Under the pieces are notes generated by a model. It was not told where the DNA came from and did no database searches. It was given only the letters and a program-made list of their open reading frames with translations. Shown one piece after another: positions 1 to 64,000 of a stretch of 64,000 nucleotides of DNA. The number at the start of each line of letters is the position of its first letter. Position 1 is the stretch's first letter. This DNA comes from Rhodohalobacter barkolensis (GTDB lineage: Bacteria > Bacteroidota > Rhodothermia > Balneolales > Balneolaceae). The position numbers and the translations under genes are program-made. The stretch spans positions 310,001-374,000 of the forward strand of contig NZ_PISP01000001.1 in the NCBI RefSeq assembly GCF_002834295.1, in the 5' to 3' direction.

Positions 1-940
1 GATCCCGAAGAAGTGCGCCGCCGCCGGTTAGCATGATGCCACGATCCAGAATATCTGCACCCAGTTCCGGTGGTGTATTTTCCAGGGACTTTGTGATGGC
101 ATCCAGACACGCATTTACCGATTCATGAATAGCCTCGCGTACATCCTCTGAAGTAACTGTGAGGGTTTTTGGTACTCCACTGACGAGGTTACGACCTTTT
201 GTAATCATCTCTTTCTCCTCACCGCCGGGTATGGCCGATCCAATTTCATGTTTAATTTTTTCAGCGGTTCGTTCCCCAATCAGCAAGTTATGCTTTCTGC
301 GGATAAAATTGACAATCTCCTCATTCATCTTTTCACCGCCAATTCGAACCGATTGGGCATGTACAATACCGGAAAGCGAAATAATGGCTATTTCTGTTGT
401 TCCGCCACCGATGTCGACTACCATATTTCCCATCGGTTCATTGACATTCAGTCCCATTCCCACAGCTGCGGCTATGGTCTCTTCAATCAGAAAAACCTCT
501 TTTGCTCCTGCATTTTCCGCACTGTCTCTCACGGCCATTCTCTCAACGGCGGTAATGCCGTTGGGAACCGTAACAAGCATTTTTTTAACGGTAGCAAACC
601 AGCGCTTTTTCATTACCTTCCTGATCATTTCGCGCATCATCTTTTCCGCGATATCAAAATCGGCAATCACTCCGCCTTTCAAAGGACGTACAGTTCTGAT
701 GTTCTTGTGGGTTTTTTCATGCATCATTTGAGCTTCTATTCCCACCGCGATGATTTTGCCATTAGGGTCGAGAGCGACGATAGATGGTTCATTCAGAACG
801 ATACCTTGGTCGCGAAGATAGATGAGAGTATTTGCAGTACCCAGGTCAATCGCCAGGTCACTGTTCAGAGAGTTGAAAAATCCTTTTTTGGCTTTTGATC
901 GAGGTTTGTCAGTGGTTTTGGTAGCAGTTTCAGTATTCAT
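1..940 (-). CDS. mreB: Rod shape-determining protein MreB (partial, C-terminus outside window)
   Basis: Bacterial actin that forms membrane-associated filaments and directs side-wall peptidoglycan synthesis. About 313 residues are visible. A Thr/Lys-rich N-terminal extension of about 27 residues precedes the phosphate-1 motif (DLAIDLGTANTLIY); the phosphate-2 motif VVDIGGGTTEIA and, close to the window edge, the adenosine motif GIMLTGGGALLRD follow. The start at 940 is the only good ATG, since an ATG at 960 runs into a stop. The last 30 or so residues lie beyond base 1. In related genomes mreC, mreD, mrdA and rodA usually follow, so they may lie just outside the window. Identification is certain; the extension before the actin fold is slightly longer than in E. 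coli MreB. Confidence 0.97.
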   Translation of the reverse strand, partial: MNTETATKTTDKPRSKAKKGFFNSLNSDLAIDLGTANTLIYLRDQGIVLNEPSIVALDPNGKIIAVGIEAQMMHEKTHKNIRTVRPLKGGVIADFDIAEKMMREMIRKVMKKRWFATVKKMLVTVPNGITAVERMAVRDSAENAGAKEVFLIEETIAAAVGMGLNVNEPMGNMVVDIGGGTTEIAIISLSGIVHAQSVRIGGEKMNEEIVNFIRRKHNLLIGERTAEKIKHEIGSAIPGGEEKEMITKGRNLVSGVPKTLTVTSEDVREAIHESVNACLDAITKSLENTPPELGADILDRGIMLTGGGALLRD

Positions 941-1180
941 AAAATGATAGGATTCGGCATTCATTATTTTTCTGGGGCTCCGCTCAGGGTAAATCACCCA
1001 ACATTCAAAACTGTGTTTGAGGAGGTTTGTTCCTGATTTGATACATGAAAACCAATTTTATTTTAAATCGGTAAATCACATTTTGTTCCCGGATTACTGT
1101 TTTAATAAATCCCAAAATGGAACCTAGGTTCTGAAGAAAATCAGATAGAGATAGGGAGGAGAAAAAAGCCTTAAAAAATG
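941..1180. other. Intergenic region between divergent mreB and tRNA-Leu
   Basis: No open frame with coding character is seen here. It must hold the mreB promoter on the reverse strand, but I could not identify a convincing TTG/TAnnTTTG pair for it. The tRNA promoter lies at its right end. Confidence 0.5.
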
Positions 1181-1212
1181 TTGTTCAAGTATTGGGGATT
1201 CCCTTATATTTG
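1181..1212 (+). promoter_or_regulatory. Bacteroidota-type promoter of the tRNA-Leu gene
   Basis: TTG at 1181-1183 and TATATTTG at 1205-1212 are separated by 21 bp, matching the -33 TTG / -7 TAnnTTTG promoter described for Bacteroidota. Transcription would begin near 1219, about 33 bp before the tRNA. Inferred from sequence only. Confidence 0.6.
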
Positions 1213-1251
1213 AAATCTGTTTAAAAGACAGAACTTCCAATTCAATTTAAT

Positions 1252-1339
1252 GCCTCGGTGGCGGAATTGGTAGACGCGTTGGACTTAAAATCCAATTGAC
1301 ATTACAATGTCAGTGCCGGTTCGAGCCCGGCCCGAGGTA
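1252..1339 (+). tRNA. tRNA-Leu (anticodon UAA)
   Basis: Class II tRNA with a long variable arm. The acceptor strand GCCTCGG pairs with CCGAGGT (terminal G-U). The anticodon arm TTGGA-CTTAAAA-TCCAA shows anticodon TAA. The T arm carries GGTTCGAGCC. Discriminator base is A at 1339 and the CCA end is not encoded. It is a single-gene unit followed at once by a terminator. Confidence 0.97.
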
Positions 1340-1340
1340 C

Positions 1341-1375
1341 AAGCCTTCATCTGTTTTCAGGTGAGGGCTTTTTTT
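1341..1375 (+). terminator. Rho-independent terminator of tRNA-Leu
   Basis: AAGCCTTCATCTG pairs with CAGGTGAGGGCTT (with G-U pairs) around a TTTT loop, followed by a T run at 1369-1375. Confidence 0.88.
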
Positions 1376-1717
1376 ATGTCTCAAATTTTTTCAATGCAAT
1401 TCGAGCTAGAAGCAGGATCGGAGTGAAAGTATAGTATCAGTTCCAAATGAACGATACTGAAAGTCTTTAAAATTAATTGAAGAGTATTGTAGAGCCGCCG
1501 CAAATTGATATGATCCCGCTTAGTCGCAGTTACTTTTCAACCGGCAATAAATTTAGGTTTTACCTGCAGATGCAATTCATCATAATTTGATAATATAGGC
1601 TGGTTAAATTCATCTTGGTTCATGCGAACCTTCACGATGCAATGTCTAAACATCCTATGTTGAACATATTCATCATTTTTTTTAAACATCCTCCCCTACA
1701 AACCACTCAACTGTATC
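1376..1717. other. Intergenic region with one imperfect inverted repeat
   Basis: No gene is seen. An imperfect inverted repeat, AGTATCAGTTC (1433-1443) against GAACGATACT (1449-1458) with one bulged base, could be a small hairpin or a protein site. Nothing else stands out upstream of the gene at 1718. Confidence 0.35.
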
Positions 1718-2272
1718 ATGAAATTACTTGTTCTAATTCTGTTTCTGATTCCCGCATTTATCATGACACAATGTGAAGATGACTGTTCTACTCTTGAAAA
1801 CTGGGAAGTAGAGGATGTTGTGAACCTCATTTCCCTAACACCGCTGGATACCTCCTATGAAAAAGGCACCGTTTTGACACTGAATATTGAGCTGCCGTCA
1901 ACCAATGACTTCTTTGCAGATTACATCAATAACAGAAGAACGCAAGTCAATCTGTTTGAAGAAACCAATGACAATTTTGCCCTGATTACCTTGGGAGAAG
2001 ATGAACTGTTTGTAGACAATACCCTGACTTTCATTAAGGGAAACCAGGGTGAATTTTTGAACACGTTTATTCTCCCCTATAACTCACGGTCAGGAATGTA
2101 TGAACTGGAAGTCCAGATTACCCTCGACAGAACCGGAGCCTATTCTCATGAAAAATCCGGTCGGATATATCTCGGTCCACCGGATCCAACCGAATGCAGT
2201 GCCTTTCTTCTTAGAGTGCAATTTGCGGATATCGACGGGCAATTTATTGAGTTTACAGTGACTGAAGAGTGA
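1718..2272 (+). CDS. Hypothetical secreted protein
   Basis: Not recognised. A 184-residue protein with an N-terminal hydrophobic signal segment (residues 1-17) followed by Cys19 in IMTQC, so it may be a lipoprotein with a loose lipobox or simply secreted. The remainder is rich in beta-prone stretches and acidic residues, and contains a paired-Cys start (CEDDC). The pattern of alternating hydrophobic strands with a motif SRSGMYELEVQITLD suggests an Ig-like or jelly-roll fold in the envelope, but that is inference. It is monocistronic, flanked by a long upstream gap and a convergent fasciclin gene. Confidence 0.7.
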   Translation: MKLLVLILFLIPAFIMTQCEDDCSTLENWEVEDVVNLISLTPLDTSYEKGTVLTLNIELPSTNDFFADYINNRRTQVNLFEETNDNFALITLGEDELFVDNTLTFIKGNQGEFLNTFILPYNSRSGMYELEVQITLDRTGAYSHEKSGRIYLGPPDPTECSAFLLRVQFADIDGQFIEFTVTEE

Positions 2273-2462
2273 CTTGATACATGTAAAAGCTGTCCGTGCT
2301 TTGAGATATTGAGTAAATAAATTGACGAAGCAGGTTTAGTTAATAATTCCGGTTTGCTTGAACATAGTTCTTCAAAACCTTTAAAAAATTCAGAAAATCA
2401 ACAAACTAGCAATTCTAGCTAAACCGAAGTAAAGGAATTGCTTTTGTGATCAGTTAATAAAA

Positions 2463-2500
2463 TCAAAAAAATACCCACACAGGTTTAAATGCGTGGGCAT
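2463..2500 (-). terminator. Terminator of the fasciclin gene
   Basis: Reverse-strand hairpin with GTGGG/CCCAC-type stem (2473-2498) around an A/T-rich loop, followed on the reverse strand by a T run at 2464-2471. It lies 30 bp after the stop of the gene at 2531. Confidence 0.75.
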
Positions 2501-2530
2501 TGTAATAGATTGAATTATAACTTTAAAGTA

Positions 2531-3175
2531 TCACTCCAAAGGAAGCAGTACGGTATCAATTACATGGATAATTCCATTTGAAGCAGAGTTATCGGCGGAG
2601 GTAATACTTGCTTCCTGGCCGGCGATATCGCTAATAGTGCCGCCGAATGCTACATTAAAACTAGCACCATCAAGCAGGGTATTAATTTTGCGGTCTTTTG
2701 CCCGCATGTTTTTTGGAACCACACTATTTGCTGCCCGTCGTCCTTCAGTTACGTGGTAAAGCAGTACATTTGCTACAGCACCTTCACCAAGAAGATCGTC
2801 GATTGCAGCGAAAGGGCCCTCACTTTCAACAACATCCGGATCAAGATCTGCGGACAGAGCATCCACAAGATTTAAAAAGGCTTGGTCAACCGGAGCAAAT
2901 ACAGTGTATTGGTCACCACCGGTAAACACATCGGTCAATCCGGTATACTCCAGTGCTGCCAGTAAAAGGGTGAATTCAGCGTCATCAGCTGCAGCGGATT
3001 CTACTACGATATCTGCAATGGTTTGATTGCCGGGAGATGGTGCTCTTTTTTCGGCTTCGGAATTGAACTCTTCAATCGTCAGATCAGCTTCAGAGCTGCT
3101 TACGGTACTGTCACTGCAGGCTGAAAAAATCAACAGGCCTGCTAAAAGAGTTAAAATGGTTATAGTGTATTTCAT
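2531..3175 (-). CDS. Fasciclin (FAS1) domain lipoprotein
   Basis: Predicted surface or periplasmic adhesion-type protein of 214 residues. The signal peptide ends in a lipobox (LLIFSAC, Cys20), so it should be lipid anchored. After a linker of about 30 residues a single FAS1 domain fills residues 50-213: the H1-type motif YTVFAPVDQAFLNL and the H2-type motif NGIIHVIDTVLLP close to the C-terminus are both present. Members of this family bind polysaccharide or partner proteins; the ligand here cannot be told. Monocistronic with its own terminator. Confidence 0.92.
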   Translation of the reverse strand: MKYTITILTLLAGLLIFSACSDSTVSSSEADLTIEEFNSEAEKRAPSPGNQTIADIVVESAAADDAEFTLLLAALEYTGLTDVFTGGDQYTVFAPVDQAFLNLVDALSADLDPDVVESEGPFAAIDDLLGEGAVANVLLYHVTEGRRAANSVVPKNMRAKDRKINTLLDGASFNVAFGGTISDIAGQEASITSADNSASNGIIHVIDTVLLPLE

Positions 3176-3377
3176 AATGTCGAATATTAATGATTAAGGG
3201 GGGTTGTGATTATGCCATCATAAATTTTCATGATTGCATTAATTCGATAAATACATTTAATTTCGATTTCGTTCTGACCACAAATAAAATTTTTTCATGG
3301 AAATTATGATGAATTTATCCGGATGGTCAAAAGCTCAAGAATAGGTAAATTCAACCGATCATTTAACAACATCAATC

Positions 3378-4040
3378 ATGCTTGAAAAACTTAAAACATT
3401 GATAAAAACAGCAGGTTCAATCGAGCCGTTTGATGCCACCCGGTTTAATGATCCGCTGGCTGAATCGATTGAGTGGGTACCTCAGAAACGGGGAGGGAGT
3501 AATTTCCACACTCATAAGATGGTTGCTGTAGATTCTCAACGCCTGGAGTTTCGACCCACACTTGGAGCAAAACTCTTTTCCGGACTTTTTATTACTGTGG
3601 GGGTCGGTTTCCCTATTCTTTTTTTAACCGCAGGGTCAGATAGTCCGGATATGGAATCAGTTTGGGGTGTGCTGGGTATTCTCCTTTTTGGTGCTTTGTT
3701 TGCCGGTGTAGGTGGTTGGATCTACTACTCTATGGCTAAACCTCGTGTATTTGATAAATATACCAGCATGTATTGGAAGGGGCATAAAAAGCCGGATTAT
3801 ATCTACCGGCCTGAAGATGAAAAGGATGCGACAATGTTTAGCAACATATACGCCATTCAAATAATCCGGGAGTATGTGAAGAGTGATAAATCTTCTTACT
3901 ACAGTTACGAGTTGAATTTGGTTCTTGATGACGGCCGGCGCCTCAATGTAATCGATCACGGCAAAAAAAATGAAATTTTGGAAGATGCCCGAGAACTGGG
4001 TGAATTTCTGGATGTACCGGTTTGGGTAGGATTTGAATAG
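3378..4040 (+). CDS. Hypothetical membrane protein, two transmembrane segments
   Basis: Not assigned to a family. 220 residues: a soluble N-terminal part of about 65 residues, two transmembrane helices (about 70-90 and 98-118, the second ending in GGWIYYSMAK), then a C-terminal cytoplasmic part with alternating strands (IYAIQIIREY, SYELNLVLDDGRRLNVIDHG) that resembles the PH-like layout of small bacterial membrane regulators. That resemblance is my inference. Convergent with the hydrolase at 4079, 38 bp apart; the short gap holds a 14-bp perfect palindrome (4041-4054). Confidence 0.75.
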   Translation: MLEKLKTLIKTAGSIEPFDATRFNDPLAESIEWVPQKRGGSNFHTHKMVAVDSQRLEFRPTLGAKLFSGLFITVGVGFPILFLTAGSDSPDMESVWGVLGILLFGALFAGVGGWIYYSMAKPRVFDKYTSMYWKGHKKPDYIYRPEDEKDATMFSNIYAIQIIREYVKSDKSSYYSYELNLVLDDGRRLNVIDHGKKNEILEDARELGEFLDVPVWVGFE

Positions 4041-4078
4041 TCTGTAATTACAGAATTTCTACCGTCACAATTGCTGGA

Positions 4079-6082
4079 TTATTCCATTTTCCTGAAAAAT
4101 ACATTCCTCGTTCTGCCGTTCGAGGCATTAAAACCGGTTATCTCACCCTCATCATTTCGAACAAACTCTACGGTTTGAATGGGCATTACAGAACCGAATT
4201 GATCCTTGTGGGTTGGGTCCAGTATCATCTCTTCCTCCAGCTGAAAGTGCTGCATCACGAGTTCATCATCTTTAAGTTCAATGGTATAGGTGGTTTCAAT
4301 CTCATCGCTGTAGAACCGGCCTGTATATTCTGACATTTCATCAGGGGCGAGTGTAAAGTCTATCTTTTTAGCAATATGATTGCCGTTTTGATGAAGTGTG
4401 AGGGAGTCTGCTGTTGCATCTTCATTCAGGTGAAAGGTCACAGAGGCGTTTACACCCATCAGGGAGAAGGTGGAATCGGATGTTGCAGTCAGATCTACTT
4501 CGGGCTGATTGGTAGCCTGGGTATAAATTCGATCCCCTTCACGATCAAAAGTAAGGATAAAGCCCGGCATGATGCTCAACTCATATCGTCCGGCTAACAG
4601 ATCAAAATTTTTGGGATCATACTCAAATTCGGTTTCATCATCCGAGGCAAGAGTTTTCTCCTGTTCAGAGTCTTCATTCGTTTCCATGTACTCTCCAAAA
4701 AAGAGATCGGCAATGCGGTTTGGGATAGCACCATTAAAAGAGGCCAGGTTACTCTGTGTAACAATAGCCGCATCGATTTCCGGGAAAAGCATAAACATCG
4801 AACGGTGAGCCATATCTCCGCCGCCATGATGAATCTGCTTCAATCCTTTGTAGTCCTGAATAAATAGTCCGAGTCCATAGCCTGTTGATTTACCGTTCTT
4901 GAGTTCATAAGGAGTGGTCATCTCTTCAATCATTTCCGGAGTTCCTACTACAGGATGATTCAGATTTTGAATCCACTTTGCAAAATCGTCAAGAGTTATA
5001 TGAATACCACCCGCACCGGCCGCACCACCAAGGTCTGTTACTTCTTCATAACCGTTATTGCCGTAGCTGTAACCTGTTGATCGATTCGTTACGATTTGAT
5101 CCGATCGGGTTCGTACAACGGTATTGTGCATTCCCAGCGGATCAAAAAGATTTTTTTTCATCCATTCATCGAAAGGAGTATCCGTAACCCGTTTTATCAC
5201 TTCGGTCATCAGCGCATATCCGGTATTGTTGTAGTTGAACTCACTGCCGGGAACATTTTGCAGTTCCGGCTGACGCTGTACAATGTCGATGATCTTATCG
5301 ATGTCCAGATTGGAACTTATATTTCTCCCTGTCATGACCATCAGGTTGATAAACTCCCTGTATCCGCTTGTATGTGTAATTAAATTCCGAAGAGTAACGG
5401 TGTGTTCAAACTCAGGAAGTTCGGGGATATATTCCCGGACATCATCGTCGAGAGAGAGTTTCCCTTCTTCCTGCAACAACAACAGACCGAGTGCAAGAAA
5501 ATGCTTGGAAGTGGAACCGATATTATGGAGCGTATTTTCGGTCATGGAAACATCATATGTGAGATTGGCCATCCCATAAGACTCCTGAAAAATGATCTCT
5601 CCGTCTTTCATGACCAAAACGGCGGCACCGGGCACATCATCTCCGGTATATTCTACCATCATCTGATTTAACCTTGCCGCCGGTTCCGTGGCAATCGGCT
5701 CCACCACTTCAACCCTGATGGAGTACTCTCCTTCATCCTCTTTAAAGGGTTTTATCTCAATTCGGTAGGTTCCGGCGTTCTTCGTATTAAACTGAAATGA
5801 ATCTCGACCCACTGCTGAAGCGTCAAATTCAGCGGCTTTTTCACCTGTGGGACTGTAAATTGTAACGACAGCATCAACACTCTCCTGAATGACGAAACCG
5901 TGTACAAATTGTTCTTCCTTGAGTTCAAGGGTGTATGTATGAACAGCATCAGCAGACAGGGAATTTTCAATGGATTCCCCAACAGTTATAGATTGTTCCG
6001 ATTGAACTGAAGTTTGAGCAAAACTTGTGGCAGCAACTAAAAGAAATGAAAAAGTGAAGCAGAGTGAAGGTAAGGTTTTCAT
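4079..6082 (-). CDS. Serine hydrolase, class C beta-lactamase / PBP-like, secreted
   Basis: Predicted exported peptidase or esterase of the beta-lactamase-related (PF00144) family, 667 residues. Layout: signal peptide (1-22); an N-terminal beta domain of about 100 residues ending near SIRVEVVEP, resembling a bacterial pre-peptidase domain; the catalytic domain with the SxxK motif (STSKHF), the YxN motif (FNYNNTGY) and the HxG triad (HHGGG); and a C-terminal beta-rich domain of about 180 residues with lipocalin-like repeats as in many such hydrolases. Start chosen at 6082 (MKTLPSLCF) because it begins the signal peptide and is preceded by GGGGAA; an upstream in-frame start at 6115 adds 11 residues that fit poorly. 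Substrate unknown. Monocistronic. Confidence 0.92.
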   Translation of the reverse strand: MKTLPSLCFTFSFLLVAATSFAQTSVQSEQSITVGESIENSLSADAVHTYTLELKEEQFVHGFVIQESVDAVVTIYSPTGEKAAEFDASAVGRDSFQFNTKNAGTYRIEIKPFKEDEGEYSIRVEVVEPIATEPAARLNQMMVEYTGDDVPGAAVLVMKDGEIIFQESYGMANLTYDVSMTENTLHNIGSTSKHFLALGLLLLQEEGKLSLDDDVREYIPELPEFEHTVTLRNLITHTSGYREFINLMVMTGRNISSNLDIDKIIDIVQRQPELQNVPGSEFNYNNTGYALMTEVIKRVTDTPFDEWMKKNLFDPLGMHNTVVRTRSDQIVTNRSTGYSYGNNGYEEVTDLGGAAGAGGIHITLDDFAKWIQNLNHPVVGTPEMIEEMTTPYELKNGKSTGYGLGLFIQDYKGLKQIHHGGGDMAHRSMFMLFPEIDAAIVTQSNLASFNGAIPNRIADLFFGEYMETNEDSEQEKTLASDDETEFEYDPKNFDLLAGRYELSIMPGFILTFDREGDRIYTQATNQPEVDLTATSDSTFSLMGVNASVTFHLNEDATADSLTLHQNGNHIAKKIDFTLAPDEMSEYTGRFYSDEIETTYTIELKDDELVMQHFQLEEEMILDPTHKDQFGSVMPIQTVEFVRNDEGEITGFNASNGRTRNVFFRKME

Positions 6083-6280
6083 GATTCCCCGATTGTTTGA
6101 TGTGCAAACTCTCAATTATTTAAACATATATACTGATAAATATGAATTGTTCAAATCTTTCGGAACTCTACGAAAATCATGCTTGGGAGTTTCATCCACG
6201 GTGAAATCGAAACGCATTCTGCAACTACCTTGTTCTGACTCATGAACAGACGAAACCAATTAATTTAAATTGAAATAGTT

Positions 6281-7231
6281 ATGAGCAAGAAAATGAAAGC
6301 CGCTTATTATGAAGAGTTTGGCGAACTAAATCAGATTAAAGTGGGAGAGTTGGATAAACCGGAACCGGGAGAGGGTGAGGTGCTTATTCGGATTCAATCG
6401 GCAGGAGTGAATCCGGTGGATGCTGCCGTGGCTCGCGGAATGTTGAAAGATGCCATACCGGCTGAGTTTCCCGTTGTACCCGGTTGGGATGTTGCCGGCT
6501 TGATTGAAGAGAGAGGGCACTCTGCACGAAGATTTGCAAAAGGGGATAAGGTCTACGCCTATGCCCGGAGGCCTGTTATTCAACACGGAACGTTTGCAGA
6601 GTATATTTCGATTCCGGAAAGCTATGTAGCCAAGAGTCCTGAAAAACTGACGATGGAGGAGGCCGGAGGTGTTCCACTTACCGGGTTAACAGCGTACCAG
6701 TCCCTGTTTGATGCAGGTGATATAAAAGATGGTGAAAATTTACTGATCTTGGGAGCATCAGGTGGGGTCGGTTCTTTGGCCATCCAACTAGCCAAATGGA
6801 AAGGGGCTAACGTAATTGCTGTTGCCGGATCTTCAAACCAGGATTACATGAAGGAACTGGGTGCCGATTACACCATAGACTACAGTAAGGGTGATGTCGG
6901 TGAAGCTGTTGATCAGATTGTACCGGATGGGGTAGATATGATTTTTCACTGTTCCAGGGGAGATTCGCTGGCTCAGTCGCATGACAGACTGAAGAAGGGA
7001 GGCCGACTCATCTCCATTACCAATAGTGATCCGGAACGAAGAGATGATGTACACTTTCAATATGTGTTTGTGGAACCGAACGCTGTTCAGCTCGCTCATT
7101 TAAGTGAACTGGCCGATAGTGGTAATTTGAAAGTTCCTGTATCAAAAACGTATGAACTGGATAATACACAACAGGCTCTTCAGGAGATAGAATCCCTCCA
7201 TACAAGAGGCAAAACAGTGATTACCCCATAA
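6281..7231 (+). CDS. NADP-dependent quinone oxidoreductase-like (MDR family)
   Basis: 316-residue medium-chain dehydrogenase/reductase of the zinc-free quinone oxidoreductase group. The GroES-like N-terminal domain includes AGVNPVDAAVARG (41-53); the Rossmann domain carries the nucleotide motif LILGASGGVGSLAIQLAK (about 155-172). The zinc-binding Cys residues of alcohol dehydrogenases are absent, which supports a role in reducing quinones or enones with NADPH. It stands alone and is followed by a terminator about 150 bp downstream. Substrate is not predictable. Confidence 0.92.
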   Translation: MSKKMKAAYYEEFGELNQIKVGELDKPEPGEGEVLIRIQSAGVNPVDAAVARGMLKDAIPAEFPVVPGWDVAGLIEERGHSARRFAKGDKVYAYARRPVIQHGTFAEYISIPESYVAKSPEKLTMEEAGGVPLTGLTAYQSLFDAGDIKDGENLLILGASGGVGSLAIQLAKWKGANVIAVAGSSNQDYMKELGADYTIDYSKGDVGEAVDQIVPDGVDMIFHCSRGDSLAQSHDRLKKGGRLISITNSDPERRDDVHFQYVFVEPNAVQLAHLSELADSGNLKVPVSKTYELDNTQQALQEIESLHTRGKTVITP

Positions 7232-7662
7232 TTTTACTTTTTTAAAAATAATTCTGTAAGGAATCTCTGTTTCTTGTGTCATACAGTCAGACCAAGTCTA
7301 TATTTAGGTTTTGACTTAATGATTATCAAGACAGAGTCTTTTGAGAAGGGTGTTGAGCAGCTCTTTTCAAAAGTTCAAAACAAAAAAAGGGAGCGGCCCG
7401 GGGATAGTCGCTCCCTTTTTTTATTTACAAAAAAAAACTTCTTTGTTATTATTCAGCTTCTCAAGCTGAATTTTTATAGAAATCTTTTCTCTCCTAATGA
7501 TAAAATCCTCCGGTTTTTTCGGCTACTGTTTATAGATGGTTAGAAATAACTGTGCCCACATTTAAGATAACCAATGAGAGTGTTGAAAAATAGAATCAAG
7601 AATAGTGCACATTTAGAATCATCTATAAGAAGTCAATATAAAATCAAAAAGGGATTAATGTT
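7232..7662. other. Intergenic region between oxidoreductase and DUF1326 gene
   Basis: Holds the terminator at 7382-7424 and, further right, a spaced inverted repeat TTATAGATG (7530-7538) / CATCTATAA (7620-7628). An 89-codon open frame here crosses the terminator and has no protein-like composition, so I do not call it. Confidence 0.5.
7382..7424 (+). terminator. Strong, symmetric Rho-independent terminator
   Basis: GGGAGCG (7389-7395) pairs with CGCTCCC (7409-7415), followed by a run of T and preceded by a run of A, so it can act in both directions. It ends transcription from the oxidoreductase. Confidence 0.9.
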
Positions 7663-8382
7663 ATGAACAGAACTATCTATATCGGACTAACGATTATTTT
7701 ACTTTTCGGATCGGCATTTTTGTTGATGCACTCGGAAAAGAGCAATTCTGAAGTGAGTGATTGGTCAATTAATGCAACAACCATTGAGGCATGTACATGT
7801 CCAATGTTTTGTCAATGTTACTTTAATACAGAGCCGGCCGGTCACGAACATGCTGAAGGCGAAAGTACGCACTACTGCAAGTTTAACATGGCGTGGAAAA
7901 TTAATGAGGGTCATTACGGTGATGTAAATCTGGACGGTGTTACTTTCTGGATTGCAGGTGATCTTGGAGAAGGATGGGAAGACGGAGAAGTGGATTGGGC
8001 TAAATTACACTTTGATCCATCAGTAACATCTGAACAAAAAGAAGGAATAACAGAAATTCTTGGCCCTCTTTTTCCAGCCGAATGGCAATCCTTCAGCCTT
8101 GAAGAAGATTTGAGTATTCAGTGGGAGGCAAATTCAAACGATGCTACAGCACTTCTTAATAATGGTCGGGCAGGTGAAATGCGCCTTGCAACTCCGGCAA
8201 CTGCACTGAATAATGAGCCGGCAGTTCTTACTAATATTCAGTATTGGGGAGCTCCCCGGAATGATGGATTCGTAATGATGCCGAATACGGTACAGGCATA
8301 CAGGATTGGAGATAATACCTATGAGTCTAATGGTACAAACGGATTCATGATTACAATAGATATGAACTCCAATGATATCTGA
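7663..8382 (+). CDS. Membrane-anchored DUF1326 family protein
   Basis: 239 residues. A signal-anchor helix (5-23) precedes a DUF1326 domain that starts at about residue 32. The diagnostic cysteine cluster is CTCPMFCQC (Cys44, 46, 50, 52) with Cys72 after the histidine-rich HEHAEGESTHYC. Typical DUF1326 proteins are cytosolic with an EACNCxxGCPC start; this one is exported or anchored and has a CxCx3CxC spacing, which suggests a metal or redox site facing the periplasm (inference). The biochemical role of the family is not established. Followed by a terminator. Confidence 0.85.
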   Translation: MNRTIYIGLTIILLFGSAFLLMHSEKSNSEVSDWSINATTIEACTCPMFCQCYFNTEPAGHEHAEGESTHYCKFNMAWKINEGHYGDVNLDGVTFWIAGDLGEGWEDGEVDWAKLHFDPSVTSEQKEGITEILGPLFPAEWQSFSLEEDLSIQWEANSNDATALLNNGRAGEMRLATPATALNNEPAVLTNIQYWGAPRNDGFVMMPNTVQAYRIGDNTYESNGTNGFMITIDMNSNDI

Positions 8383-8404
8383 TATTTCAAGTATTTATCC
8401 AATA

Positions 8405-8445
8405 AAAGGCCCGTTGTTATTCATCATCGACAGCGGGTCTTTATA
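8405..8445 (+). terminator. Terminator after the DUF1326 gene
   Basis: Hairpin with stem AAAGGCCCG(T)TGT against ACAGCGGGTCTTT, followed by a short T/A tract; 20 bp after the stop codon. Confidence 0.7.
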
Positions 8446-8499
8446 ATCGAAAACATCATTATAAAGAACTGATTTTATAACATTAAACTTTATGTCAAT

Positions 8500-8775
8500 A
8501 TGCCGAAATTTGTAATAGAAAGGGAAGTTCCCGGAGTGGATAAATTAAACGATCGTGATAAAAAGGCTGCGGCCTTACAATCAATACGGGCATTAAGAGA
8601 TATTGGTCCAAAGATTCAATGGGTTCACTCATACATCAGTGAAGGCCGGACCCATTGCATCTATGTAGCCGATAATGAAGATTTGGTTCATGAGCACGCA
8701 GAAAAAAGTGGGTTTCCGGTAAAACGAATTTTTAAAGTCGACTACATTATGGAACCTGTCACTGCGGAAGCATAA
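8500..8775 (+). CDS. DUF4242 family protein (SCO4226-like)
   Basis: 91 residues matching the small ferredoxin-fold DUF4242 family: MPKFVIEREVPG at the N-terminus, LRDIGPKIQWVHSYI in the middle and the DEDLVHEHAEKSGFP-like segment (here DNEDLVHEHAEKSGFP). The Streptomyces relative SCO4226 was crystallised with nickel; the conserved His of WVHSY and HEHA fits a metal site, but function is unknown. Preceded by a terminator, so it has its own promoter. Confidence 0.88.
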   Translation: MPKFVIEREVPGVDKLNDRDKKAAALQSIRALRDIGPKIQWVHSYISEGRTHCIYVADNEDLVHEHAEKSGFPVKRIFKVDYIMEPVTAEA

Positions 8776-8800
8776 TCATGACTGTTTTAGTTTTTGAATA

Positions 8801-11368
8801 TTAATTTACTTCAGAAAGCTGAGCTAAATGATTGCTGTAGGTTGTCATTTTTTCTGAGTTTCCCCACTGTTCATAAAGTTCAACAAGGGCTTCCAGTGAT
8901 TCGGCTATTTCTTCCTGTTGATAACCTCTGTTTTCTGATCGGTTTTGAATAGAAGTTAAGCTCTTCAGCAGTTGAAATTCTGCGTCTTCAAAATTCCCTA
9001 AATTGGTCAGGCACAATCCCAACTCCCTTCGAGCTGAACTGAGACGAGGGTGATTCGGGTTTAAGACAGATTCCAGAAGTTGAACAGTTTTCCGTAAGGT
9101 TGGTTCTGCAGCTTGGTAATTGCCGGTTTCCATGTAGAGCCGGGATAATGCTTGCAGTACTGGCCGTTTCAAAGGGTGGGAATCTTCATTAGTCTGTGCA
9201 ATAGAATTCAGAAGTTCTTGATAAAGGGATTCTGCAAGGGCATATTTCCCTGTAGATTGATAGAAATCGCCTAAAGCTTTTTTAGCGACACCGGTTTCGG
9301 TATGGTTTTCTCCGTATACGCTCTTGTAGATTTCAAGTGCTTCCTTAAGATCTTTTTCAGCCTGATCCGTCTTTTCAAAATGTTGAAGAACTCTGGATCG
9401 TGTGATCAGTAGTTGAGCAGTTTCAGGATGATCCCGTCTGTAGTGATCCCGGTATATATTATAAGCGTTTTGAAGCATCTCCATGGCGTCTTCCGGTTGC
9501 CCGGATTGGAACAGTGTTACTCCAAGGCCTTCATAACTGGCTCCAATATTTGCCGGATCCTCATCAGGTAATTGAAGTCTCATTTTAAGAGCCCGTTTGT
9601 GATAAGCTTCTGCCGTTTCGTAATCTCGTTGAACAGTACGTACCGAAGCGATTGCATATAAACTACTTGCATATTCCGTAGATTCGAGCCCGGGTTTTTG
9701 CTCATAAATCTGAACAGCTTTTTTAAAGTTGATATCAGATTCCCGGTAATCTCCCATATGGTGCAGTACGGTGCCCAAATTATAGTAAGCATCAGCAAGG
9801 GTCAGGTCAGATTCCGGTTGATGCTCTTTCCATATTTCCAGGGATTTATTCAATAAAGGATACGCCTTTTCATATTCTCCAAGTTCCCGATAAGCCCTGC
9901 CAATCACATCATACATTTGAGCCTGAATGCCGGGTTGATCACGAAGCTGATCAGCCTGCTCAATTCCACGATTCAGCAGCATATTTGCAGTAACAGTTTC
10001 ACCAAGATTTTCGGTTGGATTACCGGACTTAAACATCCCCATCATATAATTTATGATCTGTTCAGATTTTTCAGCCTCCGTTTGCGCCTGATTCAGCGCC
10101 GTCTCAATCTGTTGAGAGTGATTCGTGACGGTTACCAGATAGATGAAAGACATTAAAATGATGGCCGAAAAAGATACGACCCCTAATTTATTTCGCTGTA
10201 TAAATTTATGAGAGCGGTAAACTACCGAGTCTTGGCGGGCTTTTACAGGATATTCCTTCAGATACCTTTTTATATCGGCTGTAAACTGACCGACGGAGTG
10301 ATATCTTTTTTCAGGTTCTTTCCGGAGAGTTTTGAGAATGATGGCATCTAGATCGCCCCGAAGCTCTTTTTCCAGTTTTTTTTCTGATTGTATATGAGAA
10401 AGTTCTGATAAATCCTCTTTGGTGTTGAGTGCACTGCTTGGGGGAATCGGTATGGTTTTGCATACGGACTCTTTAATCCTTTCAGCAGTTCTGCCTTCCA
10501 CCTTGTATGGTCTTTTACCGGTAAGAAGTTCATAAAGGATAATTCCAAGCTGGTAGATATCAGATGCCACGGTTATGGGATGATTAAGGGTCTGTTCAGG
10601 AGTGGCATATTCCGGAGTTAAAGGCATCAAACCCTTTGTGATTTCATCAGTTCTAATTCCGTGCAGCTCATCTGGATTTAGTACTTTTGCAATACCAAAA
10701 TCGAGCAGTTTTATACTGCCACTGTCAGTCACCAAAATGTTTGATGGTTTAAGATCACGGTGAATGATCAGTTTATGATGTGCATATTGAACCGCGTTAC
10801 ATACATCCATGAAAAGTGAAAGTCTCTCTTTCAGGTTCAGGCGATGCTTATCACAGTAAAGGTCAATTGGAAGTCCTTCTACGTGTTCCATTGCAAACCA
10901 GGGCTGTCCATCTTCCGTTACACCCCCATCGAGCAATCGGGCAATATGGTCGTGATTGAGAGTAGCAAGAATCTGCCGTTCTGCAACAAATTGTTGAATC
11001 TGGCGGGTTGTACTGAATCCGTTTTTAAGGAGCTTAAGGGCCACCCTTTGTTCAAAATGACCATCATCCCGTTCGGCCAGGTACACCGTACCCATACCGC
11101 CATGATCTATCTCTTTCAATATTTTATAAGAGCCGATTTTTTTACCACATAAATTCTTGGTTTCAAAAACACCGGCGGTGAGTGGGGCGATTGATTGGTC
11201 TATGGGGCTGGGATGCTTACTCGCCTTAATTAAACTCCAAACCTCGTTAATCAGATAGGTGTCTTCTTCACAACTCTTCTCAATAAAATTCTCTCTTTTA
11301 GAGTCTTCAAGCTCTATTGCCTCATTGAAAATCTTCTTAATAATATGCCACTTATCATTCCCACTCAT
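8801..11368 (-). CDS. Membrane Ser/Thr protein kinase with TPR sensor domain
   Basis: 855 residues. An N-terminal segment of about 75 residues is followed by a Hanks-type kinase domain (80-370) with the glycine loop IDHGGMGTVYLAE (87-99), the ATP lysine in VALKLLK (Lys112), catalytic loop HRDLKPSN (203-210) and DFGIAK (223-228). All catalytic residues are intact. One transmembrane helix lies at about 405-425, and the remaining 430 residues are a tandem TPR array, probably periplasmic. The gene lies 12 bp downstream of an ECF sigma gene, the arrangement known for kinase-controlled sigma factors such as PknT/EcfP of Vibrio. It probably phosphorylates the sigma factor in response to a TPR-bound cue (inference). 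Confidence 0.94.
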   Translation of the reverse strand: MSGNDKWHIIKKIFNEAIELEDSKRENFIEKSCEEDTYLINEVWSLIKASKHPSPIDQSIAPLTAGVFETKNLCGKKIGSYKILKEIDHGGMGTVYLAERDDGHFEQRVALKLLKNGFSTTRQIQQFVAERQILATLNHDHIARLLDGGVTEDGQPWFAMEHVEGLPIDLYCDKHRLNLKERLSLFMDVCNAVQYAHHKLIIHRDLKPSNILVTDSGSIKLLDFGIAKVLNPDELHGIRTDEITKGLMPLTPEYATPEQTLNHPITVASDIYQLGIILYELLTGKRPYKVEGRTAERIKESVCKTIPIPPSSALNTKEDLSELSHIQSEKKLEKELRGDLDAIILKTLRKEPEKRYHSVGQFTADIKRYLKEYPVKARQDSVVYRSHKFIQRNKLGVVSFSAIILMSFIYLVTVTNHSQQIETALNQAQTEAEKSEQIINYMMGMFKSGNPTENLGETVTANMLLNRGIEQADQLRDQPGIQAQMYDVIGRAYRELGEYEKAYPLLNKSLEIWKEHQPESDLTLADAYYNLGTVLHHMGDYRESDINFKKAVQIYEQKPGLESTEYASSLYAIASVRTVQRDYETAEAYHKRALKMRLQLPDEDPANIGASYEGLGVTLFQSGQPEDAMEMLQNAYNIYRDHYRRDHPETAQLLITRSRVLQHFEKTDQAEKDLKEALEIYKSVYGENHTETGVAKKALGDFYQSTGKYALAESLYQELLNSIAQTNEDSHPLKRPVLQALSRLYMETGNYQAAEPTLRKTVQLLESVLNPNHPRLSSARRELGLCLTNLGNFEDAEFQLLKSLTSIQNRSENRGYQQEEIAESLEALVELYEQWGNSEKMTTYSNHLAQLSEVN

Positions 11369-11380
11369 ATTAAGCGATCT

Positions 11381-11947
11381 TTATTGGAAGGATTCCAGCT
11401 CTCTGTTCAGCCATGCTCTTGCCATATTCCAATCACGGCTCACGGTAGCGGTTGAAATGTTGAGTGCTTTTGCTGTTTCTTCTATGGTCAGGCAACCAAA
11501 AAACCTGCACTCTACAACCCTTACTTGTCTCTCATCAATTTTTTCCAGCTTTTCGAGAAGTTGATGAACCGTCAATACATCTTCCAGGTTTAGTTCTGTA
11601 ACACAATCGGCTTCACCCAAAGTAACCCTCTGCTGTTTTCCACCACGTTTTTGGGCCTGTTGTTTAATAGCATAATCTACCAAAATGTTTCTCATCACCT
11701 GCGAAGCAATTCCGAAAAAGTGGTCTCTGTTTTGCCATTCTATCCGATCAAAATCAACTAATTTAAGGTAGGCTTCATGTACCAGTGCGGTGGTGTTAAT
11801 CGTATGATCATCCTTTTCACCTTGAAGGCGATATTTCGCCATGGCTTGCATTTTTTCATACACGAGAGGTATAAGCTCGTCCAGAGCCTCACGATGGCCG
11901 GAAGCGTGCTTTTGTAACAACAATGTAATTTTGGAACTCTCCACCAT
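11381..11947 (-). CDS. ECF sigma factor (TIGR02999-type, kinase-associated)
   Basis: 188-residue extracytoplasmic-function sigma factor. Region 2 covers about residues 10-90 (HREALDELIPLVYEKM, then HTINTTALVHEAYLKLVD) and region 4 with its helix-turn-helix covers about 125-185 (RVVECRFFGCLTIEETAKAL, STATVSRDWNMARAWL). The acidic core-binding residues of classical ECF region 2 (DAED-type) are replaced by NTTA, as in sigma factors that need threonine phosphorylation to work. Start at 11947 has GGAGAGG at good spacing; an alternative ATG at 11977 has an even stronger GGGAGGAG and would add ten residues. Co-transcribed with the kinase. Confidence 0.9.
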   Translation of the reverse strand: MVESSKITLLLQKHASGHREALDELIPLVYEKMQAMAKYRLQGEKDDHTINTTALVHEAYLKLVDFDRIEWQNRDHFFGIASQVMRNILVDYAIKQQAQKRGGKQQRVTLGEADCVTELNLEDVLTVHQLLEKLEKIDERQVRVVECRFFGCLTIEETAKALNISTATVSRDWNMARAWLNRELESFQ

Positions 11948-12134
11948 TTTACCTCTCCGTTCTATCCAAGAAAACATCACGTTAGCTCCTCCCAACCTCT
12001 TAATTGAGAGCACAACCCCATAATGATAAACGATCATCAATTTTTCGGCTTCTATTGATGAGGGATCGTGTAAACGCCATAAGATGGATCAATCAATACC
12101 TATAATTAAATAAACAAATCACACATTTACTATT

Positions 12135-13748
12135 ATGATCAAGAATGGAAAAATAATTCTCTGGATCTTTGGGCTCTTCTTTTTAAATCAAACACTCTTA
12201 ATTGCTCAGAATAGTGGAGAGAATGCCGGAAACGTTCAATTTGAGGTTTCCTGTAATGAAGAGGGGAGTATTTATTTTACCGATGGTCTTACCATGCTGC
12301 ATAATATGATGTACGATCAGGCATACGACATTTTTAATGAATCGATAAAAGCTGACCCAAATTGTGAGATGGCTTATTGGGGTGTAGCTATGACTCAGTT
12401 TAATCCGCTTTGGGCACCGCCTGATGAACAAATGTTCCAAGAAGGATACGAAGCTATTAAAATGGCGGGGGATATTGGTGCCGACTCTCAGAAAGAAGAA
12501 AATCATATTCGTGCTCTATCCAGTTATTATGAAACGGCGGACAAACAGGGGTATAGAGAGGGTGTAAAAGCATGGGAACACACTCTTGAGGAGATTTATA
12601 ATCAGAATCCTGAAGATGTAGAAGCCGGAGCTTTTTATGGACTGTCTATGCTGGCTACAGCTCCTGCCGATGACGAGACTTTTAGCAAAAAAAAGAAATC
12701 AGGAGAGATGATGGAACAGCTTCTGGAAATGTCACCGGCACACCCGGGGCTGTTCCATTACATCATTCATGCTTATGATAATCCTGTGCTGGCTGACAAA
12801 GGTGTGGAATTTGCTAAAGGGTATGAGAAATTAGCACCGGATGTACCGCACGCACTTCATATGCCAAGTCATATCTTTGTACGAATCGGAAATTGGGATG
12901 AGACAATAGCCTGGAATCGAAGATCTGCAGATGCAGCATTAAAACAGCCCGTGGAGAATATGACATCTATGCATCATGCTCATGCTTTGGACTATATGAT
13001 GTATGGTTACTTACAGAAAGGGGAGGATGAGGCAGCATCAGAAGTGTTGGACGAACTGATGTCGATAGATAATTACCAGCCACATTTTGGTGCCGCCTAT
13101 GGAGTAGCTGCAGCTCGTGCACGCTACGTACTTGAGCAGAATGATTGGGAAGGAGCTGCTCAGTTGAATCCACGGCCTGATAGTGGATTTGACTGGGATC
13201 TATTCCCTCAATATGAAGCGATAGGATGGTGGGCGAAAGGTCTTGGTTCTGCAAAAATCGGAGACTTAGATGATGCTCGCCGGGCCGCCGGTGTTTTAGA
13301 GGAACTTCATCAGAAAACAGTAGAAAATGGTGAGGACTATTGGGCACTGTTAGTAGATGTGCAGCAAAAAACGGTACAAGCATGGGTCTTATTTGAGGAG
13401 GGAAAATTTGATGATTCTCTGGCATTGATGAAAGAAGCAGCAGGTATGGAGGATTCGGTGGATAAACATCCTGTTACACCGGGAGAGGTTTTGCCAGCTA
13501 GAGAGTTACTGGGAAATATGCATATTCTGCTTGATGAGCCGGAAAAGGCATTGTCGGCCTACGAGAGTACGCTTGAAATTTCTCCGAATCGTTTTAATAG
13601 TCTGTATGGTGCCGGTAATGCTGCAGACATGATTGGAGACAGTGACCTTGCCGCAACTTACTACGAAAGCTTGCTTCAATTTGTAAATACAGAGAAGAGT
13701 AATCGTCCCCAACTATCAAGTGTAAATCGATTCTTTGCAGGTCGCTGA
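12135..13748 (+). CDS. Secreted tetratricopeptide repeat protein
   Basis: 537 residues: signal peptide (1-24, ending LLIAQ) and then a helical repeat protein with TPR-like units throughout. The first unit (MLHNMMYDQAYDIFNES, then CEMAYWGVAMTQ) is typical of a widespread family of exported TPR proteins; a conserved central stretch contains HYIIHAYDNPVLA and PHALHMPSHIFVR. No enzyme motif is seen. It is divergent from the ECF sigma/kinase unit, 187 bp away from the sigma start, so it is a possible target or partner of that system (inference). OsmC and methyltransferase genes follow in the same direction. Confidence 0.88.
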   Translation: MIKNGKIILWIFGLFFLNQTLLIAQNSGENAGNVQFEVSCNEEGSIYFTDGLTMLHNMMYDQAYDIFNESIKADPNCEMAYWGVAMTQFNPLWAPPDEQMFQEGYEAIKMAGDIGADSQKEENHIRALSSYYETADKQGYREGVKAWEHTLEEIYNQNPEDVEAGAFYGLSMLATAPADDETFSKKKKSGEMMEQLLEMSPAHPGLFHYIIHAYDNPVLADKGVEFAKGYEKLAPDVPHALHMPSHIFVRIGNWDETIAWNRRSADAALKQPVENMTSMHHAHALDYMMYGYLQKGEDEAASEVLDELMSIDNYQPHFGAAYGVAAARARYVLEQNDWEGAAQLNPRPDSGFDWDLFPQYEAIGWWAKGLGSAKIGDLDDARRAAGVLEELHQKTVENGEDYWALLVDVQQKTVQAWVLFEEGKFDDSLALMKEAAGMEDSVDKHPVTPGEVLPARELLGNMHILLDEPEKALSAYESTLEISPNRFNSLYGAGNAADMIGDSDLAATYYESLLQFVNTEKSNRPQLSSVNRFFAGR

Positions 13749-13764
13749 TTTTTTTTTAATCAGC
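13744..13764 (+). other. Small hairpin overlapping a stop codon
   Basis: GCTGATT (13744-13750) and AATCAGC (13758-13764) form a 7-bp stem around a loop of seven T. The stop codon of the TPR gene lies in the left arm. It may reduce read-through or protect the mRNA end; weak evidence. Confidence 0.35.
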
Positions 13765-13826
13765 ACAAGAAAAGTTTTTTTGAATTCATAAAAGGCTAAA
13801 ATTCTCATTAAAAATTAAAGTTAAAA

Positions 13827-14351
13827 ATGGCTGATCCTGCGACAATTAAAAATGCGTTTGAGCGAAATCGAAAAGCAGTAAAGTTGAAACCAAATCTTGG
13901 TAAAAGCACGGCAGTAACTAAAGTTCGTTTATTTGATGGTACAACATGTGAAGTGGAGCATAAACACTGGTCATTTAAAGTGGATATTGGCAAGTCCGAA
14001 GGTGGAAATGATGCGGGGCCCGGACCCGGTATATTGGAAAGAGGAGCCTTGGGAAGTTGTTTAGCCATTGCCTATTCACAGCAGGCAGCTTTAAAGAATG
14101 TGCCCATTGATCGACTGGAAATTATCATTGAGTCTGATATGGATGCCCGAGGAATGCTGGGTATAGATGATCGGTCACCCGGATTCAAAAAGTTGAGATA
14201 TAAAGTATTTATCGAGAGCCCTGCTGAAGAAAGTGAAATTATGGAGGTGATTGAAATAGCTGACAAAATTAGCCCGGTGTTAGATGACTTCAAAAGAGCA
14301 ATACCAGTAAGTAGAGAGGTGATTTTAAGGGAAAAAGAGATGCAGGAATAA
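13827..14351 (+). CDS. OsmC-like protein lacking the second catalytic cysteine
   Basis: 174 residues of the OsmC/Ohr fold. The first redox cysteine is present in GALGSCLAIAYS (Cys78) on the central helix, but the second motif, normally C-P-V, reads AIPVSREV with Ile159 in place of the Cys. It therefore probably cannot run the normal organic-hydroperoxide cycle and may bind a ligand or work as a one-Cys enzyme (inference). It lies 78 bp after the TPR gene and 70 bp before a methyltransferase. A second OsmC protein with both cysteines is encoded at 36460. Confidence 0.88.
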   Translation: MADPATIKNAFERNRKAVKLKPNLGKSTAVTKVRLFDGTTCEVEHKHWSFKVDIGKSEGGNDAGPGPGILERGALGSCLAIAYSQQAALKNVPIDRLEIIIESDMDARGMLGIDDRSPGFKKLRYKVFIESPAEESEIMEVIEIADKISPVLDDFKRAIPVSREVILREKEMQE

Positions 14352-14421
14352 GGATTTTTTTTGATCTGTTTCAGTAATCACTGAGTTATCATAAAAATTG
14401 TAAGCAAAAATTATTTTAACA

Positions 14422-15237
14422 ATGGAGCCTAGATTACAAAGACGAGTACAGCGTTACGGTTGGGATAAAGCCTCAGGATTTTATGAAGATTCATGGAAAG
14501 AGCAGCTTAAACCAGCTCAAGATAAATTAATGGAGATGATTGACTTGAGGCCGGGTGAAAAAGTATTAGAAACGGCTTGTGGAACAGGATTGGTAACAGA
14601 GAGAATAGCGAAAACTGTAGAACCCGACGGTAAGGTAATAGCAACGGATTTATCAGCTGGAATGCTTGAACTGGCTGAATCAAGAGTGAGTGGTAATGGA
14701 TACGGCCACGTAGAGTTTAACAGAATGGATGCTGAAAATCTCGATATGGATGGTGAACGGTTTGACGTGGCTATCTCGGCACTTGGCCTCATGTATGTAC
14801 CTGATCCTGTGGCATCCTTAAGAGAGAAGTATAGGGTGCTTAAGCCGGGAGGAAGATTAGCGATTGCTGTTTGGGGTGAACGAAAAAATTGTGGATGGGC
14901 TGATATTTTTCCAATTGTAGATAAGAGGGTGAATTCAGATGTTTGTCCGATGTTCTTTCAGCAGGGTACCGGAAACACATTAAATTATTCGATGAAGAAA
15001 GCGGGGTTTGAACCTGTTTGGATTGAACGGATGAATGTGAATCTGCACTATAAAAATGATGAACATGCAATACTTGCAGCATTTGCCGGTGGCCCGGTAG
15101 CACTTGCATATCAGAAATTTGACGAAAAGACGAGGCACGAAGCCCATAACGAATATCTAAACTCAATATCCCAATTTAAAAATGGAAACGGATACGATAT
15201 TCCGGGAGAGTTTGTAGTGGGCAAAGGAGTAAAATAA
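14422..15237 (+). CDS. Class I SAM-dependent methyltransferase (UbiE-like)
   Basis: 271 residues with a Rossmann-type methyltransferase core. Motif I is KVLETACGTGLVT (about 47-59), the acidic residue ending strand 2 is in VIATDLSAGML, and motif IV region reads FDVAISALGLMYVPDP. The layout matches the UbiE/COQ5 type, but substrate cannot be deduced; the C-terminal 100 residues are divergent. Last gene of the forward group that starts with the TPR protein. No terminator seen. Confidence 0.88.
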   Translation: MEPRLQRRVQRYGWDKASGFYEDSWKEQLKPAQDKLMEMIDLRPGEKVLETACGTGLVTERIAKTVEPDGKVIATDLSAGMLELAESRVSGNGYGHVEFNRMDAENLDMDGERFDVAISALGLMYVPDPVASLREKYRVLKPGGRLAIAVWGERKNCGWADIFPIVDKRVNSDVCPMFFQQGTGNTLNYSMKKAGFEPVWIERMNVNLHYKNDEHAILAAFAGGPVALAYQKFDEKTRHEAHNEYLNSISQFKNGNGYDIPGEFVVGKGVK

Positions 15238-15252
15238 AACGGATGAATTAAA

Positions 15253-15795
15253 TCAAATCATTCTTATTTCGGCCTCAGCAATGAAACGAGCTGCGTCTCT
15301 GCGTGAAAAATCTTCCATAATCTTTACACCATCAATGTCTGTATCCTCAAACATCTCTTCACCTTCACGGTTAATCATAACCAACCGTCCGTTTTCGTAG
15401 TAAATCTCTTCAATTTCATTGAGTGGTATTGAGATGGCACGATCCAGGAGTTTCTGAATTCCGCTGCTCAAAGCAGATCGTAAAACAGCTGCAAAGTGAG
15501 TGGAATCTTCCAAATCATTCTCACTTTTAATTTCAGAAGCAATATTATCCAGATAGTTATCGGTGAATTGCAGTAGGATTTCACTGTTTGTGAGTAAAAG
15601 ATCAACACTCTTTTCCTGGGTAGTTATGTAATATTCTGCATCGCCTCGTGGATACCGGGGAACAATCTCAGCTTCTACATTACTTGTGGTAATAAACGAG
15701 TCTGAATTTTGTGCAACTATATGATAGGGTGAAGAGATTATTGTTAGTGTTATTACTGTAAAGGCCAGAAGAGACTTTTGAACCGATTGATTCAT
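15253..15795 (-). CDS. Hypothetical secreted protein
   Basis: Not recognised. 180 residues with a signal peptide (about 1-29, ending HIVAQ) and a mature part that is acidic and helical (YLDNIASEIKSENDLEDS, then ALSSGIQKLLDRA). The segment EEIYYENGRLVMINREGEEMFED is likely beta. It lies downstream of the SLC12-like transporter gene on the opposite side of a 97-bp gap, same strand and upstream in transcription order, so the two might be co-expressed. Confidence 0.7.
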   Translation of the reverse strand: MNQSVQKSLLAFTVITLTIISSPYHIVAQNSDSFITTSNVEAEIVPRYPRGDAEYYITTQEKSVDLLLTNSEILLQFTDNYLDNIASEIKSENDLEDSTHFAAVLRSALSSGIQKLLDRAISIPLNEIEEIYYENGRLVMINREGEEMFEDTDIDGVKIMEDFSRRDAARFIAEAEIRMI

Positions 15796-15892
15796 ATTGG
15801 ATAAATTTGTTAACGGTTAATTATCTCTACGGACAGATATAATCTCATGTTTCATCAATACAGAAAAATAATGCGCACAAATTACGGTGTGT

Positions 15893-18112
15893 TTATGCCA
15901 ATATATTCTCATTACCGGAGTCTGCAACAAATACGCAAGCTGATTGGGTAACTTTTACGAAATATCGGAGCTTTTCAAGATCAGGATCATCCGGTAAACC
16001 GAAGAAATCAACATCCGCCTGAGGAGCTGATTGCATTGCTTCTTCAAACGATCCAATTTCCACATGAGGAATTACGTTTTTCAGGCGGGATATGTCAAGC
16101 AGGTTTTCAAGGTATTCATAAGCATTTTCTACTTCAGACTCTTCAACAACTGTAATAACTCGCATGGTGGCATTCCAGTTGTGCGAGAGTTTATATGCAG
16201 AAAGCATGGAAAGGTCAATATTTCCCAAGTCCATACTTAAATCCCATTTTGGACTCTGTTCGTGGATCCACACATTTACAGATGCACTGCGGCCAAGTTG
16301 TGCAACCGGATCTTCCGCATAGAGCTGAATGCCCATTTTATTCATACGTGCCTCATTAATGATACTGTGTATTTCATCATCATTTCTGCTTTGGTGAGGT
16401 AACTTTAAGAATAGAATGTTGGGAGAGAAGAAAGTACCCTGTAGAGTTTGCAGTGAGTCCATCACAGCATCCTTGAAGTTTTTGGAATCTAATACAGACC
16501 AGCGCGTATATACATTCTCTTTACGAAATGAATCGGCTAAATTGGTAAGTGAGTCACGAAGTACATCCGGTTTTTGTTCTGAAGAAACTCCAATCAATTT
16601 AATGGAACCTCTTGGGTAGACAAGGTTACGAATCAAACTGAAACTTCCCCGCAGTTCACGAGAGCTTCTTACTGGAACTAAAAGGTTGGCCTTCCATGCT
16701 CTTTCATTATTTGATGGGAGTAAGGAGACTTTTTTTGCAGCCCACTCAGCCAGAGAAGTAAACAGGCCGCTTCGCATATCTCCATAGGGGACTTTCAATT
16801 CCCTGTTTGTTAGATAGAGATAGGTTGCAATAACAATCCCTAAAGCTACCAGTCCAAATACAGGATTGATGATAAACATCGTAAACAAACAGCCGATTGT
16901 GCCTATGATGGGGACAGTTCTGGGGACAGAAAAAGTAGGCCGGAAGCTGATCATATTCATTTTCTGCTCAATAAACACTACAAGATTGATCATCATATAG
17001 GTGATCAGAAAAAACATGGTTATAAGAGGGGCAATGGTGTTGAGGTCCCGAAGCATCAGGGTGAACAAAACGATTGCTCCGGTCAGAATAATTGCATTTC
17101 GTGGCTCACCATTTTTTGCAAGTTTTGAAAATTTATCACCTCCGGGAAAGATTCCGTGATCACCCAAAGCCTGTAAAATTCGAGGAGCTCCAACTATAGA
17201 TGCCAACGCCGAAGAAAAAGTGGCACCCAGAAGTCCACCTAAAACGGCCGGTGCCCAAAATGCTTTATCGATCATCACGTTATAGTTGCTGACCAATTCT
17301 TCTGTTGAAGCAACCCTGGCCAGCCAATAGGCTACGGCCATGTAGATACCATAGCTTATAAGTATCGCAGATATGGTGCCAACAGGGATACTTCTTTTTG
17401 GATTTTTTAATTCACCGGACATATTTGCACCGGCCATAATACCTGTAGCGGCTGGAAACAGTACTGCAAAAACAACCCAAAAACTGACCCCTTCAAAGTC
17501 ATTTTCCGGCGCTCCCGGGAATTCACCCCACCACAGAATATCATGCTCCAACACCCCTGTAAAAATGGTTGCACCTACAGATAGCAGAGCACCTACTATT
17601 ACAGCTAAAATGATGTATTGAATTCGAAATGCAAGTTTTGCACTGATAAATGCAATAAAGAGCAGCACAGAAAAAACAGCCAAATCTACAAGAATGGCGT
17701 AATGTTCCGGAAATATGTAGAGCCAACCTTCCCTAAAACCAAAAATATACATGGTAATGGCAAATGTTTGGGCTAGATAAAGTGGTACGCCTACACTTCC
17801 ACCAACTTCAAGACCCAGTGACTGAGATATAATCGAGTAGGCTCCTCCTGCTTTAATTCGAATATTAGTTGTAATGCAGGACATTGAAAGGGCGGTGAAC
17901 GTAACAATGACAAATGCGATGGTAATGATAATCCATCCACCGAGTAGTCCCGCGTTTCCGACTACCCATCCCTGCCTCAGGAAAAGAATTACACCAAGAA
18001 TTGTAAGCAATGTAGGTACAAAAACACCTGCAAAAGTACCATACTTCTGCTTAACATTTAGCTCTCGTTCATCTACTTGCTGTTGAAGGGTGCCTTCTGC
18101 AGGTTGATTCAT
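15893..18112 (-). CDS. SLC12-like cation-chloride cotransporter / APC permease
   Basis: 739 residues. The N-terminal 440 residues form a 12-helix APC-fold transporter; the first helices carry GVFVPTLLTILGVILFLRQG and IKAGGAYSIISQSLG, hallmarks of the Na-K-Cl cotransporter (SLC12) branch rather than amino acid permeases. The C-terminal 270 residues are cytoplasmic with two alpha/beta units (LVPVRSSRELRGSFSLIRN, MRVITVVEESEVENAYEYL), the universal-stress-like domain typical of the family. Expected role: chloride-coupled cation movement in osmotic or pH homeostasis, which fits a saline-environment organism. Ion selectivity is not determinable. Confidence 0.9.
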   Translation of the reverse strand: MNQPAEGTLQQQVDERELNVKQKYGTFAGVFVPTLLTILGVILFLRQGWVVGNAGLLGGWIIITIAFVIVTFTALSMSCITTNIRIKAGGAYSIISQSLGLEVGGSVGVPLYLAQTFAITMYIFGFREGWLYIFPEHYAILVDLAVFSVLLFIAFISAKLAFRIQYIILAVIVGALLSVGATIFTGVLEHDILWWGEFPGAPENDFEGVSFWVVFAVLFPAATGIMAGANMSGELKNPKRSIPVGTISAILISYGIYMAVAYWLARVASTEELVSNYNVMIDKAFWAPAVLGGLLGATFSSALASIVGAPRILQALGDHGIFPGGDKFSKLAKNGEPRNAIILTGAIVLFTLMLRDLNTIAPLITMFFLITYMMINLVVFIEQKMNMISFRPTFSVPRTVPIIGTIGCLFTMFIINPVFGLVALGIVIATYLYLTNRELKVPYGDMRSGLFTSLAEWAAKKVSLLPSNNERAWKANLLVPVRSSRELRGSFSLIRNLVYPRGSIKLIGVSSEQKPDVLRDSLTNLADSFRKENVYTRWSVLDSKNFKDAVMDSLQTLQGTFFSPNILFLKLPHQSRNDDEIHSIINEARMNKMGIQLYAEDPVAQLGRSASVNVWIHEQSPKWDLSMDLGNIDLSMLSAYKLSHNWNATMRVITVVEESEVENAYEYLENLLDISRLKNVIPHVEIGSFEEAMQSAPQADVDFFGLPDDPDLEKLRYFVKVTQSACVFVADSGNENILA

Positions 18113-18233
18113 ATCTTTTATTGGAAAAGTATTAAACCCGGTTCAACTAAACTTCTGCTTTATATACAGTTGTAACAAAAATGTTAATCACAGAATTTGA
18201 TGGTTTATCAAAGCTCTTAACATAAAAGTAATA

Positions 18234-18280
18234 AAAAAACCGACATCGCAATCTAAAAATTTAGATGCAATGCCGGTTTT
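18234..18280 (-). terminator. Terminator of the LVIVD lipoprotein gene
   Basis: Long imperfect hairpin (arms 18238-18257 and 18258-18280) whose reverse strand ends in CCGG followed by seven T. It lies 25 bp after the stop codon at 18305. Confidence 0.85.
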
Positions 18281-18304
18281 AAAAGTATTAAGAATTAATT
18301 CTGC

Positions 18305-20296
18305 TTATGAGGCAGAACCAAGATCACGAATAATCCGTGCCAGTTCCATCACTTTATCACTATTTGATGATGAAGATGCTCTGTTGGATAGGGAAGCAGC
18401 GACTTCATTCAGTACACGTGATTTTCTGGAATCGTCTGCACTTTCAGCTTCAGACAATCCGTTTCGGATCATTTGAATGGTTTGCATATTCAGCTCACGA
18501 TTTCTTTCCAGCTGGTCGGTGTAAGCTTTAGCAAGTGCATAGGTTGTAGGCCACTCATACTTCGGTTGTCCCTGAGCGTTTTTGTACTCAAGAACTACAG
18601 TATTTGCAGCATCAATTTCATTCTGAGTAAGGAAATCACTCGGAACGAGTTCCAAAATATCAAGACCACGAGCAATTTCTGAGCTCACAAGATAGCCGTT
18701 GTACCAATAGATTGACCAGCTTCCACCGGTTTCAATTCGATCAGGATTGACCGGTCCGCGATCATGAAATGCAATTTCAACAGGATTTTCCGGATCAGTA
18801 AAATCAAAAACATTGATTCCGCCTTGATACCAAGACTGAACCATAATGTCGCGGTCCGGTACAGGAATCATAGATCCGTTATGTGCAACACAATTTTCTG
18901 CTGATGTTTGTGGAGCCGGCATTTTAAAGTAGCTTTGAAAATCCATCTTTCCATCATCACCAATAGCATAGATTGCATTTGCTCCCCATTCGTATGGATC
19001 ACTTTCTCTACATTTAGGCTGTGTACCGCCACCCCATTCATCAGTAAATAGAACGGTTGTCCCATCATTATTAAATGTAGCTGAGTGCCAGTAAGCAAAA
19101 TTTGAATCTGCTACAGCATCAATTCGGGTTGGATTCACGGGGTTGGTAATATCCAAAAGAAGCCCATATCCTTCACAAGCACCACCCGCAAGACCCACTT
19201 CCGGAAAGAGTGTGATATCGTGGCATTGGTTTGGACCAACATCCTCACCTCTTCCGCGGGCAGCAAGCCTTTCTTCCATAAATTCACCATACATTTCATC
19301 AACTTGATCTCGAAGCGCACTGCTGTCTGCTTCAGTTGGTTCGCCTTCACCGCCACGTTCTTCAACGATCTGTTGCAGGAAAGCCTGGGCAAGCCGGTTG
19401 TTGACTACACGCGGTGAGCCGTCATAGTTTGCAACGAAACGACCTTCTTCACGTGCTCTTTCAATTGCAGCAAGTTCTTCAGGTGCAGGACCGTGAGTTG
19501 GAGGAGCTGTCAATCCTTCAAAAATTCGAGGAGAGTTTGCAATTGCTGCTTCTTCAGGGTTATCCAAAGGAACTTTAATTACTTCAATTCGGAAAAGGGC
19601 ACTTTCAGGATCTTCATCAGGAAATGCACTTGAACAACCGGGTAATTCATCTTCAGGACGTACAGGAGCAGAACCGGAAATGTAAACATAAACGTTCTCG
19701 TCGTCGTTAGGATCCTTTAGTACAGAGTGTGTATGCGAACCACGGCAAGTTTGTACGTTAGAGATATACTCCGGATTCTCAATATCGCTAATGTCAAAAA
19801 TTCGGATTCCACGCAATCGTTCTTCACTGACTGTTTCAGAAACACCTTCCGTTCCACAATCCAGTCGGCCACCTAAACCTTCACCGGATACAAAGAGAAG
19901 ATTCTCGTAAACAGATACGTCACTTTGAGACGCCGGACAGAGAAAATCAACAACTACTTCAGGATCTGCAGGGTTGGTCATATCCCAAACTATAAATCCA
20001 TTATAACTTCCCTGAATGATATAATTGTCTTTAAAGGCTAAATCTGTTGCCCAGGAGCCCAGAAAATCTTCCGGTGGGGGAGTAGCTGAAATCAGGTTTA
20101 AATTCCAGATTGCTTCATCGTAGTCAAAGAGTCCGCCGGATAGACCTACGCGCGGGTCAGGACTGGGTTGTTCAATTTCAGTTATAGGAGACAGTGAAGG
20201 CTGAACGTTCTGTTCAGGCATATCTGAGGATGCACAACTATACACAGCCAGCAAAGAGGCAAATGCAAGAATCATCCCGGGTAGTAATCGTTTCAT
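18305..20296 (-). CDS. LVIVD-repeat lipoprotein
   Basis: 663 residues, lipoprotein signal with Cys21 (AVYSCASS). The mature protein is a beta-propeller-like array of LVIVD-type repeats: strands such as NYIIQGSYNGFIVWDMTNPADPE, followed by RGIRIFDISDIENPEYIS and GGINVFDFTDPENPVEIA. The insertion around residues 300-360 is helical and charged. C-terminal 60 residues form a serine-rich helical tail. No catalytic motif; such proteins are usually surface-exposed and of unknown role. The DUF305 gene is 135 bp upstream on the same strand, so the two may form a unit. Confidence 0.85.
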   Translation of the reverse strand: MKRLLPGMILAFASLLAVYSCASSDMPEQNVQPSLSPITEIEQPSPDPRVGLSGGLFDYDEAIWNLNLISATPPPEDFLGSWATDLAFKDNYIIQGSYNGFIVWDMTNPADPEVVVDFLCPASQSDVSVYENLLFVSGEGLGGRLDCGTEGVSETVSEERLRGIRIFDISDIENPEYISNVQTCRGSHTHSVLKDPNDDENVYVYISGSAPVRPEDELPGCSSAFPDEDPESALFRIEVIKVPLDNPEEAAIANSPRIFEGLTAPPTHGPAPEELAAIERAREEGRFVANYDGSPRVVNNRLAQAFLQQIVEERGGEGEPTEADSSALRDQVDEMYGEFMEERLAARGRGEDVGPNQCHDITLFPEVGLAGGACEGYGLLLDITNPVNPTRIDAVADSNFAYWHSATFNNDGTTVLFTDEWGGGTQPKCRESDPYEWGANAIYAIGDDGKMDFQSYFKMPAPQTSAENCVAHNGSMIPVPDRDIMVQSWYQGGINVFDFTDPENPVEIAFHDRGPVNPDRIETGGSWSIYWYNGYLVSSEIARGLDILELVPSDFLTQNEIDAANTVVLEYKNAQGQPKYEWPTTYALAKAYTDQLERNRELNMQTIQMIRNGLSEAESADDSRKSRVLNEVAASLSNRASSSSNSDKVMELARIIRDLGSAS

Positions 20297-20431
20297 ACTT
20301 GAAGGATTGTTTGTTTGGGTTTTTAGAGAGATCGTTTTAGAAAATATAGAGCTGCATACCGATTCCTGTAGAATAGATCAGTGGTCATTAATAGAGCACA
20401 GTAAAAAGATTAGACAGGGGCAGTAGCGTTT

Positions 20432-21247
20432 TTAATCTATATTTTCCAGCATTAATTTCATTCTTTCAATTTCTGTAACCTGCTCTGCGTTGATACCTGA
20501 AGCAAGTTCAAAAGATTCCGTGTCGGAAGCTGCACCGTCTGCAGCAAATAGTTCTTCAACCATAATAACCGCACCACCGTGATGCTCGATCATGTAGGTT
20601 AGAAAAAGACGGTCAAACTCTTTACCGGTTGCTGCTGAAAGATTTTCAAGTTGTTGTTGAGTCAGCATTCCAGGCATACCACTGTGATCGTGCATCATAT
20701 CCGAATTGTGATCCATATCATGATCTTCCTCATGATTCATATCCATATCCATGTTGTGATCATCATGATTGCCGTGATCAGCATCCGTTTCACTCTGTTC
20801 CATCTCGATTGTCATGTTGATACCGTCGATATGCACAATAGGAACAGGCTGCCCTCTGTCGCGTAACCAACGCTGCATAAGAGCAATTTCATCAGACTGC
20901 GCGTTGATGATTCGGCTTGCAAGAGTTTGTACCGATTGGCTGGCACCATTTTCAGGAGCTAACCGAGACATAATTAAGGCCTGAGAGTGGTGCCCGATCA
21001 TTCCGGTCATAAAATCCACATCAGCCTCAGTAAAATTCATACGAGACTGTTCTATTCGTTCCCAGTAAATCCTTTCCATCTCCTCATGATTCTGCTGTTG
21101 CCTCTCCATCGATTCAGCAGAAGTTTGTGAATCTGTTGTTGATTGCTGAGTTGTTGAGCAACCCGAAAAAATAATCATCAGGGAGACTCCGGATGATATC
21201 AAGGTGAGAAAAGTGTTTTTGTAAAACTTGCTAAGCATGTACTTCAT
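20432..21247 (-). CDS. DUF305 lipoprotein with Asp/His/Met-rich insert
   Basis: 271 residues. Lipobox around Cys30 (IIFSGC). The DUF305 ferritin-like four-helix domain is present in two halves: FMTGMIGHHSQALIMS (79-94) and FLTYMIEHHGGAVIMV (215-230), each with the paired histidines. Between them residues 154-193 form a low-complexity stretch of Asp, His, Met and Asn repeats (DHNMDMDMNHEEDHDMDH). DUF305 proteins often accompany copper or metal stress genes; this insert strongly suggests metal binding or buffering in the periplasm (inference). Start could also be the ATG three codons later. Confidence 0.9.
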   Translation of the reverse strand: MKYMLSKFYKNTFLTLISSGVSLMIIFSGCSTTQQSTTDSQTSAESMERQQQNHEEMERIYWERIEQSRMNFTEADVDFMTGMIGHHSQALIMSRLAPENGASQSVQTLASRIINAQSDEIALMQRWLRDRGQPVPIVHIDGINMTIEMEQSETDADHGNHDDHNMDMDMNHEEDHDMDHNSDMMHDHSGMPGMLTQQQLENLSAATGKEFDRLFLTYMIEHHGGAVIMVEELFAADGAASDTESFELASGINAEQVTEIERMKLMLENID

Positions 21248-21455
21248 TCATTTAAATTCATTGATTCTGAACGTTACATCATATTTCTAAAGAATCAAAA
21301 ACGAATTGAGGTGAAAAAGTGTAAAAATGTGAGAAATTGTACCGTAAAAGCAGGGTCAGAAACGAATATGGCACGATTCAACATCATGCCATAAGTTGTT
21401 TAATAGAAATTTTAGAGAGACTTAAACCGAAAGCCTATGAAAGGAGAAAATCGAA

Positions 21456-23378
21456 TTATTCCGAATCGTCTTTCATCAAGGATAGAACTTCTTCACCTGA
21501 AACTTCCTCTTTCTCGATCAACAATTCTGCTAGTTTATCGAATGCTTCTTTGTTCTCCTTTAGAATTTTGAGAGCTCGGTCATAAGCTTCTTGTGAGATA
21601 ACCTGAACCTCCTGATCAATTTCACGAGCTGTAGAGTCACTGTAACTTTTTTGGCGAGTCATATCACGCCCCAGGAAAACGTCCTCTTCGTCTCCGCCAA
21701 ATGCGAGGTGCCCAAATTTTTCACTCATTCCCCACTCTACCACCATTTTTCGGGAGAGTTTAGCTACCTGCATTAAATCGTTTTGGGCACCACTTGTTGC
21801 TGTATTAAATATTAGCTGTTCGGCTGCGCGTCCGCCCATTATTACAGCCATTCGATCGAGCAAATACTCTTTATTGTAGAGGTATTTCTCTTTTTCAGGA
21901 AGCTGCATGGTAATTCCCATCGCTTTGCCTCTGGGTATTACAGACACTTTATGAAGGGGATCACTGTTTGGCAATGCGGCCGCTACAATAGCGTGGCCGG
22001 CTTCGTGGTAGGCGAGTATTCGCTTCTCTTCATCATCTATCTGCATTCCTTCACGCTCAAGTCCCATCATGATTTTATCACGTGCATTCTCGATATCGTC
22101 CATGATAATTTTTTTCCTCTTATTTCGTCCCGCATAAAGAGAAGCTTCATTCAGCAGATTTTCCAAATCGGCTCCACTGAACCCCGGAGTACTGCTGGCA
22201 ATTTTTTTGAGATCAACACTCTCATCAATGGATTTATTCCTGGCATGAATTTTCAGAATCTCGAGCCTTGAATTTTGTGAAGGAAGATCCACACTGATTT
22301 GACGGTCAAAGCGACCGGGTCTTAAAAGCGCCTTATCTAAAATATCCGGCCGGTTTGTGGCCGCCATCACAATTACATTTTCACTCGGTTCAAACCCGTC
22401 GAGTTCGGAAAGCAATTGATTCAGTGTCTGCTCGCGCTCGTCATGACCACCGCCCAGTCCCGCTCCACGTTTACGCCCAATGGAGTCGATCTCATCAATA
22501 AAAATAATGGCCGGTGATTTTTCTTTTGCCTGTTTAAACATCTCGCGCACCCGTTTGGCGCCCACACCAACAAACATTTCCATAAAGTCAGATCCTGTGA
22601 TGGTATAAAACGGAACTTCAGCTTCACCGGCTACAGCTCTGGCCAGAAGTGTTTTACCGGTTCCGGGAGGCCCCATAAGCAGGACGCCTTTTGGAAGTTT
22701 GGCTCCAATCTCTTCAAAACGGCTTGGGTCTTTCAAAAATTCTATGATTTCGCGAAGCTCGGTTTTGGCTCCATCCATTCCTGCAATATCATCAAATGTA
22801 GTTTTATTTTTTCCGGGCTCCTGCAGCTTGGCCTGGCTCTTTCCAATATTGAACATACCGCGTCCCTGCATCTGCATCCGTCTGTAAAACATCCAGCCGA
22901 TGAGAAGTAGAAAAAAGAGCGGCATGGAGAAGACAAGAAAATACCACCAGAATCCATCTGAATCGGCTTCAGCGGAAATAATGACGTCGTTTTCTTCAAG
23001 CAGATCCGTTAACCGTTCATCTCCGAAAGATGGAATTACAGTAATGAAATTTTTATAGGATGTAGTATCAGAATCAGTGAGCTGTAGTTTTTGTTCAGTC
23101 CTGAATATTCCATCAATCCGGTTTCCCTGAATGTGAACTCGTTCAACATTATCACTTCGAAGCTGCTCCTTAAAGGTGCTGTACTCGATCTCCGGCTGTG
23201 TGCCAAACATTCCGTTGCCATCGGTTAAAACCCAGTAGCCAAGTACAACAAATGCGATCAGATAAAACCAGTAGATAAATCCGGTTGGACGCTGGCTTTT
23301 ATTTTGTTCCTTTTTGGATTTGCCATCCGGACTTTTGTTTTTCGATTTTTTATTCGGTGGATTGGATTTACTTTTCAA
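21456..23378 (-). CDS. ftsH: ATP-dependent zinc metalloprotease FtsH
   Basis: Membrane-bound AAA+ protease that degrades misfolded and short-lived membrane and cytosolic proteins. 640 residues: Lys/Ser-rich N-terminus, TM1 (34-51), periplasmic domain, TM2 (144-164), AAA module with Walker A GPPGTGKT (236-243), Walker B IIFIDEID (291-298), second region of homology near 353-359 (RPGRFDR), and the protease domain with zinc motif HEAGH (458-462). Complete and canonical in length. Small membrane protein and Smr genes lie upstream on the same strand. Confidence 0.98.
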
Positions 23379-23536
23379 ACCTTTGAATTTCTTTTGAGTT
23401 TAGTAACAAATAGGGTGAATCCTTTGAACTCTTTCTACTTAGACAAAATAGTTTTTTGCAGATTCGTTCGCGAATAGAATGATTTTAATGACGGATTCGA
23501 TGATTTCGATAAACAGCGTATGATAAAGTAAATTGT

Positions 23537-23908
23537 CTAAACTCGACCAATGATATCATCAAGAACGGAGCGATTTCTAACTGCGCTGATTATTCCGGCT
23601 CCCAGAATCAATACCTGTACAATTGGATCCAGCATGCTGATACTCAAGCCGAGCATACCGGCACCTACACCAAAAAACACGTTAAAGAGGTACCGAACCA
23701 AAAAGTAGAAAACATTTAGTATAGCCACGGTAACAATGAATATCAGTATTCGATCGGTATATTTACCGGTGTGCTGTTCCCTAATTTCCTGTTGCCGGTT
23801 TTTTTGCTCCCCGGTTTTTAGCTCACGTTTTAGTCTGTTGAGTTCTTCTTTCTTTTTTTGCTCAAGCCGTCGTTTTTTGGCTAATTTCAAGCGCTCCTGT
23901 TCATCCAT
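23537..23908 (-). CDS. Small coiled-coil membrane protein
   Basis: Not assigned. 123 residues: the first 50 form a highly charged coiled coil (KLAKKRRLEQKKKEELNRL), followed by two hydrophobic helices (about 52-78 and 90-112) with a Gly-rich turn VFFGVGAGMLG. It lies upstream of ftsH on the same strand, with 158 bp between them, and downstream of the Smr gene, so all three may belong to one transcription unit. Function unknown. Confidence 0.75.
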   Translation of the reverse strand: MDEQERLKLAKKRRLEQKKKEELNRLKRELKTGEQKNRQQEIREQHTGKYTDRILIFIVTVAILNVFYFLVRYLFNVFFGVGAGMLGLSISMLDPIVQVLILGAGIISAVRNRSVLDDIIGRV

Positions 23909-23992
23909 TTTTTTGAGAATAAGTGTAAGTCATCGATCAAAAATGATGAAAATCTGCAAAAAAACAAGTTGTCATATCAATTTTTATATCTG

Positions 23993-24247
23993 CTAAAATT
24001 TAAAGTAGACAAACAGTCTCCCAAAATTTTTACTGTCTTTGTCAATCCGGTGATATTTCTGTTTGATGTGTTTTTGATCCAAAAATTTTAAAACGCGTTT
24101 TTTTAATTGTCCTGATCCTTTTCCCGGAATAATTTCAACTGTTTTGATTCTTTTTTCAATGGCTTCATCAATAATGTTTTCCAATTCACGATCAATTTGA
24201 TCTCCTTTATTATAAATATCGTGCAGGTCGAGTTTGAGTTTTGCCAT
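23993..24247 (-). CDS. Smr domain protein
   Basis: 84 residues consisting only of a Smr (small MutS-related) domain. The LDLH motif (KLDLHDIYNKG) at the N-terminus and the nucleotide/nuclease loop IIPGKGSGQLKKRV are both visible, as is the C-terminal FGRLFVYF strand. Smr domains act as nucleases, including on mRNA at stalled ribosomes (as SmrB) or in recombination control (MutS2). Here it is a stand-alone domain, so its target is uncertain. Divergent from the DUF3127 gene. Confidence 0.9.
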   Translation of the reverse strand: MAKLKLDLHDIYNKGDQIDRELENIIDEAIEKRIKTVEIIPGKGSGQLKKRVLKFLDQKHIKQKYHRIDKDSKNFGRLFVYFKF

Positions 24248-24323
24248 GATAGATAGTTTTATCAGTTTATTAATTCATGAAAACTGCAATGCATGTTCTG
24301 AAATTCGGTTAATTCCCGTTATT

Positions 24324-24354
24324 TTGTAAATCGATTCTCAAGTATGTTACATTG
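24324..24354 (+). promoter_or_regulatory. Possible promoter of the DUF3127 gene
   Basis: TTG at 24324-24326 and TACATTG at 24348-24354 are 21 bp apart, the same spacing as the tRNA-Leu promoter. The -7 element is an imperfect match to TAnnTTTG. Transcription would start near 24361, 23 bp before the ATG. Confidence 0.35.
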
Positions 24355-24383
24355 ATTTTAAAATAGATAAACCAAAAGAGATT

Positions 24384-24731
24384 ATGGACCTTCATATTAC
24401 GGGAAAAGTTATAAAGATATTGGAAGAGCAATCCGGAAAGGGTAAAAATGGTCCGTGGAGAAAGCGGGATTTTATTCTTGAAACTCCCGGAGAATATCCG
24501 CGAAAGGTATGTATTACACAGTGGGGTGATCAGATCGATAAAAATTCGGTTGTTCAGGATGAAACGGTGACTGCATTTATTGATATTCAAAGCAGAGAGT
24601 ACAAGGGAAATTGGTATACAGATGTTAAAGCCTGGAAAATTGAGAAGGGAGCTGCGGCACAGGGAGGAGAACCAGCCGATGATGTAGTGATTGATTTTGG
24701 TGCCGAAGGTGATGACGAGGCTCCATTTTAA
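24384..24731 (+). CDS. DUF3127 family OB-fold protein
   Basis: 115 residues. Matches the DUF3127 family common in Bacteroidota: N-terminal LHITGKVIKILEEQ, then KNGPWRKRDFILET and the strand CITQWGDQID, and a flexible acidic C-terminus ending EGDDEAPF like single-stranded-DNA-binding protein tails. The fold resembles a small OB fold, and the acidic, Phe-terminated tail suggests interaction with replication or repair partners (inference). Monocistronic, followed by the histidine kinase with an 87-bp gap. Confidence 0.88.
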   Translation: MDLHITGKVIKILEEQSGKGKNGPWRKRDFILETPGEYPRKVCITQWGDQIDKNSVVQDETVTAFIDIQSREYKGNWYTDVKAWKIEKGAAAQGGEPADDVVIDFGAEGDDEAPF

Positions 24732-24818
24732 ATCACTAATTTGATTAAATTTTCTTCCTCCATCATATTTCATTTAATTAGTAAGAGATAATATTGTCTA
24801 CAATCAATCGGGGAACCA

Positions 24819-26300
24819 TTGCATACGATTTCTAAAAAAGGGTTGGCATATTCGTTGCCGGTAGTCCTGGGACTCTTGATCATTTTCTACTATGGCTGGA
24901 GGCAGGATCAAAATCAGTTGAGAGAGGCTCGCATTCAAACGATCGAATCAACAGCCGGTTTGTTAAAAGAGTTGATTGAAGAGACTGTCAATGAGAATTT
25001 ACTATTGGTTGAAAATCATAAGGACAGAGTAGAGTTTACAAAAGGGGAGTACTTCAATAATTTTGAATTTGAGACCAATCTGCTACTAAATGTAAAAGAA
25101 GACTTCCTGTTTTTTGAGTGGATTGATGCTGACGGTGAAATTATAATCATTGAGCCATTTGAGAACAATTCGCCAGCCGTTGGATTAGATATCCTTGAAC
25201 TGGATTATAGAAGAGATGAGTGGTTAGAGATGAAGAGAGATTCGTCAATCAATATGACCCCCTGGACCGATCTGGCACAAGGTGGCGGAGCTTTTTTAGT
25301 GGATGCACCACTTTATTATAACGATCAGTTTCATGGTTCGCTCACGGTAGGAATGGATTTTACGGATGCATTTGAAAGTATTATGGCCGGGAGAGATATA
25401 TTCAACCTGGAGATTTGGGATGAGAATGGAGAGGTATTTTTCACGTATGGAATTGACGAAGTAGAGAGCGATCAAAATTACAGCAGCACTCAGTCTCTTA
25501 ACTTTATCAGTGGCTCGGATAATGAATGGACAATGAGGTTATCAGCCAATGAGAACCTCTACTCGGGTAGGTCATTTGTTTTTAATCAGTTGGGACTCTT
25601 TTTTAGAATGCTGATTGCGGTGCTTTTTGGCTTTACCATCTACTTTATGATGGTAGCTTATCGGGCCAATAGGCGGAATTTGCAAGCTTTAAAAGAGAAG
25701 GAAGTACTGATATCAGAAATTCATCACCGGGTAAAAAATAATCTGGCTGTTATCTCCAGCCTGATAGATCTTCAAAGAATTGATTCAGACGATCCAAAAT
25801 TGATTGATTCACTGCAAACAACTCAAAACAGAATACAGTCGATTGCAGGTGTCCATGAATTACTTTACCGTTCAGATACTCTGTCGGAGGTGCCTTTTGA
25901 AGAGTATTTAAATAAACTGATGAAAAAGCATCTGGATGTATATAATAACGGTGATAGTCATATCAATGTTAATATCGACAGTCAGATAAATTCTCTAAAT
26001 ATTAATCAGGCTCTTCCACTGGGAATTTTGATGAGTGAATTAGTAACCAACTCGTTCAAACATGCTTTTAACGACAATGAAGAGGGAGAGATCAAGATCA
26101 ATATTACTGGGGATCAGGACATCATCCGTGTTTACTATTCCGACAACGGCCCGGGCTTTAAAAAAGAGTTTTTTGAAACAAGTACAGGTTTGGGAGTGAC
26201 TATCATCCGAACACTGCTTGTCCAGCTGCATGCAGAATATGAGCTGGACTCTGAAAATGGATTTAAATTACATTTTACCTTTAAACGCGACGATCGTTAG
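24819..26300 (+). CDS. Sensor histidine kinase (HisKA_2 type), TTG start
   Basis: 493 residues. TM1 (about 9-27) and TM2 (about 258-282) enclose a periplasmic sensor domain of about 230 residues. The cytoplasmic part has a HisKA_2 dimerisation domain with phospho-acceptor motif SEIHHRVKNNLAVISSL (about 302-318) and an HATPase domain with N box MSELVTNSFKHA, G1 YYSDNGPGF and G2 GLGVTI. Kinases of this class usually talk to stand-alone receivers or anti-anti-sigma regulators; no receiver lies next door, though a single-domain receiver is encoded at 59964. Start is TTG at 24819, preceded by GGGGAA; TTG at 24843 is an alternative. Confidence 0.92.
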   Translation: MHTISKKGLAYSLPVVLGLLIIFYYGWRQDQNQLREARIQTIESTAGLLKELIEETVNENLLLVENHKDRVEFTKGEYFNNFEFETNLLLNVKEDFLFFEWIDADGEIIIIEPFENNSPAVGLDILELDYRRDEWLEMKRDSSINMTPWTDLAQGGGAFLVDAPLYYNDQFHGSLTVGMDFTDAFESIMAGRDIFNLEIWDENGEVFFTYGIDEVESDQNYSSTQSLNFISGSDNEWTMRLSANENLYSGRSFVFNQLGLFFRMLIAVLFGFTIYFMMVAYRANRRNLQALKEKEVLISEIHHRVKNNLAVISSLIDLQRIDSDDPKLIDSLQTTQNRIQSIAGVHELLYRSDTLSEVPFEEYLNKLMKKHLDVYNNGDSHINVNIDSQINSLNINQALPLGILMSELVTNSFKHAFNDNEEGEIKINITGDQDIIRVYYSDNGPGFKKEFFETSTGLGVTIIRTLLVQLHAEYELDSENGFKLHFTFKRDDR

Positions 26301-26707
26301 TTCTCCGGATTATTATTACGGTTTCTGATCTGCTTCCGAATTGAATCAGGATCGATACGATTTTCATCTCTATGTCGCCTTTCCGCGGCCTGAACAGAAT
26401 CCCGTTCCGTTCGCAATCTGTCCTGAATAATTTTAACTCGACTCATTTGAGCGTCAATATCAGACTGGTAATACTCATGTGCTTCATTAAATTCACTCTC
26501 ACTTACATTGTAATGAGCAAAAATCTCTTCACGTTTTTCCTGTTTTGTCATCTCACCGAGTAACTGCTCGTTCATTTGGTTCAGTACGGAGAGTTCGGTA
26601 ACCAGTTCGATATATAGATCTTCGTTAATCACTTCCGGTTCTTTCTCACAGGAGATAAAAGTGAATATCAGAACCGAAAGGATGAGAGCTGTGTATGAGA
26701 ATTTCAC
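26297..26707 (-). CDS. DUF4296 lipoprotein
   Basis: 136 residues. GTG start at 26707. Signal peptide with lipobox FTFISC (Cys20). The mature part is helical and matches DUF4296, a family almost confined to Bacteroidota-type genomes: LYIELVTELSVLNQM and FAHYNVSESEFNEAHEYYQSD. C-terminus is Arg/Asp rich. The GTG overlaps the TGA of the upstream SDR gene (GTGA), indicating translational coupling, and the stop codons of this gene and the convergent kinase share TTAG. Confidence 0.88.
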   Translation of the reverse strand: MKFSYTALILSVLIFTFISCEKEPEVINEDLYIELVTELSVLNQMNEQLLGEMTKQEKREEIFAHYNVSESEFNEAHEYYQSDIDAQMSRVKIIQDRLRTERDSVQAAERRHRDENRIDPDSIRKQIRNRNNNPEN

Positions 26708-27429
26708 TCTTTAATATCTGGATTTTTAGGATTTAACGGACGCATGGTTACTTCGTTGATCAAAAGATTGTCGGGTGTCTCCAAAAGATGAACCAGTGTA
26801 TCCGCAACGTCTCCGGGCTGCATCATATTGGAATGAGTTTCACTTCCCACTTTATCAAAGAAATCGGTTGCAATGGAACCCGGGAACATGGTTGATACTT
26901 TAATTTTATCATAACGAAGTTCCTTGAAAAGTGCTTCACTGAAACCGCGAACACCAAATTTGGTGGCATTGTAACCGGAAATCTGTGGATTGCCCAATAA
27001 CCCTGCAACGGATGCAATATTGATAATATGACAGTGATTCGGATTTTGTTTCATCAAGGGTACAATTACACGAGTCAGGTAAAAAATACCATTTAGATTG
27101 GTATTTACCATTGTATCCCAATCTTCAACGGAAAGGTCATCCACATTTCCAAACTTGGCGAGTCCGGCGTTGTTTACTAAAATGTGAGGTAGGTTTTTAT
27201 CATCAGTAAACTGTTCAGTAACCCACGCTTCAACGTCCTGATGTTTTGTGACGTCCATCTGTACCGGAATAAACTGTTCACCAAGTTTACTTTGGATCTC
27301 TTTTAATTTGTTTAGTCGCCTTGCCAACCCATAAACAGTTGCACCTTTCCTGATTAATTTTTCTGAAAATGCTGTACCAATACCGCTGCTGGCTCCGGTT
27401 ACAATTGCGATCTTATTTTTTAATTCCAT
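26704..27429 (-). CDS. Short-chain dehydrogenase/reductase
   Basis: 241 residues, classical SDR. Cofactor motif VTGASSGIGTAF (9-20), NNAG motif LVNNAGLAKF, catalytic Ser in IINIASVAGLL, and YxxxK in YNATKFGVRGF. Arg residues after the glycine motif (ARRLNKL) favour NADPH. Substrate unknown; a 3-ketoacyl reductase or sepiapterin-like reductase is possible. Coupled to DUF4296 by a GTGA overlap. Divergent from coaX, with 83 bp between starts. Confidence 0.93.
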   Translation of the reverse strand: MELKNKIAIVTGASSGIGTAFSEKLIRKGATVYGLARRLNKLKEIQSKLGEQFIPVQMDVTKHQDVEAWVTEQFTDDKNLPHILVNNAGLAKFGNVDDLSVEDWDTMVNTNLNGIFYLTRVIVPLMKQNPNHCHIINIASVAGLLGNPQISGYNATKFGVRGFSEALFKELRYDKIKVSTMFPGSIATDFFDKVGSETHSNMMQPGDVADTLVHLLETPDNLLINEVTMRPLNPKNPDIKE

Positions 27430-27512
27430 TATTCGGGATCAATTTTTCGTTAACTTTGTTGTTTGATAATATAAAACATCACCGGCACCAATCATTCCGA
27501 AAAACAGAAAAT

Positions 27513-28253
27513 ATGACCACTTTATTTCTTGATATTGGAAACTCCCACATCAAATTAGCAGAAAAACAGGGAGTTAAATGGGAGGTTGTTTTCAAGGCAT
27601 CAAACGGATCTCTTGAAGGATTGACAGAAGTGGTGGAACAATACCCCGATATCAATTTAATGGTAGTTTGTTCCGTTCGCGAAGACGTTCTAAATAAAAT
27701 TTTAGATGTTCTCAACTTCATTGATGTGAAAGTTTTGACAAGTTCTCTGATCGATTCAGTTAGCCTCGATTATGAAACGCCTGATACACTTGGCATGGAT
27801 CGTTTTTTAACCTGCTACGGTGCAGTTTCCGTAACGGACCACGATGTCATTTGTGTTGATGCCGGAACGGCATGTACGGTAGACTGGATGACAAATGAAG
27901 GTATTTACAGGGGGGGAGTCATTATGCCGGGTTTAAAACTCTTTCATGAAATGATGGAGAGAAAATTACCCGAATTGCCTTCTGTTGACTATTACATTCC
28001 TACTCAGTGGCCCGGAAAATCAACGAAACAATCCGTTCAATGGGGAACCAGCGGCGGTTATCTGGTGGTTATAAATGGATTTATCCGAAAATATTTAGAA
28101 ATTATTGAGGGAGAAACGGACTTGTTTCTGACCGGTGGGGATTCTCTCTATTTGTCAGAAAATCTGGATTCATCACTGAAAGTTCACCACCGTCCACATC
28201 TGCTGTTTGATGGTATGGAGATGTTCTGGAAAGATTTGGAAAGGCTGGATTAA
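27513..28253 (+). CDS. coaX: Type III pantothenate kinase
   Basis: First step of coenzyme A synthesis: ATP-dependent phosphorylation of pantothenate. 246 residues with the ASKHA fold: phosphate loop LDIGNSHIKLA (5-15), pantothenate-binding GMDRFL, the VDAGTACTVDW segment and GGVIMPG. Start at 27513 chosen because the family begins directly with the phosphate loop; longer upstream open frame runs antisense to the SDR and is not credible. The stop codons of coaX and the convergent uridine kinase overlap in a TTAA (28250-28253). Confidence 0.95.
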   Translation: MTTLFLDIGNSHIKLAEKQGVKWEVVFKASNGSLEGLTEVVEQYPDINLMVVCSVREDVLNKILDVLNFIDVKVLTSSLIDSVSLDYETPDTLGMDRFLTCYGAVSVTDHDVICVDAGTACTVDWMTNEGIYRGGVIMPGLKLFHEMMERKLPELPSVDYYIPTQWPGKSTKQSVQWGTSGGYLVVINGFIRKYLEIIEGETDLFLTGGDSLYLSENLDSSLKVHHRPHLLFDGMEMFWKDLERLD

Positions 28254-28873
28254 CTGGAAAGTTTTCCCTCAATAAGCGCAATTACCATCTCGAGTGCTAC
28301 CAGGTTTTCACCTCCTCTTGGAATGATAATGTCTGCATATCTTTTGCTTGGTTCTACAAACTCAAGGTGCATAGGGCGCACAAATTTCTCATACTGGTTA
28401 AGTACTCCGCTCAGGTCCCGGCCTCGTTCGTTGATATCCCGTTGTAATCTGCGGAGAAGTCGAACATCTCCGTCTGTATCTACAAAGAGTTTGATGTCCA
28501 TCAGTTTTCGGAGTTCTGGTTCGCTGAAAATTAAAATACCATCAACAAGTATGATTCGATGGGGCAGTGCAGTAATGGTTTTTTCTGAACGCGTGTGTTT
28601 TACAAAATCATAAACCGGAATATCGATTTTATAACCGTTGCGAAGTGCATCCAGATGACGGATCATTAATTCCGTTTCGAGTGCAGATGGGTGATCAAAA
28701 TTTTGTTTCGTACGCTCTTCAAAAGGCAAGTGACTTAAATCCCGGTAGTATGAATCGTGCTGTAAGAGAAGAACTCTGTTTTCGCCAATCGATTGAATGA
28801 TGTTACTAACTACCGTCGTTTTACCGGATCCACTTCCACCTGCTACTCCTATGATCAGAGGTTTTTCACTCAT
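28250..28873 (-). CDS. udk: Uridine kinase
   Basis: Pyrimidine salvage: phosphorylates uridine and cytidine. 207 residues: Walker A GVAGGSGSGKTTVV (about 9-22), LLLQHDSYYRDLSHLP, the acceptor-site DHPSA and a lid segment RDINERGRDLSGVLNQYE. Start at 28873 (MSEKPLIIGVAGG) chosen because it fits the family length and its ATG overlaps the end of the amidase gene by 8 bp (ATGAGTGA), which implies translational coupling; a start at 28915 would add 14 poorly conserved residues. Confidence 0.95.
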   Translation of the reverse strand: MSEKPLIIGVAGGSGSGKTTVVSNIIQSIGENRVLLLQHDSYYRDLSHLPFEERTKQNFDHPSALETELMIRHLDALRNGYKIDIPVYDFVKHTRSEKTITALPHRIILVDGILIFSEPELRKLMDIKLFVDTDGDVRLLRRLQRDINERGRDLSGVLNQYEKFVRPMHLEFVEPSKRYADIIIPRGGENLVALEMVIALIEGKLSS

Positions 28874-30128
28874 TACTTGCTTGATTTCCCCGGTCGTTTC
28901 GGATGCTTTTGTCATATTCTAATTTAAAATCTCTTATAGCTCGGAATATTGCGGATGCCATGATCGTCTGGCCATATTCACTATTTAAGAATCTTGCTTC
29001 AGTTGGATTGGATAAGAAACCCAATTCAATCAGAACAGCCGGTGTGGATGCGTGCCATAGAGCTTCAAGTCCGGCTTGTTTCACACCTCGCGAGCGACGT
29101 TGCGCCCTGTTCTTGAATTGATTTTCCACCATTGAGGCAATTCTTTCGCTGATGGCAAGGTTTCCGGTATTAGTTAGTTCGTAGACCAGTAACTCTTCTT
29201 CACTTAAATCAAGGGATCCCGGACCGTTTTCCAGGTCAACAACACTGTTTTCTCTTTTCATCACTTCAAGTGCTGATTCACTCCGTGCCAGCCCCAGAAA
29301 GAAAGTTTCCGTTCCGTGAGCCGAAGGTGAATTGGGTGCGGCGTTTACATGAATGGATACAAACAGGTCACCTCGATTTCGAGTTGCTGTGAGCCCACGT
29401 TCACTTAAAGGTACAAATGTGTCATCATTACGGGTGTATACAACTTCAACATCAGGAATATGTTCTTTGATATACTCTCCAACTTTAAGAGTAACAGCCA
29501 GGGCTATATCTTTTTCATGAAGTCCCATCGAACGGTTTTCGGTGCCCGGGTCATGTCCTCCATGCCCGGCATCCAGAACAATAACATTGAAATCCATATT
29601 ATCGCGAAGACGCAGGAATGTATTGTCTTCGTCCTCCCCATTATTTCGGGTTGGATTTACGTATCCATAGAGAGACATGTCAATTTCATCAGAAGCATCC
29701 GCAATTTCGTCTATTTCGGATGATGATACCCGCTCGAGAGCAAGAAGCAAATCTCGGCCATTTTGATCGGTGTAACTTCTGGCTTTGAAATACTGACCGG
29801 CGCTCAAGGATATTTCTACTCCCATTCCTTCGGCTGCAGGAAATAGTTCAAAATCATTAAATGTACTTGTAGATGGAGGTGAATTGAAATCGAGGGTGTC
29901 AAGTTCGGGTGAGAAGAGAATCAGCTGAATTCGGTCAGAAGATGGTTGTGATACTTTTACCGAATCCACCATTTCTGATAAATGATAGCGTACTACAAAA
30001 CCTTTACCGTCACTCCGCTCTGCAATAGAAATTCTATTCAACTCTTTTTGAGCAAAAGCCGGATCAGAACTGAATAGCAGACCTGTGGTAAAAAGCAGTA
30101 AGAGAGGGAACAGAAAATGCCTCTTCAT
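28866..30128 (-). CDS. N-acetylmuramoyl-L-alanine amidase (Amidase_3, AmiC-like)
   Basis: Zinc amidase that cleaves the peptide from MurNAc in peptidoglycan, usually for daughter-cell separation. 420 residues: signal peptide (1-26, ending AFA), an N-terminal AMIN-like beta domain (about 30-135), and the catalytic domain from about 180. Zinc ligands and catalytic residues are visible in VLDAGHGGHDPG, GLHEKDIA, SIHVNAAPN and VLIELGFLSNP. Start at 30128 because it opens the signal peptide; a TTG five codons upstream is less likely. Coupled to udk. Confidence 0.94.
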   Translation of the reverse strand: MKRHFLFPLLLLFTTGLLFSSDPAFAQKELNRISIAERSDGKGFVVRYHLSEMVDSVKVSQPSSDRIQLILFSPELDTLDFNSPPSTSTFNDFELFPAAEGMGVEISLSAGQYFKARSYTDQNGRDLLLALERVSSSEIDEIADASDEIDMSLYGYVNPTRNNGEDEDNTFLRLRDNMDFNVIVLDAGHGGHDPGTENRSMGLHEKDIALAVTLKVGEYIKEHIPDVEVVYTRNDDTFVPLSERGLTATRNRGDLFVSIHVNAAPNSPSAHGTETFFLGLARSESALEVMKRENSVVDLENGPGSLDLSEEELLVYELTNTGNLAISERIASMVENQFKNRAQRRSRGVKQAGLEALWHASTPAVLIELGFLSNPTEARFLNSEYGQTIMASAIFRAIRDFKLEYDKSIRNDRGNQASNE

Positions 30129-30304
30129 GGTAACGAATCTCAAAATTTTATGCTGCCTGTGTGATGATTCCTAAAGGTAATCAAATTTTGCTGTTTAGTA
30201 TAATAAATACAAATTAAGAGTAGATGCGTATCTTTTTTATAAATAAAAGTTTTGTACTATATCACAATTCAAACGAGCAGTATAACACTTCAGTATAAGT
30301 GAGA

Positions 30305-33300
30305 ATGAACAAAAACTATCCATCAGTTGCAGAATATCTGCATAAACAGATTGAAGAAAAATTTACAGTTAAGACGGCAGAGTTCAGAACGGAGTTCAGA
30401 AGTGAACTGCTTAACTGGTTTCAGACTACATATAAGGAGATTCTGAGCATCAAAAAAGATGATGAACTCAGAAATAAAAGAGTAGTAGACACTCTCAATA
30501 AAAATATCTCTGATCTGAAAAATGTTATTGAAAATTACGGTAAAAACCAGTGGTCCGATCATTGGAATACATTGATAAATGATCTGACAGAAGAGCTTCC
30601 CGAAACGGTAGTTGAGTATCAGTCTGAAGATCGCTTTGAAGCAAAGGAAGAAGATTCGTTTCGGCTCAAATCTTTGAAATCTCTAAAACGTGGTCTTCGC
30701 ATTGTTTCAGCTCCGTTTAAAAAAGATAAAAAAGGCTGGAAACAGGTTATACAACTCAGAAAAAGCATCAGGTTAAAGTTAACCGGGCTTTCAGGTTTGC
30801 CGGAAGATTTATTAGCCGAAGAATTTAAGGTTATGGCTGATGCACTGGCAAAATTATTGGAAAAAGAACCTGAGAAGAAAATTGAAAAAGAAGAGGGTGG
30901 AAATAGTTCAGCAGAGGGAGAAGGAAATAAAGATTCAAAACCGCCAAAGGCTAACGAGCAGAATGCCGGATTTAAATTTCAGGTTTTAGAAAAAATTGAA
31001 ACTCATCTGCAGGAGGCTATTTCCATTCTAAAAAATGTAGAACCGGAGGATTCCGTTTTACAGATAGTAATGGATGAATGTTACGATATAGCTGTGAAAA
31101 GCGGCACAGTAGAAGAGAACCGCAAACTTTTGGAGCCTGACTACTATGAGGCAAAACTGGCTTCAAAAAAAGTGACGTTGCAAAAATCACAAAAAGATTG
31201 GCTGATCTATCTGAAATCTCAGTACTCCGATTTTGCCATTCAGATTGAGATTGCAAGATTCGCATTTCTTGCAGATAACGCAAAAGGGGAGATTTTAAAT
31301 TTTACACACCGTTTTTTTCGCGATTATTGTTACCTGCCTCTTGAGAAAGGTGTCACCAAAATTAAAGAGATTGCCGGTAGACTGAAAGAACAGAAGTCGG
31401 AAAAACTCTCATCAAAATTGGTTGAAGAGTTGAGATCTGATATATGGGAAGAGCTTTCTGAAAAGCTAATGAATGAGATGACCGGTGATGAAAACCAGCG
31501 TCATATCATCAATCAGATCCAAAAAACAATTACCGATCTGCAGCTGGGTTTTTATAATTTTACCGATCAATTTACGCTAGCAGAGAAGCGTTCGATTGAG
31601 GGAAACAAACCCCAGGTGACCACGGACACGGTGAGTTGGAAGAAGCTGGCTACTCGATATGTTCAGGAAAATGCACTTCGCGACATGGATCCTGAAAAAA
31701 GAGAGTGGGAAACGTTTCTGAAAGAGATCATTTCTGAAACCGAAGAGGCCATTCAAATTGTGGATGTGAACCTGCTTACGGCAAAAGAGTCGGAAAAGGA
31801 CAAAGAGGAAGATCAGTCAGTTCTTGAGATAGCCATCAGTGGGGCTGAACGTGCCATAAACCAGCTTGAAGCGGCCATTAAAAAAGTTCGTGAACGTCAG
31901 AATTCATATGAAAACGTTGTAAAAGTTAAATTTCCCGGAGCAATTCAAACCCTTGCCGAAACGATGCTGGCAAGATCGTACACCGAACTTGAACTTCAGG
32001 ATAAAGCACTTCAGGTTAAGGCGAAAGCATACAGCTGGCAAGAAAGGGGAGAACGTATCTATTACAAGATACTTGAAAAAGGGGAATTACTTCGCCGATT
32101 CGCAGTTCTGAAGCTGAAGGAAGTAAGGAAATTTGCAGCAAAATATCTTGGGATTTCTGAAGGAGGGGCAGCGGTTAGTACTACAGAAAAAAGAAATCTT
32201 GCTGAATATCTGGCACAAGTTGATGTGCACCTCAATTTTCCTTTTGTCTATAAACGATTATTCAGCTCTGATTTCGATATCGATGATCGATTTTATACAC
32301 CTCCTGTTGGGTTATACACACTTTTTGAACAGTCTTATGAAGATTGGACTCTGAATATAGATACAAATTTCTTAGTAGTCGGGGAAAGAGGAAGTGGAAA
32401 AACCCTGGCGCTTAACGTTTTGAAACAGAAGTTTTTGAAAGATCAGAAAATTAATACTGTTCATTTCGATCAAACCATTTATACAGAAAAAGAACTCTTG
32501 AAATTGTTTTGTGATGCATTTGGGTTTGAGAATACTGAAAATAGGGATGAATTGATCCAAAAAATTAAGCGAAAGAAAAAGAGATCGATCTTAGTTGTTG
32601 AGGATATCCAAAATACATTTGTGAGGAATATTCATGGATTTGAAGCGATTGAGAGTTTCTGGGTAATTATGACGTCAACAAGGGATCAGCTCTTTTGGAT
32701 GGTTACCTGTTCTGCTTTTGCATGGAACTATTTCATTAAGGTTTTTAGTGCAGATCAATATTTCTCTCATACGGTACAAACAGATAAACTGGATCGCGAA
32801 GCAATTGAAAAATCCATTTTATCGCGGCATAAAGCAACCGGTTATGAATTGAAGTTTGAGGCTGGAGCTGCTACACAAAAAAGCCGGTCATATAGAAAAT
32901 TAATGTCCAACGATAAGGATATTCAAACCTATCTTCATGATCAGTACTTCAGTCGTTTGGATAAAATTGCAGAAGGAAACATGTCGATTGCCATGATCTT
33001 TTGGTTACAGTCGATTAAAGAATTTGACGATAAGTATGTAACTCAGCTTCCAACCGAAATTGCCGATGTAGATAAACTGGAAGTTCCTTCAAGGGAGGTG
33101 CTTTTTACGTTATCGGCTTTGGTTTTACATGAATTTCTCACTGAAGAGGAAGTTTCATTTGCACTGCATCAGGATTTATCAGACAGCCGTTTGATGCTTG
33201 CACGTCTGAAAAGTAAAGGAATTGTGCAAAATACTGAGCATGGGTACAATTTAAATCATTTGGTTTATCGTCAAATTGTTCGGTTACTCAAACGTAGAAA

Positions 33301-33313
33301 TATCATTCATTAG
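30305..33313 (+). CDS. Large coiled-coil P-loop ATPase of unknown function
   Basis: Family not recognised. 1002 residues, no signal peptide or membrane helix. Residues 1 to about 640 are charged and mostly helical, with an extremely Glu/Lys-rich linker near 195-220 (KEEGGNSSAEGEGNKDSKPP). An AAA/Orc-like NTPase module occupies about 670-900: Walker A LVVGERGSGKTLAL (near 688-701) and a Walker B strand RSILVVEDIQN (near 760). The C-terminal 85 residues look like a winged helix (LTEEEVSFALHQDLSDSRLMLARLKSKGIV). Start at the ATG at 30305; a GTG two codons upstream is possible. An MscS gene begins 11 bp after the stop with GGGAGGAG in the gap, so the pair is an operon; the ATPase may gate or assemble with the channel (inference). 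Confidence 0.85.
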   Translation: MNKNYPSVAEYLHKQIEEKFTVKTAEFRTEFRSELLNWFQTTYKEILSIKKDDELRNKRVVDTLNKNISDLKNVIENYGKNQWSDHWNTLINDLTEELPETVVEYQSEDRFEAKEEDSFRLKSLKSLKRGLRIVSAPFKKDKKGWKQVIQLRKSIRLKLTGLSGLPEDLLAEEFKVMADALAKLLEKEPEKKIEKEEGGNSSAEGEGNKDSKPPKANEQNAGFKFQVLEKIETHLQEAISILKNVEPEDSVLQIVMDECYDIAVKSGTVEENRKLLEPDYYEAKLASKKVTLQKSQKDWLIYLKSQYSDFAIQIEIARFAFLADNAKGEILNFTHRFFRDYCYLPLEKGVTKIKEIAGRLKEQKSEKLSSKLVEELRSDIWEELSEKLMNEMTGDENQRHIINQIQKTITDLQLGFYNFTDQFTLAEKRSIEGNKPQVTTDTVSWKKLATRYVQENALRDMDPEKREWETFLKEIISETEEAIQIVDVNLLTAKESEKDKEEDQSVLEIAISGAERAINQLEAAIKKVRERQNSYENVVKVKFPGAIQTLAETMLARSYTELELQDKALQVKAKAYSWQERGERIYYKILEKGELLRRFAVLKLKEVRKFAAKYLGISEGGAAVSTTEKRNLAEYLAQVDVHLNFPFVYKRLFSSDFDIDDRFYTPPVGLYTLFEQSYEDWTLNIDTNFLVVGERGSGKTLALNVLKQKFLKDQKINTVHFDQTIYTEKELLKLFCDAFGFENTENRDELIQKIKRKKKRSILVVEDIQNTFVRNIHGFEAIESFWVIMTSTRDQLFWMVTCSAFAWNYFIKVFSADQYFSHTVQTDKLDREAIEKSILSRHKATGYELKFEAGAATQKSRSYRKLMSNDKDIQTYLHDQYFSRLDKIAEGNMSIAMIFWLQSIKEFDDKYVTQLPTEIADVDKLEVPSREVLFTLSALVLHEFLTEEEVSFALHQDLSDSRLMLARLKSKGIVQNTEHGYNLNHLVYRQIVRLLKRRNIIH

Positions 33314-33324
33314 GGAGGAGAATC

Positions 33325-34368
33325 ATGAAACATTTCCATCATTTTAAGGCGCTTATTTTCTTCTCCTTATTTATGGGAGTCTCAGCACTGATCTTAACCG
33401 GTTCGGCTTTAGATACAGGTGCTCAATTCGAAGAAGTGAGCACAACTTTACCTCAGGCAACCGTGGAGACTCAAACTATATCAGGCGCAGAGCAGTCTGC
33501 ATCAACTCAAGCTGCCGGCCAAGCAGAAGAAACGGGAGAAGATGTAGCGGAGGAAGTTCAAAACGAAATCACCCAAATACGTGAGCTCATCTCGATCAGT
33601 AAGGTGATTTACACACTGATAATCCTGTTTCTGACCTATTTCATCAATAAGTATCTTACACTTATTCTGGATAATATGTCAGAAAAAGCTACAAATTACC
33701 GACTCTTTATTAAGCGCCTCGCTCCGATTAGTCGAATCGTAATATGGTCATTTGCCATATATATAATCATAGCAGGTATCATTTCCCCACCATTTGAGAC
33801 GGTCATCGCAATAGGGGCATCCGTGGGTATAGCTGTTGGTTTCGCATCTCAGGATATTTTAAAGAATATCTTTGGCGGAATTATCATTATTCTGGATCGT
33901 CCTTTTCAGGTGGGCGATAAAATTGAGGTGGGTGTACACTACGGAGAAGTAATTAATATCGGATTAAGATCATGCAGGGTGGTTACTCCGGACGATTCGA
34001 TAGTCTCAATACCAAATGCGGAATTGATGAACCATTCGGTATCAAATGCTAACTCCAGTGCGCTCGATTGTCAGGTTGTAGCAGAAATTTATCTGCCGGC
34101 CACAGTCGACATTCAACAGGTTAAAAAGATAGCTTATAAAGCAGTTTATGCCTCTTCGTACACTTTTTTGAATAAGCCTGTAGACATTATAGTACTCAAT
34201 GAAGTAGAGAACAGATATTTTGTTTATAAACTACGTGTTAAAGCTTATGTAGTAGATATTCGGTATGAATTTTTCTTTAAAAGCGATTTAACGGAAATGA
34301 TTGTAGCGGAATGTAATCGGTTGGGAATGGTACCATTAACTATACCATCAGAGAAGGAGAGTAACTAA
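33325..34368 (+). CDS. Small-conductance mechanosensitive channel (MscS family)
   Basis: 347 residues. Signal-like hydrophobic N-terminus (10-32), a Glu/Thr/Ala-rich periplasmic stretch, then three membrane helices: about 90-112, 130-152, and the pore helix 155-185. The pore region carries ASVGIAVGFASQDILKN and IFGGIIIILDRPFQVGDKI, the MscS hallmark, followed by the beta domain and the C-terminal vestibule. It releases solutes on hypo-osmotic shock or serves as an ion channel under other gating. Strong ribosome binding site GGGAGGAG. It is tightly coupled to the P-loop ATPase gene, an unusual partner for MscS. Confidence 0.95.
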   Translation: MKHFHHFKALIFFSLFMGVSALILTGSALDTGAQFEEVSTTLPQATVETQTISGAEQSASTQAAGQAEETGEDVAEEVQNEITQIRELISISKVIYTLIILFLTYFINKYLTLILDNMSEKATNYRLFIKRLAPISRIVIWSFAIYIIIAGIISPPFETVIAIGASVGIAVGFASQDILKNIFGGIIIILDRPFQVGDKIEVGVHYGEVINIGLRSCRVVTPDDSIVSIPNAELMNHSVSNANSSALDCQVVAEIYLPATVDIQQVKKIAYKAVYASSYTFLNKPVDIIVLNEVENRYFVYKLRVKAYVVDIRYEFFFKSDLTEMIVAECNRLGMVPLTIPSEKESN

Positions 34369-34369
34369 A

Positions 34370-34780
34370 TTACATTTTGCTCTCTACTTCACCGGGATTC
34401 CAGGCGTACATTCCCTCACCAAAGCAGGAACCATTTCTAATGGCAATTTGAGGTTCAGTAGCAACATCAGCCGTTGAAAATCCTCCGGATTCCTCATTTC
34501 TTGCAGCATCAAGTTCGTTATATTTTTCAACAAGATTTTCCAATTTTTCCTGGTCTGTATATTCCTTGGAGTAGACTAGAAATCCCCAAGGACCGCCTGC
34601 AGGTTTGGAGCCAATGGGCATCAAGGCACATTGATCGATGGATTCGGCTTCAGCATTTCCTATCAATTGATCAATCTCTTTTGCAATCTCTTCAATGGAT
34701 TTTTCATTTTCACCGGCCGCACAGGAAAACAGCAGCAAACTGCTGCTAAATATAAAAAGTGTAAGTGTAGAGAGGTCCAT
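34370..34780 (-). CDS. Hypothetical lipoprotein, paralogue of the upstream gene
   Basis: 136 residues with lipobox Cys20 (LLLFSC). Shares with its upstream neighbour the stretches PIGSKPAGGPWGFLVYS, VEKYNELDAAR, VATEP and YAWNPG, so they are tandem duplicates. Only two mature cysteines remain (in DQCALMPIG and NGSCFG); the pair present in the neighbour (KPC, STCDYA) is Ala here (KPA, STADVA). Family unknown; probably a small disulfide-stabilised envelope protein. Stop codon is 1 bp from the MscS stop (convergent). Confidence 0.85.
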   Translation of the reverse strand: MDLSTLTLFIFSSSLLLFSCAAGENEKSIEEIAKEIDQLIGNAEAESIDQCALMPIGSKPAGGPWGFLVYSKEYTDQEKLENLVEKYNELDAARNEESGGFSTADVATEPQIAIRNGSCFGEGMYAWNPGEVESKM

Positions 34781-34782
34781 AA

Positions 34783-35223
34783 TTAATTGTTGATGTTGTT
34801 TCGTTCAAGAATGTCTCCTGGATTCCAGGCGTATCCATTTCCATGACAGCTTCCGCTCTCGAGTGAGAGGGTGGGTTCTGTTGCATAATCACAGGTTGAT
34901 CCGTAGCCTTCCTCTTTCATACGGATCTCATCCAGTTCGTTATATCTGTCTACAAGTTGTTTGAGGTTTTGTGCATCACTAACCTCTTCTGAGTAGACAA
35001 GATATCCCCAGGGACCGCCACATGGTTTTGCACCGATTGGTATTACCTGGCAGCTACTTAAATTTTCTGCTTGTGCATCTCCGACTTCCATATCGATAAG
35101 GGTCGCAATTTCTTCAATGGTGAGTTCTTCAAAATTATCTGTAGAAATTTCTTCACAAGATGCTGTAAGAATTAAGATTAATAAAAATGCAGAATAGAAA
35201 AGTAAGTTGTAAAGATATTTCAT
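34783..35223 (-). CDS. Hypothetical lipoprotein with four conserved cysteines
   Basis: 146 residues, lipobox Cys23 (ILTASC). Mature part has Cys in SSCQVIPIG, AKPCGGPWG, GSTCDYATEP and SGSCHGNG, likely two disulfides. It precedes its paralogue by 2 bp, so both are made from one mRNA. No known domain recognised. It may bind an inhibitor target or glycan, but there is no direct evidence. A 12-bp palindrome lies about 32 bp upstream of its start. Confidence 0.85.
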   Translation of the reverse strand: MKYLYNLLFYSAFLLILILTASCEEISTDNFEELTIEEIATLIDMEVGDAQAENLSSCQVIPIGAKPCGGPWGYLVYSEEVSDAQNLKQLVDRYNELDEIRMKEEGYGSTCDYATEPTLSLESGSCHGNGYAWNPGDILERNNINN

Positions 35224-35255
35224 ATGCCAAAACTGTTTATGACTCTTCAGTTTAC

Positions 35256-35267
35256 CTACGATCGTAG
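35256..35267. promoter_or_regulatory. Perfect 12-bp palindrome, possible operator
   Basis: CTACGATCGTAG, a perfect palindrome, sits in the gap between the lipoprotein pair (start 35223) and the end of the SDR gene at 35309. Position upstream of a promoter-less start suits a repressor site; no more can be said. Confidence 0.3.
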
Positions 35268-35308
35268 TTCATAAATATTATACCAAAACTGCGACAGTTA
35301 TGGCAATT

Positions 35309-36088
35309 CTACTTTCGCTCTTGAATTTTTCTAACAGTTGCTGTAACCCATTTTTTGGGCAGAATTCTTACAACTTTGGACATCATTTTATTCATAAACC
35401 CGTGTACCGCAACTCGCTTTCCTTTTTTCATGGCTTTATATCCATACTCTGCAACATCTTTAGAGGTTGGCATGGGAAAGCGATCCATTAATTTAGATTT
35501 TTCCATATTGGCAGTTGCCTGAAATTCCGATTGGGTTGGCCCGGGACATAGCGCTGTTACCTTTATTCCATATTCCTGAACTTCATTGGCAATGGCTTCA
35601 CTAAATGCCAGTACATAATGCTTGGTTGCATAGTAGACACTCATGAGAGGCCCCGGTTGAAATGAAGCCGTGGATGCAATATTCAGAATGGCTCCTTTTT
35701 TACGATCAATCATTGATGGGAGAAAAAGTCGGGTGAGATGAGTTAAAGACTTAATATTGAGATCAATCATAGTGGCGGTTTTCTGCCAATCACTATCGTG
35801 GAAAAGTCCATAATCTCCAATACCGGCATTGTTGGCCAATACATTGATCTGAATATTTTGATCTTCACAGTATTGGTAAATATTCATTGGAGATTCTGGC
35901 AGTGATAGATCAGCGGTAATAATGTTTACTTCTGCTGAAGATTTGTCTTCTAACTCATTTTTGAGTTCTATTAGGCGATCTTCACGTCTTGCGGTAATAA
36001 CTAAATCATATCCATCACCCGCCAGAATTTTGGCTAACTCCAAACCTATACCACTTGATGCACCTGTAATTAATGCGGTTTTCTTCAT
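35309..36088 (-). CDS. Short-chain dehydrogenase/reductase (DltE-like)
   Basis: 259 residues, classical SDR: cofactor motif ITGASSGIGLELAK (6-19) with Arg-Arg-Glu-Asp afterwards (TARREDRL) suggesting NADPH; NNAG in VLANNAGIGDYG; Ser in LNIASTASFQPG; YxxxK in YYATKHYVLAF. C-terminal basic region (RILPKKWVTATVRKIQERK). Related to the YqjQ/DltE branch of unknown substrate. It follows a 61-residue membrane protein with a 6-bp gap, so the two are co-transcribed. Distinct from the SDR at 26704. Confidence 0.92.
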   Translation of the reverse strand: MKKTALITGASSGIGLELAKILAGDGYDLVITARREDRLIELKNELEDKSSAEVNIITADLSLPESPMNIYQYCEDQNIQINVLANNAGIGDYGLFHDSDWQKTATMIDLNIKSLTHLTRLFLPSMIDRKKGAILNIASTASFQPGPLMSVYYATKHYVLAFSEAIANEVQEYGIKVTALCPGPTQSEFQATANMEKSKLMDRFPMPTSKDVAEYGYKAMKKGKRVAVHGFMNKMMSKVVRILPKKWVTATVRKIQERK

Positions 36089-36094
36089 CTACTT

Positions 36095-36280
36095 TTATTC
36101 GCCTTTATACTTGTAGATTGTCCAGGCTGTAAGACCCAGCAAGACGGTTGCAGAACCTACAAGCAGTGCCAAATTCACATCTCTCTGTATTCGTTCAGCA
36201 CGATCCAAATATTCGGAGCCGATTCCTTTTTCAGCGATTAGTTTTTCAAGCTCTTCCCGAGACAAATCTTTAAGCTTCAT
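36095..36280 (-). CDS. Small single-pass membrane protein
   Basis: 61 residues: a helical charged N-terminus (LKDLSREELEKLIAEKG) and one membrane helix at about 36-54 (LALLVGSATVLLGLTAWTIY), then a basic tail. Judged real because it is tightly packed with the SDR gene downstream (6 bp) and has a clean membrane-protein composition. Function unknown. Confidence 0.7.
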   Translation of the reverse strand: MKLKDLSREELEKLIAEKGIGSEYLDRAERIQRDVNLALLVGSATVLLGLTAWTIYKYKGE

Positions 36281-36459
36281 AATAGTAGTCCGTTAAGTTT
36301 TAAATTCAATTTTTGATCAATTCTGCTTATCTACTCACTTTCATAACATGCAGCATTTTACGAGAGTTCAACTCTTATTGTCAGGGATGTTGAAAAAGAG
36401 TTATTCCACTTTTTGTATGGATAGGTGTAAGATTCCATAAATCAATTTGTTTAAAAATT

Positions 36460-36933
36460 ATGTCCAACTACATAGCAACTATTCGATGGAACCGAAATGG
36501 TGCAGCTTTTTCAGATCAAAAATATCAGAGATTGCATACCTGGTCATTTGAAAACGGAATGACGATGAATGCTGCCGCCTCACCCAATATTGTTCCTGAA
36601 ACTTGTACAGATTCTTCAGTGATTGATCCTGAAGAGGCGTTTACAGCGTCTGTTGCAAGTTGCCATATGTTATGGTTTTTATCTATAGCAGCCGGCAGAG
36701 GTTATATCGTTAATCAATATTCTGATCCGGCTGAGGGAGTATTGGAGAAGAATAGTGAGGGTAAAATGGCCATGACGAAAGTGATTATCAGGCCAACTGT
36801 AGCATTTGATTCAGAAAATGCACCCGATGAAAATGATTTTATCAAAATGCATCAAGTAGCTCACAGTAAATGTTTTATTGCAAACTCGATAAAATCAGAA
36901 ATAGAAATTATACCAAAATTGGTATTAGAATAG
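36460..36933 (+). CDS. OsmC family peroxiredoxin-like protein
   Basis: 157 residues. Both reactive cysteines of the OsmC/Ohr family are kept: Cys in FTASVASCHMLWFLS on the central helix and Cys in AHSKCFIANSI. Expected to reduce organic hydroperoxides in the cytoplasm. Differs from the OsmC-like protein encoded at 13827, which has lost the second Cys. Monocistronic, convergent with the membrane protein at 36937 (3 bp between stops). Confidence 0.9.
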   Translation: MSNYIATIRWNRNGAAFSDQKYQRLHTWSFENGMTMNAAASPNIVPETCTDSSVIDPEEAFTASVASCHMLWFLSIAAGRGYIVNQYSDPAEGVLEKNSEGKMAMTKVIIRPTVAFDSENAPDENDFIKMHQVAHSKCFIANSIKSEIEIIPKLVLE

Positions 36934-36936
36934 AGA

Positions 36937-37425
36937 TTAGGAGTCTGAGTTCAAGCCTTTTACGCCGGCAACTTTCAGACAATACATGAGTGATAGTCCA
37001 TAACTGACGTGCATAATAACACCTGCAAGCAGAATTTTACCGGGAATCCAGGTGTCCATATAGAATAACCCGAAAGAATCACCTGCCGCTGATGAGACCA
37101 GTGGACCAACAATTACACCGGAAAAGATCGAAATCAAAATACCATATATAAATCCCTGTACAATCCAGTTTCCGGGGACTCTGATCTGCAGCGATACAAC
37201 CCAAAACAACGCCATTAATATACCACCAAGGATATAGGCTGCATTAGCCCAGGAAATGGAGTAAACTTCGCTGCCATGAACATGATTCAGACTTTGGTCG
37301 ATGAGGTAGGCGATGTCGATGGTAGGTAAACCCAGCCCACCTTGCAAAAAAGAAACCATTGCCATGATGAAAGTTGCAATGAAACCGGAAATAACGGTAC
37401 GCCAGAATATATTTGAGCTGATCAT
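36937..37425 (-). CDS. Four-helix membrane protein
   Basis: 162 residues with four predicted membrane helices (about 8-27, 60-80, 87-110, 128-150). The sequence resembles small uncharacterised membrane proteins of Bacteroidota-type genomes (IATFIMAMVSFLQGGLGL near the start, GKILLAGVIMHVSYGLSLMY near the end). No family assignment. Downstream of valS by 130 bp in the opposite reading order, so probably its own unit. Confidence 0.75.
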   Translation of the reverse strand: MISSNIFWRTVISGFIATFIMAMVSFLQGGLGLPTIDIAYLIDQSLNHVHGSEVYSISWANAAYILGGILMALFWVVSLQIRVPGNWIVQGFIYGILISIFSGVIVGPLVSSAAGDSFGLFYMDTWIPGKILLAGVIMHVSYGLSLMYCLKVAGVKGLNSDS

Positions 37426-37555
37426 AGAGAGTCCTGTAAGTGAATAAGCCTGTTTAGGTTGCAGAAGTATACATTGAACATCGCAACCATAAGATGACGA
37501 AAATTTTAATTATCCCGAAATTCTAAACATCTAATCTTCCTATTAGCATTTAGGG

Positions 37556-40255
37556 TCATCCATTAAACTCTTCGAGCTGCTTTGCCAGTTTTTCCAGATC
37601 AGTCTCAGCATCTGCTTTTTTCTGCTTCTCTTTTTCAACTACTGCATCCGGCGCATTATTGACAAAACCGGCATTGGAAAGTTTTTTCTCAACACCTTTC
37701 AAAAATCCCTGTAACCGGTCAATCTCTTTCTGAATACGGTTTCGCTCTTTTTCCAGGTCAATCAAGCCTTCAAGTGGAATGTAGATCTCAGATCCATCCA
37801 CAACTGCAGCAGCTGATGCTTTAGGTTTTTCGGAACCTACATCAAATGTGATCTTCTCAACGGGAAGAAGTTTGCTGTAGATCCACTCAGCCGAACGAAG
37901 CTGCCGGGCAAGGTCATCGTTTTTTGGTTTGATAATAATGTTTAGTTCCGCTTTGGGCGATAGATTCATTTCCGCCTGAATATTTCTTATTGCAGAGATC
38001 TGATCCTGAACCGTATTGAAAAGTGATACAGAACTATCAAACGTTTCATTCTTAATTTCAGGCCATGAACTCACCGTTAATGCCTCATCATCCGATCGAC
38101 TTTGAATACGCTGCCAAATCTCTTCTGTGATAAATGGCATGAATGGATGCAGCATTTTCATCAGCATTTCAAAGAATCCGAGAGCTCTTTCCAGATTCTC
38201 TTTTGGCATGCTATCACCGTACTGATCTGCTTTACACACTTCGATATACCAGTCGCAGAAATCATCCCAAACCAGCGAGTAGATTTTCTTCAGAGCTTCA
38301 TTGAGACGGTATTTGGAAAAATCATCTTCCATATCCCGCAGTGTAGACCGGATACGTCCTATCATCCACTTATCTGCCAGATTCTCAGGGTCAATTTCTG
38401 TAGTAGGTGCATATTCGACGCCATCTTCCATATTCATGGTTAGGAATCGAAACGCGTTCCAAATTTTATTTGAAAAGTTACGTCCTTGTTCACAAAGTGC
38501 TTCATCAAATAGAAGATCGTTTCCGGCAGGAGAGGCAAAAAGCATTCCCACACGTGTTCCGTCAGCGCCATACTTTTCGATTAGCTTCAACGGATCGGGT
38601 GAATTCCCAAGAGATTTAGACATCTTACGGCGTTTTTCATCCCGAACAATCCCGTGGTAGTAGACGTTGCTGAACGGTTTCTCACCGGTAAAAGCGTAGC
38701 CGGCCATAATCATCCGAGCTACCCAGAAAAACATAATTTCAGGTGCTGTTACCAAATCCTGAGTAGGGTAGTAGTACTCGAGCTCTTTATTTCCTTTTTT
38801 GTTTTTGATGAATGCCGGATCAAAAACGGACATGGGCCAGAGCCACGAGCTAAACCATGTATCAAGCACATCTTCGTCCTGACGTAGATCTGAATCGCTC
38901 AGGGCAGAATTTCCTGATTTCTCTTTGGCTTTTTCAAGGGCTTCGTCAGCCGTCCTGGCAATCACATACTCTTCTTCGCCATCGCCGAAATACCAGGCCG
39001 GGATACGGTGTCCCCACCAAAGCTGACGAGAAATACACCAATCGCGAATATTCTCCATCCAGTGCTTGTAGCTGTTTTTAAACTTAGCGGGATGGAACTG
39101 AATCTCGTCGTTCATCACGTTGTCGAGAGCCGGTTTGCTCAGCTCGTCCATTTTGCAGAACCACTGAAGGGAGAGACGCGGTTCAATGACGGCATCTGTT
39201 CGCTCAGAGTACCCAACTTTATTGGCCATCTCTTCAACTTTCACCAGCAGTCCGGCTTCTTCCAGATCTTTGATGATAAGTTTTCGGGCTTCGAATCGAT
39301 CTTTGCCAACGTAGTGTTCGGCAACTTCAGCGACGGTTCCGTCGGCATTCAGCATGTCGATAATTTCCAGGCCGTGCTTTACACCGATCTCGTAGTCGTT
39401 CTGATCGTGAGCAGGAGTGATTTTCAGGCAACCGGTTCCATACTCTTTATCCACATACTCATCTGAAATGATTTTTACTTCACGGTTCACCATCGGGATA
39501 ATGACAGATTTACCGATCAGGTGAGTATAGCGATCATCATCCGGATTTACGCATACAGCCGTATCTGCTAAGATGGTTTCAGGCCGGGTGGTAGCAATCG
39601 TGATATACTCATCCGAATCCTTAATCGGGTAGCGAACGTGGTAGAGTTTAGATTGGACTTCTTTATGTATAACCTCTTCATCACTCAGTGCGGTTTGAGC
39701 AGCGGGATCCCAGTTCACCATTCGCTGTCCGCGGTAAATGTAACCTCGATCATATAACTCTATGAAGCAGTCTATAACCGATTCGTAGAGTTCATCTTCG
39801 AGCGTGAACCGGGTACGCTGCCAGTCGCAGGAAGCACCCAATTTACGTAACTGCTGTAAAATAATTCCACCGTGTTCATCCGTCCAGTCCCACGCGTGCT
39901 TCAGAAATTCATCGCGTGATAGATCACTCTTCTTAATTCCCTTTTTCCGAAGTTTTTGGACAACTTTTGCTTCCGTTGCAATCGAGGCATGATCTGTTCC
40001 GGGCACCCAGCAGGTGTTTTTTCCAAGCATTCGTGCACGGCGTACCAAAACGTCCTGAATCGTGTTATTGAGCATATGCCCCATGTGCAGCACACCGGTA
40101 ACGTTTGGTGGCGGAATAACAACTGTGAATGATTCACGATCGTCGGGCTCTGAGTGGAAAAAGTTGTTTTCTTCCCAATAAGAGTACCACTTATCTTCGG
40201 TTTCGGATGGGTCGTAATGTTTTGGAATGTCTTTTAAACTATCAAATGAACTCAT
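37556..40255 (-). CDS. valS: Valyl-tRNA synthetase
   Basis: Class I aminoacyl-tRNA synthetase that charges tRNA-Val and edits mis-activated Thr. 899 residues: HIGH-type motif PPNVTGVLHMGH (49-60), the CP1 editing domain (about 190-345), KMSKS motif RKMSKSLGNSPDP (near 540-552), anticodon-binding helices with the motif FCDWYIEV, and a C-terminal coiled-coil (DLEKERNRIQKEIDRLQGFL) that binds tRNA. Complete and canonical length. rsmB lies immediately upstream on the same strand, with a hairpin in the gap. Confidence 0.98.
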   Translation of the reverse strand: MSSFDSLKDIPKHYDPSETEDKWYSYWEENNFFHSEPDDRESFTVVIPPPNVTGVLHMGHMLNNTIQDVLVRRARMLGKNTCWVPGTDHASIATEAKVVQKLRKKGIKKSDLSRDEFLKHAWDWTDEHGGIILQQLRKLGASCDWQRTRFTLEDELYESVIDCFIELYDRGYIYRGQRMVNWDPAAQTALSDEEVIHKEVQSKLYHVRYPIKDSDEYITIATTRPETILADTAVCVNPDDDRYTHLIGKSVIIPMVNREVKIISDEYVDKEYGTGCLKITPAHDQNDYEIGVKHGLEIIDMLNADGTVAEVAEHYVGKDRFEARKLIIKDLEEAGLLVKVEEMANKVGYSERTDAVIEPRLSLQWFCKMDELSKPALDNVMNDEIQFHPAKFKNSYKHWMENIRDWCISRQLWWGHRIPAWYFGDGEEEYVIARTADEALEKAKEKSGNSALSDSDLRQDEDVLDTWFSSWLWPMSVFDPAFIKNKKGNKELEYYYPTQDLVTAPEIMFFWVARMIMAGYAFTGEKPFSNVYYHGIVRDEKRRKMSKSLGNSPDPLKLIEKYGADGTRVGMLFASPAGNDLLFDEALCEQGRNFSNKIWNAFRFLTMNMEDGVEYAPTTEIDPENLADKWMIGRIRSTLRDMEDDFSKYRLNEALKKIYSLVWDDFCDWYIEVCKADQYGDSMPKENLERALGFFEMLMKMLHPFMPFITEEIWQRIQSRSDDEALTVSSWPEIKNETFDSSVSLFNTVQDQISAIRNIQAEMNLSPKAELNIIIKPKNDDLARQLRSAEWIYSKLLPVEKITFDVGSEKPKASAAAVVDGSEIYIPLEGLIDLEKERNRIQKEIDRLQGFLKGVEKKLSNAGFVNNAPDAVVEKEKQKKADAETDLEKLAKQLEEFNG

Positions 40256-40304
40256 ATAAACTTTTCATTCAGGTAAACATAATTACTTCTTTAGGGCAAA
40301 TAGT

Positions 40305-40338
40305 ACAGTATTCAAATATTCTGATACCTGAATACTGT
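40305..40338 (-). other. Hairpin between rsmB and valS
   Basis: ACAGTATTCA (40305-40314) and TGAATACTGT (40329-40338) form a 10-bp perfect stem with a 14-base loop in the 91-bp gap. On the reverse strand no T run follows, so it is not a typical terminator; it could be a processing site, an operator or part of the valS leader. Confidence 0.5.
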
Positions 40339-40346
40339 TTTAAAAT

Positions 40347-41666
40347 CTATTTCACTCTTTTCAATCGTACACCAAAGTGGCCGTCGCAGCCGTGGATGTG
40401 CGGTAATGTTTGATAGGCATATCCATCTTCAACGAGTACCTCTTCCGGCAGAAATTCATCCAGCTTTTCAAGCTCGAAGTTGTCGTATTTTTCGAGGAAT
40501 TTTTGAATCTGTTCCCAGTTCTCTTCAGGTTCAATTGAACAGGTGCTGTAAACCAATCTTCCGCCTCGTTTTACGTGATTCGCTGCTTCATCCAACAGTT
40601 CTTCCTGTAATTTCACGGAATTTTCGAGCTCTTCTTCTGTGCGCTTCCATCTTAAGTCGGCTCGCTTACTTAATACACCGGTTCCGGTACAAGGTGCATC
40701 GAGGAGTACTCCGTCGGCAAGCTTTAAATTCAGGTCACGAACATCATCCTGCCTAATTTTAATATTTTCAGCTCTGTAGTCCATTGCACTTTCAGCCAGC
40801 AGTTCAAGTCGTTGAGCACTGATGTCAACAGCGATAATACTGCCTTCAGCATTCATCATATCGGACATTACGATACTCTTGGTTCCCGGTGCCGCACACA
40901 GATCGTAAATGGTTTCACCCGGTTCGGGCTCTAAAATAGTTGGGGCGAATCCGGCTGCAATATCCTGAACCAGGCAGATGCCTTTTTTGAGCAGATCTTT
41001 TTCGATAAACGGAGCAACAGAATCTACTTTATAGTAACCCGGCAGCCATTCACTCTCATCAAATGGAATGTCGAGTTTCTCCATGCGGAGTTTAAAGTTC
41101 TCAGTTTTGGTACGAAGATTATTAACACGTACATAATAAAACGGTCGTTGATTATTGGATTGCATCAACTGAAAGGCTTCTCGCTCGCCAAACCTTTTTA
41201 CCCATCGTTTAACCATCCACTCGGGGTGAGAGAAGGTCGTGGCAATCAGTTTTGTTCTGTCTTCGAAAGCCGGTTTTGGCAGATTATCGATATCTCTCTG
41301 GATATTGCGCAGAATGGCATTAACCAGATCACCCGCTTTAGATCCCAGTCTGAGTTTTGCCAGTTCAACGGCTTCGTTGATAGCGGCGTAGTCGGGTGTT
41401 CCATCCATGAATAACATCTCGTAAAGACCGAGACGTAAAATGTTTTTTAATACAGGCTTCATTTCATCGATGGTAATACTGGAATATTCACCAATGATGA
41501 AATCCAGATAACTTCTTTTTCGAAGAATATTCTGAACGTATTCTCTTACCTGTGCACGCTCTCTTGGTTCAAGGTCGTTGGCCAGCGAATAGTTCAGGCT
41601 CTTCTTGTCATCAAATATTTCCAGTAATTCAATGCTGACTGATCGTGCTGTTTGTTCCGTATCCAA
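40347..41666 (-). CDS. rsmB: 16S rRNA (cytosine-967-C5)-methyltransferase RsmB
   Basis: 439 residues. N-terminal NusB-like RNA-binding domain (about 5-135, LEPRERAQVREYVQNIL and IDEMKPVLKNILRLGLYEM), a linker, and the RsmB/NOP methyltransferase domain. SAM motif I YDLCAAPGTKSI, motif IV VLLDAPCTGTGVLSKRADL with the catalytic release Cys, and motif VI STCSIEPEEN with the nucleophilic Cys. Both catalytic cysteines are present. Methylates C967 of 16S rRNA. Upstream of valS. Confidence 0.95.
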   Translation of the reverse strand: MDTEQTARSVSIELLEIFDDKKSLNYSLANDLEPRERAQVREYVQNILRKRSYLDFIIGEYSSITIDEMKPVLKNILRLGLYEMLFMDGTPDYAAINEAVELAKLRLGSKAGDLVNAILRNIQRDIDNLPKPAFEDRTKLIATTFSHPEWMVKRWVKRFGEREAFQLMQSNNQRPFYYVRVNNLRTKTENFKLRMEKLDIPFDESEWLPGYYKVDSVAPFIEKDLLKKGICLVQDIAAGFAPTILEPEPGETIYDLCAAPGTKSIVMSDMMNAEGSIIAVDISAQRLELLAESAMDYRAENIKIRQDDVRDLNLKLADGVLLDAPCTGTGVLSKRADLRWKRTEEELENSVKLQEELLDEAANHVKRGGRLVYSTCSIEPEENWEQIQKFLEKYDNFELEKLDEFLPEEVLVEDGYAYQTLPHIHGCDGHFGVRLKRVK

Positions 41667-41877
41667 TGGTTTTCCCCGGGTTTAAAAATTCAAATTTCTG
41701 CAATCCGAAGCCGATTTAAATAGGCTAATTGTCGAATTTTAAAGAGTCTTAAAGATAGTACTTTGATATACTTTTTGCTAATAGATGATTGGGATAAAAT
41801 TGAGCATTTATCGCTCTTTGATATCCATTGGTTCTTCTTAATTTCTGATAACGATATTAAAACAGCAGATCACTTTC

Positions 41878-43497
41878 ATGAGCTTCTTTTCACAGTTTGA
41901 ATTATGGACCTTCTTTGCCGGATTGGGAATATTTCTGTTTGGCATGCATATGATGGAAGAATCGATCCGGATTTTGAGTGGAGCAGCTTTTAAATCAATT
42001 ATCCGCCGGTCGACAGGTACCCGTGTAAAAGCGATTTTTAGCGGGATGTTTAGTACGGCTATTCTTCAGAGCAGCTCGGCTGTATCTCTAATGGTTCTGG
42101 CTTTTGTGGGCGCAGGAATATTGAATCTGGTACAAGCTATATCCGTGATGATGGGGGCGAAAATAGGAACAACGGCAACGGCCTGGGTTGTAGCGGTTTT
42201 TGGATTTAAGTTTAATATCGAGGTCTTTTCACTGCCGATGATCGGAATTGGTGGGTTGGGAATGATCGCATTGGCACGCTCTCCCAAATATGTCAATATC
42301 AGTAAATTTCTGGTGGCATTCGGGTTTTTGTTTATGGGTCTGGATTACATGAAGTCGAGCGTAGACCAGGTTTCAAATGTAATCGACTCCGAAATTTTTA
42401 CCGGCTATGGAATCCTTGTCTACGCTCTGGCGGGTCTCGTACTGACGGCAATAATGCAAAGTAGTTCAGCCACAATTGCCATTGTTTTGACGATGCTTTT
42501 CAGTGGGGTTATTGATTTTTCTGCTGCAGCTTCAATGGTTATTGGTGCGAATGTAGGCACCACTGTTACAGTGATTTTGGGAGCGGTTGGGGGAATACAT
42601 ACCAAAAAGCAAGCGGCAGTCAGTCAGTTGATATTTACCACCGGAACGGCATTTTTAGCTCTTCTATTACTCCCAGTTCTTACCTGGATTGTATTGGATC
42701 TGTTTTCATTTAATGACAATCCGGTACTGGGCCTGGCTCTTTTTCACTCCCTGTTTAATATTGGAGGAGTTTTGCTCTACTATCCCATCATTCCTCAGCT
42801 GGCCAAAAGAGTGGAGTTGTGGATACCGGAGAGGACGGTTTCGTTAAGCAGCTATATTCATAAAACAGATCCGGAAATTACGGAAGCCGGTTTGGTGGCG
42901 TTTAAAAAAGAAATTTTATGTCAGCTACAGTATACATTGAGTTTTCTAGAACCAATTTTCAGATTAAATAAAAGTAAACAGAGAATTGATTACTCTGACC
43001 TGGAGCGCTATCACGCCGAAATATTTGAGTACTATACAAACCTTCATAAAGAGGACCTAAATCAAGAGATAGCCGAGGATTTAGATAAGCTGTTGAGGGT
43101 AAGTCGTAGCTTTATGAATAGTTCTAAAAATTTACATGAGTCGGTTGATGAACTCAAGGTATTAGAGAGTGAGACTGATGAAGTTCACCAAAAAGCCAGT
43201 AATTTAATTAAGGAGAGAATAGAGTTACTTCTTCAAACCGGGAGAATGCTGGATGTGATTGAAACAGAAGAGAGACGGAATGAAGTAATATCAGCCGTTG
43301 AAGAGCTATATCAGTTCATCGAGAGTGTGGATAAGGAATTTATTAAAATGTGCTCAACGGCAGTTACTGAAGCTGATTTTAAAAAAGTTGAAATCACATT
43401 TTTGTTAATGCTTAACCGTGTGATTACACAATCCTGCCGAATGATTGTATTTGGAATGAGAACACTGCTTTTAAGTGAAGAAGAGCAATCCAAATAG
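41878..43497 (+). CDS. Na+/phosphate cotransporter family protein with PhoU domain
   Basis: 539 residues. Two inverted Na/Pi (PF02690) repeats, each with a QSSSA motif (ILQSSSAVSLMVLAF near 62-76, MQSSSATIAIVLTML near 194-208), about ten membrane helices to residue 310, then a PhoU-like helical domain of about 200 residues (SLEPIFRLNK-like start, FKKVEITFLLMLNRVITQSCR at the end). Bacterial members import phosphate or regulate it with sodium. Monocistronic; no pst or pho genes nearby. Confidence 0.92.
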   Translation: MSFFSQFELWTFFAGLGIFLFGMHMMEESIRILSGAAFKSIIRRSTGTRVKAIFSGMFSTAILQSSSAVSLMVLAFVGAGILNLVQAISVMMGAKIGTTATAWVVAVFGFKFNIEVFSLPMIGIGGLGMIALARSPKYVNISKFLVAFGFLFMGLDYMKSSVDQVSNVIDSEIFTGYGILVYALAGLVLTAIMQSSSATIAIVLTMLFSGVIDFSAAASMVIGANVGTTVTVILGAVGGIHTKKQAAVSQLIFTTGTAFLALLLLPVLTWIVLDLFSFNDNPVLGLALFHSLFNIGGVLLYYPIIPQLAKRVELWIPERTVSLSSYIHKTDPEITEAGLVAFKKEILCQLQYTLSFLEPIFRLNKSKQRIDYSDLERYHAEIFEYYTNLHKEDLNQEIAEDLDKLLRVSRSFMNSSKNLHESVDELKVLESETDEVHQKASNLIKERIELLLQTGRMLDVIETEERRNEVISAVEELYQFIESVDKEFIKMCSTAVTEADFKKVEITFLLMLNRVITQSCRMIVFGMRTLLLSEEEQSK

Positions 43498-45203
<1,706 letters not shown>

Positions 45204-45220
45204 TCAAACCGGAGAATACC

Positions 45221-45616
45221 GTGTCTAAAACATTTCATGCACAAATACTGACGCCCGAAGGATCGCTTTTTGACGGTGACGTAGAGGGCGTACAGGTTCC
45301 CGGCAAAAGTGGAAACTTTCTAATGCTTTTTAATCACGCACCAATCGTGTCTTCACTCGGTGTGGGTCGTGTTATCATTAAAAAACCGGATAACAGCGAA
45401 ACGGTTTATGCCGTGAGCGGTGGCTTTGTGGAGATGAATGATAACAAGATGACCATGTTGGCTGAAAAAGCTGAAGAAGCATCAGAAATTGATGTGGAAG
45501 AAGCGAGAAAGCTTCGGGCAGATGCAAAGGAGCGGTTAAAGGATGTGAAAAACGATCGCGAAAAAGCTGAAAAAGACCTGGCTATTGCTGAAAATAAACT
45601 GAAGATTGCTCAGTAG
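45221..45616 (+). CDS. atpC: F-type ATP synthase subunit epsilon
   Basis: 131 residues, GTG start with GGAG upstream, 17 bp after atpD. The N-terminal beta sandwich is clear (AQILTPEGSLFDGDVEGVQV, YAVSGGFVEMNDNKMTMLAE); a C-terminal helical hairpin is present (VEEARKLRADAKERLKDVK and the following helix), so it can in principle adopt the extended inhibitory form. Followed by a strong terminator. Confidence 0.95.
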   Translation: MSKTFHAQILTPEGSLFDGDVEGVQVPGKSGNFLMLFNHAPIVSSLGVGRVIIKKPDNSETVYAVSGGFVEMNDNKMTMLAEKAEEASEIDVEEARKLRADAKERLKDVKNDREKAEKDLAIAENKLKIAQ

Positions 45617-45635
45617 TTTTTTAAGAACTGACTTT

Positions 45636-45676
45636 TTAAACCCCGATCTGTGAAAACAGGTCGGGGTTTTTTATTT
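45636..45676 (+). terminator. Bidirectional terminator of atpDC
   Basis: AAACCCCGATCTGT pairs with ACAGGTCGGGGTTT around a GAAA loop, with T tracts on both strands. It also ends the convergent lipoprotein gene at 45675. Confidence 0.95.
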
Positions 45677-46151
45677 AAAAATTGACCGGTAGTGCAAAAA
45701 GGGTTGAAACCGGTTTGCCATCAACTTTTCCCGCGGTGAATTCGGTTGAACTTATTGTAATTTCTATGAGATCGGAACAATCATTTGATTCTTCAAGGTT
45801 GGATTTGATTTTTGAAATATTCCCGTTCTCATCAATCACAAAACTGTAGACTACTTGCTCATCTTTTAAAGTTGCACAGTCAACTGAAGAATTACGATTC
45901 ACTGTCATAGAAATACGTTGCTGGAGATCTCTCATTCCTTTTACAACACTTGGAAACTCATCAACGAAAACCCATATTTCATTTCGCTCGCTCTCATCAA
46001 TCCAGTTATGTTGATCAGTTCTTTCGGAATTCTCCTCATTAAATTGAGCAATTGTTTGTGGTTTTGTTGGGATAGTGGGTCGAGTTTCTGTTGATTTGCA
46101 AGCCGTTCCCATCAGAATGAGAGTGAAGGCATAGAGAATGAAATATTTCAT
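45675..46151 (-). CDS. Lipoprotein with TonB C-terminal-like domain
   Basis: 158 residues. Signal peptide with lipobox LMGTAC (Cys18). The C-terminal 75 residues show the TonB-CTD pattern: VVYSFVIDENGNISKIKS, then a helical/strand ending FTAGKVDGKPVSTLFALPVNF. There is no TM helix or Pro-rich spacer, so it cannot be a classical TonB; it is more likely an outer-membrane or periplasmic accessory with a TonB-like fold (inference). Shares the terminator with atpC. Confidence 0.8.
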   Translation of the reverse strand: MKYFILYAFTLILMGTACKSTETRPTIPTKPQTIAQFNEENSERTDQHNWIDESERNEIWVFVDEFPSVVKGMRDLQQRISMTVNRNSSVDCATLKDEQVVYSFVIDENGNISKIKSNLEESNDCSDLIEITISSTEFTAGKVDGKPVSTLFALPVNF

Positions 46152-46369
46152 GGAATTACGATTGTGTTTTGATCTTCACCTAAGGAAAGACTGGAGATAC
46201 CGTGAATGCTTTTTCTCATCTTTTTGGCTCGTTTTGAAACCAAGGTTGATTTAATTCGTGAAAACATATCTAATTTCAACTAAGAAAAAAACTTTTTTGG
46301 TAGGGATTTGTTTATTCTCTCTTTAAGTATATTATCAAACCATCAACATTAATGAATCACCAATAAATT

Positions 46370-48919
46370 ATGAGCCAATTGACACATTTAAAGTACTTAT
46401 TAATAACGGGGTTGGTTTTTGTATTTCTGGGCTGCGCCACAACACAGCAAACAGCAGCACCGGAAGCCGCACCAACTGAACAGGATACCAAAGCGGATCT
46501 TGAAAAAGCAGTTGAAAAAAGTATCGCTTATGAAGGGTTGTTTACGATCTATCAGGATACCACAAACGGATCCATAAAAATGGCAATCCATAAAGATCAG
46601 CTCGATAAGGAGTATATCTATTTTGGACTTTCACAGGATGGAGTGTTGGAAGCCGGACATTTCCGGGGAAGTTTCCGCGATAACAAAATTGTGAAAGTGA
46701 GACGCTACTTCGATAAAGTTGAGTTTGTTCACGTGAATAACAATTACTACTTCGATGATGAGAGTCCGTTGAGCCGTGCATCCAGGGCTAATATTTCGGA
46801 TGCTGTACTTTTTACCGGAAAAATTGAAGTTGAAGATGACTCGAGCGGATATCTTCTGATCGACGCTGACCCTCTATTCTTAACAGAGAGTCTGCACCAG
46901 ATCAAACCTAGCCCAAACCCAATGAGCCGGCCGGGACAGTATTCAATTGGAAACCTGAACCGAGAAAAGAATAAGTATACGGCAATCAATAATTTTCCAA
47001 AGAATACAGATGTTATCGTTGAGTATGTGTATGAAAACCCATATCCAACCGGTTCAACAAGCGGAGCTGTAACAGATGGCAGATCGGTGAAAATTGCATA
47101 CCAGCATACATTTATTGAGATGCCGGATAATGAATTTGAGCCCAGGTTTGCTGACCCACGTGTTGGCTTTTTTACCACTCAGATGGACGATCAAATCAGT
47201 ACCAGCCCGACTCCTTATCGGGATTTGATACATCGGTGGAATCTTGAAAAACAAAATCCGAATGCAGAAATCTCTGAGCCGGTAGAACCAATTGTCTGGT
47301 GGATCGAAAATACAACACCGCATGAATTCAGAGAAACAATTAAAGAAGCTACTCTTGCGTGGAATGAAGCATTTGAAGCAGCAGGATTCAGAAATGCAAT
47401 TGAGGTAAAAGTACAACCCGATGACGCTGACTGGGAAGCTGGGGACATTCGATATAATGTTTTGCGCTGGACATCATCACCGGTTTCACCGTTTGGCGGA
47501 TATGGTCCAAGTTTTGTGAATCCCCGAACCGGACAAATTCTTGGCGCCGATATTATGCTTGAGTGGGGATTTTTTAGAAACCGATTCTTTGAGGAGGATG
47601 TTTTGGCAGTTGGAAGAACGGCCGAGGAGAATATTCAATTCGCGATGGACGAGCAGTTTTGTACTTTTGGTCGCCATTTCCAGGAAAACAACCAGTTTGG
47701 AATGAGCGCGTTGAGTTTACTCGATGCCCCGGATGAAGAACTTGAAGGTTTTCAAAAAGAGGCGATGACTATGCTGATTTTGCATGAACTGGGCCACACT
47801 TTCGGACTCAATCATAACATGCAGGCGAGTACATTACATTCTCCAGAAGATATCCACAGCGAAGATCTTGCTAATACGGTCGGGTTGACCGGTTCTGTGA
47901 TGGACTACTCATCCGTAAACGTAAATAGTGATCGAGATAATCAGGGGCGATATTACGATATCAAACCGGGACCTTACGATGTTTGGGCTATAGAGTTTGG
48001 ATACAAATCGGAATTGGATGATGAAAATCAGAGAAAAGCTCATCTCGAAAGATCCACTGAAGATGAGCTGGCTTTTGGGAATGATGCTGATGATATGCGT
48101 AGTCCGGGCAAAGCGATTGATCCACGAATTATGGTAGGTGATATGTCCGCTGATCCGGTTGCCTACGGTGTGGAGCGAATCGAAATGTCGCGTGAGTTGA
48201 TGGACGGGCTGTTAGAGAAGTACGGTACCCGGGAAGGACAATCTTATCAGGAGCTCCGAAATGCTTATATGGCATTGATGAGTCAGCAGAGAACGCAAAC
48301 CGGAGTCATTTCTCGTCAGATTGGTGGTGTTTACCGCGATCGTGCTTTTATCGGCCAGGAGGGAGGAGATATACCTTTCAGACCGGTTCCGGCAGAAGAG
48401 CAGAAAGAGGCGATGAGCTATTTAAATCAATATCTGTTTGCACCTGATGCTTTCAGCAGTTCACATGAAGTGTATAACTACCTTCAGATTCAGCGTCGGG
48501 GATTTAATTTCTTCAGTATGTCAGAGGATCCGAAAATTCATGATATGGTGCTCTCAATGCAGGCAAATGTTCTGAATCATTTGATGCATCCAAATACAAT
48601 GAAGAGAATCACCGATTCCCGAACGTATGGAAACAGCTATTCACTTGCTGAGATGATGGGGGATCTGACTTCCTCTCTGTTTGATGCCGATGCACGCGGT
48701 AATGTCAATACATTCCGCCAAAATCTTCAGGTTGATTATGTGAATCGACTCACATCAGTATTGGACAGCGATGCGTTTGATAATATTTCAAAATCGACGG
48801 CGCTCTACAATTTACAGAACATCCGATCGATGATGGATAACAAAGGCAACGTGAATGAAGAGACCCGTGCTCATACAGCTCACCTTAAAACAGTGATTGA
48901 TAAAGCGTTGGAAAGCTGA
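46370..48919 (+). CDS. Zinc metalloprotease lipoprotein (DUF5117 / DUF4953 type)
   Basis: 849 residues. Lipobox VFLGC (Cys22) after the signal peptide. After a Thr/Ala/Glu-rich linker, a large beta-rich N-terminal domain of the DUF5117 kind (GLFTIYQDTTNGSIKMAI, YFGLSQDG) leads into the peptidase core with the zinc motif LHELGHTFGLNHN; the two His and Glu are at about residues 472-476, the third His near 482. Downstream is VMDYSSVNV, a Met-turn-like segment. This makes it a metzincin-like protease of the outer envelope. The family is common in Bacteroidota-type genomes; substrates are unknown. Own terminator follows. Confidence 0.92.
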   Translation: MSQLTHLKYLLITGLVFVFLGCATTQQTAAPEAAPTEQDTKADLEKAVEKSIAYEGLFTIYQDTTNGSIKMAIHKDQLDKEYIYFGLSQDGVLEAGHFRGSFRDNKIVKVRRYFDKVEFVHVNNNYYFDDESPLSRASRANISDAVLFTGKIEVEDDSSGYLLIDADPLFLTESLHQIKPSPNPMSRPGQYSIGNLNREKNKYTAINNFPKNTDVIVEYVYENPYPTGSTSGAVTDGRSVKIAYQHTFIEMPDNEFEPRFADPRVGFFTTQMDDQISTSPTPYRDLIHRWNLEKQNPNAEISEPVEPIVWWIENTTPHEFRETIKEATLAWNEAFEAAGFRNAIEVKVQPDDADWEAGDIRYNVLRWTSSPVSPFGGYGPSFVNPRTGQILGADIMLEWGFFRNRFFEEDVLAVGRTAEENIQFAMDEQFCTFGRHFQENNQFGMSALSLLDAPDEELEGFQKEAMTMLILHELGHTFGLNHNMQASTLHSPEDIHSEDLANTVGLTGSVMDYSSVNVNSDRDNQGRYYDIKPGPYDVWAIEFGYKSELDDENQRKAHLERSTEDELAFGNDADDMRSPGKAIDPRIMVGDMSADPVAYGVERIEMSRELMDGLLEKYGTREGQSYQELRNAYMALMSQQRTQTGVISRQIGGVYRDRAFIGQEGGDIPFRPVPAEEQKEAMSYLNQYLFAPDAFSSSHEVYNYLQIQRRGFNFFSMSEDPKIHDMVLSMQANVLNHLMHPNTMKRITDSRTYGNSYSLAEMMGDLTSSLFDADARGNVNTFRQNLQVDYVNRLTSVLDSDAFDNISKSTALYNLQNIRSMMDNKGNVNEETRAHTAHLKTVIDKALES

Positions 48920-48945
48920 AAATAAAACTTGTATCCAATTAGAAA

Positions 48946-48977
48946 GGAGCTCTGCAGAAATGCAGGGCTCTTTTTGT
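48946..48977 (+). terminator. Terminator of the metalloprotease gene
   Basis: GAGCTCTGCA pairs with TGCAGGGCTC around GAAA, followed by five T. It sits directly before the convergent YgjV-GNAT gene. Confidence 0.92.
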
Positions 48978-49595
48978 TTACAGGGTTTTGACAAACGTTG
49001 AGTTTGTCTTTTTAAACCCAACCTTTTCGAGATACTCATTGTGTTCGCTGTTGCCGGCGGGAGTGACAATTTTTTGAATACCGTCTTTTTTTAACTCCTG
49101 TGAATTCTTTTCAAACATGAACCGGCCAATTTTGAAATCCCTGTAACTGGGAATGACAAAATCGAGATCCATCTCCAGGGTTCCATTCTCATCAATGTTG
49201 CCCAGAATGAGGCCGGCAGGCACCATATCACTCAAAACAAAAACCGAGTAATTGTAGGATTTTTTAAACGAGAATTCCGGCTGGTACTTTTTGATGTGAT
49301 CTTTATAGAACTGCAAAAACCTGATGAGGTACGTACTCTCATCCGAAGTTCGTAATAGCTCAAAATATTGATCATCCCTGTAGATTTTAACCAGGTAATA
49401 GAGATTTACGAAAACAATGAACGCGTTCATGAAGGCAACGGGCCAGGCGTTAATCAATACTCCGTAAATGGTAAATGTCAGGGAACCAATCAGATTGATG
49501 ATTCGCAGCTTAACGATGGCGCTCATCATCAGAGATATAGCAACCAAAAGGGAAGCCAGATAACCAATTAATTCATAAACAACTGCTTGTTCCAT
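48978..49595 (-). CDS. YgjV-like membrane domain fused to a GNAT acetyltransferase
   Basis: 205 residues. The N-terminal 75 residues form three membrane helices with the YgjV/Imp pattern (YLASLLVAISLMMSAIVKLR, INLIGSLTFTIYGVLI). From about residue 105 the sequence looks like a GNAT fold: FVLSDMVPAGLILG, VIPSYRDFKIGRFMFE with a GxG-like acetyl-CoA loop, and a C-terminal segment TPAGNSEHNEYLEKVGF typical of GNAT family ends. The combination would place an acetyltransferase at the inner membrane. Substrate unknown; canonical Arg/Gln-x-x-Gly-x-Gly/Ala motif is degenerate. Confidence 0.8.
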   Translation of the reverse strand: MEQAVVYELIGYLASLLVAISLMMSAIVKLRIINLIGSLTFTIYGVLINAWPVAFMNAFIVFVNLYYLVKIYRDDQYFELLRTSDESTYLIRFLQFYKDHIKKYQPEFSFKKSYNYSVFVLSDMVPAGLILGNIDENGTLEMDLDFVIPSYRDFKIGRFMFEKNSQELKKDGIQKIVTPAGNSEHNEYLEKVGFKKTNSTFVKTL

Positions 49596-49612
49596 TGCGT
49601 GTTATATTTAAT

Positions 49613-50248
49613 TCAAAGTTTTTTTAGAATGGCGGTTCGTTCACCTATCACTTCCAATTCAGCACTGTAGTGATTAGCCATCCAGTTAAAAGTCTTTTCT
49701 GAATAGAAAGTTACATGTGTGTCATCCTTACGATAATGCCAATCGGGAAATTCTTCTAAAGATGGTACCAATTTAGTCATAATTCCAAGGTATCCGCCTG
49801 TTTTCAGACACGACCAAAGCAGATCAAACTCTTCTCTTGGATTGAAAAGGTGTTCGGCAGTTTCAGTTGTGGTGATGAAATCGTACTGATGATTAAAAAC
49901 AGATCGGTCCGGAGCATAGAACGGATCAAAAATATTGACCTTGTGTCCATCTTCTTCAAACATCACACTTAGTGTAGGACCGGGACCCGATCCAAAATCA
50001 AGACCGAAAGAGTTCTCTTTCAATTTCTTACTGAGTGGCCTGTAGAGTTGACTCAAAAACTCCCGGTACCTTTCATCTTCAGGGTTATTTTCGTGCAGAT
50101 CATACCGGCTTTTCTCTTCGCCGGGATCAAGTCGCTGACCCGGTTTCACAAATATCAGATCACAAACACTGCAGTGTAAATAGTCGTATCCATCGGCTGT
50201 GCAAAGATCTTCTGCTTTTTGCGAAAGGCATAAAATACATTGATTCAT
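49613..50248 (-). CDS. SAM-dependent methyltransferase with N-terminal zinc ribbon
   Basis: 211 residues. N-terminal Cys4 zinc-finger-like part (CILCLSQ and CSVCDLIFVKPGQ) followed by a class I methyltransferase core with motif I GLDFGSGPGPTLSVM and a motif IV region FITTTETAEHLFNP. This architecture is shared by methyltransferase-like proteins acting on sugars or other small molecules, but the substrate is not predictable. It follows, with 17 bp, the YgjV-GNAT gene's start on the same strand and so probably shares its transcript. Confidence 0.85.
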   Translation of the reverse strand: MNQCILCLSQKAEDLCTADGYDYLHCSVCDLIFVKPGQRLDPGEEKSRYDLHENNPEDERYREFLSQLYRPLSKKLKENSFGLDFGSGPGPTLSVMFEEDGHKVNIFDPFYAPDRSVFNHQYDFITTTETAEHLFNPREEFDLLWSCLKTGGYLGIMTKLVPSLEEFPDWHYRKDDTHVTFYSEKTFNWMANHYSAELEVIGERTAILKKL

Positions 50249-50299
50249 AAAAGAAAATGTAGCAGAGTTATAAAAATTGGAAGAATTCTCGGGACTGTA

Positions 50300-50671
50300 T
50301 CAAGTGGTATAAGCATGCTGCAGAAGCTGCTCCATGGATAAAATGGATAAGACCTTTTCATTAGTAGCTTCAAGGTCCACTTTCGGTGCTATTCCGGCAT
50401 CATAGGCCTCTTTCCAACGCAGGGCGCATAAACACCATTTATCACCGGCTTTCAAACCCGGAAAGCTATACAGAGGCATAGGTGTTTTTAATGGATTTCC
50501 CATCTCCATAGAAAAATCCAGAAATTCATCGGTCATGATGGCACAAACCAGATGACGTCCGGAATCCTGAGGGCCGGTATGGCAACAACCATCCCGATAG
50601 AATCCGGTTATAGGATCTTTACTGCACTCTTTTAATGGTTGGCCAAATATATTTTTTGCTGATTTCTGCAT
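50300..50671 (-). CDS. DUF2237 family protein
   Basis: 123 residues. Characteristic DUF2237 pattern: N-terminal KNIFGQPLKECS, TGFYRDGCCHTGPQDSG, HLVCAIMTDEFLDFS and CLCALRWKEAYDAG. Many conserved Cys and acidic residues suggest a metal-bound or redox role, but the family is uncharacterised. Its start lies 1 bp after the hisI stop, so the two are co-transcribed. Confidence 0.9.
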   Translation of the reverse strand: MQKSAKNIFGQPLKECSKDPITGFYRDGCCHTGPQDSGRHLVCAIMTDEFLDFSMEMGNPLKTPMPLYSFPGLKAGDKWCLCALRWKEAYDAGIAPKVDLEATNEKVLSILSMEQLLQHAYTT

Positions 50672-51070
50672 CTATTTTTCCAGAAAAGTTAGTTCTTTAC
50701 TATCCGGATTCAGAGATCTGTAAAAGCATGATTTCCGATGAACGCCCAACTTATTCTTGGTATGACAGACTCCATCACCTTCCAATCTCACTTTATAGAC
50801 TAAAGCGTCCTGATCGCAATCAACCAAAATCTCATCGATCCAGATGGTATTCTCCGATGTTTCTCCTTTTACCCAGAGTTTATTTCGGCTGGTGCTCCAG
50901 AACGTGGCTTTTTTGGTTTCAAGGGTTCGATCTACAGCCTCTCTATTTACGGAAGCGATCATTAAGATATCGCCGGTTTCAGATTCCTGAACAACCACGG
51001 GCAAAAGTCCGCCTCGCTTGTCAAATTGAAGGTTGAGCTGGTTGCTTTCTTCTATTTCAGACTCTTTCAT
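50672..51070 (-). CDS. hisI: Phosphoribosyl-AMP cyclohydrolase (stand-alone HisI)
   Basis: Third step of histidine synthesis: opens the adenine ring of phosphoribosyl-AMP. 132 residues: LQFDKRGGLLPVVVQES at the N-terminus, IASVNREAVDRTLETKKATFWSTSR-type core (split here as NREAVDRTL and ATFWSTSR), ligands DCDQDAL and the zinc/catalytic Cys in GVCHT and HRKSCFYR. No HisE part is fused, and no other his gene is in view. Directly upstream of DUF2237. Confidence 0.92.
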   Translation of the reverse strand: MKESEIEESNQLNLQFDKRGGLLPVVVQESETGDILMIASVNREAVDRTLETKKATFWSTSRNKLWVKGETSENTIWIDEILVDCDQDALVYKVRLEGDGVCHTKNKLGVHRKSCFYRSLNPDSKELTFLEK

Positions 51071-51094
51071 AAATAATTGGTGGTATGATTCCGA

Positions 51095-51694
51095 TCAGTG
51101 ATTTTCTTTTTTATCTCCCCATGTTGAATAATCGCCCGATTGATCTGCCCGATCTTTGGGTACTTCTCGAAGAGGCTCACACTCACGCAGTGTATCGTAA
51201 AGCTGTTTGGGCAGCCTCTGATACCAACCGGTACCTTCGGTTTTCCATTTGGCCATTTCATCGGTTACGTCTTTAACGATCTTGGCAGGGTTCCCAACTA
51301 CAACCTTTCGATCCGGAATTTCCATTCCTTCTTTAATGAATGCAAGAGCACCGACGATACACTCTTTTCCGATGATCACATTATCCATCACAACCGCATT
51401 CATTCCAACCAGGGAATTCTCCCCGATCGTGGCTCCATGAATTATAGCTCCATGACCGATATGTGCTGATTTTTTCAATGTAACCGTTACACCCGGAAAC
51501 ATATGAATGGTGCAGTTTTCCTGAACATTACATCCATCTTCAATCACAATTTTCCCCCAGTCGCCCCGGATGGCAGCTCCAGGCCCGATGTAGACATCTT
51601 TTCCGATAATTACATTTCCGGTAACTGCCGCCAAAGGGTGGATGTAGGCAGATTCATCAATTACCGGTTTGTAACCGTTAAATTCGTAGATCAT
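51095..51694 (-). CDS. Gamma-class carbonic anhydrase family protein
   Basis: 199 residues, left-handed parallel beta-helix with hexapeptide repeats (PLAAVTGNVIIGKDVYIG, NCTIHMFPGVTVTL). The three zinc histidines are likely in HMFPG, HIGHGA and its neighbour IIHGATIG. Related to YrdA/PaaY; many act as carbonic anhydrases or acyl-binding trimers. It is 24 bp upstream of hisI on the same strand, making a three-gene unit with DUF2237. Confidence 0.9.
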   Translation of the reverse strand: MIYEFNGYKPVIDESAYIHPLAAVTGNVIIGKDVYIGPGAAIRGDWGKIVIEDGCNVQENCTIHMFPGVTVTLKKSAHIGHGAIIHGATIGENSLVGMNAVVMDNVIIGKECIVGALAFIKEGMEIPDRKVVVGNPAKIVKDVTDEMAKWKTEGTGWYQRLPKQLYDTLRECEPLREVPKDRADQSGDYSTWGDKKENH

Positions 51695-51725
51695 TTGAAC
51701 AGATTTGTGATTTGAAAAATAAAAA

Positions 51726-51833
51726 CCTGTCAGCGTGCCGAAAGCATTCGGTACCTGACAGCGTTTTTTAAAAGTTCAAGGTCTTAGAATCACGCTGACA
51801 GGACCACGAGAAAAAGCGTGGACGCTGTCAGGT
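51726..51833. repeat. Inverted duplication of a hairpin element
   Basis: Two hairpins, 51727-51761 and 51795-51831, each built on CTGTCAG/CTGACAG arms. CCTGTCAGCGTG (51726-51737) recurs inverted as CACGCTGACAGG (51791-51802), and ACCTGACAGCG recurs inverted at 51823-51833, so left and right halves can also pair with each other. The first hairpin is flanked by T runs on both strands, so it may also terminate the acyl-CoA dehydrogenase transcript. Confidence 0.85.
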
Positions 51834-51871
51834 GAAATGTCTGTCATGCTCTTCGGCTAACGGACCCGACA

Positions 51872-51904
51872 CTATCTCAGCGTACTCTGCGCCTTTGCGG
51901 TGAA
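51872..51904 (-). repeat. Short period-9 repeat after the acyl-CoA dehydrogenase stop
   Basis: Read on the reverse strand, three 9-base units of consensus RCGCARAGN (ACCGCAAAG, GCGCAGAGT, ACGCTGAGA) start two bases after the stop codon at 51905. It resembles a widely dispersed intergenic sequence I recall from many unrelated bacterial genomes. Confidence 0.7.
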
Positions 51905-53113
51905 TCAATCGTTTCCTTTCGGAGTAAACGACTGAATTCCTGTAATTTCTCTACCCAGAATCAGTCCGTGGATATCATAGGTACCTTCGTAGGTGTTCAC
52001 AGACTCGAGGTTCACCATGTGATGGATTACACGGTATTCACCGGTAATTCCATTCCCTCCGTGCATATCACGAGCTACACGGGCAATATCGAGCGCTTTG
52101 CCTACATTGTTTCGTTTCGCCAGTGATGTCATAGCATGATGATCGCGGCCTTCATCCTTCAGTTTTCCGAGACGAAGTGCTAGCAGCTGCATTGAAGTGA
52201 TCTCCGTCAGCATGTTTGCCAGTTTTGTTTGTGGAAGCTGATTTGCTCCAATTGGCTGACCGAACTGCTTTCGATCGAGCACATACTGCCGTGCTTTTTG
52301 ATAGCAAAACTCCGCAGCACCAACGGCTCCCCAGGCAATACCATAACGGGCACTGTTCAAACACATAAATGGACCTTTTAGCCCACGAATATCAGGGAAT
52401 ACGTTTTCATCCGGTACAAACACATCTTCAAAAACCATCTCTCCGGTTGAGGATGCCCGAAGGCTCATCTTATGTTTGGTGGCAGGGCAGGAGTATCCGT
52501 CCATGCCTTTTTCAACAATAAATCCGCGAATGACCGGTTTGTCATCTTTATGCTCTTTGGCTTTTGCCCAAACAATTCCCACATCCGAAATGGGGGAGTT
52601 GGTAATCCACATTTTGGCTCCGTTCAGAATCCATCCGCCGTCTGTTTTAACAGCTGTTGTAACCATCGACCCGGGATCTGAACCGTGATCCGGTTCGGTC
52701 AATCCAAAACATCCGATGATTTCACCGGAAGCAAGTCTTGGCAGGAAACGCTCTTTCTGCTCTTCGGTTCCAAATTGGGAGATGGGATACATCACCAGGG
52801 AAGATTGAACAGACATAAAAGATCGGTAACCGGAATCGACGCGTTCAACTTCACGAGCTACGAGTCCATAAGCCGTCTGGCTGGCACCGACTCCGCCATA
52901 TTTGGGATCAGTAGTTGCTCCAAGAAGCCCAAGATCGCCCATTTCTTTGGCGATATCCATATCAAAAATTTCTTCCTGATTTCCTTTTAGTGCACGCGGT
53001 TCCAGTTTGGTTTGGGCATACTCGCGGGCAGTCTCCATGATCATTTTGTCATCTTCATTCAACTCAGATTCGAAGAGATATGCGTCGTCAATATTAAATT
53101 GTGAATTTCCCAT
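51905..53113 (-). CDS. Glutaryl-CoA dehydrogenase-like acyl-CoA dehydrogenase
   Basis: 402 residues. Flavin acyl-CoA dehydrogenase with FAD/substrate segments CFGLTEPDHGSDPGSM, MWITNSPISD and the C-terminal NLESVNTYEGTYDIHGLILG. The catalytic Glu in TYEGTYD and the DIHGLILGREITG ending are characteristic of the glutaryl-CoA branch (lysine/tryptophan degradation). Oxidation of its flavin would use ETF, and etf genes lie a few kilobases upstream on the same strand. Separate from the second dehydrogenase by a terminator. Confidence 0.92.
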   Translation of the reverse strand: MGNSQFNIDDAYLFESELNEDDKMIMETAREYAQTKLEPRALKGNQEEIFDMDIAKEMGDLGLLGATTDPKYGGVGASQTAYGLVAREVERVDSGYRSFMSVQSSLVMYPISQFGTEEQKERFLPRLASGEIIGCFGLTEPDHGSDPGSMVTTAVKTDGGWILNGAKMWITNSPISDVGIVWAKAKEHKDDKPVIRGFIVEKGMDGYSCPATKHKMSLRASSTGEMVFEDVFVPDENVFPDIRGLKGPFMCLNSARYGIAWGAVGAAEFCYQKARQYVLDRKQFGQPIGANQLPQTKLANMLTEITSMQLLALRLGKLKDEGRDHHAMTSLAKRNNVGKALDIARVARDMHGGNGITGEYRVIHHMVNLESVNTYEGTYDIHGLILGREITGIQSFTPKGND

Positions 53114-53246
53114 GTTGGTAGATGATTAAGAGCTAAAAATTTTCGAACTATATTTTATTCAATGTAATGAATTCAGATAGTCAATTCATCCATTCTGATT
53201 ATTTTATGCAATAAATTATCTGAAATTGAACGGAAACATCAGGGTA

Positions 53247-53283
53247 AGAAAAAAGTCGCATCCCTTTCGAGTTGCGACTTTAA
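53247..53283 (-). terminator. Terminator of the second acyl-CoA dehydrogenase
   Basis: AAAGTCGCA pairs with TGCGACTTT; the reverse strand continues with six T. Stem 53252-53281. Confidence 0.9.
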
Positions 53284-53305
53284 TCATAAACTCTAAAATG
53301 TGGGT

Positions 53306-54496
53306 TTAACTGTTATACCCTAACTCATTTTTAATTTCACGAGCCAGAATCAGACGTTGGATTTCTGATGTTCCCTCGCCAATAGTCATCAGTTTGGAAT
53401 CTCTCAAAAAACGTTCAACGTGATACTCTTTGGTGTAACCGTAACCGCCGTGAATCTGAATGGCATCCAGCGCGGCTCGTTCAGACAATTCAGATGCAAA
53501 CAGTTTTGCCATGGATGCCTCTTTAGTATATGGTCGTCCCTGATCTTTCAGCCAGGCAGCTCTATGTACTAATAGTCTTGCTGCATCAATTTCTACAGCC
53601 ATGTTTACCATTTTGTGCTCTATAGCCTGGAAATCACCGATGGAGTGTCCAAATTGCTTACGCTGCTTGGCGTATTTCATAGACTCTTCGAGTGCACCGC
53701 GTGCAATTCCAACGGATAGAGCTCCGATTCCGATACGGCCGCCATCGAGTACTTTCATCGTGTCGATAAAGCCTCTTCCCAATTCACCGAGGAGATTCTC
53801 TTCAGGTACTCTGACGTTTTCAAGGATGACCTCGGCTGTATCTGAGGAGTTCATGCCTAACTTATGCATCGGCTCACCGGGTTTTACACCTTCCATCTCA
53901 CGTTCAACAATAAATGCGCTTATACCTTTGGTTCCTTTATTAGAATCCGTTTTGGCAAGAACAACATAGGTGTTACCTACGGTTGCCTGTGTTATAAATG
54001 TTTTCGCACCGTTGATGACCCATTCGTTTCCTTCTTTTACAGCAATAGTTTTCATATCGGAGGAGTCACTACCCGATCCCGGCTCAGTGAGGCACCACGC
54101 TCCAAGTTTCTCGCCTTGAGCAAGAGGAGTAAGGTACTTTTTCTTTTGGGCATCATTACCTGCCAGGGCAATATGACCGCTGCCCAGAGATGTATGAGAA
54201 GCTACTGTAAGAGCCAGTGATGCATCCCATCTGGCAATTTCTTCTAAAGCGAGGCAGAAACTTACCGTGTCAAATCCGGCGCCACCGTATTTCTCGTCAT
54301 GATAGATTCCCAAAAGTCCCTGGTCGGCCAGCATTTTTATAATGTCGTGAGGGAATTTTTTGTTTGTATCTCGTTCAATTACTCCGGGAGCAATGTGGCG
54401 ATTTGCAAAGTCACGAACAGTGTCGCGAATCATTGATTGATCTTCTGTCAGATCGAAGGATAGTGAGGTCGATTTTTCAAGTACGTCTAATGTCAT
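53306..54496 (-). CDS. Acyl-CoA dehydrogenase
   Basis: 396 residues. Classical acyl-CoA dehydrogenase: [26 protein letters not shown], mid-domain [14 protein letters not shown] and the C-terminal [19 protein letters not shown] with [10 protein letters not shown] (catalytic Glu). Length and motifs fit short/medium-chain butyryl-CoA-type enzymes rather than the glutaryl type. Electron acceptor is ETF. Its own terminator follows; upstream gap of 258 bp holds the promoter of the forward lipoprotein gene. Confidence 0.93.
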
Positions 54497-54754
54497 TTCA
54501 AAATAGTTTTATTTTTTGGTACCGCTTCCAAAAGGTAACGATTTTTTGCCTGTTTTCATTTGTATGAGTTGAAATTTTTAGCTGGCAAAAAGATAGGATT
54601 AGGACGAGTGCTTATATTAAACGTAAGAAGTTGTACTACATTTAGATGTGGCGATTTGAACTCTTTTCATAGTTTTTTGGAATAATTGGAACATTATCAT
54701 CTGATCTTCCTTTATATAGATGAACACACGTTAAATAAAGAGTACACAAAAATT

Positions 54755-55081
54755 ATGCTAAGGAAAAAATCAACAATACTGGTTGCACTTCTACTATTTA
54801 TAGGAGTTGGATGTTCTTCTCCGGGAAGTTTATCATCAGAAGAAATTACAAATGTTGCCGGAGTCGTAGTTACTGAAGATTATGAGAGGGTTGCAAATGC
54901 TGAGGTACATTTTGTGGATGATGACTTAAGAACCACCACATCCGAAGAAGGTACATTTACACTGTATGAAGTAAGTGTAGGAAGTCAAAATGTGACCATT
55001 AATTCTGAATCTCATGGTACATTTGAAAAAAATGTAGAGATTGTAAATGAAGGAACCAGGCTCGAGATCAAACTTGATTGA
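54755..55081 (+). CDS. Lipoprotein with carboxypeptidase regulatory-like domain
   Basis: 108 residues. Start at 54755; a longer upstream frame is not protein-like. Lipobox FIGVGC (Cys20). The rest is a single CarboxypepD_reg/peptidase-associated beta sandwich: VAGVVVTEDYERVANAEVHF, then EGTFTLYEVSVGSQNVTI. Such domains usually sit at the N-terminus of TonB-dependent receptors; here it stands alone. Own terminator. Confidence 0.85.
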   Translation: MLRKKSTILVALLLFIGVGCSSPGSLSSEEITNVAGVVVTEDYERVANAEVHFVDDDLRTTTSEEGTFTLYEVSVGSQNVTINSESHGTFEKNVEIVNEGTRLEIKLD

Positions 55082-55093
55082 GTGTCGTAATAT

Positions 55094-55136
55094 TTAAAAA
55101 AAAGCTCTCCTCGTTTTCGATGAGAGCTTTTTTTAT
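55094..55136 (+). terminator. Terminator of the small lipoprotein gene
   Basis: AAAGCTCTC pairs with GAGAGCTTT across a 13-base loop region, flanked by A and T runs, so probably active on both strands. Confidence 0.9.
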
Positions 55137-55161
55137 GTTCTGATAATATTTATTGTGGGTA

Positions 55162-55464
55162 TCAACCGAAATTCCACGTCACACCGCGGCCAATCTCCGG
55201 ATCGGGAAATTCCCAACTCACCGCACCCTGATCGCAGGCATACATACAGGTTCCACACTCAATGCAGTCTTCCACCTGAAAATGGACCTTACCATTTTCA
55301 TCCTTGGTATAGCAGTTTGCAGGGCACACATAGGTAGTGCAATGATGGGGGCAGGTTGAATTGCAAATATCTGTATCAACCTTAATATGCGGTTTGATTT
55401 CAGATTTAGCTTGGTTACGATAGCTAACCAATCCAAGTCGTTCGGGTAAAGTCAGGAGTTTCAT
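55162..55464 (-). CDS. fixX: Ferredoxin-like protein FixX
   Basis: 100 residues. Ferredoxin-like partner of the ETF-quinone oxidoreductase: Cys residues CNSTCPHHCTTYVCPANC and CIECGTCMYAC at spacing suitable for at least one 4Fe-4S cluster. The N-terminal leader is unlike a signal. Last gene of the etfB-etfA-fixC-fixX group; separated from fixC by a 198-bp gap with a repeat. Confidence 0.9.
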   Translation of the reverse strand: MKLLTLPERLGLVSYRNQAKSEIKPHIKVDTDICNSTCPHHCTTYVCPANCYTKDENGKVHFQVEDCIECGTCMYACDQGAVSWEFPDPEIGRGVTWNFG

Positions 55465-55540
55465 GTGTATTTGAATTGTGTTAATTGATATTCATTAAAA
55501 CTGAGTGAAATCGAAAAAGTGCGACATAATTAAAATAAAA

Positions 55541-55652
55541 GTTGGCAGTTGGGAGTCTGCAGTCGGCAATTTTTTTTCTACTATTCTATTTATAAAAACC
55601 TTAAGCATTAAGTAATAATTAAACTGCCAATTGCTAACTGCAAATTGTCAAC
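55541..55652. repeat. Inverted pair of 7-bp repeat arrays
   Basis: Left arm 55541-55568: four adjacent 7-mers of consensus GTYGGCA (for example GTTGGCA, GTCTGCA). Right arm 55622-55652, read on the reverse strand: four 7-mers of consensus RTTDGCA (for example GTTGACA, GTTAGCA). Arms face each other across about 50 bp, which itself contains TTAAGCA and TTAAGTA. The right arm begins 11 bp past the fixC stop. Confidence 0.85.
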
Positions 55653-55662
55653 TAATAAACAG

Positions 55663-56988
55663 CTACAGTGCTTTCGCTCCTTTTGCTCCAATCTTAACGA
55701 GATCCCAGTACGAAGCGTGTTTTTTAACGGAATCACTGAACATGTTTCTTGCCTTCTTGGTCGGCTCGTTCTTAATGCTAAAGAAATTCCGTCCGAAATC
55801 ACAGAGCAGGTTTGGCATCTTGTCTATCATAAATGGATCGTGCAACAGATGTACGGCATCCTGAAAATTATTGATGTCTTTCATCACATAGCTGTCTTCC
55901 AACGTATCCTGATAGGCTTTCATTGCAGATTCTCCAAAGTCGCCTTTCTCTTTTGCTTTTGTGATGGCCTCGGCCGCCAAAATTCCGGATCGCATCGCGT
56001 AATCCATTCCCTGGATCGCTTTGCCGGCATTCATTAGCAGATTGGCTGCTTCGCCGCAAACCATCAGGCCGGCTTTGTAAAGCTTTTCAGGCATCACACG
56101 CTTATCACCGGATGACACAACGTGAGCAGAGTATTCAACAACCTCACCGCCACGAATCATATCAGCAACAGCAGGGTGTTTTTTAAAATGATTGAGGATA
56201 TCGTAAGGTGTTTGCTCTTTTTCACGCAGATCTTTCAATCCCAAAACCAATCCGATTGAGACAGTGTCTTTATTGGTGTAGAGAAATCCACCGCCTTCAA
56301 CACCGTTCGTGGCGTGCCCGACAAACTCATTACTCATTCCGCTTTTTCCATTTAGCTGAAAACGGTTCTCAAGAACATCCTGATCAAACCGGATAATCTC
56401 CTTGACACCGGTCAGCATGTGGTCGGCGGGGACGTATTTATCCTGGAGGCCGACCTGCCGTGTGAGAAGATTGTTAACTCCCTCAGCCAAAATCACAGAG
56501 TCTGCATAAAACTTATCTTCACCGGTTCGAATACCTACTACTTTACCATCTTCTTCAAGTACTTCCTCAACAAGGATATTGGGTGCCACGAAAGAGTCCA
56601 TCGCGAAATCACTCTCTGCAATAGCTTCCTCAACTTTTCCGGCGAGCCATTTATCAAATTTGGATCGCAGTACAACCACACCGGTGTAAGGAGGTTCGTT
56701 GAAATGGGACGATTTAAAATCTACTGAGAATGATGACTGTTCATCCATAAAGGTGAGCCTGCGGTGATTGATAAATCGATCCCATCCGCTATCGTCTTCT
56801 TCCCAGTAATTTGGAACCAATTTATTCAAATCGTTTCCCCACAACACACCACCGGATACATTCTTTGATCCCGGAAATTCTCCCTTTTCAATGAGAAGAA
56901 ATTTCATGTTGTTTTTGGCGAGCGTCATGGCAGCGGCAAGCCCGGCCACACCGGCTCCTACGATGATACAGTCAAATTTTTCGTCCAT
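55663..56988 (-). CDS. fixC: ETF-quinone oxidoreductase-type flavoprotein FixC
   Basis: 441 residues. FAD-binding Rossmann motif CIIVGAGVAGLAAAM (about 7-21), a second dinucleotide region GVVVLRSKFDKWL, FixC hallmark GSKNVSGGVLWG, C-terminal AGKAIQGMDYAMRSGI. It lacks the iron-sulfur part that in mitochondrial ETF-QO is fused; this role is supplied by separate FixX. It passes electrons from reduced ETF to quinone. Follows etfA on the same strand after a 68-bp gap containing a 7-bp repeat. Confidence 0.95.
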   Translation of the reverse strand: MDEKFDCIIVGAGVAGLAAAMTLAKNNMKFLLIEKGEFPGSKNVSGGVLWGNDLNKLVPNYWEEDDSGWDRFINHRRLTFMDEQSSFSVDFKSSHFNEPPYTGVVVLRSKFDKWLAGKVEEAIAESDFAMDSFVAPNILVEEVLEEDGKVVGIRTGEDKFYADSVILAEGVNNLLTRQVGLQDKYVPADHMLTGVKEIIRFDQDVLENRFQLNGKSGMSNEFVGHATNGVEGGGFLYTNKDTVSIGLVLGLKDLREKEQTPYDILNHFKKHPAVADMIRGGEVVEYSAHVVSSGDKRVMPEKLYKAGLMVCGEAANLLMNAGKAIQGMDYAMRSGILAAEAITKAKEKGDFGESAMKAYQDTLEDSYVMKDINNFQDAVHLLHDPFMIDKMPNLLCDFGRNFFSIKNEPTKKARNMFSDSVKKHASYWDLVKIGAKGAKAL

Positions 56989-57003
56989 AGAAATTGAGTA
57001 GTT

Positions 57004-57058
57004 GGTATTAAGTATAAGGTATCAGGTATTTACTACCTGATACTTGCGACTTGATACT
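57004..57058. repeat. Second inverted 7-bp repeat array with perfect hairpin
   Basis: Left arm 57004-57031: GGTATTA, AGTATAA and two further units of consensus RGTATYA. Right arm 57031-57058 read in reverse: AGTATCA, AGTCGCA and relatives. Centre: GTATCAGGTA (57019-57028) pairs perfectly with TACCTGATAC (57034-57043), loop of 5. The right arm starts at the etfA stop codon. Confidence 0.85.
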
Positions 57059-58034
57059 AATTCTGTTTGATTTTTTTCAGTTCTTCGATGAATGGAGGCA
57101 GGATTTTGTAAAGGTCTCCAACTAATCCGTAATCTGCAATATCGAAGATAGGAGCATCCGGATCTTTGTTGATGGCTACAATGACTTTACTGTTCGCCAT
57201 ACCTGCAACGTGCTGAATTGCACCGGAAATAGCCACACCAATATAGAGTTGAGGGGAAACCACTTTTCCGGTTTGACCAATCTGTAGACTTGGGTCATAA
57301 TCTCCGGCTTCTGTTAACGCTCTTGAAGCTCCGATACCGGCATTCAGTACAGAAGCGAGTTCAGAAATCAGGTTTCGTCCTTCTTCATCTTTTACGCCGC
57401 GACCGGCAGCAACTACAACTTCTGCTTCAGAAAGATCAACTCTGTCGGACGACGAGCTGATAATCTCTTTCAGAGTTATTTGAAGCTCTTCATCACTAAA
57501 ATTGAAATCGATCGCTTCAATGTTTGCGTTGCTCTCTTTCTCAACGACATCATAAGAGCCGGATCGAACAGAGATAATAACCGGTGAGCCCGATGCTTCT
57601 ACTGAAGAAATAATCTTTGAAGCCATTACCGGACGTTTGCCCTTCACACCGTTGTCCGTCAGATCAAATTCAGACATGTCACTGAGAGCAGCTGTTTGTT
57701 GATTCGCTGCCAAGGCTCCAAGTACATCTTTTGAACTCTCCGTAGAAGGAAAAGCAACCACTTTTGGGTTGATTTGAGAAACTGCTGTAGAGAGAGCTTT
57801 TAGAACCGGAGTATTCAGGTGGTTTTTAAAGATTGGATTTTCGATCGTGTAGATCTCGTCCGGACCGTAATTTTTAAGTTGTTCTGCGATTTCAGAAGCT
57901 TTCGAGTCAATCACTAAAGCCGCAGATTTCATTCCGTTGTTTGATGCAAGCTCATTGCACCGTGAAAGAACCTCAAGAGAGGAGCGTTTAATTTTTCCGT
58001 CGTTAACTGAGATGACTGTTAATAGAGTACTCAT
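57057..58034 (-). CDS. etfA: Electron transfer flavoprotein subunit alpha (FixB type)
   Basis: 325 residues. N-terminal domain plus C-terminal FAD-binding domain with VVVAAGRGVKDEEGRN, QIGQTGKVVSPQLYIGVAIS, then AIQHVAGM and NKDPDAPIFDIADYGLVGDL; this is the canonical FAD-site order. Encoded 19 bp after etfB. Carries electrons from acyl-CoA dehydrogenases to FixC. Gene ends inside a repeat array. Confidence 0.95.
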   Translation of the reverse strand: MSTLLTVISVNDGKIKRSSLEVLSRCNELASNNGMKSAALVIDSKASEIAEQLKNYGPDEIYTIENPIFKNHLNTPVLKALSTAVSQINPKVVAFPSTESSKDVLGALAANQQTAALSDMSEFDLTDNGVKGKRPVMASKIISSVEASGSPVIISVRSGSYDVVEKESNANIEAIDFNFSDEELQITLKEIISSSSDRVDLSEAEVVVAAGRGVKDEEGRNLISELASVLNAGIGASRALTEAGDYDPSLQIGQTGKVVSPQLYIGVAISGAIQHVAGMANSKVIVAINKDPDAPIFDIADYGLVGDLYKILPPFIEELKKIKQN

Positions 58035-58053
58035 GAATCAATTTCTTTTAAGT

Positions 58054-58824
58054 TTATATAACATTTTCTTCGGAGTCGAGCAGCTGGGCAACCTGGCGTG
58101 CAATTTCATCAGGTTCTCCCTCATACTTTTTACCGGGCTCGCGCTCAGGTTTTTCTTCAAATCCTAAAACTTTTGTTTGAACATCATCGGATGAGATTTC
58201 TGCACCCAAATCGTTTAGAGCAATCGTATCTACCGGTTTTCTTTTGGATTGCATGATACCTTTCAGACTCGGAATACGCGGATCATTCATGTCGTTTGAA
58301 CAGGTTACCAAACCGGGTGCCGGAACTTCAATCATCTCTTGTCCCGAATCTCCCTGACGCTTTACGGTCATTTTTCCGTCACTGAATTCCAAACCAACAG
58401 CATTGGTTGCGTAGGGGAGGTTGAGCATCTCTGCCAGCATAGATCCTGTTAAACCGGCATCTGTATCCTGACTCTGTTTACCGCAGGAGATGAAGTCATA
58501 CTCTTTATCAGAAAAGAACTTCGAAAGGATTTTGGCGTATGCATAGGAGTCGAAATCTTCATCTCCATTCGTCACAATATGAGTTCCTTTATCAGCACCC
58601 ATTGCCAGTGCTTTTCGGAGAGTCTCTTTGGCTTTTTCAGGTCCGGCAAGAACAACTTCAACTTCACCGCTGTGTTTCTCAGCGAGTACTAATGCTTCTT
58701 CTACTGCGGATGCGTCATAAGCGTTCAAAATATTACGATCTGCATCTTGAATGAGTTGGCCGTCTTTTATCTGTAAGGGAGCGTTTACATCGGGTACCTG
58801 CTTAATACAAACGTAGAATTTCAT
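58054..58824 (-). CDS. etfB: Electron transfer flavoprotein subunit beta (FixA type)
   Basis: 256 residues. ETF-beta fold with MKFYVCIKQVPDVNAPL at the N-terminus, AYDASAVEEAL, GKQSQDTDAGLTGSML and the C-terminal PRIPSLKGIMQSKRKPV region. Forms the ETF heterodimer with the alpha subunit. First gene of the etfB-etfA-fixC-fixX transcription group. Whether it is a bifurcating type cannot be decided by eye. Confidence 0.95.
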   Translation of the reverse strand: MKFYVCIKQVPDVNAPLQIKDGQLIQDADRNILNAYDASAVEEALVLAEKHSGEVEVVLAGPEKAKETLRKALAMGADKGTHIVTNGDEDFDSYAYAKILSKFFSDKEYDFISCGKQSQDTDAGLTGSMLAEMLNLPYATNAVGLEFSDGKMTVKRQGDSGQEMIEVPAPGLVTCSNDMNDPRIPSLKGIMQSKRKPVDTIALNDLGAEISSDDVQTKVLGFEEKPEREPGKKYEGEPDEIARQVAQLLDSEENVI

Positions 58825-58996
58825 GCTTGATGGTTTATTTTTCGGTTAGCGTATGAAACCGCTTTTTTAGCGTTTTTTAAATATACAAAACGTGAATAAA
58901 AAAACTGCATCCGATTCCCGACAAGAAACTCTAAATAATCTAAGTTGGATGATTTTCCGAGCTTGCCTATTATCCAACAGGTTAAAAGGATTTTCA

Positions 58997-59878
58997 ATGG
59001 TTAAAAAACACTCCATCCTCTATTTGCTTCTTTTCATTGCAGCCGGCTGTGATGTGTTCAACTTTGATGAAGAAGCACCGATCTACCCTACTCAGCTCGA
59101 CAAGCTGGAAATGGACGAACTGGTTTCCCTCAATGAAAAATTCCAGTCTGCAAACGATAACATGTGTTCAACTTTAAACGAGTATGGGTTAACCGGTTAT
59201 AGTACAGTTCTGTTCGAAGGTGAATCCGGTCCATGTTCTAATCGAGAACCGGTTCGAATTGAATTGACTGAACCCGATACACTACTTTTACACGCTGCAG
59301 AATCTGTAGTTAAGAACAGTGAGTATACCGGTGTTTCAGATACTGAAGATCTATCACTACTGGAGATGGAGCCACTGAGAGGTTGTATAACCTGTGAAGG
59401 GCCAGATACAGACAGCCGTATTTTAGAGTGGAAATTTATTTTTCAAGAACAGGAGATTAATGGATTAAAAGTTTATGATTCTACCATCACCGTGATTGTT
59501 GATGCAAAAGGGGTGAACCGAATTTGGGGAAATTGGTACTCTGAGCTCTACTTACCAGCAAGAGCGAACGTTCTTCCGGATGAAATCGTCGAAAATCTGG
59601 ATGGACAAACGATTGAATGGGATGAAGATGGAGAGGAGTATCGGCATACTATCGAGGCAGATCGGTTGTTACTTCCTGATCAGAAAACAGTTATAGCATT
59701 TGAAAATGAAGACCTCGACAAACTGGAACTCAGGGCCGGTTGGAAATTCGAGATTGAAGATCAGAACGTTCCTTTTGGTGGATGGACGGTAATTGCTGAT
59801 ATGGTTGACGGTAGAATTTTGAAGGTCGATAAAATGATAAGAAGCAATGATTTTGGTTCAACCGATGGGGGAGGTTAG
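58997..59878 (+). CDS. Hypothetical lipoprotein with Cys-rich centre
   Basis: 293 residues. Start at 58997 (MVKKHSILYLLL) with AAAGGA upstream; the longer frame from 58892 is not supported. Lipobox LFIAAGC (Cys18). The mature part is acidic with paired cysteines (MCST, PCSN, RGCITCEG) and beta-strand-rich C-terminal half (WKFEIEDQNVPFGGWTVIAD). No family recognised. Convergent or divergent neighbours: starts close to etfB in the opposite direction. Confidence 0.82.
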   Translation: MVKKHSILYLLLFIAAGCDVFNFDEEAPIYPTQLDKLEMDELVSLNEKFQSANDNMCSTLNEYGLTGYSTVLFEGESGPCSNREPVRIELTEPDTLLLHAAESVVKNSEYTGVSDTEDLSLLEMEPLRGCITCEGPDTDSRILEWKFIFQEQEINGLKVYDSTITVIVDAKGVNRIWGNWYSELYLPARANVLPDEIVENLDGQTIEWDEDGEEYRHTIEADRLLLPDQKTVIAFENEDLDKLELRAGWKFEIEDQNVPFGGWTVIADMVDGRILKVDKMIRSNDFGSTDGGG

Positions 59879-59963
59879 AAAAACTTTGTAACAAAACGGG
59901 AACTCTTTGTTCTTATTCATGTAAACATGTGTTTAAGTAAATGCTAAAGGAGTAGGAGTTCTT

Positions 59964-60311
59964 TTGAAGCGAGTTCTCATTGTAGAAGATGATCTTATAA
60001 TATCTCTGACCACAGAAAGAATGGTCAAAAAGTTAGGTTTTCAAGTTGTAGCTTGTGTTACATCGGGGGAGGAAGCTGTTAAAGCAGCGGAAGAGAACAA
60101 ACCGGATGTCATATTAATGGACATTCGTCTGAACGGTCAGATGGATGGTATTGAAGCGACTCAACAAATTTTAGACAGCCTGGAAAAAACGAGGGTAATC
60201 TATGTAACGGGCAATACAGATAATGCCTACAGAGAAAGAGCCGAACAGACAGGATATGATGCCTATTTGATTAAACCTCTCCGGCTCGATGATTTGAAGT
60301 CAATAATTTGA
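59964..60311 (+). CDS. Single-domain response regulator (receiver only), TTG start
   Basis: 115 residues. Receiver fold with acidic pocket VLIVEDD (3-9), phospho-acceptor Asp in VILMDIRLNG (Asp53), Thr in VIYVTGN and Lys in YLIKPLR. No output domain, so it likely relays phosphate. TTG start preceded by AGGAG at good spacing. The next gene, a membrane protein, begins 20-50 bp later. Could be a partner of the orphan HisKA_2 kinase at 24819 (inference). Confidence 0.93.
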   Translation: MKRVLIVEDDLIISLTTERMVKKLGFQVVACVTSGEEAVKAAEENKPDVILMDIRLNGQMDGIEATQQILDSLEKTRVIYVTGNTDNAYRERAEQTGYDAYLIKPLRLDDLKSII

Positions 60312-60361
60312 TGGTTCGATTTATGCATTAAGTGCGTTATATTCTCCAACTGTTTTGGAGG

Positions 60362-61600
60362 ATGAATCATCACACTATTTTGGCACTCAAAAAGTATCAA
60401 CCGCTCTTATTAAAACTGTTTCTCTCAACCACTGTGGTTGCTATGGGAGTAAGCTGGATGCACGATGCACCCGTTAATGAACGGGTAGTGACACTACGTT
60501 ACTTGATTCTGGCTATCGCCGGGTTTATCTCATTTGTAACACCCTATCTACTATTTCCCGATTCGAATTCCAGATTAATTCAGATGGGAAATATATCCGG
60601 GAATAAGCTACTCTCATATCTGAGCCGCAAAACCCTATACTTCTACATTTATTTCTTCCTTTTTATTACAGTCATTCTTTTTGTGGACTCAGTATCCCTG
60701 ACATCAGATTTAGTCACAAAAGGAGTATATGCTTTATATGGTATCCTATTTACAACAGGACTGCACTTTGCGGCACTTTTTCTTTATCTGAAAGTTGGTC
60801 CTCAATCCCAGTTTTGGCAGGAGAGTAATAAAGGAAAAGAGCTGAGGCGAAAAATGGCTGACTATTTTAAATACCCGATGGATCCCGGGGCAATTCCCAG
60901 CCTCATCAATACAGTTGTACTCGCTACCGGAGGTATGCTGCTGGTAATTATTTCCTCGGTTCTTGGCAATCAATTTGGCGGATTTTCAGAACTTCTTTTA
61001 TCCCTTGTCGTTTTTAGTTTTGCTTTAGCCCAATACCGATTGAACAATCGTGAACCTGAAAGAAAATATTACCACACCAATAGTTTTTTTAGTGAATTTT
61101 TTGGTGCAAATGCCGGAGAAGACTCCATAACGGCCCGTCGGAAAGTAGATCAATTGTGGTGGGTTCCGGCTCAATTAAGGGCAAATGTATGGCAATTTCT
61201 TCAGCAGATAGATCGTAAGATACCGGCCGGACGAGCAGTGGCAGCCGGACACATCTTGGTCTGGTTAATCGCCTATCAAAAACCTGATATTAATTTTATG
61301 ATCGGAGTGTGGGCATTATTTGCTGTTTCACACCATCTGTTTATTCTGATGACAATGCAGACAGATTTTTCACCTCATTGGCTTTTGCGATGGGTCTCAT
61401 CTCCCGCAAAATGGTTTATAACCTGGTTTTGGATGCAAATCAGGTGGCTGCTGCCTCTGCTGATCAGCATGAACTTGCAACTGTTTTTATTTGATGTGCC
61501 CCGAGGTCAGGATCAGGTAGTGATAATTATCATTTATTTACTTTCAGCAGCCGTTGCAGCAGCTGTCGGGGCTGTTAGAATCAAAACAAGTGTCAAATAG
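60362..61600 (+). CDS. ABC-2-type membrane permease (putative)
   Basis: 412 residues, ten or so hydrophobic helices (for example LIKGVYALYGILFTTGLHF-like segment near 125, PLLISMNLQLFLFDV near 375). No family motif is obvious, but it overlaps in context with an ATP-binding protein that starts 1 bp after its stop, so it is best read as the permease of a two-gene ABC transporter. Start at 60362 is uncertain: GGAGG lies directly against the ATG; a GTG at 60332 is an alternative. Confidence 0.72.
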   Translation: MNHHTILALKKYQPLLLKLFLSTTVVAMGVSWMHDAPVNERVVTLRYLILAIAGFISFVTPYLLFPDSNSRLIQMGNISGNKLLSYLSRKTLYFYIYFFLFITVILFVDSVSLTSDLVTKGVYALYGILFTTGLHFAALFLYLKVGPQSQFWQESNKGKELRRKMADYFKYPMDPGAIPSLINTVVLATGGMLLVIISSVLGNQFGGFSELLLSLVVFSFALAQYRLNNREPERKYYHTNSFFSEFFGANAGEDSITARRKVDQLWWVPAQLRANVWQFLQQIDRKIPAGRAVAAGHILVWLIAYQKPDINFMIGVWALFAVSHHLFILMTMQTDFSPHWLLRWVSSPAKWFITWFWMQIRWLLPLLISMNLQLFLFDVPRGQDQVVIIIIYLLSAAVAAAVGAVRIKTSVK

Positions 61601-61601
61601 T

Positions 61602-62225
61602 ATGATTAGTATTAAAAATCTTACCAAGCAATATAAACCGGGACACCCGATCTTTTCGGACTTTTCGAAAGAGTTTAATCCGGGGGATGCGATCGGTATT
61701 ATAGGTCCCAATGGGTCAGGAAAAACAACTTTTTTACGGATATTGTCGGTCAATTCGTTTCCCAGCGAAGGTGGGGTCTTTTTTGATGAAGTAAATATTC
61801 ATGAGCACCCAAACCAGTACTTAAAAAATGTGGGATTGGTGCATGATGAAGAAACACTACCTGCGCATTTAACAGCATCTGAACTGCTGGAATGGATTCT
61901 TAGAAACAGAAATAGCTGGAATGAATCCTCAGAACAAGAAATTGAGAAGATTTTCGATCAGCTTTCTTTAGATGCAAGAAATGAACAGATTGGAACTTTT
62001 TCGACCGGGATGAAGAAAAAGACCCAAATTGCAGCGGCTTTAATTCATCAACCTAAGATTTTAATTATGGATGAGCCCTTAAGAGGCCTCGATAAAGAGA
62101 CCCGTGTTATTGTAATGGACATGCTAAAAGAGATAAAATCAAACAATACCCTGATTTTTATGTCTTCTCATTACATGGGTGAGGAGGGTGAACTCTTTGA
62201 TGAAATGATTCACTTTCCACTTTAG
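61602..62225 (+). CDS. ABC transporter ATP-binding protein
   Basis: 207 residues. Walker A IGPNGSGKTTFLR, Q-loop region LVHDEETLPA, ABC signature FSTGMKKKTQIAAAL and Walker B KILIMDEPLRGLD. Short nucleotide-binding protein of the ABC-2 (DrrA/CcmA-like) type. Starts 1 bp after the permease stop, so a two-gene exporter. Substrate unknown. Followed after 54 bp by an FNR gene in the same direction. Confidence 0.9.
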   Translation: MISIKNLTKQYKPGHPIFSDFSKEFNPGDAIGIIGPNGSGKTTFLRILSVNSFPSEGGVFFDEVNIHEHPNQYLKNVGLVHDEETLPAHLTASELLEWILRNRNSWNESSEQEIEKIFDQLSLDARNEQIGTFSTGMKKKTQIAAALIHQPKILIMDEPLRGLDKETRVIVMDMLKEIKSNNTLIFMSSHYMGEEGELFDEMIHFPL

Positions 62226-62279
62226 TTTAATATCCCAGAAATGAACCACAAACTGTAATAAAAACTATTTTCTATTTAC

Positions 62280-63203
62280 ATGCCCGAGTTAAAACTACCC
62301 GAAGTTGAACTGAATATTTATGGTCCAAAGGACCCGGTTGAAGTACCCGTTGTTGAAAATTATGTTATTACCAAAGAGTCCAGTCCAAACTTTGTTCGTC
62401 ATATTACATTTGATATTTCAGGTACTGAATTGGTAGGCAGAGTTAAAGTAGGCCAGTCTATCGGAATCATCCCTCCCGGAAAAAACGAAAGAGGGCGGGA
62501 CCATAAACTCAGACTCTACTCCGTCTCATCACCAAACGGTGGCGAAAATGGAAAACCACACCTGATATCAACCACTGTGAAACGGACTATTGAAGAGCTG
62601 GACAATAAACTATATCTGGGTGTTGCCTCCAATTATCTTGCCGATTTACAGCCGGGCGACAAAGTGAAAATGACCGGGCCCAGCGGTAAAAGATTTTTGC
62701 TTCCGGAAAACCCCAAAGAATTTAACTACCTGTTTTTTGCTACCGGAACCGGTATTGCACCTTTCCGGGGTATGATTATGGAGCTGTTTGAAAAAGGAGA
62801 CTTCCAAAACGACTGTGCTTTAATTTTTGGCTGCCCATATCGAACAGATCTGCTCTATTCAGATTATTTCGAAAAGATGGCTCAAGAGCACAGTAATTTT
62901 TATTATCTGAAAAGTATATCCAGGGAAAATCGCCGGAAGGATGGATCCAAGCATTATGTTCAAACTAAAATTGAGGATGAAGAGGAACTGCTTCTTCCTA
63001 TCCTTCAAAAGAAAAATACACTGATCTATATTTGTGGATTGAAGGGGATGGAAACCGGAATATATAAAGAGCTAATTCGTCTCGGTCTTGAGGAGTATCT
63101 GGATATTCGTAAAAAGCTACCTGAAGATTTGAATGAGATACCGCGTGGTGATTTCAAAATGTTCATCAAACCTTCGAATCGAACATTTGAAGAAGTATAC
63201 TGA
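62280..63203 (+). CDS. Ferredoxin-NADP+ reductase (plant type)
   Basis: 307 residues. FAD motif LRLYSVSSP (equivalent of RxYS), NADP-binding FFATGTGIAPFRGMIMEL, CALIFGCPYRTDLLY and a C-terminal tail ending FEEVY with the aromatic residue that stacks on FAD in plant-type FNRs. It exchanges electrons between NADPH and ferredoxin. No ferredoxin gene is next door other than fixX 7 kb upstream. Confidence 0.9.
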   Translation: MPELKLPEVELNIYGPKDPVEVPVVENYVITKESSPNFVRHITFDISGTELVGRVKVGQSIGIIPPGKNERGRDHKLRLYSVSSPNGGENGKPHLISTTVKRTIEELDNKLYLGVASNYLADLQPGDKVKMTGPSGKRFLLPENPKEFNYLFFATGTGIAPFRGMIMELFEKGDFQNDCALIFGCPYRTDLLYSDYFEKMAQEHSNFYYLKSISRENRRKDGSKHYVQTKIEDEEELLLPILQKKNTLIYICGLKGMETGIYKELIRLGLEEYLDIRKKLPEDLNEIPRGDFKMFIKPSNRTFEEVY

Positions 63204-63210
63204 TCAAAAA

Positions 63211-63861
63211 TCAAGACTTGAGTTTTGATATCAAAAACTTCAATTCTGCTTTTAAATTTTTATCAGGAGAAATGCTTTGTCCGGGCTCAATGAAATAGTT
63301 TGCAGGTGAAATAAACCCGGGCTGAACAGCATACCGTTTGTAGAAGTCTGTATACCTACGGACATACTTTTGAGCTGTACTATTTTGCAGCGGTTGTGGA
63401 CCTTTCAGGCACATCTGTCCTTTAAGTAGATTTTTTGAAAAGGGTAGTTTATAAAGACCCGACCTAAAGAGGAATTTTTGTATGCGCGCCGGTTCCGGAT
63501 TTCCAACTGTGAGGTCTTGATATATGCCAATATTGAAGTGCTGAACTTCAAAGGGTTGTCCATATAATCCATTTACTCTATATGATGTGAATGTATGTCT
63601 GACTCCTGATAATCTCAGCAGACCCCAGATTAATGGAAAGGTTACGATGAATAAAATGTATAGAAACACACCAACTAGGAAACTCAGTCTGGAGTCTTGA
63701 TCTAAACTCCTGTTTTCCAGTTCATGGAAAAAAAGATGAGTAGTAGGTCCGGAAAACTTCGATTCCGGGATATATTCCTTTTTCTTGGATATAATTTCCT
63801 CTTCAATAGACAACGATGAAAAATCTTCGTCAGAAGTTTTTCGTATTGCTTTCTGTATCAT
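63211..63861 (-). CDS. Hypothetical protein with one or two membrane helices
   Basis: 216 residues. N-terminal soluble part, a membrane segment LSFLVGVFLYILFIVTFPLIW (about 81-101), then a basic, tyrosine-rich C-terminal region with EVQHFNIGIYQDLTVGNPEP and ending KLKS. No family recognised. Convergent with the FNR gene (7 bp between stops). It may modify or bind glycosyl material, but nothing supports this. Confidence 0.7.
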   Translation of the reverse strand: MIQKAIRKTSDEDFSSLSIEEEIISKKKEYIPESKFSGPTTHLFFHELENRSLDQDSRLSFLVGVFLYILFIVTFPLIWGLLRLSGVRHTFTSYRVNGLYGQPFEVQHFNIGIYQDLTVGNPEPARIQKFLFRSGLYKLPFSKNLLKGQMCLKGPQPLQNSTAQKYVRRYTDFYKRYAVQPGFISPANYFIEPGQSISPDKNLKAELKFLISKLKS

Positions 63862-64000
63862 AAATAGGCCTTGAGAACGAACACAAATATTTTCAATGAA
63901 AATAATAAAGAGTAAATGCTGATAAAACTCATTTTTCCATCTTTATTGATAGGACTAATAAAAGAAGAGTTTGTTTCAATTTTTTAAAGCAATCTTGAAA
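63862..64000. other. Window end, no feature seen
   Basis: 139 bp of A/T-rich sequence upstream of the reverse gene at 63861. No gene, hairpin or promoter identified. Confidence 0.4.

Follow-up and report, generated by a model that had tools for sequence, protein, structure and literature searches.

The window analysed here, a 64,000-nucleotide stretch (contig 1, 310001-374000) of the genome of the salt-lake bacterium Rhodohalobacter barkolensis, carries two adjacent forward-strand genes. The first (30305..33313) encodes a 1002-residue P-loop protein of ORC/Cdc6-like AAA+ and STAND-like type, assigned from its open reading frame, a Pfam AAA_22 match and more than 100 relatives, and the second (33325..34368) encodes a 347-residue MscS-family channel of the class I ATPase-linked subfamily, assigned from its open reading frame, Pfam and a tree. 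The ATPase frame opens with an ATG, with a second candidate start in a GTG at 30299, and closes with a TAG at 33311-33313; 11 bp separate this stop from the ATG of the channel gene, and within the gap a forward-strand ribosome binding site, GGAGGAG (33314..33320), ends 4 nt upstream of that ATG. Open reading frames and Pfam thus confirm the gene order, spacing and ribosome binding site that a sequence-only reading of this DNA had described.

No transmembrane segments are predicted in the ATPase, and Pfam assigns AAA_22 to residues 689-789 (E 9.6e-7; 29.6 bits vs a cut-off of 27), with no Pfam, NCBIfam or PADLOC model reaching past the P-loop part. Sequence search of the PDB with the ATPase alone gave no match, and a search with a profile of the ATPase core matched mostly short P-loop stretches. 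The fold was instead read from an AlphaFold model (mean pLDDT 81), in which residues 642-1000, out of the segment 640-1002 singled out beforehand for structure prediction, correspond to an ORC/Cdc6-type AAA+ module with winged helix (1w5t_C, Z 14.9, 322 aligned residues, rmsd 6.0); the same residues of the predicted model compare with TnsC 7mbw_A at Z 14.6, and Avs4, Apaf-1 and Roq1 are lower-placed Foldseek matches. Structure comparison of the model and Pfam place the AAA+ NTPase domain at residues 643-920 (32231..33064, forward strand), and DSSP of the model together with ORC alignments places a C-terminal winged-helix domain, weakly basic with a pI of 8.5, at residues 926-1002 (33080..33310, forward strand). 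The helical N-terminus, Orc-like NTPase module and winged-helix end proposed from the sequence were all recovered in this model and its match to 1w5t_C.

The N-terminal helical region, residues 1-615 (30305..32149, forward strand), was delimited from models and from homology to fused relatives described below. It is modelled as nearly all-helical, with an 84-residue helix at 278-361 and a beta hairpin at 423-443, and reached a pLDDT of 85 when modelled separately from 50 sequences. Foldseek returned no match to this model with E <0.001 (best E 0.24), and structural matches at middling Z are to generic helical bundles, dynamin stalks and pore toxins, the dynamin stalk 5owv_C (Z 10.1) being tied with unrelated helical bundles. 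Short forms in Balneola and its relatives, of ~300-450 residues, consist of the AAA+ domain and winged helix alone; because these proteins have lost the helical region and kept MscS, the smallest unit observed is AAA+, winged helix and channel.

Sequence and alignment locate the Walker A motif GERGSGKT at residues 693-700 (32381..32404) and the Walker B motif ILVVED at residues 762-767 (32588..32605), both on the forward strand. The Walker B acids stand in the order ED, not DE, so the window protein does not conform to an hhhhDE Walker B with catalytic glutamate. In most aligned relatives, across classes, Asn or Gly follows the Walker B acid, giving EN or EG, and EE or DE is limited to Acidobacteriota and Alcanivorax. 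The Walker A lysine is absent (GEKGSG[ATSVI]) from every Rhodothermales member whose sequence spans the region, as well as from a set of Bacteroidota, and pairing with MscS is retained in lineages without catalytic residues; R774 and R841, noted with regard to an arginine finger, are conserved. The label 'ATPase' is therefore uncertain, catalytic residues being lost in many paired relatives. Since entire lineages have lost the Walker A lysine and most members lack the catalytic Glu, a power-stroke motor is unlikely as the general mechanism; the residue pattern more likely reflects a nucleotide switch or, where that function is gone, a scaffold.

In the channel protein, the MscS beta-domain PF00924 covers residues 177-243 (33853..34053, forward strand; E 4e-20, 72.1 bits, cut-off 20.2). 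Four hydrophobic segments are present, the first a signal-like N-terminus; the pore helix TM3 is followed by the beta-domain, residues 135-312 align to EcMscS, and the closest solved structures are MSL1 6vxm and EcMscS 2oau. A quick tree groups the class I linked channels in one clade, separate from eleven unlinked paralogues (SH-aLRT 95), and the same genomes hold several further MscS paralogues without such an ATPase partner.

A functional link between ATPase and channel had been proposed, together with the caution that homologues of the ATPase might rarely occur beside MscS; the clear opposite was found. An MscS gene adjoins the ATPase gene on the same strand at 98 of 106 distinct loci (79 downstream, 19 upstream), and all 33 further search matches, a set that partly overlaps the earlier loci, also have an adjacent MscS. 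Of the eight loci without an adjacent intact MscS, five lie at a contig edge (L047, L063, L101, L112, L144), L110 has a truncated MscS and L125 a start-codon miscall, leaving L109 as the sole true exception. The proposed search for the gene pair across genomes found it in many phyla, namely Balneolota, Bacteroidota, KSB1, Calditrichota, Gemmatimonadota, Acidobacteriota and Pseudomonadota, and this conservation of adjacency excludes chance pairing. ATPase-MscS is the commoner order, and MscS-ATPase, often with 4-bp overlaps, occurs in Rhodothermales and one proteobacterial MAG. Cultured alphaproteobacteria are represented by Novosphingobium pentaromativorans US6-1, whose ATPase (WP_007014233.1, annotated by NCBI as 'AAA family ATPase'; 24% identity to the window core) and channel (WP_039857743.1, 'mechanosensitive ion channel family protein') are encoded 2 bp apart.

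Co-occurrence was strict in a class-wide set of 244 genomes, in which, leaving out two weak matches with E about 5e-4, 98 hold both genes, three the ATPase alone, two the MscS alone and 141 neither (Fisher p 6e-62, in a test that ignores phylogeny); in one of the three ATPase-only and one of the two MscS-only genomes the gene lies at a contig end. The association persists despite flipped gene order. The two proteins have also diverged in parallel, their tree distances correlating with a Mantel r of 0.81 in class I and 0.85 in class II and their trees sharing 16 of 39 splits vs 0.2 in shuffles, an agreement that joint inheritance of two adjacent genes alone would also give. From this body of evidence we regard a functional partnership between the ATPase and MscS as close to certain.

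Within the genus the ATPase is present in 8 of 28 genomes, and a matching MscS (at least 64% identical) is found in exactly seven of these eight, the contig of the eighth ending after the ATPase; since the other 20 of 28 genomes are without the pair, it is dispensable. Throughout Balneolales the pair lies mostly at one site, divergent from genes that we read from their sequences as an N-acetylmuramoyl-L-alanine amidase and a uridine kinase, and one genus genome (G016) carries it at a different site. Pair-less genus genomes keep the amidase, followed directly by an SDR gene or other neighbours from the window (L200, L202, L205-L207, L209, L210), and because amidase and neighbours are contiguous there, the arrangement identifies the pair as an old chromosomal locus that has been cleanly lost in part of the genus. 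An M49 peptidase is the third gene in Balneolaceae and is not conserved elsewhere.

The window ATPase itself has no transporter domain, yet a profile search of the phylum with the ATPase core retrieved longer proteins in which the same module is fused behind transporters with 10-14 predicted TM segments. In class II, found in other Bacteroidota, a CPA-type exchanger precedes the module in proteins of ~1500 residues, the PF00999 match (E 3.7e-21) being that of L146 and the N-termini of L148 and L149, without a Pfam match, being assigned by alignment. Downstream in the class II operon lie genes for an MscS of its own subfamily, TrkH and TrkA, and upstream lies a gene for a 414-residue membrane protein that aligns, at an hhalign probability of 96.8, with the exchanger domain and has no Pfam or PDB match. 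Class III, also from other Bacteroidota, joins an AA_permease/SLC12 domain, for which KCC4 is the closest solved structure (E 1.1e-72), to the module in proteins of ~1700 residues; the next gene encodes a short MscS belonging to a third subfamily. The helical N-terminal region of the window ATPase has its homologue in the stretch that links transporter and AAA+ domain in these fused relatives (E 6e-25 to 3e-34 in class II, 2e-9 for L151 of class III), and at the further loci searched the adjacent MscS was always of the subfamily matching the ATPase class. L109 is transporter-fused too (matching the class II exchanger at a probability of 97.4), yet it is followed by gyrA with no MscS. Because the module has three transport partners, each near MscS or K+ uptake genes, ion or osmotic homeostasis is its most economical role, one that we hold with considerable confidence; the module is likely a cytosolic element common to ion-efflux proteins that serves osmotic and K+ control and not phage defence. 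Thus, where an osmotic or phage role had been suggested, the CPA and SLC12 fusions and the TrkH/TrkA operon support the osmotic half, and the phage half found no support in a housekeeping site and the lack of any phage relative.

TrkA/KtrA are cytosolic nucleotide-binding RCK subunits of the osmotic K+ channels TrkH/KtrB, and offer the closest working analogue of the proposed subunit, namely a cytosolic nucleotide-binding protein encoded by a gene adjacent to that of the osmotic ion channel to which it is dedicated. The likeness does not extend to fold, for RCK subunits form a Rossmann ring without a P-loop, and TrkA_N and TrkA_C have no Pfam match in the window ATPase; a true TrkA is present in the class II operon. 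The window channel shares its beta-domain and conserved TM3 with MscS, YnaI and MSL1, whereas the ATPase-linked subfamily forms a separate clade; to our knowledge, the MscS channels described so far are gated by tension or ligand and work without an NTPase partner. ORC/Cdc6 and TnsC share the fold of residues 642-1000, including the winged helix (Z ~14-15), but serve DNA replication or transposition, whereas the window family is tied to channels and transporters, carries a 615-residue helical N-domain and, in the window protein, is without the catalytic Glu. STAND proteins (NACHT, Avs, Apaf-1) resemble the ATPase in that a small or polar residue follows the Walker B acid, in the GN motif, in the winged helix following the NTPase and, in many family members, in an Arg after strand 4; in contrast, the window ATPase ends at the winged helix with no C-terminal sensor repeats, its helical domain is N-terminal, and the Pfam models nSTAND5, iSTAND, nSTAND1 and nSTAND3 all score below cut-off. 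Class III N-termini resemble SLC12 transporters (KCC, NKCC) and class II N-termini CPA exchangers through PF00999, but both differ from these families in carrying a fused NTPase module beside MscS. The components (MscS, AAA+, CPA, SLC12) are known; none of the libraries used names the system, the protein family or the fusions. In keeping with the sequence-only reading, which knew no named system with this pairing, we found no description of the ATPase-MscS pair in open-licence PMC papers; an earlier mention in a subscription paper or preprint is possible.

An AAA+ chaperone that remodels or inserts the MscS heptamer and the transporters would account for the fold and the strict pairing, and the AAA_22 relatives ExeA/GspA do assemble membrane complexes. 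Such an assembly or turnover factor is nevertheless unlikely, given that entire lineages have kept the pair but lost hydrolysis residues, that permanent fusion to a transporter suits a regulator better than a chaperone, and that several further MscS paralogues of these genomes manage without such a partner. Slightly less probable is a transcriptional regulator in which the AAA+/STAND protein binds DNA through its winged helix and controls mscS and transporter genes: the modelled C-terminal winged helix is slightly basic, so that it may bind DNA, and the nearest folds, ORC, TnsC and RuvB, do so, but ORC-type winged helices can also pack against protein, the module in two classes would tie a DNA binder to the membrane through 10-14-TM transporters, and flipped order with 4-bp overlaps is a pattern of cotranscribed subunits.

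Pores are common defence effectors, and the STAND-like traits and the Avs4 match in Foldseek could be read as an anti-phage or abortive system in which the ATPase senses infection and opens MscS as a leak. We consider this highly improbable, because the pair occupies a fixed housekeeping site in the order, beside the amidase and uridine kinase, with clean empty sites, and shows slow vertical divergence and transporter fusions. Defence models (PADLOC-DB 2.0.0) gave no full-length match, only weak ones at the P-loop level; phage searches returned no relative; and of 43 pattern matches in viral contigs none was a relative. The defence reading was rejected, since neither PADLOC, nor searches of phages and plasmids, nor the genomic surroundings lent it support. 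That the two genes are chance or purely historical neighbours has a very small probability: conserved position within Balneolales does mean that adjacency there is inherited, but adjacency extends across many phyla and flipped order and holds for each of three classes of ATPase and three subfamilies of MscS, co-occurrence is strict in the 244 genomes, and by our own estimate (~7 MscS genes per ~3,000 genes) chance would place an MscS at ~0.5% of loci.

We favor a two-gene osmotic or ion-homeostasis system in which the large cytosolic protein would be dedicated to an MscS-family efflux channel as its regulatory subunit. Physical contact, gating and an internal cue are what we infer: the ATPase would most likely bind the MscS heptamer on its cytosolic side and alter its opening in response to a cue, which might be a messenger, crowding, ionic strength or nucleotide state. 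Membrane tension would then not be alone in setting the release of K+ and solutes. The module would act as a nucleotide-dependent switch or scaffold and not as a motor, and in fused relatives, as the cytosolic tail of a CPA antiporter or SLC12 cotransporter, it might coordinate the transporter with its own MscS. That the bound module directly regulates channel opening is our best guess, and a reasonably probable one. More tentatively, and with slightly less than even confidence, we suggest a hitherto undescribed class of bacterial cell-volume control in which an ORC/STAND-type NTP-binding module, in many lineages a catalytically dead pseudo-ATPase, is the shared cytosolic controller of MscS, CPA and SLC12 proteins.

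MscS is the textbook tension-gated channel, and if the proposal is true its opening in these bacteria would be set by internal cell state, beyond membrane tension alone. An MscS subfamily that practically never occurs without an NTPase-fold partner makes regulation from within the cell probable for some MscS channels. SLC12 transporters set animal cell volume, and the presence of the module on bacterial SLC12 and CPA proteins links bacterial osmoregulation to that animal transporter family, through two- and three-gene systems that are present in cultured Novosphingobium, Aquimarina, Polaribacter and Rhodohalobacter.

Directly downstream of the ATPase-MscS pair in the window, and convergent to it, lies a tandem of two similar small genes (136 and 146 aa; 34370-35223, minus strand) that encode secreted or lipoprotein-like products and are retained in syntenic relatives. 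Several Balneolaceae loci (L037, 11611-13257; L042; L044; L064-L071) carry a gene of ~535-550 aa after MscS on the same strand, the product of which is an M49 (dipeptidyl-peptidase III) protein at L037, the only one of these loci tested.

At L153 (779-4917), a class I ATPase (the form without a fused transporter) is followed by three MscS-family genes in one stretch, and some Rhodothermales partners (L135, 2461-4443; L139, 2134-4158) bear N-terminal extensions of several hundred residues, for which Pfam returned no match. In genome G037 (locus L036), the MscS gene is broken into two overlapping ORFs (10460-11553) and the C-terminus of the ATPase is altered; both are frameshifts or assembly errors.

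Among the transporter-fused relatives, L109 (489-5123; Gemmatimonadetes MAG J002) has no adjoining MscS gene and precedes gyrA, although an ordinary ATPase-MscS pair (L090) is present elsewhere in this MAG. Upstream of the exchanger-ATPase fusion at L146 is a membrane protein gene (10380-11624) with homologues at L145, L147 and L148. This family of 414-422-aa proteins had no Pfam match and aligned with the CPA exchanger domain at an hhalign probability of 96.8.

Follow-up and report, generated by a model that had tools for sequence, protein, structure and literature searches.

Facing heptamer arms in the fixC-fixX gap of Rhodohalobacter barkolensis: a probable gene-less member of an IVP-linked class of small mobile elements

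The DNA analysed here (the window) is a stretch of 64,000 nucleotides from Rhodohalobacter barkolensis, which contains the gene run etfB-etfA-fixC-fixX on the minus strand (Table 1). Placed after the fixC stop codon, two arrays of four heptamers face each other, reading AGTTGGC AGTTGGG AGTCTGC AGTCGGC on the plus strand and AGTTGAC AATTTGC AGTTAGC AATTGGC on the minus strand. The first-pass annotation had described them (55541-55652) as lying in an operon gap, and they are indeed located between fixC and fixX. No IVP sequence was found in this gap (locus L052), and the element is therefore classed as a gene-less copy and not as a full member of the element class described below, although it has the two facing, mutually matching tandem 7-/8-mer arms that define the class. 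A search of the organism's own DNA with the element returned no match beyond the element itself. The possible relic listed in Table 1 resembles, by eye and with uncertainty, the 3' arm of an IVP element in the fixC-fixX gap of the relative G019. A second gene-less pair (57002-57062), absent from the earlier finding, is tighter than the fixC-fixX pair, has a different unit and fills the etfA-fixC gap. Just past fixX, a small lipoprotein-like ORF (54686-55081, plus strand) has no confident NCBIfam name.

Table 1. Genes and repeat features around the fixC-fixX element (window coordinates)
Feature	Position	Strand	Basis
fixX-like ferredoxin gene, downstream of element	55162..55464	-	
GTGAAAA-type repeat, possibly the relic of an earlier arm	55503..55521	+	by eye, uncertain
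Plus-strand heptamer arm, four AGTTGGC-type units	55540..55568	+	sequence, pattern match, lag-7 scan
A+T-rich loop, 57 nt, gene-free, weak third 7-mer run inside	55569..55625	.	sequence
Opposing heptamer arm, four AGTTGGC-type units	55626..55653	-	sequence, pattern match
fixC-like FAD oxidoreductase gene, upstream of element	55663..56988	-	
Second gene-less pair, first arm, GGTATYA type, etfA-fixC gap	57002..57029	+	lag-7 scan
Second pair, opposing arm, overlapping etfA end	57034..57060	-	lag-7 scan
etfA-like gene	57057..58034	-	

Pattern, lag-7 and shuffle tests all place the two arrays beyond chance. Each arm departs from (ARTYDGC)x4 by one mismatch in 28, while five was the lowest number found on either strand of ten Markov sequences of 64 kb; the pattern was derived from the arrays themselves, and this comparison is thus post hoc. 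A test free of any pattern agrees with this: lag-7 runs with at least 16 matches in 21 occur twice in the window and in none of the ten Markov sequences, and at nine other lags the window contains no such run. The lag-7 score of the fixC-fixX gap (16/21) was reached by 0/200 shuffles, and its inverted match of 17 compares with a maximum of 12 in 30 shuffles. The third short run that had been noticed between the arms is weak (11/14 at lag 7, p ~0.02). Complementarity between the arms amounts to 76% over 25 nt; folded as RNA, the element is only mildly more stable than its composition would give (z -1.86), and the whole gap has a z of 0.09.

An intrinsic terminator, consisting of a short GC stem-loop and a T run, would explain an inverted repeat past a stop codon with a T-rich stretch beyond the 3' arm on the operon strand. 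However, the terminator scan found no terminator-like site in the fixC-fixX gap, the loop is 57 nt long, and fixX follows in the same operon. The candidate was rejected and is very improbable, in agreement with the initial remark that this is not a normal terminator. The second pair contains one terminator-like site (57043-57019), with 1.9 expected by chance across the scanned region. A structured RNA of an Rfam family was likewise rejected, the sole Rfam match in the window being one tRNA, with no match to rRNA.

A whole-genome search for 7-mer arrays detected the AGTTGGC-type unit at few further places in the 3.6 Mb of the host genome. Facing arrays at C1:617172 (plus strand) and C1:617659 (minus strand) bracket a gene for a 125-aa protein of the four-helix-bundle family TIGR02436, which has weak similarity to Avd and solved relatives 2gsc and 2rld. 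Because of these facing arrays, all such genes were surveyed: the host genome has 11 matches to PF05635, the family of the IVP four-helix-bundle proteins. As judged by eye, most of them are bracketed by facing heptamer arrays, and the unit differs from one to the next. A 464 kb sample (the window plus 20 further stretches of the genome) contains four facing heptamer pairs, two of them in the etf-fix operon. For plain runs in this sample, the lag-7 count (4) is not above those at lags 6 and 12; for inverted repeats at a stricter limit, the counts are 4 at lag 7, 4 at lag 14, 1 at lag 6 and 0 at the others. Long one-sided arrays are found at C3:77160-77229 (about nine AGTTGGC-type units) and C1:951786-951855 (about ten AATCGGC units), the latter with further heptamer runs of other units nearby.

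The host genome (G000) also has 17 Y1_Tnp (REP-type) matches, and REP/BIME palindromes moved by a Y1 (RAYT) transposase resemble the fixC-fixX element in being both intergenic and palindromic. Unlike IVP genes, however, the 12 testable Y1 loci lack a lag-7 array, with scores of 9 to 13 of 21 on either side, and a REP/RAYT element was rejected on this ground as a scarcely credible source. Several Y1 genes of G000 have inverted flanks of their own, without heptamers. No PF00078 match, and hence no reverse transcriptase, was found in the host genome, which led to the rejection of a reverse-transcriptase-linked element.

IVP/S23 genes are widespread, and two sets of loci were compiled to describe their flanks. 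The genus set consists of 80 IVP loci out of a longer list of matches, with the gene located in 79 and both flanks available in 77; the cross-phylum set consists of 80 named loci from many phyla, 78 with both flanks. Arrays of 7- or 8-mers on at least one side, at one common limit for both sets, adjoin 52/77 IVP genes in the genus (1/70 controls) and 52/77 across phyla (10/71 controls), in loci drawn mainly from the top of score-ordered lists and not at random; 25/77 loci in each set have no array at this limit. The genus flanks show a sharp period of 7, with mean best scores (of 28) of 18.9 and 18.4; in outer control flanks 400 bp further out the means are 12.2 and 11.7. Scores of at least 20/28 are reached by 42% and 36% of the flanks and by 0/71 controls.

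Units vary between elements, and the two arms of one element match. In the genus, flanks of one gene have a mean match of 21.9, compared to 13.8 for flanks of different genes, while own and mismatched pairs of control flanks are alike (12.6 and 12.8). The cross-phylum set, with periods of 7 and 8, gives 22.6 for true and 13.0 for mismatched pairs. The true partner flank ranks first in 24/77 genus loci, as units are shared within a clade. The 5' arm is rich in G, with G exceeding C in 32/36 genus and 37/42 cross-phylum arms, and C exceeds G in the 3' arm (36/38 and 38/43, respectively). Within the genus, units and IVP clades go together (r -0.35, 0/2000 permutations; -0.27 without positional orthologues), and across phyla this link is not significant (230/2000 permutations). 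The unit of the fixC-fixX element is at most one change away from those of L044, L100, L124, L127, L136 and L140, which belong to a single IVP clade, and from that of one outsider to this clade, L149. L100 occupies the fixC-fixX gap of the relative G007. Judged by unit sequence, AGTTGGC ties the gene-less copy to the IVP clade of L044.

Many IVP genes of the genus (e.g., L062, L065 and L072) are preceded by a leader in which TTGTAAG is followed, after about 20 nt, by GGTTCATAC. TTGTAAG is present within 150 nt upstream of 32/79 genus IVP genes and once in control stretches; the leader is perhaps a promoter. A phage origin of IVP was rejected, since a tblastn search with one IVP query against 50,697 phage records gave no match.

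The same operon gaps were then compared in relatives. A search of 40 genomes recovered fixC in 36; 30 loci were obtained, 24 of which are from the genus, including the window. The comparison of the fixC-fixX gap covers 23 gaps; L067, at a contig end, was left out, and L071 is open-ended. Seven of the 23 (L053, L062 to L066 and L072) contain IVP coding sequence, either whole, broken or as a remnant, and the remaining gaps have gene-less arrays of several units or no array. Lag 7 is significant at p <=0.005 in 13/23 gaps, the best window in L062 and L075 being an A+T-rich leader and not an arm. In the etfA-fixC gap, lag-7 arrays occur in 17/24 loci, with at most two at any other lag except 14; the pair is present in most relatives of the genus, with other units. 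Mapping on the fixC tree, with unit labels assigned by eye, gives at least 11 changes of unit for the etfA-fixC gap and at least 8 changes of state for the fixC-fixX gap. Base-by-base conservation is absent in the relatives.

The mode of variation is visible in G001 and G022, which have genes 96-97% identical and differ completely in both gaps, loops as well as arms; therefore, whole elements were exchanged. Presence and absence in relatives are seen for the fixC-fixX gap as a whole, not at the exact junction of the R. barkolensis copy. Elsewhere in G000, two genes have the element L042 between them, which G019 lacks and G009 has in decayed form; either state could be ancestral. Interspersed hairpins of a second kind, with GTCCCGACA...TGTCGGGAT cores, lie beside or within heptamer arrays in L061, L069, L071 and L045, the first three of these being in fixC-fixX and etfA-fixC gaps.

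The persistence of facing arrays in the etfA-fixC gap of most of the genus (lag 7 in 17/24) indicates a structure kept while its sequence changes. Such persistence would be expected of a selected intercistronic RNA hairpin, e.g., one tuning fixX against fixC by mRNA processing, with its origin being secondary. Against this proposal, which we consider unlikely, the fixC-fixX gap is short and array-free in some relatives (L055 and L059), the folding exceeds only mildly the stability expected from base composition, and the same arms flank IVP genes at unrelated places.

Cyanobacterial plasmids provide several sites for one element. Among the 39 plasmid records with an IVP match, one AGTCAGG-armed IVP element occurs at three unrelated sites (L324 and L328; L320; L322, L327 and L335), each with empty counterparts whose flanks are ~90-99% identical. 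The Nostoc plasmids L319 and L322 are reciprocal, in that each carries an IVP element of a different unit where the gap of the other is empty. At the first AGTCAGG site, GTAAT flanks the insert on either side and is present as a single copy in the empty site; across the plasmid sites the target duplication is 5 bp, 3 bp or none, or ~16 bp are lost, and hence no target rule is established. At site B-C of L319, the empty site also lacks ~40 nt past the 3' arm. In L342, both ends are kept and the gene is shortened, while L339 and L340 share one gene-less element with the same AGTCAGG arms in different surroundings; by analogy, the latter is the plasmid parallel of the fixC-fixX copy. The gene-less AGTCAGG-armed element, with inner hairpins, is seen at unrelated Nostoc plasmid sites (L339, L340 and L341). 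Within the first 12 plasmid IVP loci, L325 is array-free on both sides (10/21 each), and several others have a one-sided array at the scanned distance.

These observations bear on the initial suggestion of a short degenerate array evolving by unit copying, of which the repeat nature holds and the mechanism is unsupported as the main account. The matched two-arm structure, the arms flanking IVP genes elsewhere, the presence or absence at sites and the whole-element differences all argue against it. In its strongest form, the heptamers would grow in place by replication slippage and the arms be kept alike by hairpin-templated correction, without any mobility. The degeneracy of the arms and their varying unit numbers are in line with this explanation, as is the variable heptamer number of the Coxiella 23S intervening sequence (IVS) in the available portion of its description (PMC4990558). 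However, relatives with genes 96-97% identical differ in loops as well as arms, the arrays are associated with IVP genes, and the same element is found at unrelated plasmid sites that also exist in an empty form. In-place slippage is accordingly improbable as the origin of the element, whereas unit copying may still alter the copy number inside one arm, as is reported for the Coxiella 23S IVS (PMC4990558, in part).

The fixC-fixX element is thus probably a gene-less member, either decayed or non-autonomous, of a class of small IVP-linked mobile elements. This reading draws on the anatomy, the matching of arms, presence and absence, turnover, the multi-site plasmid element and the gene-less copies with the same arms, and also on the association of arrays with IVP genes, the link of unit to IVP clade in the genus, the IVP sequence in the fixC-fixX gap of relatives and a prediction borne out in the distant family of Luteimonas. 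Full copies are ~430-550 bp long and comprise a 5' arm built of tandem 7-mers or, in some cases, 8-mers, the IVP gene and a reverse-complement 3' arm. Such elements sit between genes, often at or just past a stop codon, and copies lose their gene, decay or give way to other elements. The IVP proteins, for which no activity is known to us, may bind the arms and aid movement in cis or in trans, and the R. barkolensis copy would either rely on helpers elsewhere or be a relic. RNase III may cut the paired arms in mRNA, as it does in the intervening sequences of 23S rRNA, and such cutting would make an insertion inside an operon tolerable.

Several points stand against the mobile-element reading: the fixC-fixX copy itself has no IVP gene and no assigned empty site or target duplication, the plasmid target duplications are inconsistent (5 bp, 3 bp, none, or ~16 bp loss), about a third of the IVP loci are array-free at the limit used, and the cross-phylum set shows no significant link of unit to protein. 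Furthermore, the turnover could equally result from recombination between strains that exchanges arms.

The IVP gene and the inverted ends tie the element class to the 23S intervening sequences. That of Coxiella burnetii contains an S23p/IVP gene, inverted ends that form a stem and tandem 5' heptamers, is excised by RNase III and has been termed selfish, as far as the consulted portion of PMC4990558 relates; the same portion reports that the Xanthomonas IVP relative is a pentamer. The class shares with it the IVP-family gene, the inverted ends and the tandem heptamers, but the R. barkolensis copy is gene-less and lies between the protein genes fixC and fixX, not in an rRNA gene. IVP is likewise carried by some rRNA insertions of CPR bacteria (PMC11270868, in part). 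As short gene-less inverted repeats between genes, the copies also resemble MITEs and REP elements, and the relation of the gene-less Nostoc copies to IVP elements is that of MITEs to transposons. Unlike in MITEs and REP elements, the ends are tandem arrays of element-specific sequence, no transposase partner was found and target duplication is inconsistent.

Intergenic heptamer arrays have been reported separately from Xanthomonas, Nostoc, Beggiatoaceae and Geobacter, without a common explanation. The GGGAATC repeats of Xanthomonas and the GGGGA(C/T)T repeats of Nostoc are reported, in the portion considered, to form G-quadruplexes and to be generally unassociated with mobile elements (Rehm 2015, PMC4692102). 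They share intergenic heptamer arrays, some in facing pairs, with the R. barkolensis element, but its unit is AGTTGGC. The TAACTGA repeats of Beggiatoaceae, cyanobacteria and Bacteroidetes are equally intergenic, and some are missing in close relatives; in the portion of that paper used here, they are mostly direct and precede start codons, with one inverted set in 170 (MacGregor 2015, PMC4679880), in contrast to the inverted arms of the fixC-fixX element. Heptamer arrays are also recorded for the genome of Geobacter metallireducens (PMC2700814, in part). No link of IVP to heptamer arrays appears in the examined portions of PMC4679880, PMC4692102 and PMC2700814, and no published link of IVP genes with facing heptamer arrays between protein genes was recognised in searches of open-licence papers. 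One element class joining these reports would provide a testable role for IVP, would suggest where the intervening sequences of 23S rRNA come from, and would explain why certain operon gaps change completely between close relatives. In its widest form, the proposal is of a phylum-spanning mobile class without recognisable transposase and with element-specific facing heptamer ends, in which IVP would be the element's own arm-binding helper, gene-less copies would move with IVP help, the 23S rRNA intervening sequences would be the rRNA branch, and the long-noted excess of bacterial intergenic heptamers would largely be its debris; taken jointly, these statements have an even chance of being correct.

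A prediction follows from the IVP element L199 of Luteimonas, which carries GGGAATC arms. GGGAATC is the unit of the unexplained Xanthomonas repeats (PMC4692102, in part), and the prediction was that heptamers of this type would stand beside IVP genes in the Luteimonas family. An IVP match is present in 44/99 genomes of this family, and correctly oriented GGGAATC arrays were found upstream in 15/30 and downstream in 15/30 IVP loci. These loci include L280, the same gene as L199 and thus the source of the prediction, without which the count is 14/29 on each side. The wrong orientation occurs in 0/30 loci, and the outer flanks have one array upstream and none downstream. Most of the other loci of the family have, as judged by eye, arrays of related units.
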